64,000 bases of DNA from Spiroplasma endosymbiont of 'Nebria riversi' (lineage in GTDB: Bacteria; Bacillota_I; Bacilli_A; Mycoplasmatales; Nriv7). The notes beneath the pieces are model-generated. The model was not told the DNA's origin. It saw only the letters and a list, made by a program, of their open reading frames with translations, and ran no database searches. The number at the start of each line of letters is the position of its first letter. Position 1 is the stretch's first letter. Both the position numbers and the translations under genes were made by a program. The stretch covers positions 744,001-808,000 of the forward strand of contig NZ_CP065193.1 of assembly GCF_018831625.1 (NCBI RefSeq), written 5' to 3'. Shown here one piece after another: positions 1 through 64,000 of this stretch.

Positions 1-143
1 GTTAACATTTCATCTATTAAAATTGTTGCCTTCTCAGTGTGTTTTTGATGATTTCAAATTTGTAAACTATCTAATAAACCACGATCATCTTGTAAAATAA
101 TTACTAAATATCCATTTGTTGTATCTAAAAATAATGTTTTCAT
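1..143 (-). CDS. tsaB: TsaB, t6A tRNA modification subunit (N-terminal part)
   Basis: Starts at ATG 143 and runs off the left edge, so only the first 47 codons are visible. They open MKTLFLDTTNGYLVIIL, the first beta strands of the ASKHA fold of TsaB, the non-catalytic partner of TsaD. With TsaE these make threonylcarbamoyladenosine at A37 of ANN-decoding tRNAs. The ATG overlaps the coaX TAA by one base (TAATG) and is preceded by a purine-rich ribosome site (AGGCGAGG), so it is translationally coupled to coaX. One UGA is read as Trp (IWNHQKH). tsaE lies 20 kb away at 20337-20819, and this file argues the two were once in one operon. Confidence 0.85.
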
Positions 144-891
144 TATTCCTCGCCTTCATTTAATGTTCATAAAATATTTAAACCAGTAAAAATTAAATCA
201 TTAATAAATTGATAATCTTGCAAAATATCTTTAACAAAAAAATAATTACCACCTAATATTATTACTACTGAATCTTTTAATTGTTTTTGATAAATTTCCA
301 CAATACCTTTAATTGCCATCGCATGACCACAAATAATACCAACGCTTAAACAATCTTTAGTATTCTTGGCAATCATTTCTGGTGGCAAAAATCAAGGATC
401 TTTTTTTAATAAAGCTGCTTTTTCAATTAAAGCTTCACCACTTGTTAGTAATCCTGGCAATATTGCACCACCAATAAACTAATTATCTTTAATACACGAA
501 ATTGTTGCTGCTGTCCCCATATCAATAATAATTATATTACGATTTGGATAAACACTAACAGCCCCTGCCGCCGCCGCTATTAAATCAGCGCCCAAAGTAA
601 TAACATCATCTAAAATAAATTTAAAATTTTTTTTAACACACTATCAACAAGTAAATAATTCCAACAATATTTTTCAACTAATAATTCAATTACCGAATTA
701 AATTGCGGTTTAACACCACTAACAATACATCGTTGAATTTTTAATAAAAATGGTTCAAGAAATTCTTCCATACAAGATAATAATTTATCAACATTAATAT
801 TACTAGATAATTGCTCATAAAATACTTTTTGATTTTCTTGATAAACACCTAAATGAATTAAACTATTACCAATATCAACTAATAACTTCAT
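143..891 (-). pseudogene. coaX: Type III pantothenate kinase, frameshifted and with a nonsense codon
   Basis: The N-terminus MKLLVDIGNSLIHLGVY carries the phosphate-1 DxGNS motif of CoaX, which phosphorylates pantothenate as the first step to CoA. About 90 codons in, a run of A (near 625-632) shifts the frame, and the homologous sequence resumes as FILDDVITLGADLIAAAAG, matching the family GADR/GADL motif. A TAG at about 478-480 then interrupts DN-FIGGAI, followed by an otherwise normal C-terminus ending WTLNEGEE at TAA 143. Two independent lesions make a full-length product unlikely. AGGAGG lies 7 bases before the ATG. The upstream gene stop is 16 bases away and tsaB overlaps the stop, so this is the middle of an operon. 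Confidence 0.88.
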
Positions 892-906
892 AAATATCCT
901 CCTTTG

Positions 907-1064
907 CTAACCTATTTTATTAATAACCTTAACAATTGGTAAAATAATTAAAGTTGTAATCATAAGTTCTGGTAAATAATTTGTTGCTAATGCTAATCAA
1001 ATAATATATTGCAACACATTAAGATTAGGAAAAAACGCAGCTCCTAAAAAATAAATCATTGCTA
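907..1064 (-). pseudogene. ECF transporter S component, C-terminal fragment (split gene, part 2)
   Basis: Reads AMIYFLGAAFFPNLN, then a hydrophobic helix, and ends LPIVKVINKIG at TAG 907-909. This is typical of the last two membrane helices of an ECF S component, the substrate-binding membrane subunit of energy-coupling factor vitamin importers. It has no start of its own: upstream sequence is the inverted repeat at 1065-1102 and then mobile DNA. The N-terminal two thirds lie at 19924-20350 on the same strand. Joining them across one CTA gives 582 nt (193 residues) in frame. Position next to coaX suggests pantothenate as substrate, which is an inference. An accidental longer ORF starting near 1206 in the 155-bp repeat also reads into this fragment. 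Confidence 0.8.
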
Positions 1065-1102
1065 AAAGGGCGTATAACAAAGATGTAGAGAATGAAAAAG
1101 AC
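1065..1102 (+). repeat. Left terminal inverted repeat of the 18.9-kb insert
   Basis: AAAGGGCGTATAACAAAG followed by ATGTAG and AGAATGAAAAAGAC. The same sequence with one substitution and small gaps occurs inverted at 19883-19923. CTA (1062-1064) abuts this repeat and CTA (19924-19926) abuts the other, consistent with a 3-bp target duplication. A short hairpin (GAATGAAAAA/TTTTTCATTC) overlaps the inner part. Confidence 0.75.
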
Positions 1103-1160
1103 TTTTTTTCATTCAATTGTAAATTTATTATACATTTATTAATCAAAACTGCAAAAAACT

Positions 1161-1315
1161 GGTCGCGTTTATTTTTCTTAGGTATTGTTTTGAAGAAGTA
1201 AAACAATCAGCTAATTATATTATTTAATTACTAAACTAACCCTACCTTTCTTGTTATTGTCGTTTTTATTCGTTACCATTTTATCATATTATTGAATTTT
1301 TACACAATGAAAAAT
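1161..1315 (-). repeat. 155-bp repeat R, copy 1 (probable ISLre2-type element end)
   Basis: One of four near-identical copies (also 14173-14328, 38846-39000, 57941-58093). All end abruptly at GGTCGCG. Read on the minus strand it has a good promoter (TTGTGT, 18 bp, TAAAAT) near the inner end, a tiny MTITRKAGLV-like ORF, and an open frame (FFKTIPKKNKRD) that reads out through the end into flanking DNA. Copy 3 follows directly on an ISLre2/UPF0236 transposase remnant, so R is probably the 3' end of that element. IS1595 abuts its inner end here. Confidence 0.65.
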
Positions 1316-1318
1316 TTT

Positions 1319-2462
1319 TTTTAATTTTGTAGAAAACTCTTGATATTTATTGAATATACCTAATTTTAGGTATATTTTTAATATGATAGAGGTGGATAAT
1401 AATTATGGAAAAAATAATTCAAGAACTAGTAAATACTTTAACAGATGATCAATTTTTAGAATTTTATGAAAAAGTCAAACAACAAGCAGAATTAATAAAA
1501 AAACAAAAACGTTTAAATGAAATTGATCAAAAATTTAGAGCACAAGGTATTAAATGCCCTAAATGTTAATCTTACCATTGCGTTAAAAATGGACATAATT
1601 CAGAAGGAAAAAAAATATTTATGTAAAAATTGCCGTGCAAGTTTTGACGCTTTTCGTAATCATTTTATTTATTGAAGTCATTTAAATTATGAACAATGAA
1701 ATTTATTGATTCAAATTTCATTGTAGGGGCAATCTAGTAAAAAAATTTCTCGTTTTATTAAAACTACATTAAAAACTGCTTGATATAATCGTCAAAAATT
1801 AATGAAATCAAAACAATTAGAAAATACCCAATTAAAATTTAAAAAATTATCTGGTAAAATCCAAATCGATGAAACATTTATTAAAGAAATTTATAAAGGA
1901 AATTTCAAACATAAAACTGATCCACGAAGAATTTACCTTGATCCATTCGCAACTAATACTAAATGCTGTATTAAAATGGCAGTTGATAATAATAACAATA
2001 TTTATGTTAAATCCACAAACACCAAACGTTTACAAAAACAATGAGTTATTGAAAATATGAACAAAGAATTAATTAACCAAAATTCAATTATTACTTCTGA
2101 TATGCAAAAATTATATTTTTTAGTAGCAAAACAAACAAATTCTACTTTATGTGTAACTAAAACAACAATTAATCCTGAAGCTAGTTATCGTAACTTAAAT
2201 AAAATCAGTAAATTACAATCTAGTCTTAAAGAAGCCTTAATTCATTATCATGGTTTAGGTTTTACTAATATTCAAAATTATTTAAATCTCTGAAAATGAA
2301 AATACCAACATAAGGGTTTAAATCCAAACCAACAAACAGTGTTATTATATTTTAATGTATAAAAAATTAAAGTAAAAATAGTAATTTTACATAAAAGCCT
2401 TTTAAAATTATCAAGTTGATGATTTTTTTTATTTTATCAAGAGTTTTCGACAAAATTAAAAG
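1319..2462 (+). mobile_element. IS1595-family element, copy 1
   Basis: The ends are imperfect inverted repeats: left TTTTAATTTTGTAGAAAAC, right (reverse complement) TTTTAATTTTGTCGAAAAC, continuing CTCTTGATA on both. Length about 1.14 kb with one transposase gene. It sits between repeat R and a 3' scrap of an IS3 element. The same three-part arrangement recurs at 14173-15709. Confidence 0.85.
1405..2362 (+). pseudogene. IS1595-family transposase, nonsense and frameshift
   Basis: Compared with the clean copy at 21968-22927 (319 residues), the Cys of the zinc ribbon CPKC is followed by TAA at about 1567 where the others have GAA. A second lesion in the A-run near 1609 shifts the frame before YLCKNC. 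Downstream the DDE-type core is still readable, including IDETFIK (first catalytic Asp) and TSDMQKLYF. Two lesions make it inactive. Confidence 0.85.
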
Positions 2463-2567
2463 AATTATTTTATTTTGTTAATTGATACAATATTCGTAGA
2501 ATACATGGCAGTTTAAATTATTTAACGCCTGTTGAATTTAGAAAATGACAGTCTACATAAAAAAAGT
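2461..2567 (+). pseudogene. IS3 orfB, 3' terminal remnant
   Basis: Encodes the last ~33 residues of the IS3 OrfB transposase (FVNWYN, IHGSLNYLTPVEF, then RKWQST and TAA) followed by the start of the right inverted repeat. Only the 3' end is present because the IS1595 right end abuts it. A complete IS3 left end starts two bases later. Confidence 0.75.
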
Positions 2568-2568
2568 G

Positions 2569-3715
2569 GATAGGTTACAATAATTTGGACCATATTTATT
2601 TGGACTTTCAAATAAAATAAAATTATTAAGAAAGTAGGAAGATAAAAATGGGAAAAAACTCATATTCAAATGAATTTAAAAAACAAATTGTCATGCTTTA
2701 TCAAAACGGAAAAAGCGTTGTTGAAATTATTAAAGAATACGGGATTTCAAAATCAGCCGTATATCAGTGAATTGAAAATTTTAATAATTTTGGGTCATTT
2801 AAAGTGCAAGATAATCACACTGTCGAAGAAAATGAATTAATTTACTTGCGAAAAGAAAACCAACAATTACGAATGGAAAATGACATTTTAAAGCAATTAG
2901 CACTGATAATTGGCAAAAAATAGGAATTATTAACAATAATAAAGAAAAATACCCCGCGCTAAAAATGTGTCAAATATTAAAAATAGCAAAATCAACATAT
3001 TATTATCAAAATAATAATTGTGTTAAGTATGATGTTAATAATTATGAAGAAGAAGTTATCAGTGCATTTAATAAAAGTCGTAAAATTTATGGTGCTCATA
3101 AAATTAAAGCTGTTTTAATGAGAAAAGATATGATCTTATCATGTCGAAAAATCAGATTCCTTATGATCAAAAATAATTTGGTTTCTAAATACACCAAATT
3201 AAAATATCGTAATCACAAAACAATGGTTAATAATGACCAGATTAGTAATGTTTTAAATCGTCAATTTAATAACAAAAAACCTAATGAAGTTGTTGTTAGT
3301 GATTTAACATATGTGCAAGTTGGAGGAAAATGACATTATATTTGTTTATTAATTGACTTGTTTAATCGAGAAATAATTGGCTATAGTGCCGGACCAAACA
3401 AAACCGCTGAACTAGTTCAACAAGCTTTTCATAAAATAACACGACCATTAAATAAAATAACTTTATTTCATACTGATCGTGGTAATGAGTTCAAAAATAA
3501 AATCATTGATGAAATTTTAATAACCTTTAATATTAAAAGATCATTGAGTGCGAAGGGTTGTCCTTATGACAATGCTGTGGCCGAAACAACTTACAAAACT
3601 TTTAAAACGGAATTTATCAAGGGTAAAAAATTTGAAAATTTAACACAATTAAAATGCGAATTATTTGATTTTGTTAATTGATACAATAATCTTAGAATAC
3701 ATGGCAGTTTAAATT
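2569..3715 (+). mobile_element. IS3-family element A, 3'-truncated
   Basis: The left end GGATAGGTTACAATAA-TTGGACC and the family right end (reverse complement GGTATGGCAACCCTTTTTTG) are ~43-bp imperfect inverted repeats, both continuing into TTTATGT-GACT-TCA. Element A has an intact left end and orfA. Its orfB stops 13 codons short, where the 1.58-kb module begins at ACCAGTTTTTAGC, so the right end is lost. Confidence 0.85.
2648..2923 (+). CDS. IS3-family OrfA, helix-turn-helix protein
   Basis: 91 residues beginning [18 protein letters not shown], with a helix-turn-helix around residues 20-45 ([16 protein letters not shown]) and a leucine-rich coiled coil ([19 protein letters not shown]) at the C-terminus. 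It should bind IS ends and dimerise. AAGTAGGAAG provides the ribosome site. The end GGC AAA AAA TAG lets ribosomes slip back one base on the A run into orfB, giving the OrfAB transposase typical of the family. Confidence 0.85.
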
Positions 3716-3825
3716 ACCAGTTTTTAGCACTCTTAAAAATTTTTGATGAGTTTCACTTTGCAATAAAAGAGCGGTGTTATCTCATTTTCCGCCACTGTAA
3801 TTTATCTCATAGGGTGGATCGGTAA
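2920..3825 (+). pseudogene. IS3-family OrfB (DDE integrase core), 3' end replaced
   Basis: Entered by -1 frameshift from orfA ([11 protein letters not shown]). An HTH_21-like region (KIYGAHKIKAVLM) is followed by the DDE core: SDLTYVQVGGKW (first Asp), FHTDRGNEF (second Asp) and YDNAVAETTYKTFK (Glu). After IHGSLNY the frame runs into module sequence (QFLALLKIF) and stops at 3823-3825, so the last ~13 native residues are missing. The catalytic triad is intact. Confidence 0.8.
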
Positions 3826-3919
3826 TGATAATATCAACACTATTTTCTTTCATCTTTTCTATTTCCTTTAAACAATCATTATTCTTTATTTCATATGTGA
3901 AACTCGTATATTTTTTCCC
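3716..3919 (-). pseudogene. N4/N6 DNA methyltransferase, N-terminal fragment (module copy 1)
   Basis: Reads NNDCLKEIEKMKENSVDII, then ITDPPYEINYSGGKWDN, then SETHQKFLRVLKTG. The DPPY catalytic motif (motif IV) following NDC is diagnostic of the adenine-N6/cytosine-N4 methylase family of modification enzymes. The gene is cut at ~65 codons, where the IS3 remnant begins, so the S-adenosylmethionine and target-recognition regions are absent. No start codon lies between the in-frame TAA (3920-3922) and NNDCL, so the native start is also damaged or unusual. Not functional. Confidence 0.8.
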
Positions 3920-3931
3920 TTATAAAATGTC

Positions 3932-3992
3932 AATAAAAAAGAACTTTAAAATAGTTAAAGTTAATTAACTAAATTTAAAGTTCTTTTTTATT
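3932..3992. terminator. Bidirectional terminator between deoxyribosyltransferase and methylase
   Basis: Perfect 19-bp arms (AATAAAAAAGAACTTTAAA and its complement) around a 23-base loop that is itself palindromic (AGTTAATTAACT), with T-runs on both strands. It would end the minus-strand deoxyribosyltransferase transcript. Confidence 0.75.
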
Positions 3993-4170
3993 TTGTAATG
4001 GTCTTTCCACAATAAACTGCCTCCTAGTTTATTTGTGAAAATAAAAGTCTAATATTTATCTATACCCCAGAGAATTTTACACTACCAAATAAAATTAATA
4101 GCCACTAAATCCTTTAAATATAAAAAAATGTTAACATTTGTAAAAAGAATTAAAAATTTATTCCCTTTTA

Positions 4171-4665
4171 TTATTTTAAAATTCCTTCAATTCCTTTAAT
4201 TTTATTAATTGCTTCTTGAAAATTTTTAACCTTGAAAATTTTCTTTTTACTAATATCATTGTATTTTAAACTACCTGATATCATCTCATTAATACCATAT
4301 CCAGGAATTTCCTCAATATCAATATTTGATTGATACAACCTAAAATCACTATAAACACATATTAAATATTTTTCTTCCTGCAAACATTGTTCAAAGGCAA
4401 AACCATATTCCATATATGTCCCACTATCACGGCCATCAATATCAAATATTACATATTTTGACTTTTTAATCTCTTCATAATCTTTTTTAAATATCTCGTT
4501 ATTTTCTGGCGTAGCATTTTCACTATTAAAACTAAACTCAATGGGATTTAAAATTTCAAAATTATCACCTAATTGCTTTCTTAAATTTATTCCTTCTGCT
4601 TTTCTCTGATTTTGTTCTGCTTCACTAAATAATGGTCCCGCATTATAAACAAATATTTTTTTCAT
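4171..4665 (-). CDS. Nucleoside 2-deoxyribosyltransferase-family protein (module copy 1)
   Basis: 164 residues beginning MKKIFVYNAGPLFSEAE, the opening strand and substrate loop of the nucleoside 2-deoxyribosyltransferase fold. DIDGRDSGTYMEYGFAFE at residues ~95-112 contains the conserved Asp and the nucleophilic Glu (in YMEYG). The family moves 2-deoxyribose between bases or hydrolyses deoxynucleotides in purine and pyrimidine salvage, which suits a mollicute lacking de novo nucleotide synthesis. Three identical copies exist in tandem. AAAGGGACAATAAG precedes the ATG, and the palindrome at 4697-4738 is ~30 bases upstream. It is the only complete gene in the module. Confidence 0.85.
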   Translation of the reverse strand: MKKIFVYNAGPLFSEAEQNQRKAEGINLRKQLGDNFEILNPIEFSFNSENATPENNEIFKKDYEEIKKSKYVIFDIDGRDSGTYMEYGFAFEQCLQEEKYLICVYSDFRLYQSNIDIEEIPGYGINEMISGSLKYNDISKKKIFKVKNFQEAINKIKGIEGILK

Positions 4666-4696
4666 TCTTATTGTCCCTTTCCAAATACTTATCTTT

Positions 4697-4738
4697 TAAT
4701 ATCATTACGAAAGTGGTACTACTTTCGTAATGATATTA
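4697..4738. promoter_or_regulatory. Perfect 18-bp-arm palindrome upstream of deoxyribosyltransferase
   Basis: TAATATCATTACGAAAGT, six-base loop GGTACT, then the exact complement. It lies 32 bases before the ATG of the deoxyribosyltransferase gene on the minus strand and 66 bases after the acid phosphatase stop. It has no strong T-run, so an operator or RNA-stability hairpin is as likely as a terminator. Repeated unchanged at 7198-7239 and 9970-10011. Confidence 0.65.
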
Positions 4739-4803
4739 TATTTAAAATATTGCTGGTGAAGTTGCCAATTTATGAACAAAAATCCAAAATTATTATTTAA
4801 TTT

Positions 4804-5297
4804 CTAATCCCAAGAAGTAAACTTTTGTAAATATTCTCTAATTGCTTTTTTTATATAAGATGTCTTATTTTTTTCAAAATGTTTCTTCTTAAAAGCACGA
4901 TCTCAGCCACCATACATCGCAGTACCACCAATTAAACCATAAGTACTATATCAACAAGTTAATTTTTCTTGAATATTATCAAGGTATTTTTAATTTTTTA
5001 ATAACCTATCTGGTTGTTGTCCACAATTAGCATAATATTTTGTAATTTCGTTATTTTTTCTAGTAAAACGAACGGCTAGTGCTACTTGCCCAAAAAGTTG
5101 TTGGACATCATTATCCTCTAAATAATAGTTACGATAAATATTATCCTTAGCATTAGTGAAATTAGAATTAAAATCATTAATATCATCACCTAATACCATC
5201 ATAATGCGAATATTAACAGCAATCCCTTCTTTAATATGCAATTTATTACTGTTTAAATAATGATAACGATCTTCTTTTTCTTTAATAATATTTCTAT
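4804..5297 (-). pseudogene. HAD acid phosphatase (5'-nucleotidase e(P4)-like), C-terminal fragment with nonsense codon (copy 1)
   Basis: The fragment starts at the IS3 junction without an initiator. It contains MMVLGDDINDF, a HAD GDxxxDF motif, then NAKDNIYRNYYLEDNDVQQL, and near the end YGLIGGTAMYGGWDRAF, which parallels the PNPMYGxW signature of the class B/C acid phosphatase e(P4) family. These surface enzymes dephosphorylate nucleotides before nucleoside uptake. A TAA at 4990-4992 interrupts between RLLKN and KYLDNIQEK in all three copies, so the lesion predates the amplification. The family assignment is by motif only. Next to a deoxyribosyltransferase it suggests a nucleotide-salvage cluster. 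Confidence 0.6.
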
Positions 5298-6216
5298 GGA
5301 TAGGTTACAATAAGTTGGACCATATTTATGTGGACTTTCAAATAAAATAAAATTATTAAGAAAGTAGGAAGATAAAAATGGGGAAAACTCATATTCAAAT
5401 GAATTTAAAAAACAAATTGTCATGCTTTATCAAAACGGAAAAAGCATTGTTGAAATTATTAAAGAATACGGAATTTCAAAATCAGCCGTATATCAGTGAA
5501 TTGAAAATTTTAATAATTTTGGATCATTTAAAGTGCAAAATAATCGCACTGTCGAAGAAAATGAATTAATTTACTTGCGAAAAGAAAACCAACAATTACG
5601 AATGGAAAATGACATTTTAAAGCAAGCAGCACTGATAATTGGCAAAAAATAGGAATTATTAACAATAATAAAGAAAAATATTCCGTGCTAAAAATGTGTC
5701 AAATATTAAAAATAGCAAAATCAACATATTATTATCAAACTAATAACTGTGTTAAGTATGATGTTAATAATTATGAAGAAGAAGTTATCAGTACATTTAA
5801 TAAAAGTCGTAAAATTTATGGTGCTCGTAAAATTAAAGCTGTTTTAATGAGAAAAGATATTATCTTATCACGTCGAAAAATCAGATTCCTTATGATCAAA
5901 AATAATTTGGTTTCTAAATACACCAAATTAAAATATCGTAATCATAAAACAATGGTTAATAATGACCAAATTAGTAATGTTTTAAATCGTCAATTTAATA
6001 ACAAAAAACCTAATGAAGTTGTTGTTAGTGATTTAACATATGTGCAAGTTGGAGGAAAATGACATTATATTTGTTTATTAATTGACTTGTTTAATCGAGA
6101 AATAATCGGCTATAGTGCCGGACCAAACAAAACCGCTGAACTAGTTCAACAAGTTTTTCATAAAATAACACGACCCTTAAATAAAATAACTTTATTTCAT
6201 ACTGATCGTGGTAATC
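5298..6216 (+). mobile_element. IS3-family element B, 3'-truncated
   Basis: Left end intact. Truncated in orfB just after FHTDRGN (second catalytic Asp), at CGTGGTAAT, where module copy 2 begins with CACCAGTTTTT. The shortest of the three module-linked IS3 copies (919 bp). Confidence 0.85.
5378..5652 (+). pseudogene. IS3 OrfA, one-base deletion at codon 4 (element B)
   Basis: GGGGAAAACTC where the intact form has GGGGAAAAACTC. Loss of one A shifts the frame at codon 3-4 and yields the out-of-frame [13 protein letters not shown]. Elements C and D share exactly this deletion, while A, E, F, G and H do not. Confidence 0.85.
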
Positions 6217-6326
6217 ACCAGTTTTTAGCACTCTTAAAAATTTTTGATGAGTTTCACTTTGCAATAAAAGAGCGGTGTTATCTCATTTTCCGCCACTGTA
6301 ATTTATCTCATAGGGTGGATCGGTAA
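5649..6326 (+). pseudogene. IS3 OrfB, truncated (element B)
   Basis: Clean frame from [15 protein letters not shown] through FHTDRGN, then module sequence to the stop at 6324-6326. It lacks the catalytic Glu region. Confidence 0.8.
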
Positions 6327-6420
6327 TGATAATATCAACACTATTTTCTTTCATCTTTTCTATTTCCTTTAAACAATCATTATTCTTTATTTCATATGTG
6401 AAACTCGTATATTTTTTCCC
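6217..6420 (-). pseudogene. DNA methyltransferase N-terminal fragment (module copy 2)
   Basis: Same DPPY-containing fragment as at 3716-3919, cut at the same base. Confidence 0.78.
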
Positions 6421-6671
6421 TTATAAAATGTCAATAAAAAAGAACTTTAAAATAGTTAAAGTTAATTAACTAAATTTAAAGTTCTTTTTTATTTTGTAAT
6501 GGTCTTTCCACAATAAACTGCCTCCTAGTTTATTTGTGAAAATAAAAGTCTAATATTTATCTATACCCCAGAGAATTTTACACTACCAAATAAAATTAAT
6601 AGCCACTAAATCCTTTAAATATAAAAAAATGTTAACATTTGTAAAAAGAATTAAAAATTTATTCCCTTTTA

Positions 6672-7166
6672 TTATTTTAAAATTCCTTCAATTCCTTTAA
6701 TTTTATTAATTGCTTCTTGAAAATTTTTAACCTTGAAAATTTTCTTTTTACTAATATCATTGTATTTTAAACTACCTGATATCATCTCATTAATACCATA
6801 TCCAGGAATTTCCTCAATATCAATATTTGATTGATACAACCTAAAATCACTATAAACACATATTAAATATTTTTCTTCCTGCAAACATTGTTCAAAGGCA
6901 AAACCATATTCCATATATGTCCCACTATCACGGCCATCAATATCAAATATTACATATTTTGACTTTTTAATCTCTTCATAATCTTTTTTAAATATCTCGT
7001 TATTTTCTGGCGTAGCATTTTCACTATTAAAACTAAACTCAATGGGATTTAAAATTTCAAAATTATCACCTAATTGCTTTCTTAAATTTATTCCTTCTGC
7101 TTTTCTCTGATTTTGTTCTGCTTCACTAAATAATGGTCCCGCATTATAAACAAATATTTTTTTCAT
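6672..7166 (-). CDS. Nucleoside 2-deoxyribosyltransferase-family protein (module copy 2)
   Basis: Residue-for-residue identical to the gene at 4171-4665 (164 residues, GRDSGTYMEYG catalytic segment), with the same upstream palindrome and downstream terminator. Three dose copies could raise expression if the amplification is real. Confidence 0.85.
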   Translation of the reverse strand: MKKIFVYNAGPLFSEAEQNQRKAEGINLRKQLGDNFEILNPIEFSFNSENATPENNEIFKKDYEEIKKSKYVIFDIDGRDSGTYMEYGFAFEQCLQEEKYLICVYSDFRLYQSNIDIEEIPGYGINEMISGSLKYNDISKKKIFKVKNFQEAINKIKGIEGILK

Positions 7167-7304
7167 TCTTATTGTCCCTTTCCAAATACTTATCTTTTAA
7201 TATCATTACGAAAGTGGTACTACTTTCGTAATGATATTATATTTAAAATATTGCTGGTGAAGTTGCCAATTTATGAACAAAAATCCAAAATTATTATTTA
7301 ATTT

Positions 7305-7798
7305 CTAATCCCAAGAAGTAAACTTTTGTAAATATTCTCTAATTGCTTTTTTTATATAAGATGTCTTATTTTTTTCAAAATGTTTCTTCTTAAAAGCACG
7401 ATCTCAGCCACCATACATCGCAGTACCACCAATTAAACCATAAGTACTATATCAACAAGTTAATTTTTCTTGAATATTATCAAGGTATTTTTAATTTTTT
7501 AATAACCTATCTGGTTGTTGTCCACAATTAGCATAATATTTTGTAATTTCGTTATTTTTTCTAGTAAAACGAACGGCTAGTGCTACTTGCCCAAAAAGTT
7601 GTTGGACATCATTATCCTCTAAATAATAGTTACGATAAATATTATCCTTAGCATTAGTGAAATTAGAATTAAAATCATTAATATCATCACCTAATACCAT
7701 CATAATGCGAATATTAACAGCAATCCCTTCTTTAATATGCAATTTATTACTGTTTAAATAATGATAACGATCTTCTTTTTCTTTAATAATATTTCTAT
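7305..7798 (-). pseudogene. HAD acid phosphatase C-terminal fragment (module copy 2)
   Basis: Identical to 4804-5297, including the in-frame TAA (7491-7493). Confidence 0.58.
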
Positions 7799-8926
7799 GG
7801 ATAGGTTACAATAAGTTGGACCATATTTATGTGGACTTTCAAATAAAATAAAATTATTAAGAAAGTAGGAAGATAAAAATGGGGAAAACTCATATTCAAA
7901 TGAATTTAAAAAACAAATTGTCATGCTTTATCAAAACGGAAAAAGCATTGTTGAAATTATTAAAGAATACGGAATTTCAAAATCAGCCGTATATCAGTGA
8001 ATTGAAAATTTTAATAATTTTGGGTCATTTAAAGTGCAAAATAATCGCACTGTCGAAGAAAATGAATTAATTTACTTGCGAAAAGAAAACCAACAATTAC
8101 GAATGGAAAATGACATTTTAAAGCAAGCAGCACTGATAATTGGCAAAAAATAGGAATTATTAACAATAATAAAGAAAAATATTCCGTGCTAAAAATGTGT
8201 CAAATATTAAAAATAGCAAAATCAACATATTATTATCAAACTAATAACTGTGTTAAGTATGATGTTAATAATTATGAAGAAGAAGTTATCAGTACATTTA
8301 ATAAAAGTCGTAAAATTTATGGTGCTCGTAAAATTAAAGCTGTTTTAATGAGAAAAGATATTATCTTATCACGTCGAAAAATCAGATTCCTTATGATCAA
8401 AAATAATTTGGTTTCTAAATACACCAAATTAAAATATCGTAATCATAAAACAATGGTTAATAATGACCAAATTAGTAATGTTTTAAATCGTCAATTTAAT
8501 AACAAAAAACCTAATGAAGTTGTTGTTAGTGATTTAACATATGTGCAAGTTGGAGGAAAATGACATTATATTTGTTTATTAATTGACTTGTTTAATCGAG
8601 AAATAATCGGCTATAGTGCCGGACCAAACAAAACCGCTGAACTAGTTCAACAAGCTTTTCATAAAATAACACGACCATTAAATAAAATAACTTTATTTCA
8701 TACTGATCGTGGTAATGAGTTCAAAAATAAAATCATTGATGAAATTTTAATAACCTTTAATATTAAAAGATCATTGAGTGCGAAGGGTTGTCCTTATGAC
8801 AATGCTGTGGCCGAAACAACTTACAAAACTTTTAAAACGGAATTTATCAAGGGTAAAAAATTTGAAAATTTAACACAATTAAAATGCGAATTATTTGATT
8901 TTGTTAATTGATACAATAATTGTAGC
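7799..8926 (+). mobile_element. IS3-family element C, 3'-truncated
   Basis: Left end intact. orfB continues to FVNWYNNC, 19 bases short of where element A is cut, and then joins module copy 3 at CACCAGTTTTT. Confidence 0.85.
7879..8153 (+). pseudogene. IS3 OrfA, one-base deletion (element C)
   Basis: Carries the same GGGGAAAACTC deletion as elements B and D. Confidence 0.85.
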
Positions 8927-8938
8927 ACCAGTTTTTAG
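8150..8938 (+). pseudogene. IS3 OrfB, C-terminally truncated (element C)
   Basis: Complete DDE core (SDLTYVQ, FHTDRGNEF, AVAETTYK), then WYNNCSTSF and TAG at 8936-8938 from module sequence. Only the last ~20 native residues are missing. Confidence 0.8.
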
Positions 8939-9130
8939 CACTCTTAAAAATTTTTGATGAGTTTCACTTTGCAATAAAAGAGCGGTGTTATCTCATTTTC
9001 CGCCACTGTAATTTATCTCATAGGGTGGATCGGTAATGATAATATCAACACTATTTTCTTTCATCTTTTCTATTTCCTTTAAACAATCATTATTCTTTAT
9101 TTCATATGTGAAACTCGTATATTTTTTCCC
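8927..9130 (-). pseudogene. DNA methyltransferase N-terminal fragment (module copy 3)
   Basis: Same DPPY fragment as at 3716-3919. Confidence 0.78.
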
Positions 9131-9371
9131 TTATAAAATGTCAATAAAAAAGAACTTTAAAATAGTTAAAGTTAATTAACTAAATTTAAAGTTCTTTTTT
9201 ATTTTGTAATGGTCTTTCCACAATAAACTGCCTCCTAGTTTATTTGTGAAAATAAAAGTCTAATATTTATCTATACCCCAGAGAATTTTACACTACCAAA
9301 TAAAATTAATAGCCACTAAATCCTTTAAATATAAAAAAATGTTAACAAATAATTTTACAAAAATGTTGATA

Positions 9372-9409
9372 GAAATTATTTTTTAAATTCTATCAACATT
9401 GCTTCTTCA
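9372..9409. terminator. Extra hairpin unique to module copy 3
   Basis: Perfect 13-bp arms AATGTTGATAGAA / TTCTATCAACATT around a T-rich loop, within the 62 bases absent from copies 1 and 2. It lies just downstream of the deoxyribosyltransferase stop on the minus strand, so it could be a second terminator that the other copies lost. Arm positions are approximate to a few bases. Confidence 0.5.
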
Positions 9410-9443
9410 TTTGTAAAAAGAATTAAAAATTTATTCCCTTTTA

Positions 9444-9938
9444 TTATTTTAAAATTCCTTCAATTCCTTTAATTTTATTAATTGCTTCTTGAAAATTTTT
9501 AACCTTGAAAATTTTCTTTTTACTAATATCATTGTATTTTAAACTACCTGATATCATCTCATTAATACCATATCCAGGAATTTCCTCAATATCAATATTT
9601 GATTGATACAACCTAAAATCACTATAAACACATATTAAATATTTTTCTTCCTGCAAACATTGTTCAAAGGCAAAACCATATTCCATATATGTCCCACTAT
9701 CACGGCCATCAATATCAAATATTACATATTTTGACTTTTTAATCTCTTCATAATCTTTTTTAAATATCTCGTTATTTTCTGGCGTAGCATTTTCACTATT
9801 AAAACTAAACTCAATGGGATTTAAAATTTCAAAATTATCACCTAATTGCTTTCTTAAATTTATTCCTTCTGCTTTTCTCTGATTTTGTTCTGCTTCACTA
9901 AATAATGGTCCCGCATTATAAACAAATATTTTTTTCAT
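9444..9938 (-). CDS. Nucleoside 2-deoxyribosyltransferase-family protein (module copy 3)
   Basis: Third identical 164-residue copy. Unlike the others, its 3' flank has the additional hairpin at ~9372-9409. Confidence 0.85.
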   Translation of the reverse strand: MKKIFVYNAGPLFSEAEQNQRKAEGINLRKQLGDNFEILNPIEFSFNSENATPENNEIFKKDYEEIKKSKYVIFDIDGRDSGTYMEYGFAFEQCLQEEKYLICVYSDFRLYQSNIDIEEIPGYGINEMISGSLKYNDISKKKIFKVKNFQEAINKIKGIEGILK

Positions 9939-10076
9939 TCTTATTGTCCCTTTCCAAATACTTATCTTTTAATATCATTACGAAAGTGGTACTACTTTCG
10001 TAATGATATTATATTTAAAATATTGCTGGTGAAGTTGCCAATTTATGAACAAAAATCCAAAATTATTATTTAATTT

Positions 10077-10570
10077 CTAATCCCAAGAAGTAAACTTTTG
10101 TAAATATTCTCTAATTGCTTTTTTTATATAAGATGTCTTATTTTTTTCAAAATGTTTCTTCTTAAAAGCACGATCTCAGCCACCATACATCGCAGTACCA
10201 CCAATTAAACCATAAGTACTATATCAACAAGTTAATTTTTCTTGAATATTATCAAGGTATTTTTAATTTTTTAATAACCTATCTGGTTGTTGTCCACAAT
10301 TAGCATAATATTTTGTAATTTCGTTATTTTTTCTAGTAAAACGAACGGCTAGTGCTACTTGCCCAAAAAGTTGTTGGACATCATTATCCTCTAAATAATA
10401 GTTACGATAAATATTATCCTTAGCATTAGTGAAATTAGAATTAAAATCATTAATATCATCACCTAATACCATCATAATGCGAATATTAACAGCAATCCCT
10501 TCTTTAATATGCAATTTATTACTGTTTAAATAATGATAACGATCTTCTTTTTCTTTAATAATATTTCTAT
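10077..10570 (-). pseudogene. HAD acid phosphatase C-terminal fragment (module copy 3)
   Basis: Identical to 4804-5297, including the internal TAA (10263-10265). Its 5' end is again the IS3 junction. Confidence 0.58.
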
Positions 10571-10650
10571 GGATAGGTTACAATAAGTTGGACCATATTT
10601 ATGTGGACTTTCAAATAAAATAAAATTATTAAGAAAGTAGGAAGATAAAA

Positions 10651-10925
10651 ATGGGGAAAACTCATATTCAAATGAATTTAAAAAACAAATTGTCATGCTT
10701 TATCAAAACGGAAAAAGCATTGTTGAAATTATTAAAGAATACGGAATTTCAAAATCAGCCGTATATCAGTGAATTGAAAATTTTAATAATTTTGGGTCAT
10801 TTAAAGTGCAAAATAATCGCACTGTCGAAGAAAATGAATTAATTTACTTGCGAAAAGAAAACCAACAATTACGAATGGAAAATGACATTTTAAAGCAAGC
10901 AGCACTGATAATTGGCAAAAAATAG
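10651..10925 (+). pseudogene. IS3 OrfA, one-base deletion (element D)
   Basis: Shares the A-run deletion of elements B and C. Confidence 0.83.
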
Positions 10926-11685
10926 GAATTATTAACAATAATAAAGAAAAATATTCCGTGCTAAAAATGTGTCAAATATTAAAAATAGCAAAATCAACAT
11001 ATTATTATCAAACTAATAATTGTGTTAAGTACGATGTTAATAATTATTAAGAAGAAGTTATCAGTGCATTTAATAAAAGTCGTAAAATTTAAGGTGCTCG
11101 TAAAATTAAAGCTGTTTTAATGAGAAAAGATATTATCTTATCACGTCGAAAAATCAGATTCCTTATGATCAAAAATAATTTGGTTTCTAAATACACCAAA
11201 TTAAAATATCGTAATCATAAAACAATGGTTAATAATGACCAAATTAGTAATGTTTTAAATCGTCAATTTAATAACAAAAAACCTAATGAAGTTGTTGTTA
11301 TTGATTTAACATATGTGCAAGTTGGAGGAAAATGACATTATATTTGTTTATTAATTGACTTGTTTAATCGAGAAATTGGATAGGGTACAATAAGTTGGAC
11401 CATATTTATGTGAACTTTCAAATAAAATAAAATTATTGATGAAATTTTAAGCACTTTTAAAATTAAAAGATCATTAAGCAATAAGGGTGCCCTTATGAAA
11501 ATGCTGTGGCTGAAACAACTTACAAAACTTTTAAAACGGAATTTATCAAGGGTAAAAAATTTGAAAATTTAACACAATTAAAATGCGAATTATTTGATTT
11601 TGTTAATTGATACAATAATCTTAGAATACATGGCAGTTTAAATTATTTAACGCCTGTTGAATTTAGAAAATGACAGTCTACATAA
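10922..11685 (+). pseudogene. IS3 OrfB, multiply broken (element D)
   Basis: TAA codons replace Tyr in VNNY-EE and RKIY-G (near 11047 and 11090). The second left end interrupts the core at 11378, and the remaining 3' third is frameshifted (GCCCTTATGAAAATGC). Confidence 0.8.
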
Positions 11686-11713
11686 AAAGTGTCCAAAAAA
11701 GGGTTGTCATACC

Positions 11714-11814
11714 ATTCCTTCAGATTTTTCAACGGCCCCCTTAATTGTTGCGCCTTTAAAAATCACTTTTAAAGTTACAATGTTTTGTTGTGATTCTTTT
11801 GTTAAGTTAATCAT
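11714..11814 (-). pseudogene. Unidentified gene, first 34 codons, cut by IS3-D
   Basis: ATG at 11814 with AGGAGG six bases upstream, reading MINLTKESQQNIVTLKVIF and ending EKSEGM at the IS3-D right end. The INLTKE opening faintly recalls TerD-type stress proteins, but too little remains to name it. A divergent promoter region is shared with pepF. Confidence 0.5.
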
Positions 11815-11927
11815 ATTCTTCCTCCTAATAATAAAATTATATAAATTATAATACTTTTGATTGCACAAATGCCGTAATATATTGATATAATCATAAAATA
11901 GATTAATAAGGGAAGAGGATATAACTA

Positions 11928-13715
11928 ATGAAACGAATTAATGCTGATAAGAAGTATCAATGAGATTTAAGTTATTTATTTACTAGTGATGACGAATGAA
12001 CGAAGGCGTTACAAAATTATATTAGTCATTATGGTAAATTGTATAATTTAAAAGGGAAATTACATCAACAAGAAAATTTTAAGCAATATATTTTATTGTC
12101 AGAGGTGGGAGAAATTTTAGGTGCAAAACTTTCACAATATTTACATTATGGTAGTTTAGATACTACTGATGAACGATTTATTAATTTAAGTAATTTAATG
12201 ATGAACGAGTCATTAAAAATTCAAACTAAGATGTCATTTGTTGAACCGGAATTAAAACAAATTGGTGCGGAAAAAATTATACAAATGTTAGCAAATGATG
12301 CAGAATTAAAAAATTTTGAATATGATTTTCGGTCATTTTTTGAAAAAGTAAAATATTTATTAACAGAAGAACAAGAGGAATTATTAAACAATGTAGCTAA
12401 AACGCGAAGTACTAGTTATCAACTTTATGATTTATTATCATATGCCGATAAGGAAAAACAATATCTTTATTATGAAGGTAAAAAACAGGAATTAACAGAA
12501 TCATTAGCAACTTCAATAGCACAATTATCGCGCCCCAAAGAAGATCAAAAATTACGACGAGAAACTAGTATGTTATTAAACAAACATTTAATTACAAAGA
12601 AACATTCATTAGCTAAAGTGTATGAAGATATTATTCAATATAGTGTTGAAGAAGTTAAATTAAGAAACTATGAAAGTTCATTGCAAGCATCATTATTAGG
12701 TGATAAAGTATTGCCATATATGTATTTAACTTTATTAGAAGTTGGAAAAGCATATATTCATTTATATCGGCGTTTTATTAAAATTAAACAAAAATATTTT
12801 CAATTAGATAAGTTTTATGCAACTGATAGTCATTTATTAATGAATAAAACAGAAAATAATAAGTATACTGTGATGCAAGGGATTGCAATGGTAAAAGCAG
12901 CTTTTCAGCCATTGGGATCAGAATATTTAACGATGTTAGATATCACTTTATTACCAGGGCGAATTGATTATTTTGAAGATACTAACAAACGCAGTGGGGC
13001 ATATTCGTCATCAGGTAAAGGTGTTGAACCAATTATTTTAATGAATTGAGATGATTCATTACGATCTGTTGCTACCTTAGCACATGAATTAGGGCACTCC
13101 GTACATACATTATTTTCTAATAAGTATCAACCGCCTAATTTAGCACAATATCCGATTATTTTAGCAGAAGTGGCATCAACTTTTAATGAGCATCTTTTAT
13201 TTAAATATCTGTATACGCAAGCTAAAGAAAAAGATGAACAAATTTATTTATTGGAAACAAGAATTAATGATTTAATGGCTACTTTCTTTCGTCAAATTCA
13301 GTTTGCTAAGTTTGAATGGGAAGCTCATAAATTAGTTGAACAAGATCAACCGATTAATGCTAGTATTTTAGCAAAACTGTTTAAAGATGTTTCAATTGAG
13401 TATGGTTATGATGTTTATGATGAAATTGCTGATGATGGCATTTATGTTTGACCACGAATTTTACATTTCTTTAATTCCCCTTATTATGTTTATAAATATG
13501 CTACTTCTGTGACAACTTCGTTTAAGTTATATGATGATTTTGAAAAGGGTAATAAAGATAACATTTTGAATTTTCTTAAAGCAGGGGGTCATAAAGAACC
13601 AATGTTAATTTTGCAAGATGTTGGCATTGATTTAACACTGGAAGCAACCTACGTGCCGTTAATGGAGCATTTGGAGCAACTATTGGATGAATTGAAAAAA
13701 TTATTACAGCTTTAA
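11928..13715 (+). CDS. pepF: Oligoendopeptidase F (M3 zinc metallopeptidase)
   Basis: 595 residues, the usual PepF length, starting MKRINADKKYQWDLSYLF (the WDLS.LF opening is typical) with GGGAAGAGG upstream. The zinc site HELGH is at residues 386-390 in ATLAHELGHSVHT, with the downstream zinc-ligand Glu region at LAEVASTFNEHLL. It cleaves 6-18-residue peptides in the cytoplasm, supplying amino acids to an auxotroph. Several UGA Trp codons occur. It is monocistronic with its own terminator. It is intact although it lies inside the 18.9-kb block that splits the S-component gene, so that block carries a normal chromosomal gene. Confidence 0.93.
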
Positions 13716-13749
13716 AATAACAACTAAATTAACTTGTATAAAAGATGTT

Positions 13750-13780
13750 AAAAGTCAGAAGTTTACTTCTGACTTTTTTA
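13750..13780 (+). terminator. pepF terminator
   Basis: AGTCAGAAG-TTTA-CTTCTGACT stem followed by six T, 35 bases after the pepF stop. Confidence 0.9.
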
Positions 13781-13972
13781 AATTAGTTTTTAAAATGGGT
13801 CACAATGTCATTTTTAGAAAATAGTTTCAATGGAAATCATTTAATTTTAGATATAATAATGTCATTATAAGGTTAAGAAAAATATTTATATTTTGAGGGG
13901 TTGATAGTTTTTAAATTTATCAAGTAAAGTTTAAAAAATATAAGTAATTAAAAATAGAGGGGTAGTTGCTAA

Positions 13973-14170
13973 ATGCTTAGTCTAAAATCAGGTGAGAGAC
14001 TTATACAAAAAACAGTTTTTTTAAAAATATTTTATTTAAAACTAGCAATATATTTATTATTATATATTTTGTTGCTAATTCCGATTTCTAATCGCAATGA
14101 AACATTTTATATTTTTTTAACAATGGTTGTAATATACCACAGACTTATGACAAACACAAGAAGTTTTTAA
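13973..14170 (+). CDS. Small membrane protein, unidentified
   Basis: 65 residues starting MLSLKSGERLIQKTVF with GAGGGG 9 bases upstream. It has a strong hydrophobic helix (residues ~23-40, LAIYLLLYILLLIPI) and a second weaker one. The last 13 codons lie in a ~40-base sequence also found at 40719-40758, upstream of a small secreted-protein locus. Repeat R abuts the end, so the natural downstream genes may have been cut off. Function unknown. Confidence 0.5.
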   Translation: MLSLKSGERLIQKTVFLKIFYLKLAIYLLLYILLLIPISNRNETFYIFLTMVVIYHRLMTNTRSF

Positions 14171-14172
14171 AA

Positions 14173-14328
14173 GGGTCGCGTTTAGTTTTATTAGGTATTG
14201 CTTTGAAGAAGTAAAACAATCAGCTAATTATATTATTTAATTACTAAACCAACCCTGCCTTTCTTGTTATTGTCATTTTTATTCGTTACCATTTTATCAT
14301 GCTATTGAATTTTTACACAATGAAAAAT
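14173..14328 (-). repeat. 155-bp repeat R, copy 2
   Basis: Close match to copy 1 at 1161-1315, same orientation, same GGTCGCG edge, and again abutted at its inner end by the IS1595 left end. Confidence 0.65.
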
Positions 14329-14331
14329 TTT

Positions 14332-15478
14332 TTTTAATTTTGTAGAAAACTCTTGATATTTATTGAATATACTTAATTTTAGGTATATTTTTAATATGAT
14401 AGAGGTGGATAATAATTATGGAAAAAATAATTCAAGAACTAGTAAATACTTTAACAGATGATCAATTTTTAGAATTTTATGAAAAAGTCAAACAACAAGC
14501 AGAATTAATAAAAAAAAACAAAAACGTTTAAATGAAATTGATCAAAAATTTAGAGCACAAGGTATTAAATGCCCTGAATGTGAATCTTACCATTGCGTTA
14601 AAAATGAACATAATTCAGAAGTAAAACAAAAATATTTATGTAAAAATTGCCGTGCAAGTTTTGACGCTTTTTGTAATCATTTTATTTATTGAAGTCATTT
14701 AAATTATGAACAATGAAATTTATTGATTCAAATTTCATTGCTGGGGCAATCTAGTAAAACAATTTCTCGTTTTATTAAAACTACATTAAAAACTGCTTGA
14801 TATAATCGTCAAAAATTAATGAAATCAAAACAATTAGAAAATACCCAATTAAAATTTAAAAAATTATCTGGTAAAATCCAAATCGATGAAACATTTATTA
14901 AAGAAATTCATAAAGGAAATTTCAAACATAAAACTGATCCACGAAGAATTCACCTTGACCCATTCGCAACTAATACTAAATGCTGTATTCAAATGGTAGT
15001 TGATAATAATAACAATATTTATGTTAAATCCACAAACACCAAACGTTTACAAAAAAAATGAGTTATTGAAAATATGAACAAAGAATTAATTAACCAAAAT
15101 TCAATTATTACTTCTGATATGCAAAAATTATATTTTTTAGTAGCAAATCAAACAAATTCTACTTTATGTGTAACTAAAACAACAATTAATCCTGAAGCTA
15201 GTTATCGTAACTTAAATAAAATCAGTAAATTACAATCTAGTCTTAAAGAAGCCTTAATTCATTATCATGGTTTAGATTTTACTAATATTCAAAATTATTT
15301 AAATCTCTGAAAATGAAAATACCAACATAAGGGTTTAACTCCAAACCAACAAACAGCGGTATTATATTTTAATGTATAAAAAATTAAAGTAAAAATAGTA
15401 ATTTTACATAAAAGCCTTTTAAAATTATCAAGTTGATGATTTTTTTTATTTTATCAAAAGTTTTCTACAAAATTAAAA
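14332..15478 (+). mobile_element. IS1595-family element, copy 2
   Basis: Both ends present (TTTTAATTTTGTAGAAAAC left; right ends TTTTCTACAAAATTAAAA). Followed at once by an IS3 orfB 3' scrap, exactly as for copy 1. Confidence 0.85.
14418..15379 (+). pseudogene. IS1595-family transposase, frameshifted
   Basis: Eight A where the clean copy has six (after ELI, near 14511-14518) shift the frame and give an early TAA. The rest, including CPECESYH, IDETFIK and TSDMQKLYF, is readable in the second frame. Confidence 0.83.
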
Positions 15479-15583
15479 GAATTATTTGATTTTGTTAATT
15501 GATACAATAATTTTAGAATACACGGCAGTTTAAATTATTTAACGCCTGTTGAATTTAGAAAACGACAGTCTACATAAAAAAGT
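15479..15583 (+). pseudogene. IS3 orfB, 3' terminal remnant
   Basis: Same C-terminal scrap as 2461-2567 (FVNWYNNFRIHGSLNY to the stop), then AAAAAAGT and a new IS3 left end. Confidence 0.75.
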
Positions 15584-15709
15584 GGATAGGTTCCAATAAG
15601 TTGGACCATATTTATGTGGACTTTCAAATAAAATAAAATTATTAAGAAAGCGGGAAGATAAAAATGGGGAAAAACTCATATTCAAATGAATTTAAAAAAC
15701 AAATTGTCA
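15584..15709 (+). mobile_element. IS3-family left-end fragment
   Basis: GGATAGGTTCCAATAAG left end, orfA start (ATG at 15664) and 15 codons to KKQIV, then phage DNA. Its reverse strand supplies the stop for the phage gene at 15692-16351. Confidence 0.8.
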
Positions 15710-16351
15710 ATTAGGATTAATTTTTCTTAGTAATGTTTCCGTTTCCAAAAGTTGACCTAATGTTGTTATATTTGCACTTTTATAATTCTTAACAAATTGT
15801 TTTCGTGCCAAAAATCCCAAATGATTAAGCATAGTTTCTTTAGTTGGTTTTTTAGTATAGTCAAATCAATTTTTATATTTGTCAAGAATAATTTTTTTAT
15901 TATGAACCTGCGAAATAATCTGCTCTAAATTATTAGCCGTTGTTATCCCTAAGTGACTAATAATTTTATTTTCTTTCGCTAGATTAAAAAATTTTGTTGT
16001 TTTATAAGCTCTTGATATCTTACTAATTTCACCAATAGCTGGCGTTAAATTAAGTAAATTGCTTATTGTATTACTTTGTTCTTTATAAATATCATATACT
16101 TGATTAATTGTAAAATCAGTTACAACACGCACACTTGAAGCAATTAATTGGGATGTTAAATTTGATAATCCAGCACTTAGAGAAAATTTTAGCGACAGAC
16201 CAGCAGTAAATTTTGCTAATAAAATACCAATGATTTGCACACCTACAAATTTTAATAATTCCAGTAAAAAATCATTTTCTTGTTCTTGGGGCATTTGCGT
16301 AGTTTTAATAACTCTCAACTGCAAAGCAGTTATATTAGTTCCAATGGGCAT
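15692..16351 (-). pseudogene. Tailed-phage structural-region protein, 3'-truncated by IS3
   Basis: Starts MPIGTNITALQLRVIK directly downstream of the capsid gene and reads ~214 native residues to LETETLLRKINPN before running into IS3 sequence and a TAA. A hydrophobic stretch (LLKFVGVQIIGILLAKFTAG, residues ~33-52) and later amphipathic helices are visible. I do not recognise the family. Its place after scaffold and capsid genes suggests a virion protein. Confidence 0.6.
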
Positions 16352-16394
16352 AATCTAAAAAAGGCTACCTATGTAATATAGCCTAATTTCCTTT

Positions 16395-17275
16395 TTAATC
16401 ATCTTTTTGACCTTGGTCTCCGCCCGGGTCTGGTGTTGATTTATGATAATGAACCATTTTGGCTACAGCAACTTTGCCAGTAAAAAATTCTCGTTAAGAG
16501 ATATAAACTTGCCCCATATATTTTTCGTCTGTATACATACCTACATCCATAGGTAAATCAATACCTGTAAATGTCGCATATGCCAAAGTATTAACTCATA
16601 TCATATTAACATTTTCGGGCAAGCGAGATTTGGGCACTTCAATAGTTATACAACCTATTAAACAACACCGACAACTCCGTTAACCATACCTAGCACGCCA
16701 TCAGGAGAAGTGGTTACCAATTTCGCATAAGTAGCTTTGGCCACTACATCAGCCGCCGCGAGCAAGAAACCACTTGTCCACTCATTTTCAGAATTGACAA
16801 CAGCAATTCTCATTTTTGCCATTTCTTCAAGAATTGTGTTTTTAGTAATCGGTTTTGCGGTCGCAATTGCTGTACCGCCACCGCCAGCCACTAATTGTTC
16901 AGCGTCGTATTTGTCATAAATTTCAGCCATTTGTTGGCGAAGACGAATAATCTTACTTTCAATGAATTTGGGACCTACTGCTTTATTCTCTAAACGCCCT
17001 ATGCGTTCTTGAATATCAATTACCTTGTCCAAGGTAGCTTCTATTTTTTTTCTCGTTGCATAGTTAGATTTGGAACCAGTATTTGGGTCTCATGTTATGT
17101 TAATAACTCCGTACGTTGCAAGTGGAATAACTACTTTCTCGCCATATTCAAATTCGGTAAAAGCTATTTCGTTTGCAAAAAGTTGGTGAATTAAACTTCC
17201 TGTTCGCGGAAATTCGGGTCTTCATTTTCTTGAAACCAATGTTCTTAATTGGTCAACATTAATAAAAAACGCCAT
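16395..17275 (-). pseudogene. Phage major capsid protein, frameshift and nonsense
   Basis: Starts MAFFINVDQLRTLVSRKW and reads 206 codons through KSNYATRKKIEATLDKVIDI, LVAGGGGTAIATAK and GFLLAAADVVAKATYAKLVT before a frameshift at about 16658. The other frame continues ITIEVPKSRLPENVNMIW and MDVGMYTDEKYMGQVYIS, then TAA (16494-16496), REFFTGKVAVAKMVHYH, and ends at 16395. Order (scaffold-like gene upstream), size (~293 residues) and the surface-like GGGG loop fit an HK97-type major capsid protein of a tailed phage. This is inference from layout and composition, not a recognised signature. GC is locally higher than in neighbours. Confidence 0.65.
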
Positions 17276-17346
17276 TATTATTTATCTTCCTTTCTTTTAA
17301 ACATTAACTCCTGAGGGGTTAAAGCATCTGATGAAAAAATTATTTC

Positions 17347-17792
17347 TTATGAGTCAGAAGGGTTAGTATTTTTATCATCAGCCTTATTTGGGACGTCTCC
17401 TGTATCTAATGTGTTTTTAATTTTTGGCATCGTGGCCACAAAATTATTAATATCATTTTTAATTACTTCAATATCATTTTCAAAATTAATTGAGTTTTTC
17501 ACAAAATTAATAAATTGATTATCAATATTAGCATCTTGAATTAATTTATTAATTTCTTGTTCTTTTTTATCCGCCAAATATCTTTTTCTTTGTTGGCAAG
17601 TTTTTTTAGTGCATCCGTTTCTCTTTGTAACAGATTTTTTGCTTTTTCCTGAAAATTAGCAGTATAGTCATTTTGCTCAGTGAAGCCGCGATATAAATTT
17701 TTCACCTTAAAAGTCCCATCAGCATTTTTTTCGGGTTGTCCGTCTTCACCAATAAAGACGATTTTTTGGTATGGCAACCCTTTTTTGGACAC
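17347..17792 (-). pseudogene. Phage scaffold-type protein, 5'-truncated and frameshifted
   Basis: Native reading starts after IS3 sequence at KIVFIGEDGQPEKNADGT, continues as a charged coiled coil (LLQRETDALKKLANKEKD), shifts frame near 17577 (ADKKEQEINKLIQDANI) and ends DKNTNPSDS at 17347. A Glu/Lys-rich coiled coil directly before a capsid gene is the usual profile of a DUF4355-type scaffold. The apparent N-terminus MSKKGLPYQ is encoded by the IS3 right end. Confidence 0.6.
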
Positions 17793-17795
17793 TTT

Positions 17796-18634
17796 TTATG
17801 TAGACTGTCATTTTCTGAATTCAACAGGCGTTAAATAATTTAAACTGCCATGTATTCTACGATTGTTGTATCAATTAACAAAATCAAATAATTCGCATTT
17901 TAATTGTGTTAAATTTTCAAATTTTTTACCCTTGATAAATTCCGTTTTAAAAGTTTTGTAAGTTGTTTCAGCCACAGCATTGTCATAAGTACAACCCTTC
18001 GCACTCGATGATCTTTTAATATTAAAGGTTATTAAAATTTCATCAATGATTTTATTTTTGAACTCATTACCACGATCAGTATGAAATAAAGTTATTTTAT
18101 TTAATGGTCGTGTTATTTTATGAAAAGCTTGTTGAACTAGTTCAGCGGTTTTTTTGGTCCGGAACTATAGCCAATTATTTCTCGATTAAACAAGTCAATT
18201 AATAAACAAATATAATGTCATTTTCCTCCAACTTGCACATATGTTAAATCAATAACAACAACTTCATTAGGTTTTTTGTTATTAAATTGACGATTTAAAA
18301 CATTACTAATTTGGTCATTATTAACCATTGTTTTATGATTACGATATTTTAATTTGGTGTATTTAGAAACCAAATTATTTTTGATCATAAGGAATCTGAT
18401 TTTTCGACGTGATAAGATAATATCTTTTCTCATTAAAACAGCTTTAATTTTACGAGCACCATAAATTTTACGACTTTTATTAAATGCAATGATAATTGGC
18501 AAAAAATAGGAATTATTAACATCATACTTAACACAATTATTAGTTTGATAATAATATGTTGATTTTGCTATTTTTAATATTTGATACATTTTTAGTACGG
18601 AATATTTTTCTTTATTATTGTTAGTAACTCCTAT
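17796..18634 (-). pseudogene. IS3 OrfB with internal inverted patch and frameshift (element E)
   Basis: Where other copies encode NYEEEVISAF this one has [11 protein letters not shown]. The 25-base patch is the reverse complement of the element's own frameshift-site sequence (TGATAATTGGCAAAAAATAG...). Further on, loss of bases in GGACCAAAAAAACCGC shifts the frame within the DDE core. Element F shares the frameshift but not the patch. Confidence 0.82.
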
Positions 18635-18906
18635 TTTTTGCCAATTATCAGTGCTGCTTGCTTTAAAATATCATTTTCCATTCGTAATTGTTGGTTTTCT
18701 TTTCGCAAGTAAATTAATTCATTTTCTTTGACAGCGCGGTTATCTTGCACTTTAAATGACCCAAAATTATTAAAATTTTCAATTCACTGATATACGGCTG
18801 ATTTTGAAATTCCGTATTCTTTAATAATTTCAACAATGCTTTTTCCGTTTTGATAAAGCATGACAATTTGTTTTTTAAATTCATTTGAATATGAGTTTTT
18901 CCCCAT
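18631..18906 (-). CDS. IS3-family OrfA (element E)
   Basis: Intact 91-residue OrfA with normal HTH and coiled coil, ending GGC AAA AAA TAG. Differs from the consensus at RAVKENE. Confidence 0.8.
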
Positions 18907-19040
18907 TTTTATCTTCCTACTTTCTTAATAATTTTATTTTATTTGAAAGTCCACATAAATATGGTCCAACTTATTGGTTTCGCAAGAATATATAACATAA
19001 CAATATTTTTTAGCCATTTCGTACTTGCTCAATATTTAAT

Positions 19041-19418
19041 CTAATTTAAATCAGTTTCTTTTAGCCATTCGGGAATAATATAATTAAAATTAATATTTTT
19101 ATCAGCTTCAGATTTTTTAATATTTTCTAAAAATTTTTGTCGATTTTTAATTTTAACTTCTTCATACAAATTAATAATTTTTCGCCCCTTAATGGTTGTA
19201 ATTTTCTGTGCACCGTTGGTATCATAATTAATAACTTCATAATTATTTTCTGTAAAAATACTGATCACCATCTGATTTGCATGTTTAATTGATGGGTATA
19301 CTAGTTTGCGAGGAACTCAAGAACCACCACCACTATTGGGAATTGATAGTAAAATCGCATTTGTTGTTTCAGCAACAATATATTTTTTATTCAAAAATAA
19401 ATTTTTTAAGTTAGTCAT
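19041..19418 (-). CDS. Plectrovirus-type protein of unknown function
   Basis: 125 residues starting MTNLKNLFLNKKYIVAETTN, with AILLSIPNSGGGSWVPRKLVY and a C-terminus IPEWLKETDLN. It resembles in pattern the 109-residue protein at 48136-48465 (FLN-KKYLLKETQNAILIKAP...GIWFSKRFVY), which heads the plectrovirus block. Both are preceded by the same kind of stem-loop-rich AT region, so this is the first gene of a second, otherwise lost plectrovirus copy. RBS GGAG lies in GAGGAGTTAATAAATA upstream. No known domain recognised. Confidence 0.65.
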
Positions 19419-19882
19419 TATTTATTAACTCCTCATATCAATAATTTTTTATTTTTTGTAAAAAGATAATATACATCCTTCCTTATATGCAATTTCCTAG
19501 TTAGCTAACATAGTTAACTATCTAAATAAATCTATGTTATCTCTTTTATGTTAACTAAGTTATGTTAACTAAGTTATGTTAGCTAACTAGGTGCGAGAAA
19601 TGCTGGAAATTACCAAAAAGCATTTTTTGGCACACCTAAAAAGTGTTCTCATATTTACAACACAATTTTTAGATAGAGTTTAGTTTTTTGTTCGAACAAG
19701 TTAATAAAGTTAGTTTAATTTTATTAATTAAAATACCCACCTTCTTTAAAAAATTATTGTTAAGAGGAGTATTCTTGCTGGTCTAAAATGGTTACCTTGC
19801 ACACATAATTATAAACCAATCTCCAATATTTATACGAAGTGCATATTTTGTTTTACAAAAGAACAAAAAAGACGATATTATT
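19419..19882. promoter_or_regulatory. Plectrovirus-type intergenic stem-loop region
   Basis: No gene. CCTAGTTAGCTAACATA (19496-19512) is repeated inverted at 19575-19591, enclosing direct repeats of ATGTTAACTAAGTT. Right after it AGGTGCGAGAAATGC pairs imperfectly with GCATTTTTTGGCACACCT (to ~19642). The layout (large stem-loop, iterons, adjacent first gene) resembles a replication origin or control region of filamentous phage; that role is inferred. The rest up to 19850 shows only AT-rich sequence. Confidence 0.5.
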
Positions 19883-19892
19883 GTCTTTTTTT
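19864..19892. terminator. Hairpin at the right border of the insert
   Basis: AAAAAAGAC-GATATTATT-GTCTTTTTT, terminator-like on either strand. It overlaps the inner part of the right inverted repeat. Confidence 0.55.
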
Positions 19893-19923
19893 TATCTCAC
19901 TACATCTTTGTTATATGCCCTTT
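19883..19923 (-). repeat. Right terminal inverted repeat of the 18.9-kb insert
   Basis: Reverse complement reads AAAGGGCATATAACAAAG, then ATGTAGTGAGAT and AAAAAAAAGAC, pairing with 1065-1102. CTA follows at 19924-19926, matching CTA at 1062-1064. Confidence 0.75.
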
Positions 19924-20350
19924 CTAAAGTTGTAAAAGAATTAGTACTAATAACAAAAAATGATCAAATGATAATTGTTAATCAATAACGAAATTTAGAA
20001 CGCAATACTAGAAGTTGTAATATAATTCCTGAAACAATACCAACTAATAATCTTGGTACAATACTAAATAATGGATTTTGAAAAACTACTGCCAAAGGTC
20101 CAGGTCCACCTATAATAAATGATGCTAAAAAAGAACTTAATCCTAATAATAATCCTGAGATAACACCAACAATAAATGGGTTCCGCTTTAAAATTTTAAT
20201 TCAAATAATACTAATAATCATTACCACACAAGGAACTAAAGTAATACTAATAACACTAATTTGAATATAACCTAGAAACGGCGTAAAAGTAAATAATAGT
20301 AGTAAGGCCACACTAAGAGTTAAATAACTAATTGCCTTAACATTTAACAT
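19924..20350 (-). pseudogene. ECF transporter S component, N-terminal fragment (split gene, part 1)
   Basis: Starts MLNVKAISYLTLSVALLLLF with four to five hydrophobic helices, including VVMIISIIWIKILKRNPF, GVISGLLLGLSSFLASFI and FSIVPRLLVGIVSGIILQLL, the pattern of ECF S components. After STNSFTTL the frame enters the inverted repeat and stops at 19892. Removing the insert fuses TTL to AMIYFLGA in frame with the fragment at 907-1064. The ATG overlaps the end of tsaE by 14 bases. A pantothenate substrate is suggested only by neighbouring coaX. As it stands the truncated product lacks the last helices and should not couple to the ECF module. Confidence 0.82.
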
Positions 20351-20819
20351 TTAAATCATTGTCCTGTAAAAATTTAATTACTTGCGTTGCAAGAAGACCC
20401 GTACCACTCAAATTAATTACTCTGATAGTATCATCAATTATTTTCCATTGTAATATTAACGCATTATTAAAATCAATAATTTGTAAAACATTTTCATATC
20501 ATTCAATAATATTTAAATTATTATTAAATGTCTCTTCATACATTTCTAAATCTTCATCATTATTTAAACGATAAGCATCCATATGAATTAATTTAAATGA
20601 TTGTTTTGGAATTACATACTCATTCATAATAACAAATGTTGGCGAATTAACTACCGCTGAAATTTGCAAGGCATCTGCTAAATATCTTGTAAATGTTGTT
20701 TTCCCGGCCGCCAATGCTCCTTGCAACAAAATAAAACCCGGCTGCTTAGCATATTTAGCAATAATAGCTCCCAATGCTTCTGTTTGTGCCTCATTATGAG
20801 TTATAAACTGCAAATTCAT
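20337..20819 (-). CDS. tsaE: tRNA t6A biosynthesis ATPase TsaE
   Basis: About 160 residues. The P-loop is GALAAGKTTFTRYLADAL (residues ~34-51), followed by SPTFVIMNEY and the HMDAYRLNN motif, all characteristic of TsaE, whose ATPase recycles the TsaB-TsaD complex after each t6A transfer. The start could be GTG 20822 or ATG 20819; I chose the ATG because GTG directly follows the upstream TAA. The gene stops at 20337 inside the next gene. Genes on either side are co-directional and nearly touching, so it is the second gene of the interrupted operon whose distal end holds tsaB. Confidence 0.9.
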
Positions 20820-20822
20820 CAC

Positions 20823-21764
20823 TTATTTTGGTTCTCCTCTACTAATCACTTCATCTAAATCACTAATAATATTTTTAACATCATTAAAATCATTAATTCG
20901 TGCTCCCGCAGCAAAATTATGACCACCACCATTATATTTGCCAGCAACAGTATTAACAAAAAATTTATTTGATCGTAGTTCAACACGAATATTATGATTT
21001 TCATCCTCGCAAAAAAATACTCAAATTGGTTTATTTTTAACATTAGCTAATAGATTGACCTTACTAGCAACAGTATTATGATTAATGCCTAATTTCTTTA
21101 ATGTTTTGTTATCAAATACTAAATATAAAACTCCCTTCTTTGAAGTTTGATAATTTTCATAAACAAAACTCATAAATTTTAAATCTTCTTCACTAATTTG
21201 ATACATTTCACGATATAATTGATCTAAATCAAACCCTTTTATTAATAAAAAACTAGCAAGACTAAATGTTCTGGCATTAGTTCGTGAATAAAGAAAACGA
21301 CCACTATCTGTTACCATTCCATGATAAATAATTCTTGCTGCTAACGGCGTAACTTTTAAATTACATTCCTTAACTCATAAAGCAATCATTTCACTAGCTG
21401 AACCAAATTGTTCATCAACTCAAATAATATCACCATAAGGTTCAACATTGGGATGATGGTCAATCTTAATAATAGTTTTCGCTAATTTATATCGGTCATC
21501 ATCAACTCGTGCTAAATTACCACAATCACCAATAATAACTAAACTATCTTTAAAATCATCATCACGCACTGTATCCATAGTCCCAATAAAGTTTAAATAA
21601 TCACTATTCGTTCCCGCCGCCAGGACAATCTTATCAGGTCAATTAGTTTTAATTATTTCTTTTAAACCTAACTGCACACCATAAGCATCACCGTCAGGAA
21701 TAATATGACGAAGCAATATAATTCGATTATGTTCCTTAATTAACTGCAAAATCTTATCTTTCAT
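20823..21764 (-). CDS. nrnA: DHH/DHHA1 phosphoesterase, NrnA-like
   Basis: 313 residues starting MKDKILQLIKEHNRIILLRH. DHH-domain motifs: PDGDAYG near residue 24, GDCGN and KIDHHPNVEPYG (DHH) in the first 110 residues, and YHGMVTDSG. DHHA1 signature GGGHNFAAGARI near the C-terminus. Such enzymes hydrolyse oligoribonucleotides or pAp; many mollicutes use them as nanoRNase. At least two UGA Trp codons occur, one at KPIWVFF, so a frame break read there under the standard code is not real. First gene of the operon; 117 bases of AT-rich sequence upstream separate it from IS1595. Confidence 0.9.
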
Positions 21765-21881
21765 ATTTTTACCTTCCTAAAATTCCTTATTAAGGTAATT
21801 TTATAACAAATTCTCTTAATTTTAAAATAATAAATAATTTTACTAAATTTATTATTTTTAATAAATAACTCTAACATATTT

Positions 21882-23026
21882 TTTTAATTTTGTAAAAAAC
21901 TCTTGATATTTATTGAATATACTTAATTTTAGATATATTTTTAATATGATAGAGGTGGATAATAATTATGGAAAAAATAATTCAAGAACTAGTAAATAGT
22001 TTAACAGATGATCAATTTTTAGAATTTTATGAAAAAGTCAAACAACAAGCAGAATTAATAAAAAAACAAAAAAGTTTAAATGAAATTGATCAAAAATTTA
22101 GAGCACAAGGTATTAAATGCCCTGAATGTGAATCTTACCATTGCGTTAAAAATGAACATAATTCAGAAGTAAAACAAAAATATTTATGTAAAAATTGCCG
22201 TGCAAGTTTTGACGCTTTTCGTAATCATTTTATTTATTGAAGTCATTTAAATTATGAACAATGAAATTTATTGATTCAAATTTCATTGCTGGGGCAATCT
22301 AGTAAAATAATTTCTCGTTTTATTAAAACTACATTAAAAACTGCTTGATATAATCGTCAAAAATTAATGAAATCAAAACAATTAGAAAATACCCAATTAA
22401 AATTTAAAAAATTATCTGGTAAAATCCAAATCGATGAAACATTTATTAAAGAAATTCATAAAGGAAATTTCAAACATAAAACTGATCCACGAAGAATTAA
22501 CCTTGACCCATTCGCAACTAATACTAAATGTTGTATTCAAATGGCAGTTGATAATAATAACAATATTTATGTTAAATCCACAAACACCAAACGTTTACAA
22601 AAACAATGAGTTATTGAAAATATGAACAAAGAATTAATTAACCAAAATTCAATTATTACTTCTGATATGCAAAAATTATATTTTTTAGTAGCAAAACAAA
22701 CAAATTCTACTTTATGTGTAACTAAAACAACAATTAATCCTGAAGCTAGTTATCGTAACTTAAATAAAATCAGTAAATTACAATCTAGTCTTAAAGAAGC
22801 CTTAATTCATTATCATGGTTTAGGTTTTACTAATATTCAAAATTATTTAAATCTCTGAAAATGAAAATACCAACATAAGGGTTTAACTCCAAACCAACAA
22901 ACAGCGGTATTATATTTTAATGTATAAAAAATTAAAGTAAAAATAGTAATTTTAGATAAAAGCCTTTTAAAATTATCAAGTTGATGATTTTTTTTATTTT
23001 ATCAAGAGTTTTCGACAAAATTAAAA
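21882..23026 (+). mobile_element. IS1595-family element, copy 3 (intact)
   Basis: Both ends and a full transposase gene. No clear 8-bp target repeat is visible beside the ends, which lie in A/T runs. The right end is 75 bases from the trpS start. Confidence 0.87.
21968..22927 (+). CDS. IS1595-family transposase, full length
   Basis: 319 residues from MEKIIQELVNSLTDDQFLEF to QTAVLYFNV. An N-terminal zinc ribbon (CPEC near 51-54, CKNC near 75-78) is followed by an IS1595/ISXO2-type DDE domain: QIDETFIKEIHKGNFKHK (first Asp ~residue 152), MAVDNNNNIYVKS, then IITSDMQKLYFLV (second Asp). Five or more UGA Trp codons are needed (FIYWSHLNYEQWNL, TAWYNRQ, KQWVIEN, NLWKWKY), so it works only under code 4. 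GAGGTGG precedes the ATG. It is the only lesion-free copy in the window and could mobilise the defective ones. Confidence 0.9.
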
Positions 23027-23100
23027 TTCTTTTTTATTATTATTTATAGTAAAATTGATACATTATCAATGAGATTTATTTATTTTAGGAGGAATTACTA

Positions 23101-24108
23101 TTGAAACCACGCTTATTATCAGGTATTACTAATACTGGAAAAATTACTATTGGTAATTATATTGGTGTTATTCAAAATTTTATTAAATTACAAGAAGAAT
23201 ATGATGTTTTTATCTTTGTTGCCAATTTGCATGCTATTGTCTCAATAAAAAATCATGACCACGATGTTCTTAAAAATAATATTCGTGATTTAGTTGCGTT
23301 ATATGTTGCTTGTGGTTTAGATCCCGATAAGATTACAATTTTTGCTCAATCTGACATTTTAGAGCATTGCCAATTAGGTCATATGCTGCTATGTCATACA
23401 TCAATGGGAGAACTAAATCGCATGACACAATTTAAAGATAAAACACAATCATTTAAACAACATAATAATACTGAAACGATACCAACAGGATTATTTACTT
23501 ATCCAGCATTAATGGCGGCTGATATCTTACTATATGATGCTACTATTGTTCCTGTGGGAATTGATCAAAAGCAACATCTAGAATTAACAAGAAATATTGC
23601 GATCAGAATGAATAATAAATATGGTAATATCTTTACAATTCCAGAACCATATATTGCTCCTAATGGTAAAAAAATAATGAACTTACAAAATCCCTTAAAA
23701 AAAATGTCAAAATCACATGAAAATCCTAAAACTTACATTTCTCTTTTAGATAATTTAAATGATGTTACCACAAAAATTAAAAGCGCCATTACTGATAGTG
23801 AAAATAAAATTTTTTATGATGAAATTAATAAACCAGGAATTAGTAATCTTTTAAATATTTATTGTGCTTTTACAAATACTACAATTGAAGAAGCAACAAA
23901 TGAGTTTTCTGACCAAAATTATGTTGTTTTTAAAGAAAAAGTTGCTAAAGTTGTTTGCCATCAACTTGAAATTATTCAAAGAAAATATAACGAAATTATT
24001 GCTAATAATAAATGAAAACATTGATTATTGCAAGGAAAAGAAAAAGCAACAAAAATTGCTCACGAAAAATTGCAATTAATCCAAGATAAAATCGGGATTA
24101 ATTACTAA
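23101..24108 (+). CDS. trpS: Tryptophanyl-tRNA synthetase
   Basis: 335 residues, normal for bacterial TrpRS. Class I signatures: TGKITIGNYIGVIQN (HIGH-like, residues ~12-26) and KKMSKSHEN (KMSKS, ~residue 201). The start is TTG with AGGAGG seven bases upstream; no ATG fits. It charges tRNA-Trp, which in this lineage must also read UGA. UGA itself encodes Trp twice in NKWKHWLLQGK near the C-terminus. The IS1595 right end lies 75 bases upstream, so the promoter (TATAGTAAAAT) is just outside the IS. Followed after 18 bases by a HAD phosphatase. Confidence 0.95.
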
Positions 24109-24126
24109 AAATAAAGGAGAAAAACA

Positions 24127-24984
24127 ATGATTAAATTTAATCATATTGATAAAAAAAGATTAATCCTTATTGACCTTGATGGAACAACATTAATGGATGA
24201 TGGAAAAACAATGCATCCATTAACTATTCAAGGATTACAAAAAACTATTGCTCAAGGTCATATTGTTTGTATTGTTACAGGAAGACCCCGCCGTGGAAGT
24301 ATTTCTTTTTATAATGAACTAGGATTAAAAACATTACTTTGCAATTTTAATGGTGGTCACATTCATGATCCATTATTAAGAGAATTTAAACGCTTAGTAT
24401 TTCCAATTTCTTATGACACCGTAAAAGCAGTTTTAAAAGAAAACGATGTCAAAACTTCTTTATATAATGGTCTTGTAGAATACTACAACAAAGCAGTTTG
24501 CTTAAAACAAACAGAAAATTTTGAACGATACTTTCATTTAACAGATATTCCAACGGACAATTTTATTATTGGCAATCTTTTAGAAAACTGAAGTGGTTCT
24601 GCTAATAATATTGTTTTACAATTAAAAAGTCCCCAACATTTAGATAAAGTTATTCGTAGTTTAGAAAAATATACTAATACTTTAAAAATTAATATTTGAA
24701 CGCATGATAATGACAAAGAACACCCTGTTCTAGACCTATCAAATAAATTTATTAATAAAGGGATGGCGGCTGAAATTCTTTCACAATATTACAATATAGA
24801 TATTAGAGATGTTATTGCCTTTGGTGATGAATTTAATGATTTAGAAATGATTACCAAAGTTGGTTATGGTATTGTAATGAAAAATGGTATTGAAACTTTA
24901 AAAGTATTTTCTAAAGATATTACTGAACATACTAATGATGAAGGTGGTGTTGGCATATATTTAGAAAAACTATTAAACTTATAA
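24127..24984 (+). CDS. Cof-type HAD-IIB phosphatase
   Basis: 285 residues. HAD motif I is LILIDLDGTTLM (catalytic Asp pair), motif II CIVTGRPRR, the Lys region FINKGMAAEIL, and motif III/IV VIAFGDEFNDLEMI. The cap is the C2B type of Cof-like sugar-phosphate and FMN phosphatases. Mollicutes carry many such paralogues, so the substrate cannot be named. AAAGGAG lies 7 bases before the ATG. It is co-transcribed with trpS (18-base gap) and ends at a strong terminator. Confidence 0.9.
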
Positions 24985-24995
24985 CTTAAAACAAA

Positions 24996-25030
24996 TAAAA
25001 AGATGCTTGGATATTACAAGCATCTTTTTA
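24996..25030 (+). terminator. trpS-HAD operon terminator
   Basis: AAAAGATGCTTG-GATATTA-CAAGCATCTTTTT, ~12 bases after the stop. Confidence 0.9.
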
Positions 25031-25134
25031 ATATAGTACATTACCTACCAATATTAGTATGAATAATAATATTTTTCGGTTAATTTATTATTGTTTGAAT
25101 TATCACCAATTTTAAGATGCCAAACATTCATTAA

Positions 25135-27066
25135 CTATTTTTTATTTACTATTAATTCATTACATAAATTAATAAACTCATCAATCGTAACTGTTATTTG
25201 TTCTTCTTTACTATATTGACGATAAGTAATCTTTTTAGTAGCAATTTCCTTTTGACCGATAACAATTTGGAAAGGTATTTTTTTAGTTTGCGCAATACGA
25301 ATTTTATAATCTAACCGTTCACTACTAGCATCAACAAATGACCTTAAATTATGGGTTTTAAATAGCTTTTCTAATTCATAACAATATGCTTGATGCTCTT
25401 CTTTAATAGGAATTAAAGTAATCTGCTTAGGACTTAATCATAGTGGTAAAATTCCACCTGTTTGTTCTAATAAAACAGCAATAAAGCGTTCATAAGTGCC
25501 AATTAAACCACGATGAATAATAACAGGGCGAACTTCTTGTCCATTCTCATCTTGATAAGATAAATCAAATTTTTCTGGCAGTAAAAAGTCCAACTGAATT
25601 GTTGAAACCGTAATATTGTGTCCTAACACTGTTTTAATTTGAATATCTAATTTCGGACCATAAAAAGCTGCTTCGCCAAGCATTACAATATATTTAATTT
25701 TTAATTCATCTAAGGCTTCTTTTAAAACTTTCTCAGCTTTAATTCACATTTCATCATTATCATAATAACTTTTTTTATCTTGAAAATCTCTTAATGATAA
25801 TGAATAGTAATTAACTTCAATATTTAATGCTAACAATATTTCGCTAATTAATTTAAATGTTGTTTGAAATTCAGTTTTTATTTGATCAAAACGACAAAAA
25901 ATATGAGCATCAGTCAACTCCATTGCTCGAACGCGTTCTAAACCAGTTAAAGCGCCACTAGCTTCATAACGATATAATAACTCATGTTCAGCAAATCGTA
26001 ATGGCAAATCACGATAAGAGCGTAATTTATAACAATAAATTAAACAATGATGTGGACACGACATCGGTCGAAGCACAAGTTGTTCATTATTCAATGACAT
26101 AACCGGAAACATATTTTGTTGATAATGATCTCAATGACCACTAGTGCGATATAATGCTATTGCCCCCATTACTGGTGTTGCAACTTCTAAATAATCATAA
26201 AAGAACTCTTGCAAACGCAAATACTCTTGCAATTGTTTTTTAAGAATCATTCCATTAGGCAATCAAATTGGTAATCCTTGACCTGCCAATGAATCAAACA
26301 TAAAAATTTCTAAATCTTTACCAATTTTTCGATGGTCTCGTTCTTTTCTTAAAGCAATTAATGCTAATAATGTTGCTAATTTCTCTTTTGAAAAATGACA
26401 AACACCATAAATTCTTTGAATTTGCTTATTGTTAGCATCATTATTTCAATAAACTCCAGCAAGTGATGAAAGCATAAAATTTTCAACAATTTTAGTATTA
26501 TCTAAAGCAATAAAATTATTAATGAAGGAACTGTTATCAACAGTATATATACCAACAACACCTCTAAGTGTTAAAAGTTGTTCTAGAAAATAAGGATTAT
26601 TTTCATATAATCGTTGTAAATCGTGCGGTGATTTTAACTCATATTTAATTTCTAAGTCTTTTTTAAGAAATTCTTGCATTTGCTTAGTAATAATTTCTAA
26701 ATCTTGTTCTTTAATGTGGGTTTGAAAATCAAAATCAACAAAAAAACCTTCATCACCAACATTAATATTGGCAATTAGTAAACCCTTTCAATTAGTTTGT
26801 AATGTTTTTGCTAAAACAATAGCTGCTGAATAATTAATTACTTTTAATGCCTCATCTAAATCTTTTGTAATTATTTCTAATATAATATCATTTTCTAAAA
26901 CATAAGTTTTAATATCTTTTCATTCATTATTAACTTTAACAGCAATAATATTTTCTTGTCAATTAGCATCAATACTTGTTAAAACATCACTAAGTACTAC
27001 TCCTAATGGATACGATTTATTTTCATTATTAATTTTTACAGTAACAATTTGTTCCGTTGCCGACAT
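25135..27066 (-). CDS. thrS: Threonyl-tRNA synthetase
   Basis: 643 residues, full length. The N-terminal TGS-like region starts [19 protein letters not shown]. The class II core has [15 protein letters not shown] (motif with the zinc-binding Cys and His), [16 protein letters not shown] and [15 protein letters not shown] (motif 2), [14 protein letters not shown] and [20 protein letters not shown] (motif 3), then the anticodon-binding domain to the TAG at 25135. At least four UGA Trp codons occur. ATG 27066 follows AGAAAGGATATAG. The terminator hairpin of pyk is only ~20 bases upstream, so the promoter is either inside that hairpin region or transcription reads through from pyk. Confidence 0.94.
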
Positions 27067-27086
27067 ATCCTATATCCTTTCTAGCG

Positions 27087-27120
27087 AAAAAGACGTTCAT
27101 TAGCAAATTGAACGTCTTTA
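27087..27120 (-). terminator. Hairpin between pyk and thrS
   Basis: On the minus strand AAAGACGTTCA-ATTTGCTA-TGAACGTCTTTTT. It ends the pyk transcript and sits directly in front of the thrS ribosome site, so partial read-through would couple thrS to pyk. Confidence 0.8.
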
Positions 27121-27135
27121 ACACTGTTAATGTAA

Positions 27136-28572
27136 TTATTTTATTTGTAATTTTCTCATTTCATTACCATTAACAATTAAAACTTGTTCATTAGTTTTGG
27201 CGCCATATTTTCTAGCAATATTATTTAATAAACTATCATCATTAATTACTTTATTAATATTAATAACTAATTCTGGATAAACACCATACCAAATCCCAAA
27301 ACTATTTCTAATTCTTTCATCAGTAACTAATGGAATTAATGTACTGCGAACACGAGCATTAGATAAAGTTTTAGTTAATAATTGATCATTGCTATCATCT
27401 AAAACAATAACTTGATGAATTCGTTTTTGCTTTTGAATTTTTTCACCAAGAACTTCTTTACCAACTTGATAAACAAAATCTTTAAAAGGTGACGTTGATC
27501 ATTTAATAAATCTTTCTAAATAACCTTCATATCAAAAATGAATTTCTGCTTTTCTAACGACTCTCGTCATTGCTTCAATTGATTTTTCAGGATATTCACC
27601 ATTAGCTGTTTCGCCAGATAACATTGTTGTATCCACACCTAAATCAACTGCTCAATAAATATCTGATACTTCAGCTCTTGTTGGTAAAGGATTAGATAAC
27701 ATCGACTCTAACATTTGCGTAGCGACAATTACTGGCACCATTGCTTTATTACATTTACGAATAACATGTTTTTGAATTAAAGGCACCTCAGCATAAGGTA
27801 CATCAACACCTAAATCACCACGCGCAATCATAATACCATCACTATTAGCAATAATTTCATCAATGTTATCAACAGCATATCGTGATTCAATTTTGGCAAT
27901 AATTTTAATATCAGTACCACCATTTCCATCTAACAATTGACGCATCTCTTGTAAATCTTTAGCATCATGAACAAAAGAAGCAGCTACATAATCTACTTTT
28001 TGTTCACATCCAAAAATAAGATCGGCACGATCTTTGTCGGAAATAAAAGGTAATGACAGTTTAATTCCTGAAACAATAATCGCACGATGATTTTTAACAA
28101 GATGAGTATTAACAGCACGACAAATAATTGACTTATCATCATCTTTATTATTAATTCCTAAAACAATTAACTGTAACTTACCATCATCTACTAATAATCT
28201 TTGTTCAACTTGAATATCATTAACAAGATTTTCATAATTAATTGAAAATTCCGTTTCCGTACCTTCAATTTCTTTATTCGTATAAATAATAACCCTGCTA
28301 TCTTTACTTATTAACGCCTCGCCGCCTTTAAAAGAATGAGTTCTAATTTCTGGACCTTTAGTATCTAATATTAGTGATAGTGGCCTTTGTACTTGCTGAA
28401 TAATAGATTTAGCAAATTCAACGCGCTTACCATGTTCTTCAAAATCACCGTGAGAAAAGTTTAAACGATATACATTTGCTCCCTTTTGTGCTAAACGAAG
28501 CATCAAATCTCTGGTTTCACTAGTCGGACCAATTGTCGTAATGGTTTTTACTCTTTTATTTATAAAAAGCAT
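27136..28572 (-). CDS. pyk: Pyruvate kinase
   Basis: 478 residues. N-terminal [16 protein letters not shown] and [14 protein letters not shown] (substrate Arg-Asn loop), [12 protein letters not shown], the active-site [18 protein letters not shown] (catalytic Lys) and [14 protein letters not shown], then ATQMLESM and [18 protein letters not shown]. One UGA (W in DIYWA) must be read through. It makes ATP and pyruvate from PEP, the main substrate-level phosphorylation step in glycolysis of these wall-less bacteria. The C-terminal regulatory domain continues to MRKLQIK. Confidence 0.95.
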
Positions 28573-28734
28573 TTATTTTAATCCTCATTTCTATTTTTGT
28601 AAATAACAGTTTAATTTTAACATAAAAACATATTTTAAATTAATTTGTTAATTGTAAAGAAAGTAAATTCAATTATTTCTTTTATTAATTATATCAAATA
28701 TTATTAATAAACAATAAAATTTAAAAAACAAGTC

Positions 28735-29751
28735 TTATTGTTCAATATCAATAAATAACCATTCATTTTTTTCTAATTTAAAAATGTCTGCATTGTAATT
28801 TCTAACCCTTGATTTAATAAGTCGTGATTTAAAACAACATAAATTTTATCATCAATTATCTTGTAAGATGAAATTCAAAATGAGTCCATTGAAAACTTAT
28901 ATGTTTTATTATCAATAATCATTAATTCCTTTTGTAAAATTTGCGAAATAATTTGAAAAATCTGAAACTTTTGATTACTACTATCTAATAATTCCTGATT
29001 TATATATGCTCCTTCCAATTTACTTTTAATATTATTAAAAAATTTAGTAATTAATGAAAATGATTGATTATTAATTTTTGAATTAAATAAATGCAATTTA
29101 AATGATAAATCAGTATTTTTTACTTTAATAACTCCATAACGAGTAACATCAAATATTCCTCATTCTAAGTAATTTAAATTATGAGTAATATCTTCTACTT
29201 TTAAATTTAACAATATATTATCATATTCATGATTTCAATCATCAAAATTAATTTTTAAATCGCCAAAAATATCCTAATTCTCAGTTAGAAACCTAGGAAC
29301 AGAATTTTTAGATACTGTTGCTTGCTTCATTTTACTCAAAAAGCCACTAAAAATTCTTCGTAAAAAATCAAGTAATTTATTACTTTCAACAGTAGTAACA
29401 TCAGTAACGCTTTCAAGTAATTCCGTCGCATTACCAAAAGATAATAATGGCATTGTTTTACTAACAGTAGATATTAGCGCTGATAACTTAGAAGTTTTTC
29501 ATAAGTAATATCCTAATATTGCCATCCCTGCTAATGACAATCCCCCGGCAAGTCATTTTCAATATGTTGTTGATCACCGCAATCTTTGACCTTCATCACC
29601 CAATTCTTTCAAGACTCTCCTCATCAATTTTGACTCCTTCTGGATCTTCCCTTGGAGGGCGGGATGATTCAATAATATTGATTTTTAATTTAATTGGCTC
29701 TTGTTCTTTAAAATAATTAAAAATGGCATAAGCCTCATTTTCACTAATAGT
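28735..29751 (-). pseudogene. Phage-type membrane protein, IS-truncated with several lesions
   Basis: The reading begins inside IS3-F's right edge (SENEAYAIFNYFKEQEPIKL, SRPPREDPEGVKIDEE), shifts frame near 29600 (GDEGQRLRWSTTYWKW), then has a membrane helix (LAGGLSLAGMAILGYYLW), a TAG at 29274-29276 (after RFLTEN) and a further frameshift near 28775 before FKLEKNEWLFIDIEQ. If the first shift is not a lesion, two genes overlap here (the first ending at 29488, the second starting at ATG 29624). No family recognised; probably part of the same decayed prophage as 15692-17792. Confidence 0.5.
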
Positions 29752-29779
29752 GGTATGGCAACCCTTTTTTGGACACTTT

Positions 29780-30615
29780 TTATGTAGACTGTCATTTTCT
29801 AAATTCAACAGGCGTTAAATAATTTAAACTGCCATGTGTTCTAAGATTATTGTATCAATTAACAAAATCAAATAATTCGCATTTTAATTGTGTTAAATTT
29901 TCAAATTTTTTACCCTTGATAAATTCCGTTTTAAAAGTTTTGTAAGTTGTTTCAGCCACAGCATTGTCATAAGGACAACCCTTCGCACTCAATGATCTTT
30001 TAATATTAAAGGTTAGTAAAATTTTATCAATGATTTTATTTTTGAACGCATTACCACGATCAGTATGAAATAAAGTTATTTTATTTAATGGTCGTGTTAT
30101 TTTATGAAAAGCTTGTTGAACTAGTTCAGCGGTTTTTTTGGTCCGGAACTATAGCCAATTATTTCTCGATTAAACAAGTCAATTAATAAACAAATATAAT
30201 GTCATTTTCCTCCAACTTGCACATATGTTAAATCAATAACAACAACTTCATTAGGTTTTTTGTTATTAAATTGACGATTTAAAACATTACTAATTTGGTC
30301 ATTATTAACCATTGTTTTATGATTACGATATTTTAATTTGGTTTATTTAGAAACCAAATTATTTTTGATCATAAGGAATCTGATTTTTCGACGTGATAAG
30401 ATAATATCTTTTCTCATTAAAACAGCTTTAATTTTACGAGCACCATAAATTTTACGACTTTTATTAAATGCACTGATAACTTCTTCTTCATAATTATTAA
30501 CATCGTACTTAACACAATTATTAGTTTGATAATAATATGTTGATTTTGCTATTTTTAATATTTGATACATTTTTAGTACGGAATATTTTTCTTTATTATT
30601 GTTAGTAACTCCTAT
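29780..30615 (-). pseudogene. IS3 OrfB, nonsense and frameshift (element F)
   Basis: TAA replaces Tyr after NNLVSK, and the CCAAAAAAACCGC deletion shared with element E shifts the frame in the DDE core. Confidence 0.82.
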
Positions 30616-30887
30616 TTTTTGCCAATTATCAGTGCTGCTTGCTTTAAAATGTCATTTTCCATTCGTAATTGTTGGTTTTCTTTTCGCAAGTAAATTAATT
30701 CATTTTCTTCGACAGTGCGATTATCTTGCACTTTAAATGACCCAAAATTATTAAAATTTTCAATTCACTGATATACGGCTGATTTTGAAACCCCGTATTC
30801 TTTAATAATTTCAACAATGCTTTTTCCGTTTTGATAAAGCATGACAATTTGTTTTTTAAATTCATTTGAATATGAGTTTTTCCCCAT
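30612..30887 (-). CDS. IS3-family OrfA (element F)
   Basis: Intact 91 residues with consensus HTH ([15 protein letters not shown]) and coiled coil. The variant Gly-Val in EYGVSK is shared with element H. Confidence 0.8.
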
Positions 30888-30966
30888 TTTTATCTTCCAA
30901 TTTTCTTCTCAATTTTATTTTATTTGAAAGTCCAAATAAATATGGTCCAACTTATTGTAACCGATT

Positions 30967-31343
30967 CAATCTATTTGACTTCGCTCAATAACAAAACTTA
31001 TAACTAATTGTCATATTAGTATTAGTTAATTTTCCAGCAATATGCTTATCAACCGCAATGACTTTAAAATTTAATTTTATTTGTTCAATATCTTCATCCA
31101 TATCTAAAAAAGCAAATAATCATTACGAAATTTATAATATTCATCTTTAATAATATTAAGCATTTTGTAATTCTCTTTGTTAAGTTTTTTTATTCGTTGT
31201 TCGGTTTCATAACTAATAATTTTTTCTTTAAATTCATCTCAATTAAGATTCTGAGATAAATCTAAAAATTGATTGAAAAACAACTTAGGTATTGGGATTA
31301 CTTGGTTAATTCAGCGCATTAAAAATAACTTATTTGGATCCAC
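30967..31343 (-). pseudogene. Unidentified phage-type gene, frameshifted and IS-truncated
   Basis: GTG 31343 with AGAAAGGA upstream: VDPNKLFLMRWINQVIPIPK, a charged middle (EKIISYETEQRIKKLNKEN), a frameshift near 31120 (FRND then FAFLDMDEDIEQIKLNF) and TNMTISYKFCYWAKSNRLN at the IS3-F left edge. No known domain seen. Same strand and decay state as the phage genes to its left. Confidence 0.5.
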
Positions 31344-31658
31344 ATCTAATATTCCTTTCTGATTACTATATAAAAAATAAAAATTAAAAGCACTTTAATT
31401 CTTAACTAAAAATTAAAGTGCTAATTTTTTTAAAGATAAATTAAGTTATCTTTAAAATTAAACAAACTTTTTTATTGCAGAGTACGCGCCTGAACTGCTA
31501 TAGTTTTTTAAATAATTTTAAAAAACTGGCTATCTTTACCATTGGAGTAGACCAATCCAATTTTTAAATATAATTTATATAATTACTACTAAATTACACT
31601 TTTTATTATGTAATAAAATAATAAAAATATCAAGGGCAATAATTATCAAGCATATTAT
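31344..31658. other. Intergenic region with one hairpin
   Basis: AGCACTTTAATT (31389-31400) pairs with AATTAAAGTGCT (31411-31422), T-rich on both sides, so a possible bidirectional terminator. A second short hairpin (TTTTTTAAATAATTTTAAAAAA) lies near 31503-31524. No gene or tRNA seen in the rest. Confidence 0.5.
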
Positions 31659-31988
31659 TTATTCAAGAATATAATGACCAACCCGCATGATGCGATCAGC
31701 AATAATTTCTAAATAATGATTCTCATTATCTTTATATTGAAATGATTGAATTCTAGCTTTAATAGCAATCACCGTATCAATTACTAAAAATGATACGATA
31801 TCAGCAATTAAATTATTTCACACTTTAATAACAAGATAATCTTCATCATAATGACCTAATTTATTTTTAAAAGGTCGGGTTATATTAATAGTTAATCGTA
31901 TCATTTTTGATGTTTTTTCACCAGTTTGATTATGAATAATTTCTGGTGGATTAACAATTATTCCTACTAAAACAAGATTATTTAACAT
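31659..31988 (-). CDS. Single-stranded DNA-binding protein-like (OB fold)
   Basis: 109 residues starting MLNNLVLVGIIVNPPEII, the MINxVVLVGRLxxDPE opening of SSB, then IRLTINITRPFKN, EDYLVIKVWNNLIADIVSFL (strand pair with the SSB WNNLAE pattern) and YLEIIADRIMRVG. It lacks an acidic C-terminal tail, so it is shorter than the main replicative SSB and is probably an accessory paralogue. AGGTAGATGATATA precedes the ATG. It lies 79 bases downstream of acpS on the same strand, so the two may share a transcript. Confidence 0.75.
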
Positions 31989-32067
31989 TATATCATCTAC
32001 CTTTCCTATTTTATTGTAAAAGAAGATAGCAGTGATTTTTAAGTTAAAAGATATTACTGTCGTATAT

Positions 32068-32400
32068 TTATAATGTTAATATTGCCATACCAACGGCATA
32101 TTCTTTTTCATGACTAATTGATAATCAACTATTATTTTCAAATCCAATCCATTGTAATTGCTTATTTACTAATTGAATATTAACTTCACAAAAAATTAAA
32201 ACCTCATTAACATTATTTATTGCTTTATACAATGCTTCTTTTAATGCTCATCTCCCTGCTAAAAATTGTTTTTTTTCGGTTTCACTTTTAATTGTTTGTA
32301 AATAACTAACTTCTTCTAAATGTAATACTTTATTAATAAATGATTTTTTTAATTGCATTCGTTTAATGCTAACAATATCAATTCCCACACCTTTAATCAT
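32068..32400 (-). CDS. acpS: Holo-[acyl-carrier-protein] synthase
   Basis: 110 residues. GVGIDIVSIKRMQ (Mg-binding Asp), the AGRWALKEALYKAI motif (catalytic Glu; Trp is UGA here) and LSISHEKEYAVGMAIL are the three AcpS motifs. It attaches 4'-phosphopantetheine from CoA to acyl carrier protein. Of interest here because CoA supply genes (coaX and probably the S component) are damaged in the same window. Confidence 0.93.
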
Positions 32401-32605
32401 TTTTATTGCCATCCTTTTGAAATAATATTATTTAAATTATAACAAAGAAACAATTTATAAATAAAACTATTAATTAATATGATAGAGTTTCTATTTTGGT
32501 AGATTATGTTGTAAAAATGTGTTCCAATGTCTTAATTGGAATTCACGAGCTTCAAATTATCTTAAATTATATCATTTGTTTAATTTAAAATGGTGAAAAA
32601 TAATT

Positions 32606-33752
32606 TTAATTTTGTCTAAAACTCTTGATAAAATAAAAAAAATCATCAACTTGATAATTTTAAAAGGCTTTTATGTAAAATTACTATTTTTACTTTAATT
32701 TTTTATACATTAAAATATAATACCGCTGTTTGTTGGTTTGGGGTCAAACCCTTATGTTGGTATTTTCATTTTCAGAGATTTAAATAATTTTGAATATTAG
32801 TAAAACCTAAACCATGATAATGAATTAAGGCTTCTTTAAGACTAGATTGTAATTTACTGATTTTATTTAATTTACGATAACTAGCTTCAGGATTAATTGT
32901 TGTTTTAGTTACACATAAAGTAGAATTTGTTTGTTTTGCTACTAAAAAATATAATTTTTGCATATCAGAAGTAATAATTGAATTTTGGTTAATTAATTCT
33001 TTGTTCATATTTTCAATAACTCATTGTTTTTGTAAACGTTTGGTGTTTGTGGATTTAACATAAATATTATTATTATTATTATCAACTGCCATTTGAATAC
33101 AGCATTTAGTATTAGTTGCGAATGGGTCAAGGTGAATTCTTCGTGGATCAGTTTTATGTTTGAAATTTCCTTTATGAATTTCTTTAATAAATGTTTCATC
33201 GATTTGGATTTTACCAGATAATTTTTTAAATTTTAATTGGGTATTTTCTAATTGTTTTGATTTCATTAATTTTTGACGATTATATCAAGCAGTTTTTAAT
33301 GTAGTTTTAATAAAACGAGAAATTGTTTTACTATATTGCCCCAGCAATGAAATTTGAATCAATAAATTTCATTGTTCATAATTTAAATGACTTCAATAAA
33401 TAAAATGATTACGAGAAGCGTCAAAACTTGCACGGCAATTTTTACATAAATATTTTTGTTTTTCTTCTGAATTATGTCCATTTTTAACGCAATGGTAAGA
33501 TTCACATTTAGGGCATTTAAATACTCTGTGCTCTAAATTTTTGATCAATTTCATTTAAACGTTTTTGTTTTTTTATTAATTCTGCTTGTTTTTTGACTTT
33601 TTCATAAAATTCTAAAAATTGATCATCTGTTAAAGTATTTACTAGTTCTTGAATTATTTTTTCCATAATTATTACCCACCTCTATCATATTAAAAATATA
33701 CCTAAAATTAAGTATATTCAATAAATATCAAGAGTTTTCTACAAAATTAAAA
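32606..33752 (-). mobile_element. IS1595-family element, copy 4
   Basis: Minus orientation; both ends present (TTTTAATTTTGTCTAAAAC at 32606; the other end at 33752). Confidence 0.85.
32703..33666 (-). pseudogene. IS1595-family transposase, frameshifted
   Basis: After KFRA the sequence GCACAGAGTATTTAAATGCCC replaces GCACAAGGTATTAAATGCCC, shifting frame just before the zinc ribbon. An extra Asn codon also lies in the NNNN run (AVDNNNNNIYVK). The catalytic IDETFIK segment is intact. Confidence 0.83.
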
Positions 33753-33941
33753 AAAATAATCAAAATATGAATACAAAAAATATTACTTTCGTAATTAATA
33801 ATAGATTTGTTAAGTTTTTAATTAAATTAGAAAAGAGTAAAGAATTTTTTAGATTATTTACCTTTTTTTGAACCATTTTTAGTAATAGGTAATTCGTACC
33901 TATTATCAATACCGACTTATTTTTGTGTTTTTTTGCGAATA

Positions 33942-35045
33942 CTATTTAGTAGCTAATATCTCAAAATCCAATGTACCTCATTCAGTACCATTCACAATAA
34001 GCGTAAGTGAATGAATACCTGGATAATGCTTTCTTGTGCTTACATCTGCAAATGAATGTCTTTTTGTATAAGATTTCTTCGTGTTTGCGTTTAAAGATAT
34101 CTCGGAGATTTGGAATATCTTACAATTTCGTTTACCATTTGCTTTTACATAATCAATAGCATATTCTAATCGTAACTTGATCGCTTTTTTTGATTCAATC
34201 TTAAAGGAAAAACTCATCTCCGCTCCAAAAAAATAGACTCAAAACTCAAAGAGAAATCATCCACATTCACACAATCAATATTTTTAAATCCGAATATGTC
34301 CAGTGTAACCCTTATTGCCTTTTTTTAGAATTGTTCTACAACCATGCTTTACAATCCAATCAGTACGGCTGTTTTTACCATACCATTCCCTTGCAATTTT
34401 TGTAACTAGATTAGGATGTGTTTTGGAAATATCATTTAAGTTATTGGCTACACTTTTGCGAACATATAGTGACGGATCATCTTTTAATTGTTCTAAAATA
34501 TTAAAGATTGGGTAAGGGTTTTTTTTGAAACTTGCTAATGATTGGCCTCAAGGTAATTGCGGGCGGTAACCTCCGCTAGCAAGTCGTCGCACATGTTCAT
34601 TCTCATGGTTAGACCAAGCGAACATTTGTTGCATCATACGCTTTTCATGATTTATGATAAATTGTCTCACTGCAAATTCAGAAGATGAGGATTTAGTATA
34701 CCGTTCTAATGCAGTTATTGACAAATTCCAATGCCCTTCATTCTGCCCGTAGATTTCAACAAAATCAGGGAAGTACATTAAAGTAAAGTCATTTAACCCT
34801 ACAGGATAATGAGCTATGATTTTATCAATAATTTCAAGTGCTTATTCATAATCACTTGGCAAATACCTTCCTAAATTCATAGTAATTTTCCTCATACGAG
34901 CTTTCAGTTCTAACTTATCTCATGTTTTTTCTATAATGTCATTAATAAAATTATCAATCTTAAACAAAGGATATACAGCTCTAATTCTCAAAGCCAAATC
35001 TTGAATTGACTGGTCATTATAACTGTTTTTTAATAGTTTGGGCAT
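33942..35045 (-). pseudogene. DNA alkylation repair HEAT-repeat protein, decayed
   Basis: From ATG 35045: MPKLLKNSYNDQSIQDLALR, then TAA (34842-34844) after LPSDYE, TLMYFPDFVEIYGQNEGHW, SSSSEFAVRQFIINHEKRMM, NHENEHVRRLASGGYRPQLP, SLYVRKSVANNLNDISK and TDWIVKHGCRTILKKGN. Frameshifts follow near 34285 and 34235, and a C-terminal domain ends KHYPGIHSLTLIVNG. This matches the ~370-residue AlkD/AlkC-type alkylbase glycosylase family of Bacillota, HEAT-like repeats plus a C-terminal beta domain. Trp is TGG at four sites (HWN, AWS, EWY, DWI) and UGA at three, unlike its neighbours, which suggests transfer from a standard-code donor. IS3-G lies 8 bases upstream and removed the ribosome site. Confidence 0.8.
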
Positions 35046-35132
35046 ATATTTTGGACAGGTTACAATAAGTTGGACCATATTTATGTGGACTTTCAAATAA
35101 AATAAAATTATTAAGAAAGTAGGAAGATAAAA

Positions 35133-35408
35133 ATGGGGAAAAACTCATATTCAAATGAATTTAAAAAACAAATTGTCATGCTTTATCAAAACGGAAAAAG
35201 CATTGTTGAAATTATTAAAGAATACGGAATTTCAAAATCAGCCGTATATCAGTGAATTGAAAATTTTAATAATTTTGGGTCATTTAAAGTGCAAGATAAT
35301 TGCACTGTCGAAGAAAATGAATTAATTTACTTGCGAAAAGAAAACCAACAATTACGAATGGAAAATGACATTTTAAAGCAAGCAGCACTGATAATTGGTA
35401 AAAAATAG
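35133..35408 (+). CDS. IS3-family OrfA (element G)
   Basis: Intact 91-residue consensus OrfA ending GGT AAA AAA TAG. Confidence 0.8.
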
Positions 35409-36241
35409 GAATTATTAACAATAATAAAGAAAAATATTCCGTGCTAAAAATGTGTCAAATATTAAAAATAGCAAAATCAACATATTATTATCAAACTAAT
35501 AATTTTGTTAATTATGATGTTAATAACCATGAAGAAGAAGTTATCAGTGCATTTAATAAAAGTCGTAAAATTTAAGGTGCTCGTAAAATTAAAGCTGTTT
35601 TAATGAGAAAAGATATTATCTTATCACGTTGAAAAATCAGATTCCTTATGATCAAAAATAATTTGGTTTCTAAATACACCAAATTAAAATATCGTAATCA
35701 TAAAACAATGGTTAATAATGACCAAATTAGTAATGTTTTAAATCGTCAATTTAATAACAAAAAACCTAATGAAGTTGTTGTTAGTGATTTAACATATGTG
35801 CAAGTTGGAGTAAAATGACATTATATTTGTTTATTAATTGACTTGTTTAATCGAGAAATAATTGGCTATAGTGCCGAACCAAACAAAACCGCTGAACTAG
35901 TTCAACAAGCTTTTCATAAAATAACATGACCATTAAATAAAATAACTTTATTTCATACTGATCGTGGTAATGAGTTCAAAAATAAAATCATTGATGAAAT
36001 TTTAATAACCTTTAATATTAAAAGATCATTGAGTGCGAAGGGTTGTCCTTATGACAATGCTGTGGCTGAAACAACTTACAAAACTTTTAAAACGGAATTT
36101 ATCAAGGGTAAAAAATTTGAAAATTTAACATAATTAAAATGAGAATTATTTGATTTTGTTAATTTATAAAATAACATTAGAATACATGTTGGTTTAAATT
36201 ATTTAACGCCTGTTAAATTTAGAAAATGACAGTCGACATAA
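35405..36241 (+). pseudogene. IS3 OrfB, multiple nonsense codons (element G)
   Basis: TAA replaces Tyr in RKIY-GARK (as in element D), and TAA replaces Gln in NLTQLK. Scattered missense includes loss of conserved Arg at SRRKIRF (Trp) and TRPLNK (Trp). Confidence 0.82.
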
Positions 36242-36270
36242 AAATTGCCCAAAAAAGGGCCGCCATACCA

Positions 36271-36335
36271 ATTTAGAATACTTAAAAATGGATAAATTTA
36301 GCAAATTTTTAAGAAAAATGAAAGAAAAGGAATAA
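36271..36335 (+). pseudogene. Plectrovirus Zot-like ATPase, C-terminal 21 codons
   Basis: NLEYLKMDKFSKFLRKMKEK then TAA, matching the C-terminus ALEYLKMEKFSKILTKLK of the complete gene at 45833-46699. Cut on the left by IS3-G. Confidence 0.7.
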
Positions 36336-36341
36336 TAAAAA

Positions 36342-36626
36342 ATGGAAAATCTCGCAAAAATGACCGACTTCCTGGCTCAAATGCTTTATAAGGTTTTTAA
36401 CTTAATTTGAAGTCTTGAAGTACCAGGAACGAATGTTCAACTAATATTTCCTCTATTTTTAACACTAACTGTAGAATTTATTATTGCAATTATTCTTGGA
36501 TTTTGTAGTCAACAAGTTAATTTAGAAAAACAACGCCAATATGCTGTTAAAAATAAGGGGCATTTAAGTGCGTGAGGAAAAGCTAAAAAACAAATAAAAC
36601 CAATAAAAACAAAACAAGGTAACTAA
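36342..36626 (+). CDS. Plectrovirus small membrane protein (MENL family)
   Basis: 94 residues starting MENLAKMTDFLAQMLYKVF with AAAGGAATAAT upstream. It has one long hydrophobic helix (IFPLFLTLTVEFIIAIIL, residues ~32-50) and then a basic tail (KAKKQIKPIKTKQ). It is homologous in sequence pattern and gene position (after Zot, before an ~85-residue membrane protein) to 45492-45818. This type of protein, basic tail after a single helix, may be a minor coat or assembly protein of the filamentous virion; function inferred only from context. Two bases separate it from the next gene. Confidence 0.7.
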
Positions 36627-36628
36627 CA

Positions 36629-36901
36629 ATGTTTAAACTAATTATTATTTTTATCTTAATAACTGTTCTCGGGTTATTAGCTGGTAGTCATTTTGAAACT
36701 TTAACGAATTATATTAGCGAAGGCCTTGCCAATTTCCAAAAATTTATTACTAGCAATTTAACAATTTTAGAACTATTTAAACCAATGGCTCGAACATTTT
36801 CACAACATCCAATCTTCACCATTCTTGGTGTTACTTGTGTACTTATTGCTTTATTTATTGTATTTGGTATGGCGACGCTTTTTTGGACACTTTTTATGTA
36901 G
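36629..36901 (+). CDS. Plectrovirus membrane protein, C-terminus replaced by IS3
   Basis: MFKLIIIFILITVLGLLAGS with two hydrophobic helices and the central TLTNYISEGLANFQKF, parallel to MFKLIILFILVAVFYIFALN at 45228-45482. The last ~12 codons (MATLFWTLFM) come from IS3-H's right end, so native FIVFG is followed by foreign sequence. Probably non-native product. Confidence 0.65.
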   Translation: MFKLIIIFILITVLGLLAGSHFETLTNYISEGLANFQKFITSNLTILELFKPMARTFSQHPIFTILGVTCVLIALFIVFGMATLFWTLFM

Positions 36902-37729
36902 ACTGTCATTTTCTAAATTCAACAGGCGTTAAATAATTTAAACTGCCATGTATTCTAAGATTATTGTATCAATTAACAAAATCAAATAATTCGCATTTTA
37001 ATTATGTTGAATTTTCAAATTTTTTACCCTTGATAAATCCCGTTTTAAAAGTTTTGTAAGTTGTTTCAGCCACAGCATTGTCATAAGGACAACCCTTCGC
37101 ACTCAATGATCTTTTAATATTAAAGGTTATTAAAATTTCATCAATGATTTTATTTTTGAACTCATTACCACGATCATTATGAAATAAAGTTATTTTATTT
37201 AATGGTCGTGTTATTTTATGAAAAGCTTGTTGAACTAGTTCAGCGGTTTTGTTTGGTCTGGCACTATAGCCAATTATTTCTCGATTAAACAAGTCAATTA
37301 ATAAACAAATATAATGTCATTTTACTCCAACTTGCACATATGTTAAATCACTAACAACAACTTCATTAGTTTTTTGTTATTAAATTGACGATTTAAAACA
37401 TTACTAATTTGGTCATTATTAACCATTGTTTTATGATTACGATATTTTAATTTGGTGTATTTAGAAACCAAATTATTTTTGATCATAAGGAATCTGATTT
37501 TTCGACGTGATAAGATAATATCTTTTCTCATTAAAACAGCTTTAATTTTACGAGCACCATAAATTTTACGATTTTTATTAAATGCACCGATAACTTCTTC
37601 TTCATAATTATTAACATCATACTTAACACAATTATTAGTTTGATAATAATATGTTGATTTTGCTATTTTTAATATTTGACACATTTTTAGCACGGAATAT
37701 TTTTCTTTATTATTGTTAATAATTCCTAT
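36894..37729 (-). pseudogene. IS3 OrfB, frameshifted (element H)
   Basis: One G is missing in the NKKPNEVV region (reads NKKLMKLLLVI and stops), just before the first catalytic Asp. FHNDRGNEF replaces FHTDRGNEF. Confidence 0.82.
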
Positions 37730-38001
37730 TTTTTGCCAATTATCAGTGTTGCTTGCTTTAAAATGTCATTTTCCATTCGTAATTGTTGGTTTTCTTTTCG
37801 CAAGTAAATTAATTCATTTTCTTCGACAGTGTGGTTATCTTGCGATTTAAATGATCCAAAATTATTAAAATTTTCAATTCAATGATATACGGCTGATTTT
37901 GAAACCCCGTATTCTTTAATAATTTCAACAATGCTTTTTCAGTTTTGATAAAGCATGACAATTTGTTTTTTAAATTCATTTGAATATGAGTTTTTCCCCA
38001 T
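37726..38001 (-). CDS. IS3-family OrfA (element H)
   Basis: Open 91 codons with missense changes (YQNWKS for YQNGKS in the HTH region, ATLIIGKK at the end). Confidence 0.75.
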
Positions 38002-38081
38002 TTTTATCTTCCTACTTTCTTAATAATTTTATTTTATTTGAAAGTCCACATAAATATGGTCCAACTTATTGTAACCTATCC

Positions 38082-38809
38082 AAAATACAAACATGCTCGT
38101 AGAGAATTAGAAAACAAACGAGGTCATTTTTTAATGTTAAAAGTTGGTAAACGAATAAGTACAATGGATTATTGTAATTTATTAATTATGACAAAATAAT
38201 TGTTTGTGGCGATGGTGATGTTTGAATTAGAGAAATTGCCAATAGTTTTGGTAATGTTAGATATATTTTAGATGGTTACCACGCTATTAAAAAATTAAAA
38301 CAAACGGCATTTAATATTATTTTTGAAAATCGCAAAATAGCATTAAATAGTTGAATTAAATTATATAAGGATGGCGCAATCATCAAGAATTAATCAAAAA
38401 CATTCGTAATATTGCTAAAAATGAATTAAATAAAGATATTAAAACAAATTTAAGGAAGGCGAGTAATTATTTCAGTAATAATAAGCATGGCATTCATCAT
38501 CAAAATTTAGAATGAAATATCGGTTGTAGCATTGAAAGTGATGTATCTCATTTAGTAAAACAACAATTAGGATATGGGGCAAAAATATATAATCATAAGA
38601 ATTTAAATAACCTATTACATTTAAGAATGGCAAATTTAAACAAATTAAATGTATTACATTACATTAATGAAAGTATTAATTCAGAAATAAAAATCATAAA
38701 AGAAATATATAAAAATTCATTATGAAATAAATATAATAATAAAAATGATGATATTTGAATTAACTATAAAGGTAATGCTATAACAAATAAATATAATAGA
38801 TTTAAGTAA
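38082..38809 (+). pseudogene. ISLre2/UPF0236-type transposase, C-terminal half, frameshifted
   Basis: Starts at the IS3-H edge with KYKHARRELENKRGHFLMLK, then deletion and frameshift near 38197, CGDGDVWIREIANSFGNV and RYILDGYHAIKKLKQTAF (the DG.W and Y/FH elements of UPF0236 transposases, called Mbov_0401-like in mycoplasmas), a second shift near 38375, and LEWNIGCSIESDVSHLVKQQ to NKYNRFK at 38809. The 5' half is missing. It is followed directly by repeat R, whose copy here is the only one not abutted by IS1595. Confidence 0.7.
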
Positions 38810-38845
38810 GTAAAAATATTAGTTAAAATTTAATAAAATTAATAA

Positions 38846-39000
38846 TTTTTCATTGTGTAAAAATTCAATAATATGATAAAATGGTAACGAATAAAAATGA
38901 AAATAACAAGAAAGGCAGGGTTAGTTTAGTAATTAAATAATATAATTAGCTGATTGTTTTATTTCTTCAAAGCAATACCTAAGAAAACTAAACGCGACCC
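38846..39000 (+). repeat. 155-bp repeat R, copy 3 (next to ISLre2 remnant)
   Basis: Starts 36 bases after the ISLre2 stop and ends at CGCGACCC, joined to the middle of the nadD/yqeK gene. This placement is the best evidence that R is the 3' end of an ISLre2-type element. Promoter TTGTGT-18-TAAAAT points outward to the nadD/yqeK remnant. Confidence 0.65.
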
Positions 39001-39551
39001 AATCATAATAAAGTTATTTTACAACCACTTTTTGCTAATATTAGTTCAACTAAAATTCGCCAAGAAATCATAACAACAATTGATTCTAAAGTTTTAGCAT
39101 ATATTAATGATAATTTACTTTATATTGCTGATCGTTTGTTATTACATATGGATAAAACTCGTTATCTTCATTGTTTAAATGTAGGAACAATGGCAAAACA
39201 ATTAGCGAATCATTATCAAGTTAATTGTTTAAAAGCCGAAATAGCAGGCGTTTATCACGATATAACTAAACAATGAGAAGATGCTCAACATCAGCAATAT
39301 TTACAACAGTATTTACCACAATTTTTAAGTGAAACCGTACCAACTTGACATTCAAAAACAGGAACATTATGTTTAGAACATCATTTAGGTTTTAATGATA
39401 AAGAAATTATCCTCATATTGATAATTTGCGAAAATTAGCATTTACTAATCTTGATGAAGCTTTTAAAAAAATTTTTTATTATCATTATTTAGAAGTATTT
39501 AATAAAAATGGTATTGATAATATTGGTCAAGAAATTGAAAAAGTTTTTTAA
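39001..39551 (+). pseudogene. NadD-YqeK fusion (NaMN adenylyltransferase/HD hydrolase), truncated
   Basis: Begins at the R edge with ILQPLFANISSTKIRQEIIT, whose ISSTKIR is the conserved C-terminal motif of NadD. Then comes the YqeK HD domain: MDKTRYLHCLNVGTMAKQLA, AGVYHDITKQWED (HD pair) and CLEHHLGFNDKEII. A deletion and frameshift near 39412 remove the IFVADYIEP-type segment, and PHIDNLRKLAFTNLDEAFKK follows to TAA 39551, which lies in the IS1595 end. Fused NadD-YqeK proteins are usual in mollicutes. The adenylyltransferase half is gone and the HD half damaged, so NAD synthesis must rely on another locus. Confidence 0.8.
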
Positions 39552-39566
39552 TTTTGTAGAAAATTC
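39546..39566 (+). repeat. Partial duplicate of the IS1595 left end
   Basis: TTTTAATTTTGTAGAAAATTC directly precedes the true left end of copy 5 (TTTTAATTTTGTAGAAAAA from 39567). The outer ~20 bases of the terminal repeat are therefore present twice in tandem. Confidence 0.7.
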
Positions 39567-40708
39567 TTTTAATTTTGTAGAAAAATCTTGATATTTACTG
39601 AATATACCTAATTTTAGGTATATTTTTAATATGATAGAGGTGGATAATAATTATGGAAAAAATAATTCAAGAACTAGTAAATACTTTAACAGATGATCAA
39701 TTTTTAGAATTTTATGAAAAAGTCAAACAACAAGCAGAATTAATAAAAAAAAAACGTTTAAATGAAATTGATCAAAAATTTAGAGCACAAGGTATTAAAT
39801 TCCCTAAATGTGAATTTTACCATCGCGTTAAAAATGGACATAATTCAGAAGGAAAACAAAAATATTTATGTAAAAATTGCCGTGCAAGTTTTGACGCTTT
39901 TCGTAATCATTTTATTTATTGAAGTCATTTAAATTATGAACAATGAAATTTATTGATTCAAATTTCATTGCTGGGGCAATCTAGTAAAACAATTTCTCGT
40001 TTTATTAAAATTACATTAAAAACTGCTTGATATAATCGTCAAAAATTAATGAAATCAAAACAATTAGAAAATACCCAATTAAAATTTAAAAAATTATCTG
40101 GTAAAATCCAAATCAATGAAACATTTATTAAAGAAATTCATAAAGGAAATTTCAAACATAAAACTGATCCACGAAGAATTCGCCTTGACCCATTCGCAAC
40201 TAATACTAAATGCTGTATTCAAATGGCAGTTGATAATAATAACAATATTTATGTTAAATCCACAAACACCAAACGTTTACAAAAACAATGAGTTATTGAA
40301 AATATGAACAAAGAATTAATTAACCAAAATTCAATTATTACTTCTGATATGCAAAAATTATATTTTTTAGTAGAAAAACAAACAAATTCTACTTTATGTG
40401 TAACTAAAACAACAATTAATCCTGAAGCTAGTTATCGTAACTTAAATAAAATCAGTAAATTACAATCTAGTCTTAAAGAAGCCTTAATTCATTATTATGG
40501 TTTAGGTTTTACTAATATTCAAAATTATTTAAATCTCTGAAAATGAAAATACCAACATAAGGGTTTAACTCCAAACCAACAAACAGCGGTATTATATTTT
40601 AATGTATAAAAAATTAAAGTAAAAATAGTAATTTTATATAAAAGTCTTTTAAAATTATCAAGTTGATGATTTTTTTTATTTTATCAAGAGTTTTCGACAA
40701 AATTAAAA
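39567..40708 (+). mobile_element. IS1595-family element, copy 5
   Basis: Both ends present. Inserted after the nadD/yqeK remnant and before the small secreted-protein locus. Confidence 0.86.
39653..40609 (+). CDS. IS1595-family transposase, open frame but catalytic Asp changed
   Basis: 318 residues open throughout under code 4 (one codon shorter in the Lys run). The first catalytic Asp is replaced: IQINETFIK instead of IQIDETFIK. The zinc ribbon also reads FPKC for CPKC, losing a zinc ligand. Full-length but almost certainly inactive. Confidence 0.8.
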
Positions 40709-40771
40709 GAAAATTTTTTATGTAATATACCACAGACTTATGACAAGCACAAGAGGTTTTTTAAAAAAGGG

Positions 40772-40894
40772 ATGATAAATTATCAAATAATGCAGGAAAT
40801 TTTTAAAAAATGTTTTATAATTGAATTCCAAGGTAAAGAAATTGCAGAGCAAGATTTAGAGAAAGGAAAAGGTGTTATTAATTTTATTAATTAG
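40772..40894 (+). CDS. Short protein, unidentified
   Basis: 40 residues, MINYQIMQEIFKKCFIIEFQ then GKEIAEQDLEKGKGVINFIN. Start ATG follows AAAAAAGGG. No hydrophobic helix. It sits between a ~40-base sequence shared with 14131-14170 and a secreted-protein gene 29 bases downstream, so probably part of a small operon whose first gene was cut by IS1595. Function unknown. Confidence 0.4.
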   Translation: MINYQIMQEIFKKCFIIEFQGKEIAEQDLEKGKGVINFIN

Positions 40895-40923
40895 TAAAAA
40901 TTTACAAAAAGAGGTTAATTAAT

Positions 40924-41223
40924 ATGAAAAAATTACTAGGAATTTTAGGAACAATAATAATATCAGGAAGCGGAATGACAGGGATTGTTGCTAACAGTCC
41001 AATACCAGCAAAACAAAAAAACCAAATAAAAACAGGTGAAGAAAATATAAATATGGAAATTACTGTTAGTGGAAAAAATTACACTGAAGCAAATAAAGAA
41101 GAATTAATTATTTTAGTCACATTTATGTCAGAACTAATAAAAGAAAAAGAAAAAATAATTAGAGAAGCAAAAAAACTAATTGAATTACAAAAAGCACTTA
41201 TTACATATTACGAAAAAAAATAA
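40924..41223 (+). CDS. Small secreted protein, unidentified
   Basis: 99 residues. A Sec-type signal peptide MKKLLGILGTIIISGSGMTG with cleavage likely after GIVANS, followed by a Lys/Glu-rich helix (FMSELIKEKEKIIREAKKLI) that could form a coiled coil. AAAGAGG lies 7 bases before the ATG. Signal peptides of this MKKLLGILGTI type recur in Spiroplasma exported proteins. No conserved domain recognised; candidate surface or host-interaction protein. Confidence 0.6.
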   Translation: MKKLLGILGTIIISGSGMTGIVANSPIPAKQKNQIKTGEENINMEITVSGKNYTEANKEELIILVTFMSELIKEKEKIIREAKKLIELQKALITYYEKK

Positions 41224-41288
41224 ACAAAAAAGTGATTTATTTTTAATTTGATAAAAAACAGTTTTGATTTTATCAAAATATTCACAAG

Positions 41289-42371
41289 TTATTTTCTTGA
41301 AAATTCTTGTAATACTTGAAATGGAGTTTTAGTGTTTAATGATGAATGACGGCGTTCAAAGTTGTAAAAATAATAATATTTGTTTAAATAATGTTGGAGT
41401 TCATCTTGATTTAATTTTTTATCCTTAGCATAAAATAATTTGGTATAATGTTGATGGAATCGTTCAATTTTGCCATTTGATTGTGGTGAGCGAATCGGCG
41501 TGGTTTCGTGAACAATTCCGTTCCTCGAAAGAAAGGTTGTAAAAGGCCTTTCTTTTACTTTGTATAATTTTTTATTATTTCAGTTAGTGGTAGTAAATTC
41601 GGGAGCATTGTCATTACGAAGGCGTTTAATTTTTATACCAATTTCGCCAAAATCTTTCATTGCTCTTTGCGTGGCATTAATCGCATTATTAGTTCCTAAA
41701 CTATCATAAACATAAACAAATACTATGCGTGTCATTTCGTCAATAAAATCATAAATGTAATATTTTTTATCAACCGGAAAATTTGATGTGGTAATAATTT
41801 TGGCATCCATTTGTAAAAGACCAATCTCGGAGACTTCATACCGCTTAAAATGGCGTTTCGTTTGTTTGATTTGTTGTTTTAATTCTTTTCAACGAGGGTC
41901 ATTTTTAATTCAACGATAAAAAGTTTTGATATTTTTCGGAACTTCTGAATTTGCGACATCGTGAAAACCGGTTTTTAAATTGTTAAATAAAGACCACATT
42001 CCGCTAGCTTGAAGATTTTTGTAATCAAAATATAAATCACATACTTTTTCGCGAGAATTTAAACTATATTGATAATTAAGATTTTGTGGTTTTGTAGTTT
42101 TAAACAATAACAAATCTAAATTGTCAGAATAATAAGCGGTCATAATTTTTTCTGCCCAACGATAAAAGGTTTTCGTTGCATTCTTAAAATATTTTTTAAT
42201 AAGTTTTGTTAAAGTGATTTCTTCAATATAGAAATAAGTACATAAATTTAAATAGGCAGTAATGCGTTTTTTAGTTTTATAGTAATAAGGATTACGACAA
42301 CTGGCACTTAATCAACTTTGTGCTTTTGCTTTTAAATCTGTTAAATCGGCTTAAGAAATAATATATTTCAT
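41289..42371 (-). pseudogene. Integrase-core (rve) transposase, early nonsense codon
   Basis: 361-codon frame from ATG 42371 to TAA 41289, with TAA at codon 7 (MKYIIS then TAA, ADLTDLKAKAQSWL). A helix-turn-helix region (KIKTFYRWIKNDPRWKELK) is followed by an rve core: LLQMDAKIITTSNF (Asp), IKRLRNDNAPEFTT (Asp) and SRNGIVHETTPIRSPQSNGK then IERFHQHY (Glu), closest in motif spacing to IS481-like enzymes. No later ATG near the start restores the N-terminus. It lies beside the plectrovirus block, and some SpV1-type viruses carry transposase genes, so it may be viral. No inverted repeats were recognised at its edges. Confidence 0.65.
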
Positions 42372-42445
42372 TTTTAAACTCCTTAAATTAAGAAAATCGC
42401 ATTACAAAAAATACGATTTTCAAAAATATTTATTAAATTACTAAA

Positions 42446-42862
42446 TTAATGAGGCATTTCCATCGAAAATGAAGTTATTCAAAAATTACCTGAATTATAA
42501 CCAGGAATACTAGCAATTGTTATTTTAACATTAACGATTTTATCAATACTATAAGTTTTATTTTTTAAAACTCCATTTTTTTTATAAAAATCAAAAACAC
42601 TAGAAATAATATTACCATTACCGTCGTTATAAACAATATAGAAATCAGAATATCCAGTATCAGAGGGTAATTGATTTTTAACACTATTAATTTGTAATCA
42701 ACCCGTTAAATAGTTACTAACACTTGTATTAACAAAAGAACTATTTAAAATCTCAGCAAACTCCAAATTATATTTTTCTTCAATTTTACTATTAGTAGAA
42801 TTACATGCAGAAACTAACATTATATTTGCTAAACTTAACGCAATTAAAAATTTTTTATACAT
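42446..42862 (-). CDS. Lipoprotein related to the N-terminal domain of the P1-like virion protein
   Basis: 138 residues: MYKKFLIALSLANIMLVSAC with lipobox VSAC, then EFAEILNSSFVNTSVSNYLT, DFYIVYNDGNGNIISSVFDF and SGNFWITSFSMEMPH. Residues from EFAEIL to the end are ~95% identical to codons inside the P1-like frame at 42985-44793. AAAGGAGAAG precedes ATG 42862; an upstream ATG at 42880 would place the ribosome site inside the gene. Either a tandem duplicate of the P1 N-terminus or the true N-terminus moved by rearrangement. Confidence 0.65.
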
Positions 42863-42984
42863 CAAAACTTCTCCTTTCAAAAAGAAACTATATTACACAT
42901 AATAAATTTAAAGCTTATAAAAATTTTCACATAACAAAACTTCTCCTTTCAAAGGAATTATATTATAAAAAATAATGGCAATAT

Positions 42985-44793
42985 TTAAGAGAACTTTTTT
43001 AATATCATTAGTAAGAGTGCTAATGACACTACAAATTCAAATAACATCTGAAATGCCGGAATAACTTCAAACACCGGAAAGGCAGTTTTCGTAAAATTAA
43101 TTGTTTTTTTGACAATATCTGCAAGGGGGCGAATTAAAAGATTAATCCCTGAAAGACCAAGTAATCAATTTAACATTCTAACAGAAGAGTGCTGAATACC
43201 ACACGATATTGCACTAAATAAACCTCAATAAGAACAGTTAGGTGTTGGGATTAAGTCATGCATATTACCACTTACTCCGCCACCAATAAAAGCTGTTGAA
43301 TTCAAAATGTTAAAATCGTATAAAGAATAATGATATTCAATGCTTTCATTTTTCTTTTTATATAGCGGAAAAGTTAGCGTAAAAATATTAATCCCATACA
43401 TTACATCGACTTTAGCATTATAAAAATGCAATTTATTATTATTAACATTCCATAATTGGTTATCATAGGCTTTTAACACATTAAAATCTATTTGATAAGA
43501 ACTTTTACCAATATTAAAACCATTGGCAATTTGTTTATCTTTAACAAAGAAATAAGAACGGAAAATCCTATTCTTACTATTTTCGATTGTTGAACCAAAG
43601 TTAATTAAATACTGTTTGGGATAAAAAGTAATTAATGAGCGATAGAAAAACCCCGTTTGTAAAACATTTTTAGGAATTTCTTGCATTCCGTTATAACTTA
43701 ACCCTACATAAGCATAAGCATCCATATCAAAACTCGCATAAAAGAATTGTTTAAAAAAACCACCTAAAACTTTATAAATTTTATCAAATAAACTGAAATA
43801 ATACTGATTCGATAAATCCTTTAAATAAAAAAACATAAAATCTTTAAAATCAGTCTTTAATTTGTTATCATAGCGTAAAAAATAAAAAGTATTACCATAA
43901 TAATTAATTTGTCCAAAAAAAACATTAATAAAATCTTCAGTTCAACCATCAAGTAAAATAAACTTAATTAATTGTTCATCATTCAAATAAAAAGTAACCG
44001 CCCCTAAAGAAATTTCAATTCTAAAAACATCGCTAAAACCAGAAAATTCTAAGCTATCAAAAAAATATAACGAGTTTTCAGGTTCAAAACTACGAATTAA
44101 AGTAAATTTACTATTTTGTTTAAAACCATTTAATTCAATTGACATTTCACTAATATATTTAAAATTATTATCAAAGAAATTAAAAATGGGTACTCAATAT
44201 AAATAACTATAATTAAATTTATCAAAATCTCGCCGTTGTGTCATTAAATAATCAAGTTTATCTTGAAACTGATTATACTGATATTCACCATCCTTTTAAG
44301 TTATTTCTGTAGGCAAGGGTTGTTCGTTATCTTTTTGTGGTAAAGAAGGCATTTCCGCCGAAAATGAAGTTATTCAAAAATTACCTGAATTAAAACCAGG
44401 AATACTAGCAATTGTTATTTTAACATTAACGATTTTATCAATACTATAAGTTTTATTTTTTAAAAATCCATTTTTTTTATAAAAATCAAAAACACTAGAA
44501 ATAATATTACCATTACCATTGTTATAAACAATATAGAAATCAGAATATCCAGTATCAGAGGGTAATTGATTTCTAACACTATTAGTTTGTAATCAACCCT
44601 TTAAATAGTTACTAACACTTGTATTAACAAAAGAACTATTTAAAATCTCAGCAAACTCCAACTCACAACTTTTACCACATCGACCGGGATTGGTGGCTCG
44701 TTTTTGTCGTTTTATAAAGGATTGTTCCATATCGGGTTTTGGTGGTTGTCTTGTATCAAAGAAAGCACCTAATGGTACCAAACCAATAAACAA
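42985..44793 (-). pseudogene. Plectrovirus P1-like large protein, N-terminus replaced and nonsense codon
   Basis: 603-codon frame. The first 45 codons (FDTRQPPKPDMEQSFIKRQ) are foreign. Then come EFAEILNSSFVNTSVSNYLK and ISSVFDFYKKNG, a TAA at 44296-44298 after LPTEIT, and then KDGEYQYNQFQDKLDYLMTQ, FKDFMFFYLKDLSNQYYF, NVLQTGFFYRSLITFYP and a C-terminal hydrophobic anchor (FEFVVSLALLLMILKKFS). Size, Tyr/Phe-rich body and C-terminal anchor fit the large ORF1/DUF3688-type protein of Spiroplasma plectroviruses, thought to act at the virion tip. Broken by the nonsense codon. Confidence 0.7.
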
Positions 44794-44817
44794 TTATAAT
44801 AAAATCAAGAAACAATC

Positions 44818-45201
44818 TTATGTATCTCATCTACACCTTAAAACTCTCTTTATCGCTTTAAAAGCGTCAGAAAATTTATAATGATTATGTTGTGGGCATT
44901 TGCAATTAACAACTTGCATTAGGGGCTTTCTAAAAACTTTATTAAAGTAATAACCCCTAATAATTAACTTAATACCAGTTATTAAGAAATAAACGATTAA
45001 TAATCAAAGATAAACATTAAAAAATACACTTTGAAAATTTAATGGTATAAAATCTTTAAAAAATTAACCCCCTTTAATTTGAAGAATCGTTAAAAATACT
45101 CAAATTATAGTAATAACACTATGAAGTATGATAAAAAAATGTATAAAACTTAAAACGCTTTTAAATCATTTAATACTTAATATTTTCTTTAACTTTTTCA
45201 T
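44818..45201 (-). pseudogene. Plectrovirus two-helix membrane protein, nonsense codon
   Basis: 128-codon frame from ATG 45201 (AAAGGAGTT upstream): MKKLKKILSIKWFKSVLSFI, helix FIILHSVITIIWVFLTIL, TAA at codon 46 (45064-45066, after IKGG), second helix VYLWLLIVYFLITGIKLII, and a Cys-rich tail (VNCKCPQHNHYKF, RCRW). The short N-terminal peptide could still be made. Located between the P1-like gene and the 84-residue membrane protein. Confidence 0.65.
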
Positions 45202-45227
45202 TTTTTAACTCCTTTCAAAGTATTTTT

Positions 45228-45482
45228 TTATTCAGTAGGTCCTCGTAAAATTAAATATATTGTTGATAAAATACAAATCGTCCCTAAAATTTGGAAAATC
45301 GGATGTTTGGAAAATAACCTTATCATTGGTTTAAACAAATCTAAAATTTTAATATTATTTGATAGAACTTTATTAAAATATTCTAAACCCTCACGCACAT
45401 GGGCTCATAAACCTAAAAAGTCATTTAAAGCAAAAATATAAAAAACAGCAACAAGAATAAATAAAATTATCAATTTAAACAT
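45228..45482 (-). CDS. Plectrovirus membrane protein (84 residues)
   Basis: MFKLIILFILVAVFYIFALN, WAHVREGLEYFNKVL, IFQILGTICILSTIYLILRG: two hydrophobic helices separated by a polar segment. It parallels the gene at 36629-36901 and follows the MENL-family gene in both places. AGGTAGG is in the ribosome position. Probably a minor virion or assembly protein; role inferred from conserved order. Confidence 0.7.
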
Positions 45483-45491
45483 TTTAAAAAC

Positions 45492-45800
45492 CTACCTTTT
45501 TATTCGCCGTCCATGTTGGTTAACTCACGGTCTATTTTTATGACTATTACCACTGAATTTCTTAATTGGACCACTAGATGATTTTTTCTTAGCTCCTAAA
45601 TTAGCAACTGATTTTTGATATTTTTTACGAAATCCAACTTTTGGTCGTTCAATATGAATACCTAAAATGCCGCCAATTACAAGATTTATCAAAAGCATAA
45701 TTAGTGGAAAAATAATAATGCGAATATCTGTTCCAGGAATGGTTAAAGTTCAAATTAAATCAAAAACTTTATAAAACGTATCGCCAATCAAACTAGCCAT
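45492..45800 (-). CDS. Plectrovirus MENL-family membrane protein, N-terminus interrupted
   Basis: From ATG 45800: MASLIGDTFYKVFDLIWTL, hydrophobic helix IIIFPLIMLLINLVIGGILG, then a basic tail (RKKYQKSVANLGAKKKSSSG) to TAG 45492, 102 residues. The homologue at 36342 starts MENLAKMTDFL. Here the matching upstream start (ATG 45818, with AAAGGAG) gives MENL followed by TAA (45804-45806) and then KM, so the normal start is lost. Reinitiation at 45800, four bases after the stop, could still yield nearly full-length protein. Confidence 0.65.
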
Positions 45801-45832
45801 TTTTTATAAGTTTTCCATTTTTTTAAACTCCT

Positions 45833-46699
45833 TTACTTATTTTTCTTATTCAGATTATTTTTTAACTTAGTAAGTATCTTACTGAATTTTTCCATTTTTA
45901 AATATTCTAACGCTTCAATATCCATTACATTATCATTTCAAAATTTATGTTGATAATTATCATTCAAAGCACGATTATTTAATTCACGCAAGAATGATAA
46001 ATATTTATTATCATAAAGGTTTAAAATTGACATCGGAATTTTTAATTTAAAGAAATAAATGTCTAATTCCGGAATGCTACGATACTTGATTTTGCGACCT
46101 TTTTTATCGTTTTTAGCATTAATTAAAGTTAATCGTCATTGTTCGTATTCACTTACGGATTTAAAAGTGCCATAAATAACTTGTAAATAAGGACGAAAGA
46201 TGCTAACTGGTTTTTTTCTAATACCAACAATTATTGAATTAGCAATATCGCGAACTTTAGCTCATATATGTTCGGCTCGTTGTCCGCTTGCTAATACGAT
46301 ATGAGTAAATTGCCGTGCTGAAGCAAAATATTCTTGTAAACCTTGGGCCGCCCTATCATTTTCTTTATAGTCAGTTCCTTCTAAAAATAAGTTGGTTTCA
46401 TCTCATAACAGCAAATGCTTTTCTTCTAATATCGGATAATTATAATCTAATAAAGACATATGCCCTAATGAAAGCATTTGTTTATCCGTAATCGGAAAAG
46501 TAGAAATTGTTTTTCAACCACTTAATAAGTAAGAAGCCAAAACCATTAAAACAGTTTTTCCAGTCTCTAAGGCGCCAATTACTAAATTTAAGGGTGAATT
46601 TAATAAGAAATTAATAAAACTACGACAAGCAAAAAAATGAGAAATTTTAGTATATAAAATATACAAAGCAATTAATAAATAAATAATATCAAATAACAT
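45833..46699 (-). CDS. Zot-like assembly ATPase of plectrovirus
   Basis: 288 residues. An N-terminal hydrophobic helix (IIYLLIALYILYT) precedes Walker A GALETGKT (residues ~43-50). KHLLLWDETNLFLEG is the Walker B-like strand, and QFTHIVLASGQRAEHIWAKV resembles sensor-type segments of Zot/pI proteins. The family (zonula-occludens-toxin N-terminal domain, phage pI) drives extrusion of filamentous phage through the membrane. Several UGA Trp codons occur. A C-terminal scrap of a second copy is at 36271-36335. Open and apparently intact, although surrounding virion genes are damaged. Confidence 0.82.
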
Positions 46700-46702
46700 T
46701 CG

Positions 46703-46825
46703 TTAACTTTGGGGATTATAATAATGCAAAAGCACACCATAAAATCACGCAATAATAAATAAAGTGCGATTTAAAGCGACAAAATCATATAATCTTAAAT
46801 TTATTTTTTTAAACAATAGCACCAC
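46703..46825 (-). CDS. Plectrovirus very small membrane protein
   Basis: 40 codons from GTG 46825: VVLLFKKINLRLYDFVALNR, LFIIAWFYGVLLHYYNPQS. One hydrophobic segment. AGAAAGTG lies upstream; the stop is 3 bases before the Zot-like ATG. Start uncertain; kept because it fills the gap in a compact viral order. Confidence 0.4.
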
Positions 46826-46853
46826 TTAAATCACACTTTCTTTATTTTTATTA

Positions 46854-47096
46854 CTATCTGCAGGGCATTAATTTTTCAAACATTTTGAAAGCGATTAAAA
46901 ATAAACCAATAATCACACCAAGCAAGAAAACTCAATATGTAGCAAAGAAATTAACAACATTTGGGATATTACCACCAATAATATCAGTTCAAATATTGCC
47001 GAACTCTGTAATCAATGCTTTTCATAAGTTAGTAACCGCTTGTTCACCAGTAATTGCTGGTGGTGTTGTTACTCCATCAAGAAAAATTCTAAACAT
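46854..47096 (-). CDS. Plectrovirus major coat protein candidate
   Basis: 80 residues: MFRIFLDGVTTPPAITGEQA, amphipathic region WKALITEFGNIWTDIIGGNI, then a strong helix TYWVFLLGVIIGLFLIAFKM with Lys-rich end FEKLMPCR. A short protein with amphipathic N-part, single helix and basic end placed just before the Zot-like gene has the design of filamentous-phage pVIII-type coat proteins. A strong ribosome site (AAAGGGGGTGATT) precedes the ATG, as expected for the most abundant viral product. Confidence 0.7.
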
Positions 47097-47341
47097 ATAA
47101 TCACCCCCTTTATAAACAAAATATGATTTAACCGTATAAAAAAAATAACCATAAATAAGACAATAAATACTAATGCCATCCAAAAAGCAATGTTTGCTAT
47201 TAAAAGTCAAAGTGTTTTTTGAGTTAAATCAATTTCTTTACCAGAAACCCGCGCCAGAATGGTTGTAATTTGAATAAATAAATCTCAAAAATACAACTTT
47301 GTTATTTCTCAATCTAAATCTTTTCAAACAACTAAAAACAT
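47069..47341 (-). CDS. Plectrovirus small membrane protein (90 residues)
   Basis: MFLVVWKDLDWEITKLYFWD, then LWLLIANIAFWMALVFIVLF with a long hydrophobic helix. Its end overlaps the coat protein start by 28 bases, containing the coat ribosome site. Role unknown; the overlap suggests coupled translation. Confidence 0.6.
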
Positions 47342-47346
47342 AATAA

Positions 47347-47496
47347 TTATCGCTTAAAAGGTCAAAAGAGTAGAAAAATAATGGCCGGAAACAGCATTAC
47401 AATTATTAAAATTGAAAACAAAAATATAACTTGAGGTGGTAAATCGGCAGTTGGATAAATTAATTCAATTAACTCAATAATTATTTTTTTAAACAT
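47347..47496 (-). CDS. Plectrovirus small membrane protein (49 residues)
   Basis: MFKKIIIELIELIYPTADLP then helix IFLFSILIIVMLFPAIIFLL and WPFKR. The stop is 5 bases before the next ATG. It could be a minor coat protein; no motif beyond the helix. Confidence 0.55.
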
Positions 47497-47506
47497 TTTC
47501 TAAAAC

Positions 47507-47719
47507 CTACTTTTTAATTTCTTTTTCATCTTGTTCTAATAAATCTCGCTTAAACTTTGGAATAAATATTCTTTGTGCATAAGTAAAATCTTTTGGTAGC
47601 TGTTTTGCTTCACTACCATATTTCTTTTTATCTTTAAAAAACCGATAAATATTAACAGCAATATAATATGCTAGTAATAATGTTAAAATCGTAAAAAACA
47701 CTAATTCAAAAATACTCAT
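47507..47719 (-). CDS. Plectrovirus small membrane protein (70 residues)
   Basis: MSIFELVFFTILTLLLAYYI anchors the N-terminus. A charged cytoplasmic-type tail follows (RFFKDKKKYGSEAKQLPKDF, LLEQDEKEIKK). AAGGAGAAAAG is the ribosome site. Function unknown. Confidence 0.6.
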   Translation of the reverse strand: MSIFELVFFTILTLLLAYYIAVNIYRFFKDKKKYGSEAKQLPKDFTYAQRIFIPKFKRDLLEQDEKEIKK

Positions 47720-47749
47720 TTTTCTTTTCTCCTTAATTTTTTAATTAAT

Positions 47750-47944
47750 TTATTGTTTTAAACAATTATGTTCAAAAAAATCAACATAAAGTCAATTATC
47801 ACCAACTAAATCAGTTCTAACAGAATCAACTGCAAATTTAGACGCTCAAATTTTTTGTTCTAATCCGGTTTTTTTATTAATAGAATATATAAACTCTTGA
47901 CAATAATCTTTGCCAGGATCATCCACACTAACTCATATTTTCAT
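47750..47944 (-). CDS. Plectrovirus small acidic protein
   Basis: 64 residues: MKIWVSVDDPGKDYCQEFIY, KKTGLEQKIWASKFAVDSVR, NWLYVDFFEHNCLKQ. Alternating strands and aromatic residues without a membrane helix are compatible with a small ssDNA-binding (gene V-like) protein, but no signature proves it. GGAG is in the ribosome position (TTTTGGAGTTTTAGAA). Confidence 0.55.
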
Positions 47945-47971
47945 TTCTAAAACTCCAAAACTATTTTTTTA

Positions 47972-48082
47972 TTACATCAAATCAAAAAATTGCAGTAACT
48001 TAGTTAAATAACTCACTCATCCATAACTAGCAGGCGGAGCATACGCTTTCCGCACTGCTTCGCCATTATAAATATCAACCAA
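47972..48082 (-). CDS. Possible short plectrovirus ORF
   Basis: 36 codons if started at TTG 48082: LVDIYNGEAVRKAYAPPASY then WVSYLTKLLQFFDLM. The open frame reaches further upstream without an ATG. Kept because it fits the tight viral gene spacing; start very uncertain. Confidence 0.35.
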
Positions 48083-48135
48083 GATGTTTTTTTTATTTAC
48101 CTTTATTCTTAAGGTACCTTAAAACACCTTTAAAA

Positions 48136-48465
48136 TTAATTTTTAAAATAATTAAAACTTACATCTTTTTTATCATTCTCTTTTTCGGCAATAAAAAAAT
48201 TTAACAATTCTGGCCCTATAATCAAATTAGACTCCTGCTCTTTCTTATTAACTGAAACCAACTGATACTCACCATTTCTAATTATTCCAATACAAATAGA
48301 ATTTTCATATCTTCCTTTATAAACAAATCGCTTTGAAAATCAAATACCAATAGGATTACTAAATCACGGAATTTCTGGTGCTTTAATAAGAATTGCGTTT
48401 TGTGTTTCTTTTAAAAGATATTTTTTAGTATTTAAAAAAATATTTTCAATATTTCTCACATACAT
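48136..48465 (-). CDS. Plectrovirus-type first gene, unknown function
   Basis: 109 residues: MYVRNIENIFLNTKKYLLKE, NAILIKAPEIPWFSNPIGIW, KRFVYKGRYENSICIGIIRN, ending KDVSFNYFKN. It shares spacing and motifs (FLN.KKY, NAIL, W..KR.VY) with 19041-19418. Both sit immediately downstream of a repeat-rich stem-loop region, so this may be a DNA-binding or replication-control protein; that is inference. AAGGATGG precedes the ATG. Confidence 0.6.
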
Positions 48466-48772
48466 ACCATCCTTACAAATATATTTAGTTATATTAAACT
48501 AAGTTATATTTAACTTAGTTATCTAACTAAGTTAAATATTTATTTTGTTAAACATTTATGTTTAACAAAATTTGTTAGTAAACTTCGTTTACTAATTAAC
48601 TTAGTTTATTACTATCAAGGCATAAAAAAATACAAGGCATAACTAAAAATAATAAATATTAATTTAACCTTATATTTCTTGTAATAAATAAATGAGCTCG
48701 TATTTATTTATTAATTAAAAGCAAGTTTGTAGAAACCAAAATCTTGTCATATGTATATGGTTTCCACAAATT
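48466..48772. promoter_or_regulatory. Plectrovirus-type stem-loop region
   Basis: No gene. Nested inverted repeats: AACTAAGTTATATTTAACTTAGTT near 48500-48523, TTTGTTAAAC-ATTTAT-GTTTAACAAA near 48554-48579, and TAGTAAAC-TTC-GTTTACTA near 48587-48605. Equivalent in position to the stem-loop region at 19496-19642 and likely the viral origin or main promoter region. Beyond 48610 only AT-rich sequence to the IS1595 fragment. Confidence 0.5.
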
Positions 48773-49272
48773 ACTAAATGCTGTATTCAAATGGCAGTTG
48801 ATAATAATAACAATATTTATGTTAAATCCACAAACACCAAACGTTTACAAAAACAATGAGTTATTGAAAATATGAACAAAGAATTAATTAACCAAAATTC
48901 AATTATTATTTCTGATATGCAAAAATTATATTTTTTAGTAGCAAAAAAAATTCTACTTTATGTGTAACTAAAACAACAATTAATTCTGAAGCTAGTTATC
49001 GTAACTTAAATAAAATCAGTAAATTACAATCTAGTCTTAAAGAAGCCTTAATTCATTATCATGGTTTAGGTTTTACTAATATTCAAAATTATTTAAATCT
49101 CTGAAAATGAAAATACCAACATAAGTTTTTAACTCCAAACCAATAAACAGCGGTATTATATTTTAATGTATAAAAAATTAAAGTAAAAATAGTAATTTTA
49201 CATAAAAGCCTTTTAAACTTATTAAGTTGATGATTTTTTTTATTTTATCAAGAGTTTTCGACAAAATTAAAA
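48773..49272 (+). mobile_element. IS1595-family 3' fragment (copy 6)
   Basis: Starts abruptly at ACTAAATGCTG (about codon 180 of the transposase) and keeps the right end (TTCGACAAAATTAAAA). It has a small deletion (AKQTNS reduced) and other changes. No left end. Confidence 0.8.
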
Positions 49273-49340
49273 AAAAAATTATAAAAAATTTTTTTAAATT
49301 ATGATAGCTAATTATATAATTAATTGTAAGGAGAATAAAA

Positions 49341-50123
49341 ATGAAAAAAATTAGTCGTAGTTTTTCAGTTAAAGGTTTTTATACATTGATTTTTGCTATT
49401 GTTGGTACAATTGTTTTAATTTGAGATTTTATTGATTATTTATTTTTCCATTCTTATTTAGCAAAATATGATTTATTATATACTGATAAAGGAACAATCT
49501 TTATTTCTTTTTTTACGCAACAAACTAATATTATTGTTATTATTTATTTTTATTTTGTGGCATATTTTCATTTTACTTATCAAAAACTAGACATCCATTC
49601 CTTTTTGATTCGTTTATTTGTTACGGTATATATTGCTGTTACTTCAATAGTTTTTATGGCTGGTTTATTACCAGGAATTGTTAATAAAACTACATATGAC
49701 CTTAAAGGTTGAATTTTTACAATATTTTTACATTTTATTATTCCGATAGGAATGCTTATTTATTTTTTTTGAATGTCAGGTAAATTTCATTATGATTTAC
49801 GAAGATTTAATCGTCAATCTTTATATAAAGTTTATATGTATCCATTTTTTTATTTTTTGTTTATAATGGTGCGCGGTGAACTTCGCCATCAAAATTCATT
49901 TATTGATAGTCTTTATGATAAATTTCCCTTAGAAATTTTTGATTTAGAATATCCCTATTGATTTTTAAACTATCATCATTATACTTATGGTATTGCAACA
50001 ATTACAGTAACATTTTTATTTTTATTTATATTAATTACTGGGTTAACTTATTTATTCATTTCATTAAATAATGTTATTTTTGAAAAACGACAATATCGTC
50101 ATTCTAAAATGGTGCGCAGATAA
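49341..50123 (+). CDS. Pr6Pr/DUF1600-type membrane protein (first copy)
   Basis: 260 residues, six hydrophobic helices: MKKISRSFSVKGFYTLIFAI, FISFFTQQTNIIVIIYFYFV, ITVTFLFLFILITGLTYLF and others. Conserved loops FTQQTN, GLLPG and MVRGELRHQNSFIDSLYDKF (the MVRG pattern) are shared with the paralogue at 50829-51629. Mollicute membrane proteins of this type have no known biochemical role. TGTAAGGAGAATAAAA is upstream. The stop overlaps the mtnN ATG (TAATG). Confidence 0.75.
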
Positions 50124-50836
50124 TGATAATTGGAATTATGGCGGCAATGAGCCAAGAGTTAACAATTTTAAATAAGGAATTAAGTAAAATTGCTAAAAAA
50201 ACAGATATTAGTGAGGATTTAGTTGTATGAAATTATCTTGACCACCAAATTATTATTACTGAAAGTGGTATTGGAAAAGTTAATAGTGCTATTAATACTT
50301 ATCATTTGTTACAAAATTATAATTTAGATTTATTAATTAATATTGGTAGTGTTGGCGCTATTAGTGAAGAAATAAAAATTAGTTCATTATTCTTGGTTCA
50401 ACAAGTCTTTTATTATGATGTTGATTTAACAGCATTTGATTATAAATATGGACAATTACCAAAATTGCCACAAGCATATAATTGTATTTATGAACCTTGA
50501 AAAAAATTTAGTAAAAATAATAATATTATGATAACTAATCCCGCTACAGGTGATAGTTTTATTAATAGTGTATCACAAGCACAAATAATTCAAGAAAATG
50601 TTGGTAAGAAAGTAACAATTGTTGATATGGAATGTGCAGCTATTTTTCAATTAGCATATTTACAACAATGTCCCATCTTAGTTTTAAAAGCAGTTTCGGA
50701 TAATGTTTATCATCAATTAAAAAATATTAATCAGTTTAATAAGAGTTTAGAAAATATTAGTCGGAAGTTGACAAAAATAACATTGAAATTAGTTGCTGAA
50801 ATTATTAGTAAAGGGAGAATTGAAGATAATGGTTAA
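50123..50836 (+). CDS. mtnN: 5'-methylthioadenosine/S-adenosylhomocysteine nucleosidase
   Basis: 237 residues. GIMAAMSQELTIL (general-acid Glu region), ITESGIGKVNSAINTYHLLQ, INIGSVGAIS, NPATGDSFI and VDMECAAIFQLAY (ribose-binding Met-Glu) are the Pfs/MtnN signatures. It cleaves MTA and SAH, removing the inhibitory by-products of methylation and polyamine chemistry. One UGA Trp occurs (YEPWKK). Translationally coupled to the gene before (1-base overlap) and after (8-base overlap). Confidence 0.92.
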
Positions 50837-51629
50837 ACATTATATTTTAGGTTTATTAACTTGAAGAACAATATATAAAGTTATTGCTATTAGTTTATGT
50901 ATTGTTGTTTTGGTAATTGGTTATTTGATAGCTTTATTTGATTATCAAGGAACAGCTTTTGATGAAACCCCTGCTAATGGTCGGAGTGGTAATTATTTAA
51001 GTTTTTTTGTGGTGCAAGTAAATATTTTAATTTTAGCATATTTTGTTAATGCGTTAGTCTTTTATCGTAATGAAGGATTAACAAGGTGGACTAAATCAAC
51101 GGCTAAAATTGCTTTTTCTGTTTATGCATCATTCACTTTATTAGTTTATTGAATAATTATTTTTCCATGAGTATTAATATCCACACCGTATACTATTAAA
51201 GGTTGACATTGGATTATTATTGCGTTTCAAAACGGTATTATTCCTTTACTGTTAATTATTTACATTGTGATTATTAGTTATGAAGATATAATCTATTCAA
51301 GAAATTTTTTTCGTTGAAAGCTATGAATTATTATTTTATATCCCTTAATTTATTTAATGTTTATTTTAGTGCGGGGCGCATTACGCTTATTAGATCATAA
51401 TAAACACCCAGATTTATTTACTACTAATGGTAAGATTGATTGGATTAAAATTTATAATTATCCATTTCTTTCATATAATCAAGAAGTTTCTTTTATTAAT
51501 TTTGATGGTGTATTTACTTTTATTTTCTTTATGATTATTTTTACTATTTTATTATTATTTTTAGTATGATTTTATGTGTATATTTTTAATTATCGTTATG
51601 ATATAAAACATAAAAGAAAAAGGAAATAA
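50829..51629 (+). CDS. Pr6Pr/DUF1600-type membrane protein (second copy)
   Basis: 266 residues with about six hydrophobic helices (VIAISLCIVVLVIGYLIALF, IIIFPWVLI, LIYLMFILVRGALRLLDHNK, FIFFMIIFTILLLFLVWFY). The F.VQ.N and VRGALR loops match the copy upstream. Starts inside mtnN and ends two bases before the next ATG. Two such proteins around mtnN suggest an old local duplication. Confidence 0.75.
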
Positions 51630-51631
51630 AA

Positions 51632-52108
51632 ATGAAAAATTATCGTAAAATTATTAATTATTTATATTTAGGAGATTATCAATTAAAACCAGCATTTTGT
51701 GAATTTATTGTCAGTGCTGCGAGTGATTTTTTTGTTCAAAAAATTCCTAATCTTGATGACCAATCAGAACAAGTTTATTTAAGCGATGATAAAAAAGAAT
51801 TATATTTAAATTTGTTAGATTATCCAGAAATCGGTACCTTAGACAAAAAAGTTTTAAAAGCAGGTTTAAATTTTATTGATGAACATCTTAAAGAGGAAGA
51901 AAATGTTTTCGTTCATTGTGTTTGAGGAGTTAATCGTAGTGCTTCATTAGTCTTTATTTATTTAGTTATTAATAACCATTTATCACAAGATAACTTTCAT
52001 AGTGCTTGAAAACAATTTAAAAAAAATTATTCCCGTGCTAATCCGAACCCAGCTTATTGACATTATTTGAATCATGAGTTTCCTTATAATGATTTAAAAA
52101 ATAAGTAA
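51632..52108 (+). CDS. Dual-specificity protein phosphatase
   Basis: 158 residues. The cysteine-phosphatase loop VHCVWGVNRSASLVFIYLV (HCx5RS, Trp by UGA) is near residue 95-103. The general-acid Asp region LNLLDYPEIGTLDKK precedes it, and the C-terminal SRANPNPAYWHYLNHEF recalls the NP.F motif of DSPs. It would dephosphorylate phosphoproteins or phosphosugars in the cytoplasm. AAAAGGAAATAAA gives a ribosome site overlapping the upstream stop. Confidence 0.85.
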
Positions 52109-52137
52109 AATCTTTTTTAGTAATTAAGGAGAACATA

Positions 52138-54306
52138 ATGGAAAAAATTAAAGGCTATTTAAAAACAATTGTTTTTGAAACTAATGGTTTTATAATTTGT
52201 AAGTTTTTGTTACATGATAGTATTAATCGTTATATTTTTGTTAAAGGTTATTTATTTAATTTGCAACCCGAACAGTTATATGAACTACAAGGGCAATTTG
52301 TTAGTCACCCAAAGTATGGTAAACAATTTCAAGTTGAACAATATGAAACAGTAATTATTGAAGACAATGAATATTTAGTGAAGTATTTGTCATCACCATT
52401 ATTTCCGACAATTGGTAAAACTACAGCTCAAAAAATTATTGATTATTTACAAGATGATGTTTTAAATAAGATTTATTGTGATGATAAGATTTTATTTAAT
52501 ATTGGTATTAAAAAAAATCAAGCGCAAATTATTTATGAACAAATTAAAAAGCAAAAAAATGATCATCAATTAACACAATGATTTTCACGAGCTCAGTTAT
52601 CTTTTGATTTATTGCATAAGTTACAAGCACAATATGGAGAAAAACTTTTACAATTAATAAAAGTTAATCCTTATGTGTTAAGTGATCAATGTGAATTTTG
52701 AACTTTTCATAAAGCTGACCAACTTGCTAGAGTCTTAGAAATTAATCTTGATAATGTTTCGCGTTTAGTATATGCATTAAGATATATTATTCGTCAAGAG
52801 TCCTTTAAGACAGGACATAGTTATTTTCCAGTTAATATAATTTTAAAACAACTTATGAAGTATAGTATTTTAGATGAAAAATTAATTAATCAAGTAGTAA
52901 TGCAAGCTGTTAATGAAAATAAAATTATCGTTAATAATAATAATTTTTATGATATAGAAATTTATTATAGTGAAATTTTTATTGCTAAATATTTAAATCA
53001 ATTACAAAAATTAGATAATAATATTAATGATGCTGTTATTATTGAAGATATTCATATTATTGAACAAGAAAATAATATTAGTTATAATAACAAACAACAA
53101 TTAGCATTATTAAAATTTAGTCAAAAAAATTTAACCATTATTAATGGTGGACCAGGGACAGGAAAAACAACTTTAATTAAAGGAATTATTGCTTTATATC
53201 AAAAAAATTATCCTCATAATACAGTTGCGATTTGTGCGCCCACAGGAAGAGCCGCTAAACGATTAAAAGAGCAAACTAACGTTGAAGCGATGACAATTCA
53301 TAAATTATTAAAATGAGATTTGCATCACAATAAATTTAATCATAATGAAACTGAGCCATTAAATTTTGATTTAATTGTTGTTGATGAGATGAGCATGGTT
53401 GATACAATTTTATTTAATAATTTATTGGTTGCTAGTCCTAATTTACATAAATTAGTTTTAGTTGGTGATAACAATCAATTAACTTCTGTTGGTAGTGGCA
53501 ATGTTTTAGGAGATTTATTACAAGTATCACATTTAAATATTATTAGTTTACAGAAAATCTATCGTCAACTTGAAAAATCAGAAATTATTAATTTAGCATA
53601 TCAAATGCAACAAAATAATTTTAGTTATGAATTTACTAATAGTAATGAAGTTCAATTTATTGAATATGATCAAATCCAACAACTTTTAGAAAATTTGGCA
53701 AAGATATTTTTACAATTAGTTAATGAAAGCAATATCTTTGAAGTTCAGGTTCTTGCTTCAATGTATAATGGTCGTTGCGGCATTAATGCAATTAATGAAA
53801 TATTGCAAGAAGCATATAATCCTTTTTGTAAAGATAAAATGCAAATTAAAATTGCAACAACTATTTTTCGTGTTGGTGATAAAGTAATGCAAACTAAAAA
53901 TGATAGTGAAAAAGATATTTATAATGGTGGTATTGGGATTATTGATAGCATTATTACTAATGAACAAAATAAACAAGTTATTATTGTTCGTTATGAGCAA
54001 AGAATTATTGAATATCACCATCAGGAGTTGAATAATCTTATTTTAGCTTATACTATTTCTGTTCATAAATCACAAGGTAGTGAATACCCGTTTGTAATAA
54101 TGATTATTGACAGTAGTGCAACATATATGTTAAAAAGAAATCTTATTTATACGGCCATTACTCGCTGTCAAAAGAAATTATATCTTTTAGGTCAAAAAAA
54201 TATTTTTATTAAAGCTGTTAATTCATTAGAAAAACCACGAATTACAACATTAGTTAAAAGATTAATGGAAAATAAAATAATCCATAGTGGTAAAATATCA
54301 TCATAA
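52138..54306 (+). CDS. recD2: RecD2-type DNA helicase
   Basis: 722 residues. An N-terminal OB/RecD2 region (MEKIKGYLKTIVFETNGF, GKQFQVEQYETVI) is followed by an HhH-like segment (FPTIGKTTAQKIIDYL), Walker A GGPGTGKTT (residues 337-345), APTGRAAKRL (motif Ia), IVVDEMSMVD (motif II), LVLVGDNNQLTSVGSG (motif III), QKIYRQ (IV) and the C-terminal YTISVHKSQGSEYP (motif V) and YTAITRCQKKLYLLG (VI). A 5'-3' SF1B helicase acting in DNA repair and recombination without RecBC. AAGGAGAACATA precedes the ATG. Last gene of the cluster. Confidence 0.94.
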
Positions 54307-54342
54307 ATGACATCATCTAATAAGTGAAAAGTGAGGGATATT

Positions 54343-55761
54343 ATGAAAAAGAATGTATCGCCAATAGTTATCTTTTTTTGATTAATACAAGTTCTTAATA
54401 TTATTAGTGCTTGTTCTTTAAGTGTTAAAGATTTAAACACTTTAAATAGTATACAATCAATTATTTATCAATCAAATAATCAATATAATAAACTACAACA
54501 AGAGATTATTAAAGAAGAGTAATTTATTAAGCGCCCTCTTCATAAATAAGGCAAAATTTAAATATTTTGCTGATAGTGAAGCAACCAATGATATTAGTAG
54601 TAATTTACAAGTGAAAGGGGATATATGAGAAACTATTTCTGTTGGGAATGATGAAAAGTATTGAACTGGTACTAGTAAACCATTACTAATGAGTCTTATT
54701 GGTCCATTTACTGAAATTGCTAATTTTGGAAATCCATTGCAAACAATTCCAACTTTTAGTTATAGTAATGGTAGTTTTTATGTATTTTTATATAACAGAA
54801 TTCTAAAAGGTGATCGGACTGGTAACTTTCAAGAGTTAGGAACGATGCCTATTTCTGATGCTTTTTGAAGTGCATTAGTATATAATGACAATATTTATAT
54901 GGGAACAATAACCAAAAAACTTTTTAAAGGTAATAAAAATGGTAACTTTCAAGAATTAACCAATTGAACTGGCGGGATGATTTGAAGTCTTGCTGTTCAT
55001 AATAATAATTTTTATTTAGGTACTGATACGGGGAAAGTTTTTTTAGTTAAAGATTCTAATACTTTTGAAGAAATATTTAGTTTTTCTGATAGTGGTGCTA
55101 AAATTATCAGAATAGGTTCTTTTTTTAATTTTGTCGAAAACTCTTGATAAAATAAAAAAAATCATCAACTTGATAATTTTAAAAGGCTTTTATGTAAAAT
55201 TACTATTTTTACTTTAATTTTTTATACATTAAAATATAATACCGCTGTTTGTTGGTTTGGGTTAAACCCTTATGTTGGTATTTTCATTTTCAGAGATTTA
55301 AATAATTTTGAATATTAGTAAAACCTAAACCATGATAATGAATTAAGGCTTCTTTAAGACTAGATTGTAATTTACTGATTTTATTTAAGTTACGATAACT
55401 AGCTTCAGGATTAATTGTTGTTTTAGTTACACATAAAGTAGAATTTGTTTGTTTTGATACTAAAAAATTAATAGGTTCTTTTAATAATAGTTTATATATT
55501 GGTGTTAATTATGGAACAAGTGGCAGTAAACTCTTTAAAGAAAGTACAGTCGGTAATTTTACTGAATTAAGTAATTTTGATAAAAATATTAATGATATGA
55601 TTTTTGTTAACTTGGTCGCAGGAATTAGAAATTTAGTATTTTATAATAATAATTTTTATACTAGTAATTTTGCTGGTTTTATATTTAAAATAAATCTTAT
55701 CACTTTTATTGTTATAATAAAAAAAATTAATATTCCCTTTAATTTCTTTTTTAAATATTAA
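54343..55761 (+). pseudogene. Lipoprotein with beta-propeller-like repeats, frameshifted and IS-interrupted
   Basis: The signal MKKNVSPIVIFFWLIQVLNI, lipobox ISAC, then QQEIIKEE and a frameshift at about 54519 (SNLLSALFINKAKFKYFADS). Repeats of the type LVYNDNIYMGTITKKLFKGN, GNFQEL and LAVHNNNFYLGTDTGKVF suggest blades of a propeller. At 55123-55469 an IS1595 fragment interrupts IRIGS / FNNSLYIGVNYGTSG. The frame then runs to 55759-55761, overlapping the end of the convergent gene. A surface-exposed protein is inferred from the lipobox. Confidence 0.65.
55123..55469 (-). mobile_element. IS1595 internally deleted fragment (copy 7)
   Basis: ~347 bases in minus orientation. The right end is intact (TTTTAATTTTGTCGAAAAC), then the last ~80 transposase codons, then a jump at ACTAAAAAATTAA that may retain the last bases of the left end. 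AATAGGTTC occurs on both sides (55111-55119 and 55470-55478), and closing it restores the host reading frame, so the element transposed as, or was deleted after insertion to, a MITE-like form. Confidence 0.7.
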
Positions 55762-56791
55762 TTTATCTGAGTTTAAAACATATAACCCGTTTTCTGTACA
55801 AATATACATATTATTAATTTTATCAATTATAATAATTGAATTAATTTGACCATTAATTCCATTAATTTCTGTTGGTGTTATTTCACCCGATTTCAGAACA
55901 TAAATATCATCAAAAGTCCTAAAATAAACATTATTATGCGTATCAATTACAATTTGTTGAATTTGACCATTAATTACTAAAATTTGATTTGCTTTTAATT
56001 CTCCATTTTTTATAAATTGAGGATTTCCATCAGAATAACCATTTGTTCAAAAATATGAATTATTGTTACTATCAGATACAACTGTGTTAATAACATTTCC
56101 AACAAATGCATAAATTTTTCTGGATTCTGTATCTCCATTTCTTAAAACAAAAGTTCCATTCTCTCTTGTTTGAAAAAAAATATTATCATTATTATCAACA
56201 ATAATTGAATAAACGCTACTAAAGTTTGGAACTATTGTTTCCTCCACTTCAATTATTATATTTTTTTCAGATTTTAAAATATATGTTCCACCATTAAATC
56301 CAGAAAAATAAACATTATCATTACTATCTATTGCAATGTTACTAACAGCAAATTTAAAATTAATTTTTGTTGGTGTTGTTTCGCCATTTTTTAAAATATA
56401 TGCTCCACCAGCGAACAATGTATAATAAACATTATTTTTACTATCAACAGCAATTGAAATAAAGTTTTCATTAATTCCAAAAACAATTGGATCAATATTT
56501 CCTCTATCTTTTAAAAGATAAGATTTATCTTTTTTTTGTAAATAAACACCATCTTTAAAAATTTGAATATAATAAACTGGTGTTTCAATGATTTTAATAA
56601 CTTTTGTTTTATTATATTCTAAAAAATAAAGTCCATCATCTGTTTCAAAATAAGCATTATTCTTATTGTCAAATATAATTTGATTTATATTTTCATTAAT
56701 ACCAGTAATTTCTATAATTTGTAATTCATTTTCTTCAAATTTATTAGAATTAAATATTAATTTATAATTACCACTTTCAGTATTAACATAA
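55633..56791 (-). pseudogene. Repeat protein (propeller-like), 5'-truncated by IS1595
   Basis: Open frame without a start from 56791 to TAA 55633. ~50-residue repeats: INQIIFDNKNNAYFETDDGL, VSNIAIDSNDNVYFSGFNGG then TYILKS, YSIIVDNNDNIFFQTRENGT then FVLRNG, QQIVIDTHNNVYFRTFDDIY then VLKSGE. Each has I..D..NN.YF followed by G.Y.L..G, typical of beta-propeller or Reg-type blades. At least six blades are visible. Related in style to secreted repeat proteins of spiroplasmas. The 3' end overlaps the convergent lipoprotein frame by ~130 bases, which suggests a deletion joined them. Confidence 0.6.
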
Positions 56792-57937
56792 ATTTTAATT
56801 TTGTAGAAAACTCTTGATATTTATTGAATATATTTAATTTTAAGTATATTTTTAATATGATATAGGTGGATAATAATTATGGAAAAAATAATTCAAGAAC
56901 TAGTAAATACTTTAACAGATGATCAATTTTTAGAATTTTATGAAAAAGTCAAACAACAAGCAGAATTAATAAAAAAACAAAAACGTTTAAATGAAATTGA
57001 TCAAAAATTTAGATCACAAGGTATTAAATGCCCTAAATGTGAATCTTACCATTGCGTTAAAAATGGACATAATTCAGAAGGAAAACAAAAATATTTATGT
57101 AAAAATTGCCGCGCAAGTTTTGGTGCTTTTCGTAATCATTTTATTTATTGAAGTCATTTAAATTATGAACAATCAAATTTATTGATTCAAATTTCATTGC
57201 TGGGGCAATCTAGTAAAACAATTTCTCGTTTTATTAAAACTACATTAAAAACTGCTTGATATAATCGTCAAAAATTAATGAAATCAAAATAATTAGAAAA
57301 TACCCAATTAAAATTTAAAAAATTATCTGGTAAAATCCAAATCGATGAAACATTTATTAAAGAAATTCATAAAGGAAATTTCAAACATAAAACTGATCCA
57401 CGAAGAATTTACCTTGACACATTCGCAAATAATACTAAATGCTGTATTCAAATGGCAGTTGATAATAATAACAATATTTATGTTAAATCCACAAACACCA
57501 AACGTTTACAAAGACAATGAGTTATTGAAAATATGAACAAAGAATTAATTAACCAAAATTCAATTATTACTTCTGATATGCAAAAATTATATTTTTTAGT
57601 AGCAAAACAAACAAATTCTACTTTATGTGCAACTAAAACAACAATTAATCCTGAAGCTAGTTATCGTAACTTAAATAAAATCAGTAAATTACAATCTAGT
57701 CTTAAAGAAGCCTTAATTCGTTATCATGGTTTAGGTTTTACTAATATTCAAAATTATTTAAATCTCTGAAAATGAAAATACCAACACAAGGGTTAACTCC
57801 AAACCAACAAACAGCGGTATTATATTTTAATGTATAAAAAATTAAAGTAAAAATAGTAATTTTATATAAAAGCCTTTTAAACTTATCAAGTTGATGATTT
57901 TTTTTATTTTATCAAGAGTTTTCAACAAAATTAAAAT
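56792..57937 (+). mobile_element. IS1595-family element, copy 8
   Basis: Both ends present. The right end abuts repeat R (copy 4), whereas in copies 1 and 2 the left end abuts R. Confidence 0.85.
56879..57837 (+). pseudogene. IS1595-family transposase, nonsense codon
   Basis: TAA at 57290-57292 replaces Gln in KSKQLEN just before the catalytic domain, and one T is missing near 57792 (CACAAGGGTTAACTCC). The zinc ribbon and IDETFIK are otherwise normal. Confidence 0.83.
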
Positions 57938-57940
57938 AAT

Positions 57941-58093
57941 TTTTATTGTGTAAAAATTCAATAATATGATAAAATGGTAATGAATAAAAATGACAATAAC
58001 AAGAAGGGTAGGGTTAGTTTAGTAATTAAATAATATAATTAGCTGATTGTCTTGCTTCTTGAAAGCAATACCTAAGAAAACTAAACGCGACCC
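57941..58093 (+). repeat. 155-bp repeat R, copy 4
   Basis: Same content as copies 1-3, ending CGCGACCC. Its outward frame (CFLKAIPKKTKRDP) is fused in frame to the next remnant, giving a 66-residue hybrid from 58047 to 58247. Confidence 0.65.
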
Positions 58094-58247
58094 GTTTTAT
58101 GTCGTAGATATAAAAGATGATATTTATGTGCAAATTAATGATAGTGATTTATATTTTGTTATTGATAAAAAATATAATTTGGTTAAAACAATAACGCCAA
58201 TAAGTCAAGAGCGTTTATTAATTATTATTAAAGGAGGAAATGACTAA
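58094..58247 (+). pseudogene. C-terminal remnant of an unidentified gene
   Basis: FYVVDIKDDIYVQINDSDLY, VIDKKYNLVKTITPISQERL, IIKGGND, TAA 58245-58247. The 5' part was lost at the R boundary. The stop overlaps the next ATG (TAATG) and AAAGGAGG lies at its end, so it was the upstream gene of an operon with 58247-58882. Confidence 0.55.
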
Positions 58248-58882
58248 TGTTTTTAGTAACAGGTAATTTACAAAATGGACAAACTACTTGGGTAATGTTA
58301 GGTTTAATTATTATTATTGTAGTTGTAATGATAGTTTCTTCAATTCGTAAACGAAAACAAGATAAAATTGAAAAAGAAAAGCGTCAAAAAGAAGTTAGAG
58401 ATAAAATTAAGCAGTATTTAAAGATTAATGATAATATTGCTCATAAAAGAATTGAATATGATAAAGTAATTGCTAGAGCAGGTAAAGATTATAAATATCG
58501 TGATGTTTTTGATATTGTTATCAAATTATATGACTCAAAATCAAATGCGTTATATGCTACTAAAGCTTTTGAAGTTGAAGGTTTAACAAAACAATTAAGT
58601 AAAAAAGAATATGAAACAACTTGAAAAGTTAATCATGAATTAGAATTAGAAGCTACTTTAATTCGTTTGCAAAAAGAACAAAAGAAAAATTATTGAAAGA
58701 TGACTAAGGCTGAGCGAGCACAAGTCAGATTAGAGCGCAAGGAAGCAAAAATAATAGAAAAAGCAGAAATTAAAAAAATTAAGCAAGAGAAAAAAATCAA
58801 AGCAACTAAAAAAGTTGTTCAAAATAAAAATGAGGTTCTTATTAAGCGACAACCTAATGAGAAGTTTGGTGCTAAAAAATAA
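58247..58882 (+). CDS. Single-pass membrane protein with long charged coiled coil
   Basis: 211 residues: MFLVTGNLQNGQTTWVMLGL, helix ~residues 15-34 (IIIIVVVMIVSS), then RKRKQDKIEKEKRQKEVRDK and further Lys/Glu-rich helices to NEKFGAKK. Trp is TGG at residue 15 and UGA later (ETTWKVN, NYWKMTK). A small membrane anchor with a cytoplasmic coiled coil could be structural, but no family is recognised. Strong ribosome site AAAGGAGG. It is now the first intact gene downstream of an outward promoter in repeat R. Confidence 0.6.
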
Positions 58883-58919
58883 ATAGTTTAATTAATTCAT
58901 AATCTGAGGAAATGATAAA

Positions 58920-60710
58920 ATGCTTCATAAAATATATAAAGAAGATTATAAAAATTATCGGGAATGTGCTAAATTATCATTTCTTTTACGAAAAGAAAAT
59001 CATCAAAAGACAATTCAATGGCACGATAGGGAGTTAACTTATTTTTTTAGTTTGCCTGAATTTGGTGATGAAAAGCAAAAAGATGACTTGACAAATATTT
59101 CTGCGCATAGTTTAGAATTATTAGCGAACGATGATTATAGTTTTAGCGATTTAGAGGTAATTGATAGTGAAACTATTCTTGATGGTTTAGAAGTAGGTTA
59201 CCATGCTAAGCAATATTTTTTACGAAATTATCGTTGTTTTGATTTAGATACTTATGAAAAACATCTTGTGGCAAATAAAACGGTAGAAAAAATTCTTGAT
59301 GCTAATCTTGGAGTGTTGTTTGAACCGCGATTTGAATATAATGATTGTGTTACAAAGGTTGATGTTTTAAAACGAAATGGTACGGGTTGAGACTTAATTG
59401 AAGTTAAGGCAACAACTAAGGTTCATCGTGAACATTTATATGATGTTCTTTATCAATATTATATTTTGACTAATTGCAATATTGAGATTAAAAATATTTA
59501 TTTAATGCATTTAAATGGTTTTTATTTTCATCAAGGTGATTTAGAATATGATAATTTGTTTATTTTAGCAAGTAAATATAATTTAACAACTACTGGTTCA
59601 AAGCAAGAAAATATTATGGTTGGTGTAAAAAAAGATTTAGCAAAGCGAGATTTTAATCAAGATATTCAGCGCATTAAAGATATTTTTCAAATGCCAGTTG
59701 CTGAAGCATTAGTGTGGTTAAAGACTAGTCAATGTCATAATCGGGGTAAATATGATTATTGTATTCATGTTTATGCTAAATTACCCAAAGAGCATACAAT
59801 ATTTAATCTTTATCGGTTAGTAAAAACTAAAAAAGCAAGATTATATTATGAAAATAATTTTTTGTCGCTTTATACATCTAATTTTTTTGATCTTAATTTA
59901 ACAGCTAATCAATATCGCCAAATTAAAGTTGTTCAAAATTTAGAAGGTGTTGTTGCATTGTCAGAACGAAGATATTTACAAAGTATATATAAGGAATATG
60001 TGTATCCGATTTATATGTATGATTTTGAAACTGTTAAAAGTGCCATTCCGAAATATGAAAATAGTACACCATATGATCAAATTCCGTTTCAGTATTCAAT
60101 TCATGTTTTATTGGATAATAAGTTTAATGAAGAGAAACATAATATTAAACATTATCGTTATTTAAGTGACGGTGTTGGTGATCATCGTTTAGTTTTAATT
60201 GAAAATTTAATTAAAGATTTAACACGATATGGCGTAGGTACTTATGTTGCATATAATAAAAGTTTTGAGAAGCAAGTTTTAAAAAAAATGGCATTATTAT
60301 ATCCGATTTATGAAGAAATATTAATGCAAATTTCTGATCGGACTGTTGATTTAATGGATTTCTTTAAAAATTTTGCAATTTATAAAGCAGAATTTAATGG
60401 TAGTCTTTCAATTAAGAAAACATTGCCGGCTTTTAATTCGGAATTTTCTTATGATGATTTAGAAGTGCAAAATGGAACCGATGCTTCCAGTTTATTCCGT
60501 AAACGGTTGTATAATGAATTACAAAAAGATAATAATCATTTGTTTTTCTTGAAATTAAATGATGCTTGAAAAACTATTAGTTGGCAACAATGACAAGACA
60601 ATTATGTTAAAAATTTGTTATTATATTGTGAACGCGATACTTATGGAATGATAGTTTTATTTACTAAAATTTCTGAATTATTGCGAGAACAGGGATGAAT
60701 TGAATGGTAA
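58920..60710 (+). CDS. DUF2779 nuclease-like protein
   Basis: 596 residues. The N-terminal half has a PD-(D/E)XK-like pattern (VLFEPRFEYNDCVTKVDVLK, GWDLIEVKATTKVHREHLYD: Asp, then Glu-x-Lys in EVK). The C-terminal half has a 3'-5' exonuclease/RNase H-like pattern (IYMYDFETVKSAIPKYENST with DFE, GVGTYVAYNKSFEKQVLKKM, DRTVDLMDFFKNFAIY, CERDTYGM). These two parts define DUF2779 proteins of mollicutes and other bacteria, presumed nucleases of unknown substrate. The stop overlaps fmt by 7 bases. Confidence 0.85.
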
Positions 60711-61642
60711 CGAAAGTTATTTTTATGGGGACACCGATTTTTGCTAAAGAAGTATTATTAAAATTATTAACAATGGATTTTATTGAAGTTGTAGCTGTTG
60801 TTTGTCAACCTGATCGGAAGGTCGGGAGAAAGCAAGAAATGAGGATTGGTGTTGTTAAACAAGTAGCATTAGCATCAAAATTAAAGATTTTTCAACCAGA
60901 TAATATTAACGATATTGTTTTAGAACTAGATAATTTAAATGCTGATTTAATAATTACTTGTGCGTATGGTCAATTTTTGGGAACAAGGATTTTACAATTG
61001 GTGCCGAAAGGTTGCTTAAATATTCATACTTCGTTATTACCTAAATTACGAGGTGGAGCGCCAATTCATTGAGCGGTAATTAATGATGAAAAGGAAACTG
61101 GTATTAGTTTAATGAAAATGACATCACAAATGGATGGGGGGCCAGTATTTGTTCAAGAGAAAATTAGGTTGGTAGCAAATGAAACGGCAAGTAGTTTGCA
61201 TTATCGTTTAATTTTGTTAGCAAATATGATGTTAGAAAAATATTTATTCTTAATAATTAGTGGTAAAATTACTCCAGAAATCCAAAATGAACGACTCGTA
61301 TCGTTTGGTTTAAATATTAAACGAAATAATGAAAAGATTATTTGAAATGTTGATGCGAGAAAAGTAACTTGTCAAATTCGTGGTCTTTTTGAAATCCCTT
61401 TAGCTTATACGACTTATGAAAATAAGATTTATAAAATTCATCAGGCGATCGTTTATGATATTAATAAACAGGAAAAGGTGGCGGGAACAATTTTATCATT
61501 TCAACAAGATGGTATTGAAGTTCAAACGAGTAAAGGAAGTGTTTTAATTCAAAAATTACAACCTGAGGGTAAAAAAGCAATCTTGGTTAAAAATTTTTAT
61601 CAAGGACAACATCCTTTGCGGGTTGGAACAAAATTTATTTAA
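60704..61642 (+). CDS. fmt: Methionyl-tRNA formyltransferase
   Basis: 312 residues. VIFMGTPIFAKEVL at the N-terminus, VCQPDRKVGR, ADLIITCAYGQFLG, and the active-site segment CLNIHTSLLPKLRGGAPIHW (Asn-His plus SLLP; Asp in KMTSQMDGGPVF), then a C-terminal beta-barrel (VAGTILSFQQDGIEVQTSKG). It formylates Met-tRNAi. One UGA Trp codon directly follows GGAPIH. Start chosen at ATG 60704 inside the preceding gene. Confidence 0.94.
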
Positions 61643-61662
61643 GGAAAGGATTTGAAAGAAAA

Positions 61663-62256
61663 ATGTATCGTTTTCGTTCATTGAAATATTTAGCAACAAC
61701 AGGTGTAATCACAGGTCTTTTAATGGTTTGTGGTTATGCTTCTAGTTTTATTAAAATTGGCGTTGGTTGTTTGCAATTAGCTGATATTATTGCTTTACCT
61801 TTAATTACCTTTATTTCGGGGCCAATGATTTTATTTACTAATCCGTTTGCGATGGCATTTGCTGATATTATGGGGGGATATTTTGTTTTTATTCCCATTA
61901 CGATTGTTGTTAGGATTTTAATGTTTGTTATTATTCGGATATTAGAACCATATTTTCATTTTATTATCAGTCATTTTTTTGCGGTTTTACCAGTTTTAAT
62001 TATTTATCCACCATATACTTACTTTATTTCTAATTTTGATTATAGTTATGCGATTACAGCATTAATTAATGATGCTGTGCAAGCGATATCAACATATATT
62101 TTTTCCTTGTTTATTACTTGGTTTTTAATTAGAATTAATAGTGTCAGTTATGGTCATCTTTGAAGTGATAATGATTTTGATTATTTACGAGCGACAGCGT
62201 TAGAAAATAGTAATTTAGAACAAAGTAAGGAAATTAAAAATAATGGCAACAAATAA
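61663..62256 (+). CDS. ECF transporter S component (folate-type)
   Basis: 197 residues with about six hydrophobic helices: [20 protein letters not shown], then [60 protein letters not shown] and [20 protein letters not shown]. The early [10 protein letters not shown] and [12 protein letters not shown] segments follow the FolT-like S-component pattern, which binds folate for the shared ECF ATPase module. Placement directly behind fmt, which needs formyl-tetrahydrofolate, supports this, by inference. A 14-base overlap with lepA. Confidence 0.75.
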
Positions 62257-64000
62257 AAATTTAATTCGTAATTTTAGTATTATTGCTCATATTGATCATG
62301 GTAAGTCTACTTTAGCGGATAGGCTTTTAGAATTAACGGGTACGGTTAGTAAAAGAGAATTAAAAGATCAATTATTAGATTCAATGGATTTAGAGCGAGA
62401 AAGAGGAATTACTATTAAGTTAAATGCTGTGCAGTTGCAGTATGTTGCTAAGGATCATCAACAATATTGTTTTAATTTAATTGATACGCCGGGACATGTA
62501 GATTTTACTTATGAAGTTTCGCGTAGTTTAGCGGCTTGTGAGGGAGCATTATTAGTAGTTGATGCTACACAAGGGGTTCAAGCGCAGACAATAGCCAATG
62601 TTTATTTAGCGATTGATAATGATTTAACAATTATTCCTGTTATTAATAAAGTTGATTTGCCTAATGCGGACCCCGAAAGAATTAAACAACAAATTAGAAA
62701 ATTGACAGGAACCGCGTATTCGCATATCCCGTTAATTTCTGCCAAGACTGGTTTAAATGTTGATGAAGTGTTAGAAACTATTGTTAGAGATATTCCTGCT
62801 CCAATAAAATCCCAAGATGATGTTCCTTTGCGGGCATTGATTTTTGATTCTTATTATGATCAATATCGTGGTGTAATGATTTTTATTCGTGTTTTTCAAG
62901 GAACTGTTAAGATTAATGATAAGATTCGTTTTATGGCGACAAGGGGTGAATATGAAGTTATTAGTGTTGGTATTAAGACACCGTTGGAAGTTCAGCAGGA
63001 TGCAATCTATGCTGGTCAGGTTGGTTGAGTAGCGGCGGCTATTAAGAATATTAAAGATGTTCAAGTAGGAGATACAATGACACATGCTGATTTTCCAACA
63101 TTAGTGCCATTATCAGGTTATCGAAAAATTAATTCAATGGTTTATTGTGGATTATATTCCGTTGATAGTTCGCGTTATGAAGATTTAAAAGATGCATTAT
63201 CAAAATTGCAATTATCAGATGCTGCTTTGGTATATGAACCAGAAAATTCACAAGCATTAGGATTTGGTTTTCGTTGTGGGTTTTTAGGTTTATTACATAT
63301 GGATGTTATCCAAGAACGACTTGAGAGAGAATATAATTTAGATTTAATTGCTACGGCGCCAAGTGTTATTTATGAAGTGCATTTAACTGATCAACAAATT
63401 ATTATTGTGGATAATCCGAGTAAATTACCAGAAGTGCAAAAAATTCGTAGTATTAATGAGCCTTTTGTTAAAGTAACGATGATGACTCCTGAAACTTATT
63501 TAGGTGGTTTAATGGAGTTATGTCAGCAAAAACGCGGTATTTATCAAAATCTTGTTTATGTTGATAATACAAGAAGGATTTTGACTTATGAAATGCCGTT
63601 AAATGAGATTATTTTTGATTTTTTTGATCGTTTAAAATCTGTGTCTAAGGGCTATGCTTCATTAGATTACGAATTATTAGGTTATCGACCAAGTAAATTA
63701 GTAAAGATGGATATTTTATTAAATGGTGCGGTTGTTGATGCTTTATCAATGATTGTGCATAAAGATTTTGCGTATGCTCGTGGAAGAAATTTATGTGCTA
63801 AATTAAAAGATATTATTCCGCAACAAAACTTTGAAATTCCTGTACAAGCTTCCATTGGTAATAAAATCATTGCGCGAGAAACTATTAAGGCGTTAAGGAA
63901 AAATGTTACTGCTAAGTGTTATGGTGGTGATATTAATCGCAAGAAAAAGTTATTAGAAAAACAAAAGAAAGGTAAAAAGCGGATGAAGGCTTTTGGAAAT
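62243..64000 (+). CDS. lepA: Elongation factor 4 (LepA), 3' end outside window
   Basis: 586 codons to the edge of ~600 expected. G domain: [20 protein letters not shown] (P-loop), [16 protein letters not shown] (switch I), [20 protein letters not shown] (switch II), [14 protein letters not shown] (NKxD) and LISAKTG. LepA-specific C-terminal parts: [40 protein letters not shown] and [20 protein letters not shown], then [21 protein letters not shown] ribosomal GTPase that back-translocates or remodels stalled ribosomes. Overlaps the preceding gene. Confidence 0.95.

What the first reader, a model, noticed from the sequence alone, without database searches (positions are those of the whole stretch)
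19419..19882. Origin-like stem-loop and iteron region shared by two plectrovirus loci
CCTAGTTAGCTAACATA inverted at 80-base spacing encloses direct repeats of ATGTTAACTAAGTT, with a second hairpin next to it. The block at 48480-48605 has the same architecture but different bases, beside a related first gene. Conserved shape with changed sequence suggests a co-evolving initiator or repressor binding region.
Basis: partly seen in the sequence, partly recalled or inferred. Interest (0 to 1): 0.5.

Follow-up and report, generated by a model that had tools for sequence, protein, structure and literature searches.

The report
Operator array shared by different phages
A cluster of short mirror-symmetric DNA sites sits in front of one small gene in dozens of integrated phages of a Spiroplasma-like bacterium, in two phage types that otherwise share little, and it looks more like a gene-control switch than a replication origin.

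Summary
The repeats are real, but the 19 kb locus is not a plectrovirus: apart from its first gene (125 aa, homologous to SpV1 ORF4) its identifiable phage genes resemble Spiroplasma phage MaM-2019a. The 48 kb locus is an SpV1-like plectrovirus. Contrary to the finding, both blocks share an exact core, the palindrome TAACTWAGTTA, in one to several units, in the leader of the ORF4-like gene. In the own genome 56 of 61 ORF4-like genes have a site (at most 1 mismatch) within 320 bp upstream, against 4 of 71 windows inside the elements; the exact core occurs 64 times, its reversed control once. SpV1-type relatives (S. citri, S. kunkelii, S. phoeniceum) carry AACAWTGTT instead, a symmetric swap in both half-sites. 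No exact core occurs in SVTS2, SVGII3 or MaM-2019a, in which no ORF4 was found; no SVTS2-type Rep was found in the loci of the three families searched. Best reading: an operator array read by a two-fold symmetric protein controlling the ORF4 transcript and perhaps a transposase-like gene. ORF4 is the leading, unproven reader; a host factor is the main rival, because the palindrome type follows the host group better than ORF4 ancestry. Origin function is not supported. Nothing was tested experimentally.

The parts
19041..19418 (-). ORF4-like gene of family A, 125 aa (P0001); the array lies in its leader
   Evidence: phrog_15243, E 1.4e-13; 28% identity to P0002; 32-34% to ORF4 of SpV1 R8A2B, C74 and SkV1
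19496..19512 (+). left arm of the 17-nt inverted repeat; the near-site TAACATAGTTA (1 mismatch) at 19506-19516 overlaps it
19575..19591 (+). right arm of the inverted repeat
   Evidence: identical in 11 of the 12 aligned family-A blocks
19548..19575 (+). two ATGTTAACTAAGTT units; the exact sites TAACTAAGTTA lie at 19552-19562 and 19566-19576
19590..19636 (.). second hairpin-capable stretch
   Evidence: no co-variation test made
19863..19892 (+). short hairpin followed by T-rich sequence near the element end (terminator-like by eye; the terminator scan reported none)
   Evidence: (I13)
19910..19920 (+). conserved element end GTTATAYRCCC; flanking sequences differ beyond it
   Evidence: 11 places genome-wide, 0 for the reversed control
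15713..16351 (-). fragment related to phage MaM-2019a protein UXX42202, taken as part of the same element (an IS3-like insertion lies between it and ORF4)
   Evidence: 42.8% identity over 215 aa, E 2e-40; for the match of this stretch to other family-A copies
48136..48465 (-). ORF4-like gene of family C (plectrovirus), 109 aa (P0002)
   Evidence: (phrog_15243, E 4.4e-6); the C74 ORF4 query did not reach family C at E 1e-3
48496..48534 (+). family-C array: exact sites 48511-48521 and 48524-48534, near-site 48496-48506
48542..48571 (.). hairpin with 14-nt arms; apparent counterpart of the family-B hairpin
   Evidence: (I8)
48575..48595 (.). hairpin with 9-nt arms and a three-base loop
48597..48607 (+). 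further near-site TAACTTAGTTT (1 mismatch) beyond the hairpins
47996..48006 (-). further exact site, about 52 bp before the next gene (47750-47944)
   Evidence: 15 of 64 exact sites of the genome fall in this downstream class, but these are near-identical family-C copies
48729..48767 (.). terminal hairpin at the family-C provirus end
45833..46699 (-). plectrovirus ORF2 homologue, showing that the 48 kb locus is a plectrovirus

Best explanation
The block is a cis-acting operator array in the leader of an ORF4-like gene. A two-fold symmetric (probably dimeric) protein reads a short palindrome, TAACTWAGTTA in this genus and AACAWTGTT (at its fullest TAACAWTGTTA) in the S. citri/phoeniceum/kunkelii group, at one to several sites, most often 13-16 bp apart in this genus. 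Its binding controls expression of ORF4 and what follows it and, in family B, perhaps a transposase-like UPF0236 gene that often lies 6.5-11.3 kb downstream and mostly has one near-site about 39 bp before its start. The likeliest reader is ORF4 itself (autoregulation, and so control of copy number or superinfection). Shown: the palindromes, their number, spacing and position, their concentration in ORF4 leaders, the two exclusive palindrome types, and the presence of array plus ORF4 in two different phage types. Inferred: that a protein binds, that it is ORF4, and that binding represses.
For: 56 of 61 ORF4-like genes of the own genome have a site with at most 1 mismatch within 320 bp upstream, against 4 of 71 windows inside one element of each family. 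64 exact places genome-wide against 1 for the reversed pattern: 36 upstream of ORF4, 15 just downstream of it, 13 elsewhere. For one representative leader of each of families A, B and C, 0 of 300 shuffles reached the observed number of near-sites. Class counts are exclusive: families A/B/C 134 AACTWAGTT-type sites and 0 AACAWTGTT; S. phoeniceum P40, PmM2021 and the three SpV1 references 86 AACAWTGTT and 0 of the other (distinct sequences). Whole genomes agree. In R8A2B, C74 and SkV1 all 3, 2 and 3 AACAWTGTT sites lie in the stretch before ORF6/ORF4 and none elsewhere. SVTS2 and SVGII3 (Rep) and MaM-2019a (IS30-like transposase) showed no ORF4 (E up to 1) and have no exact site of the TAACTWAGTTA type. 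Family B has ORF4 and the array, with no C74-ORF3-like transposase found in the two B loci searched. Near-sites in front of the UPF0236 gene in 19 of 27 copies examined; 13 of 29 B copies have that gene downstream on the same strand, random placement averaging 2.8, at most 8.
Against: No binding data. The ORF4 model is beta-rich with one long helix and no obvious helix-turn-helix, and no solved structure matched convincingly. In the ORF4 tree family A groups with the SpV1-type proteins rather than with B/C (support 86/84, long-branch warning), so the palindrome type follows the host group better than ORF4 ancestry; that favours a host-encoded reader. Three ORF4-like hits, two on contig C2 and one in G040 (L116), have no array in front; of four distant ORF4 leaders counted, palindromes of the general form were few and of other types. 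Absence elsewhere is not total: SVTS2 has two single-mismatch sites 93 bp apart at the start of a coding sequence (4666 and 4759), and MaM-2019a three scattered ones and one AACAATGTT. In G001, of five family-A copies fetched, one shows no array in the stretch held and two have it about 1.2 kb away, beyond an insertion. No promoter stood out above shuffles in the three leaders scanned. Most UPF0236 near-sites read TAACTTTGTTA, not the exact core, and these copies are alike, so they count as about one event.
Confidence: 0.5

Rival explanations
1. The same operator array is read by a host-encoded regulator (or silencer of mobile DNA), not by ORF4; phages of one host group share the site because they live with the same reader.
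For: Palindrome type follows the host group: all three phage families of this genus have the AACTWAGTT type although A's ORF4 groups with SpV1-type ORF4s. Each genome has mainly one type: TAACTWAGTTA against TAACAWTGTTA 64:2, 63:4, 44:10, 16:4 and 64:5 in the genus, 6:42 and 1:21 in the two S. phoeniceum genomes.
Against: Of the 13 exact sites outside the ORF4 neighbourhood, 8 were fetched and none marks a clear host-gene operator: three UPF0236 leaders, one family-B leader, one terminator-like hairpin, two inside long reading frames, one uncertain (L184). The grouping of family-A ORF4 is weakly supported.
Confidence: 0.22
2. Replication origin: iterons plus hairpin bound by a Rep protein.
For: Iteron-like repeats next to hairpins in an intergenic region of phages; strong single-strand folding.
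Against: No SVTS2-type Rep homologue in the A, B and C loci searched; other Rep types were not tried. Rep-encoding SVTS2 and SVGII3 have no exact site. The ICTV profile (PMC8295915, read whole) says Vespertiliovirus phages possess a transposase gene and use a transposition mechanism. Sites also occur ahead of other genes.
Confidence: 0.1
3. The hairpins, not the palindromes, are the functional part: a complementary-strand start, packaging signal or RNA regulatory element on the single-stranded or transcribed form, with the palindromes secondary.
For: In 22 family-B leaders the hairpin pairs in 98.0% of cells, with 5 cells changed on both sides, against at most 53.5% paired and 0 such cells when slid. 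The family-C region folds at z = -8.9.
Against: 4 of the 5 double changes are at one pair in related copies, and two of the five measures were reached by many shuffles (78 and 353 of 500). Family A, which resembles MaM-2019a and is presumably double-stranded, keeps the array. No Rfam family reached its gathering score in either region.
Confidence: 0.13
4. No present function: relics that are alike only because the proviruses are recent copies.
For: Copies within a family are alike, and some are truncated or interrupted by insertion elements.
Against: The core is shared by three families whose surrounding leader sequence differs, and SpV1-type relatives have a symmetric variant in the same position.
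Confidence: 0.05

Closest known systems
Spiroplasma plectroviruses SpV1 R8A2B, C74 and SkV1 (Vespertiliovirus), intergenic region before ORF6/ORF4
   Same: Same position before ORF4; repeated palindromes confined to that region: 3, 2 and 3 AACAWTGTT sites there and 0 in the rest of each genome
   Different: The palindrome is AACAWTGTT (the full TAACAWTGTTA once each in R8A2B and SkV1, not in C74), not TAACTWAGTTA; neighbouring sites are tens of bases apart, not about 14
Spiroplasma phage MaM-2019a (OL689230), annotated with portal, terminase, capsid and RecT
   Same: Homologues of two of its proteins in family A at 35-43% identity
   Different: No ORF4 homologue and no exact TAACTWAGTTA found in it; its portal, terminase and RecT queries did not hit the family-A loci
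Phage immunity regions with repressor operators (for example lambdoid phages or PY54; recalled, PY54 seen only as a title in the listing)
   Same: Repeated palindromic sites beside an early-placed gene; modules exchanged between phages
   Different: The ORF4 model shows no obvious helix-turn-helix; binding not shown
Rolling-circle double-strand origins with iterons (recalled)
   Same: Direct repeats next to hairpins
   Different: No SVTS2-type Rep homologue found; no nick site tested

Membership tests
Plectroviridae, locus at 19 kb (family A) | plectrovirus ORF1, ORF2, ORF5 and ORF9 homologues | tested here: not met
   none of these queries (C74 and family C) hits the four A sequences searched at E 1e-3, while ORF4 does. 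C74 ORF3 hits L145, and weakly (27.6%, E 2.5e-4) the window copy, inside its IS3-like insertion
Plectroviridae, locus at 48 kb (family C) | ORF2 and SpV1 ORF3-type transposase | tested here: met
   C74 ORF2 29.7% over 256 aa, C74 ORF3 54.7% over 360 aa in the window copy. C74 ORF1, ORF5, ORF9 and ORF4 queries did not reach it at E 1e-3 in that call
MaM-2019a-like phage (family A) | homologues of its proteins in the expected order | tested here: inconclusive
   UXX42202 and UXX42201 found side by side; portal only as a weak Pfam match; terminase and RecT queries gave no hit
Rolling-circle replication origin | a Rep initiator in the same element | tested here: inconclusive
   SVTS2 Rep gave no hit at E 1e-3 in the A, B and C loci searched; other Rep types were not tried
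Rolling-circle replication origin | a nick site cut by Rep | not testable with these tools
   needs an experiment
Repressor-operator array | repeated palindromic sites in the leader of the controlled gene | tested here: met
Repressor-operator array | a promoter overlapping or next to the sites | tested here: inconclusive
   no promoter-like site above shuffles
Repressor-operator array | sequence-specific binding by the encoded protein | not testable with these tools
   no binding assay
Repressor-operator array | DNA-binding fold of ORF4 | tested here: inconclusive
   pLDDT 83.4 for the best of five models, the others 54-68; no convincing match among solved structures

The most novel reading that the evidence does not exclude
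ORF4 plus its palindrome array is a portable immunity or copy-control module traded between filamentous single-stranded-DNA phages and a MaM-2019a-like phage of the same host, able to let integrated copies of one type restrain the other; its specificity was switched by a symmetric change in both half-sites between two Spiroplasma host groups. ORF4 would be a sequence-specific DNA-binding protein without a helix-turn-helix.
Probability: 0.22. Interest if true: 0.65.

Novelty: new variant of a known kind. Interest (0 to 1): 0.45.

Why it matters
This genome carries dozens of integrated phages. A site shared by different phage types would help explain how so many copies coexist and would give a simple test of cross-immunity. 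It would also put a testable function on ORF4, a gene of SpV1-type plectroviruses that is recorded only as unknown or hypothetical in the phage records hit; the ICTV profile says that most predicted plectrovirus proteins have unknown functions (PMC8295915).

Tried and rejected
Origin reading: no SVTS2 Rep homologue in the loci searched; kept only as a rival. Transposase-binding site: MaM-2019a has a transposase but no exact site, while the two B loci searched have the array without an ORF3-like transposase; set aside, not excluded, since L145 of family A carries one. Promoters: the scans found none above shuffles, and a home-made scan was inconclusive. Known RNA families: none at gathering scores. 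Solved structures for ORF4: nothing convincing by sequence or fold; PurA- and SSB-like rows appear only at Foldseek E above 1 and were not used. In the viral library the best match is SkV1's own ORF4; five further matches at E 1.7e-5 to 2.8e-4, to unnamed or uncharacterised proteins, were not followed up.

Literature: seven searches; no title or abstract start in their listings describes the array. The listings show only the best 15, 10, 10 and 8 of many hundreds of papers, so this is no proof of absence. Read: PMC8295915 whole; passages of PMC12453411 and PMC3563533; others only as listings. The phage paper of Ramirez et al. was seen only as cited.

Rows dropped or mis-sorted: one B copy (L082) was counted with C, and one duplicate A and one duplicate PmM2021 sequence were removed; only 27 of 57 UPF0236 matches were examined; only 49 of 57 were used; of the 13 exact sites away from ORF4, 5 were not fetched. 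L116, L118 and L119 were looked at by eye only.

Full report
What is there. The repeats at 19.42-19.88 kb are real and beyond chance: a perfect 17-nt inverted repeat with 62 nt between the arms, two ATGTTAACTAAGTT units, and strong single-strand folding. In 330 nt before the gene the longest perfect inverted repeat is 17 nt against at most 12 in 100 shuffles; palindromes of any sequence, however, are not in excess. The region round the 48.48-48.61 kb block folds more strongly still.

The two loci are different phages. The 125-aa gene beside the first block and the 109-aa gene beside the second are homologous (28% identity), both match phrog_15243, and the first matches ORF4 of SpV1 R8A2B, C74 and SkV1. 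But family A, to which the first locus belongs, otherwise resembles Spiroplasma phage MaM-2019a: two proteins of copy L068 hit that phage and no other phage record, and the window fragment 15713-16351 matches UXX42202 at 42.8%. Plectrovirus ORF1, ORF2, ORF5 and ORF9 queries do not hit the four A sequences searched. MaM-2019a is annotated with portal, terminase, capsid and RecT; in family A I saw only a weak portal match, and the terminase and RecT queries gave no hit, so that A makes a phage head is an inference. Families B and C are plectroviruses (the transposase of one C copy is 57% identical to that of C74). The two phage types are not wholly apart: the MaM-2019a transposase is 46% identical to R8A2B ORF3, and one A copy in G002 has an ORF3-like transposase about 14 kb from ORF4.

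The shared site. All three families carry the exact 11-bp palindrome TAACTWAGTTA before ORF4. Of 61 ORF4-like genes in the own genome (12 in A, 29 in B, 18 in C, 2 on contig C2), 56 have a site with at most one mismatch within 320 bp; the five without are two rearranged A copies, one shortened C leader and the two on C2. Control windows inside one element of each family: 4 of 71. Of 109 spacings between successive sites, 59 are 13-16 bp; 23 more, of 4 or 9 bp, come from overlapping near-sites. The exact pattern occurs 64 times in the genome against 1 for the reversed pattern: 36 upstream of ORF4, 15 shortly downstream, 13 elsewhere. Eight of the 13 were fetched: three UPF0236 leaders, one family-B leader, one terminator-like hairpin, two inside long reading frames and one uncertain.

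Two palindrome types. In S. phoeniceum P40, isolate PmM2021 and the SpV1 references the sites read AACAWTGTT: 86 of that class and none of the AACTWAGTT class, while families A, B and C have 134 AACTWAGTT and none of the other; 8 hybrid AACAWAGTT-type sites occur in A and 16 of a third class in B and C (distinct sequences only). Whole genomes agree: TAACTWAGTTA 64, 63, 44, 16 and 64 in the five genomes of the genus against TAACAWTGTTA 2, 4, 10, 4 and 5; S. phoeniceum P40 6 against 42, PmM2021 1 against 21, where the reversed controls of the second pattern are 12 and 6. The reversed control of the first pattern is itself frequent in G003 and G008 (154 and 191), so it is not neutral everywhere. 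Among four distant ORF4 leaders counted, two have hybrid sites and the others differ.

What it follows. Of six named phages, the three with ORF4 have AACAWTGTT sites only before ORF6/ORF4; the three in which no ORF4 was found have no exact TAACTWAGTTA. The absence is not total: SVTS2 has two single-mismatch sites at the start of a coding sequence, and MaM-2019a three scattered ones and one AACAATGTT. No homologue of the SVTS2 Rep was found in the A, B and C loci searched, and the ICTV profile assigns transposition to the SpV1 genus (PMC8295915). A Rep-driven origin is therefore unlikely, though other Rep types were not tried. Near-sites also precede the UPF0236 gene in 19 of 27 copies examined, 3 of them exact; that gene lies 6.5-11.3 kb downstream of 13 of 29 B ORF4 copies, against 2.8 (at most 8) for random placement, 1 of 18 C and 0 of 12 A (49 of 57 matches used). 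In family C a second exact site lies about 52 bp before the next gene.

Who reads it. ORF4 is the natural candidate, but its predicted structure is a beta-rich domain with one long helix (best model pLDDT 83.4, the others 54-68) without a convincing solved relative. In the ORF4 tree family A joins the SpV1 type rather than B/C (86/84, long-branch warning), so the palindrome type follows the host group better than ORF4 ancestry. A host-encoded reader is therefore a serious rival. Each genome examined has mainly one type, so these data cannot separate the two.

Hairpins. In 22 family-B leaders the hairpin AAACACTTA/TAAGTGTTT pairs in 98.0% of cells, with 5 cells changed on both sides and none when slid; the evidence is thin, because 4 of the 5 are at one pair in related copies. 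In L087 the hairpin is reverse-complemented, and in L103 the family-C three-base loop is too.

Verdict. Most likely an operator array for the ORF4 leader (0.5), with a host-factor reading next (0.22). The origin reading is not supported. I saw no binding experiment in the passages I read.

Noticed in passing
L087 (family B) and L103 (family C), leader hairpins: Hairpin loops are reverse-complemented relative to sister copies, suggesting inversion between the hairpin arms.
   Followed up: partly
L171-L177, S. phoeniceum P40 ORF4 copies: Seven ORF4 reading frames, counted from the matched residue, end at nearly the same place, 61-66 residues on; perhaps an integration or deletion point.
   Followed up: no
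L025 (family A): The segment between the two inverted-repeat arms is missing and the arms are fused.
   Followed up: no
L183, L186, L188; 57 matches genome-wide: A UPF0236 (PF06782) gene family, often downstream of family B, whose leader resembles that of family-B ORF4.
   Followed up: partly
window 48729-48767; family-C ends in L138 and L139: Family-C proviruses end at a hairpin GTAGAAACC...GGTTTCTAC, with differing sequence outside.
   Followed up: partly
L145 2835-3920 (G002): An ORF3-like transposase (49% to C74 ORF3) about 14 kb from ORF4 of a family-A copy; whether it belongs to the same element is open.
   Followed up: no
L116 (G040) and contig C2 of the own genome: ORF4-like hits without an array in front, following directly on another reading frame.
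   Followed up: no
G003 and G008: The reversed control ATTGAWTCAAT is itself strikingly frequent (154 and 191 places); unexplained.
   Followed up: no
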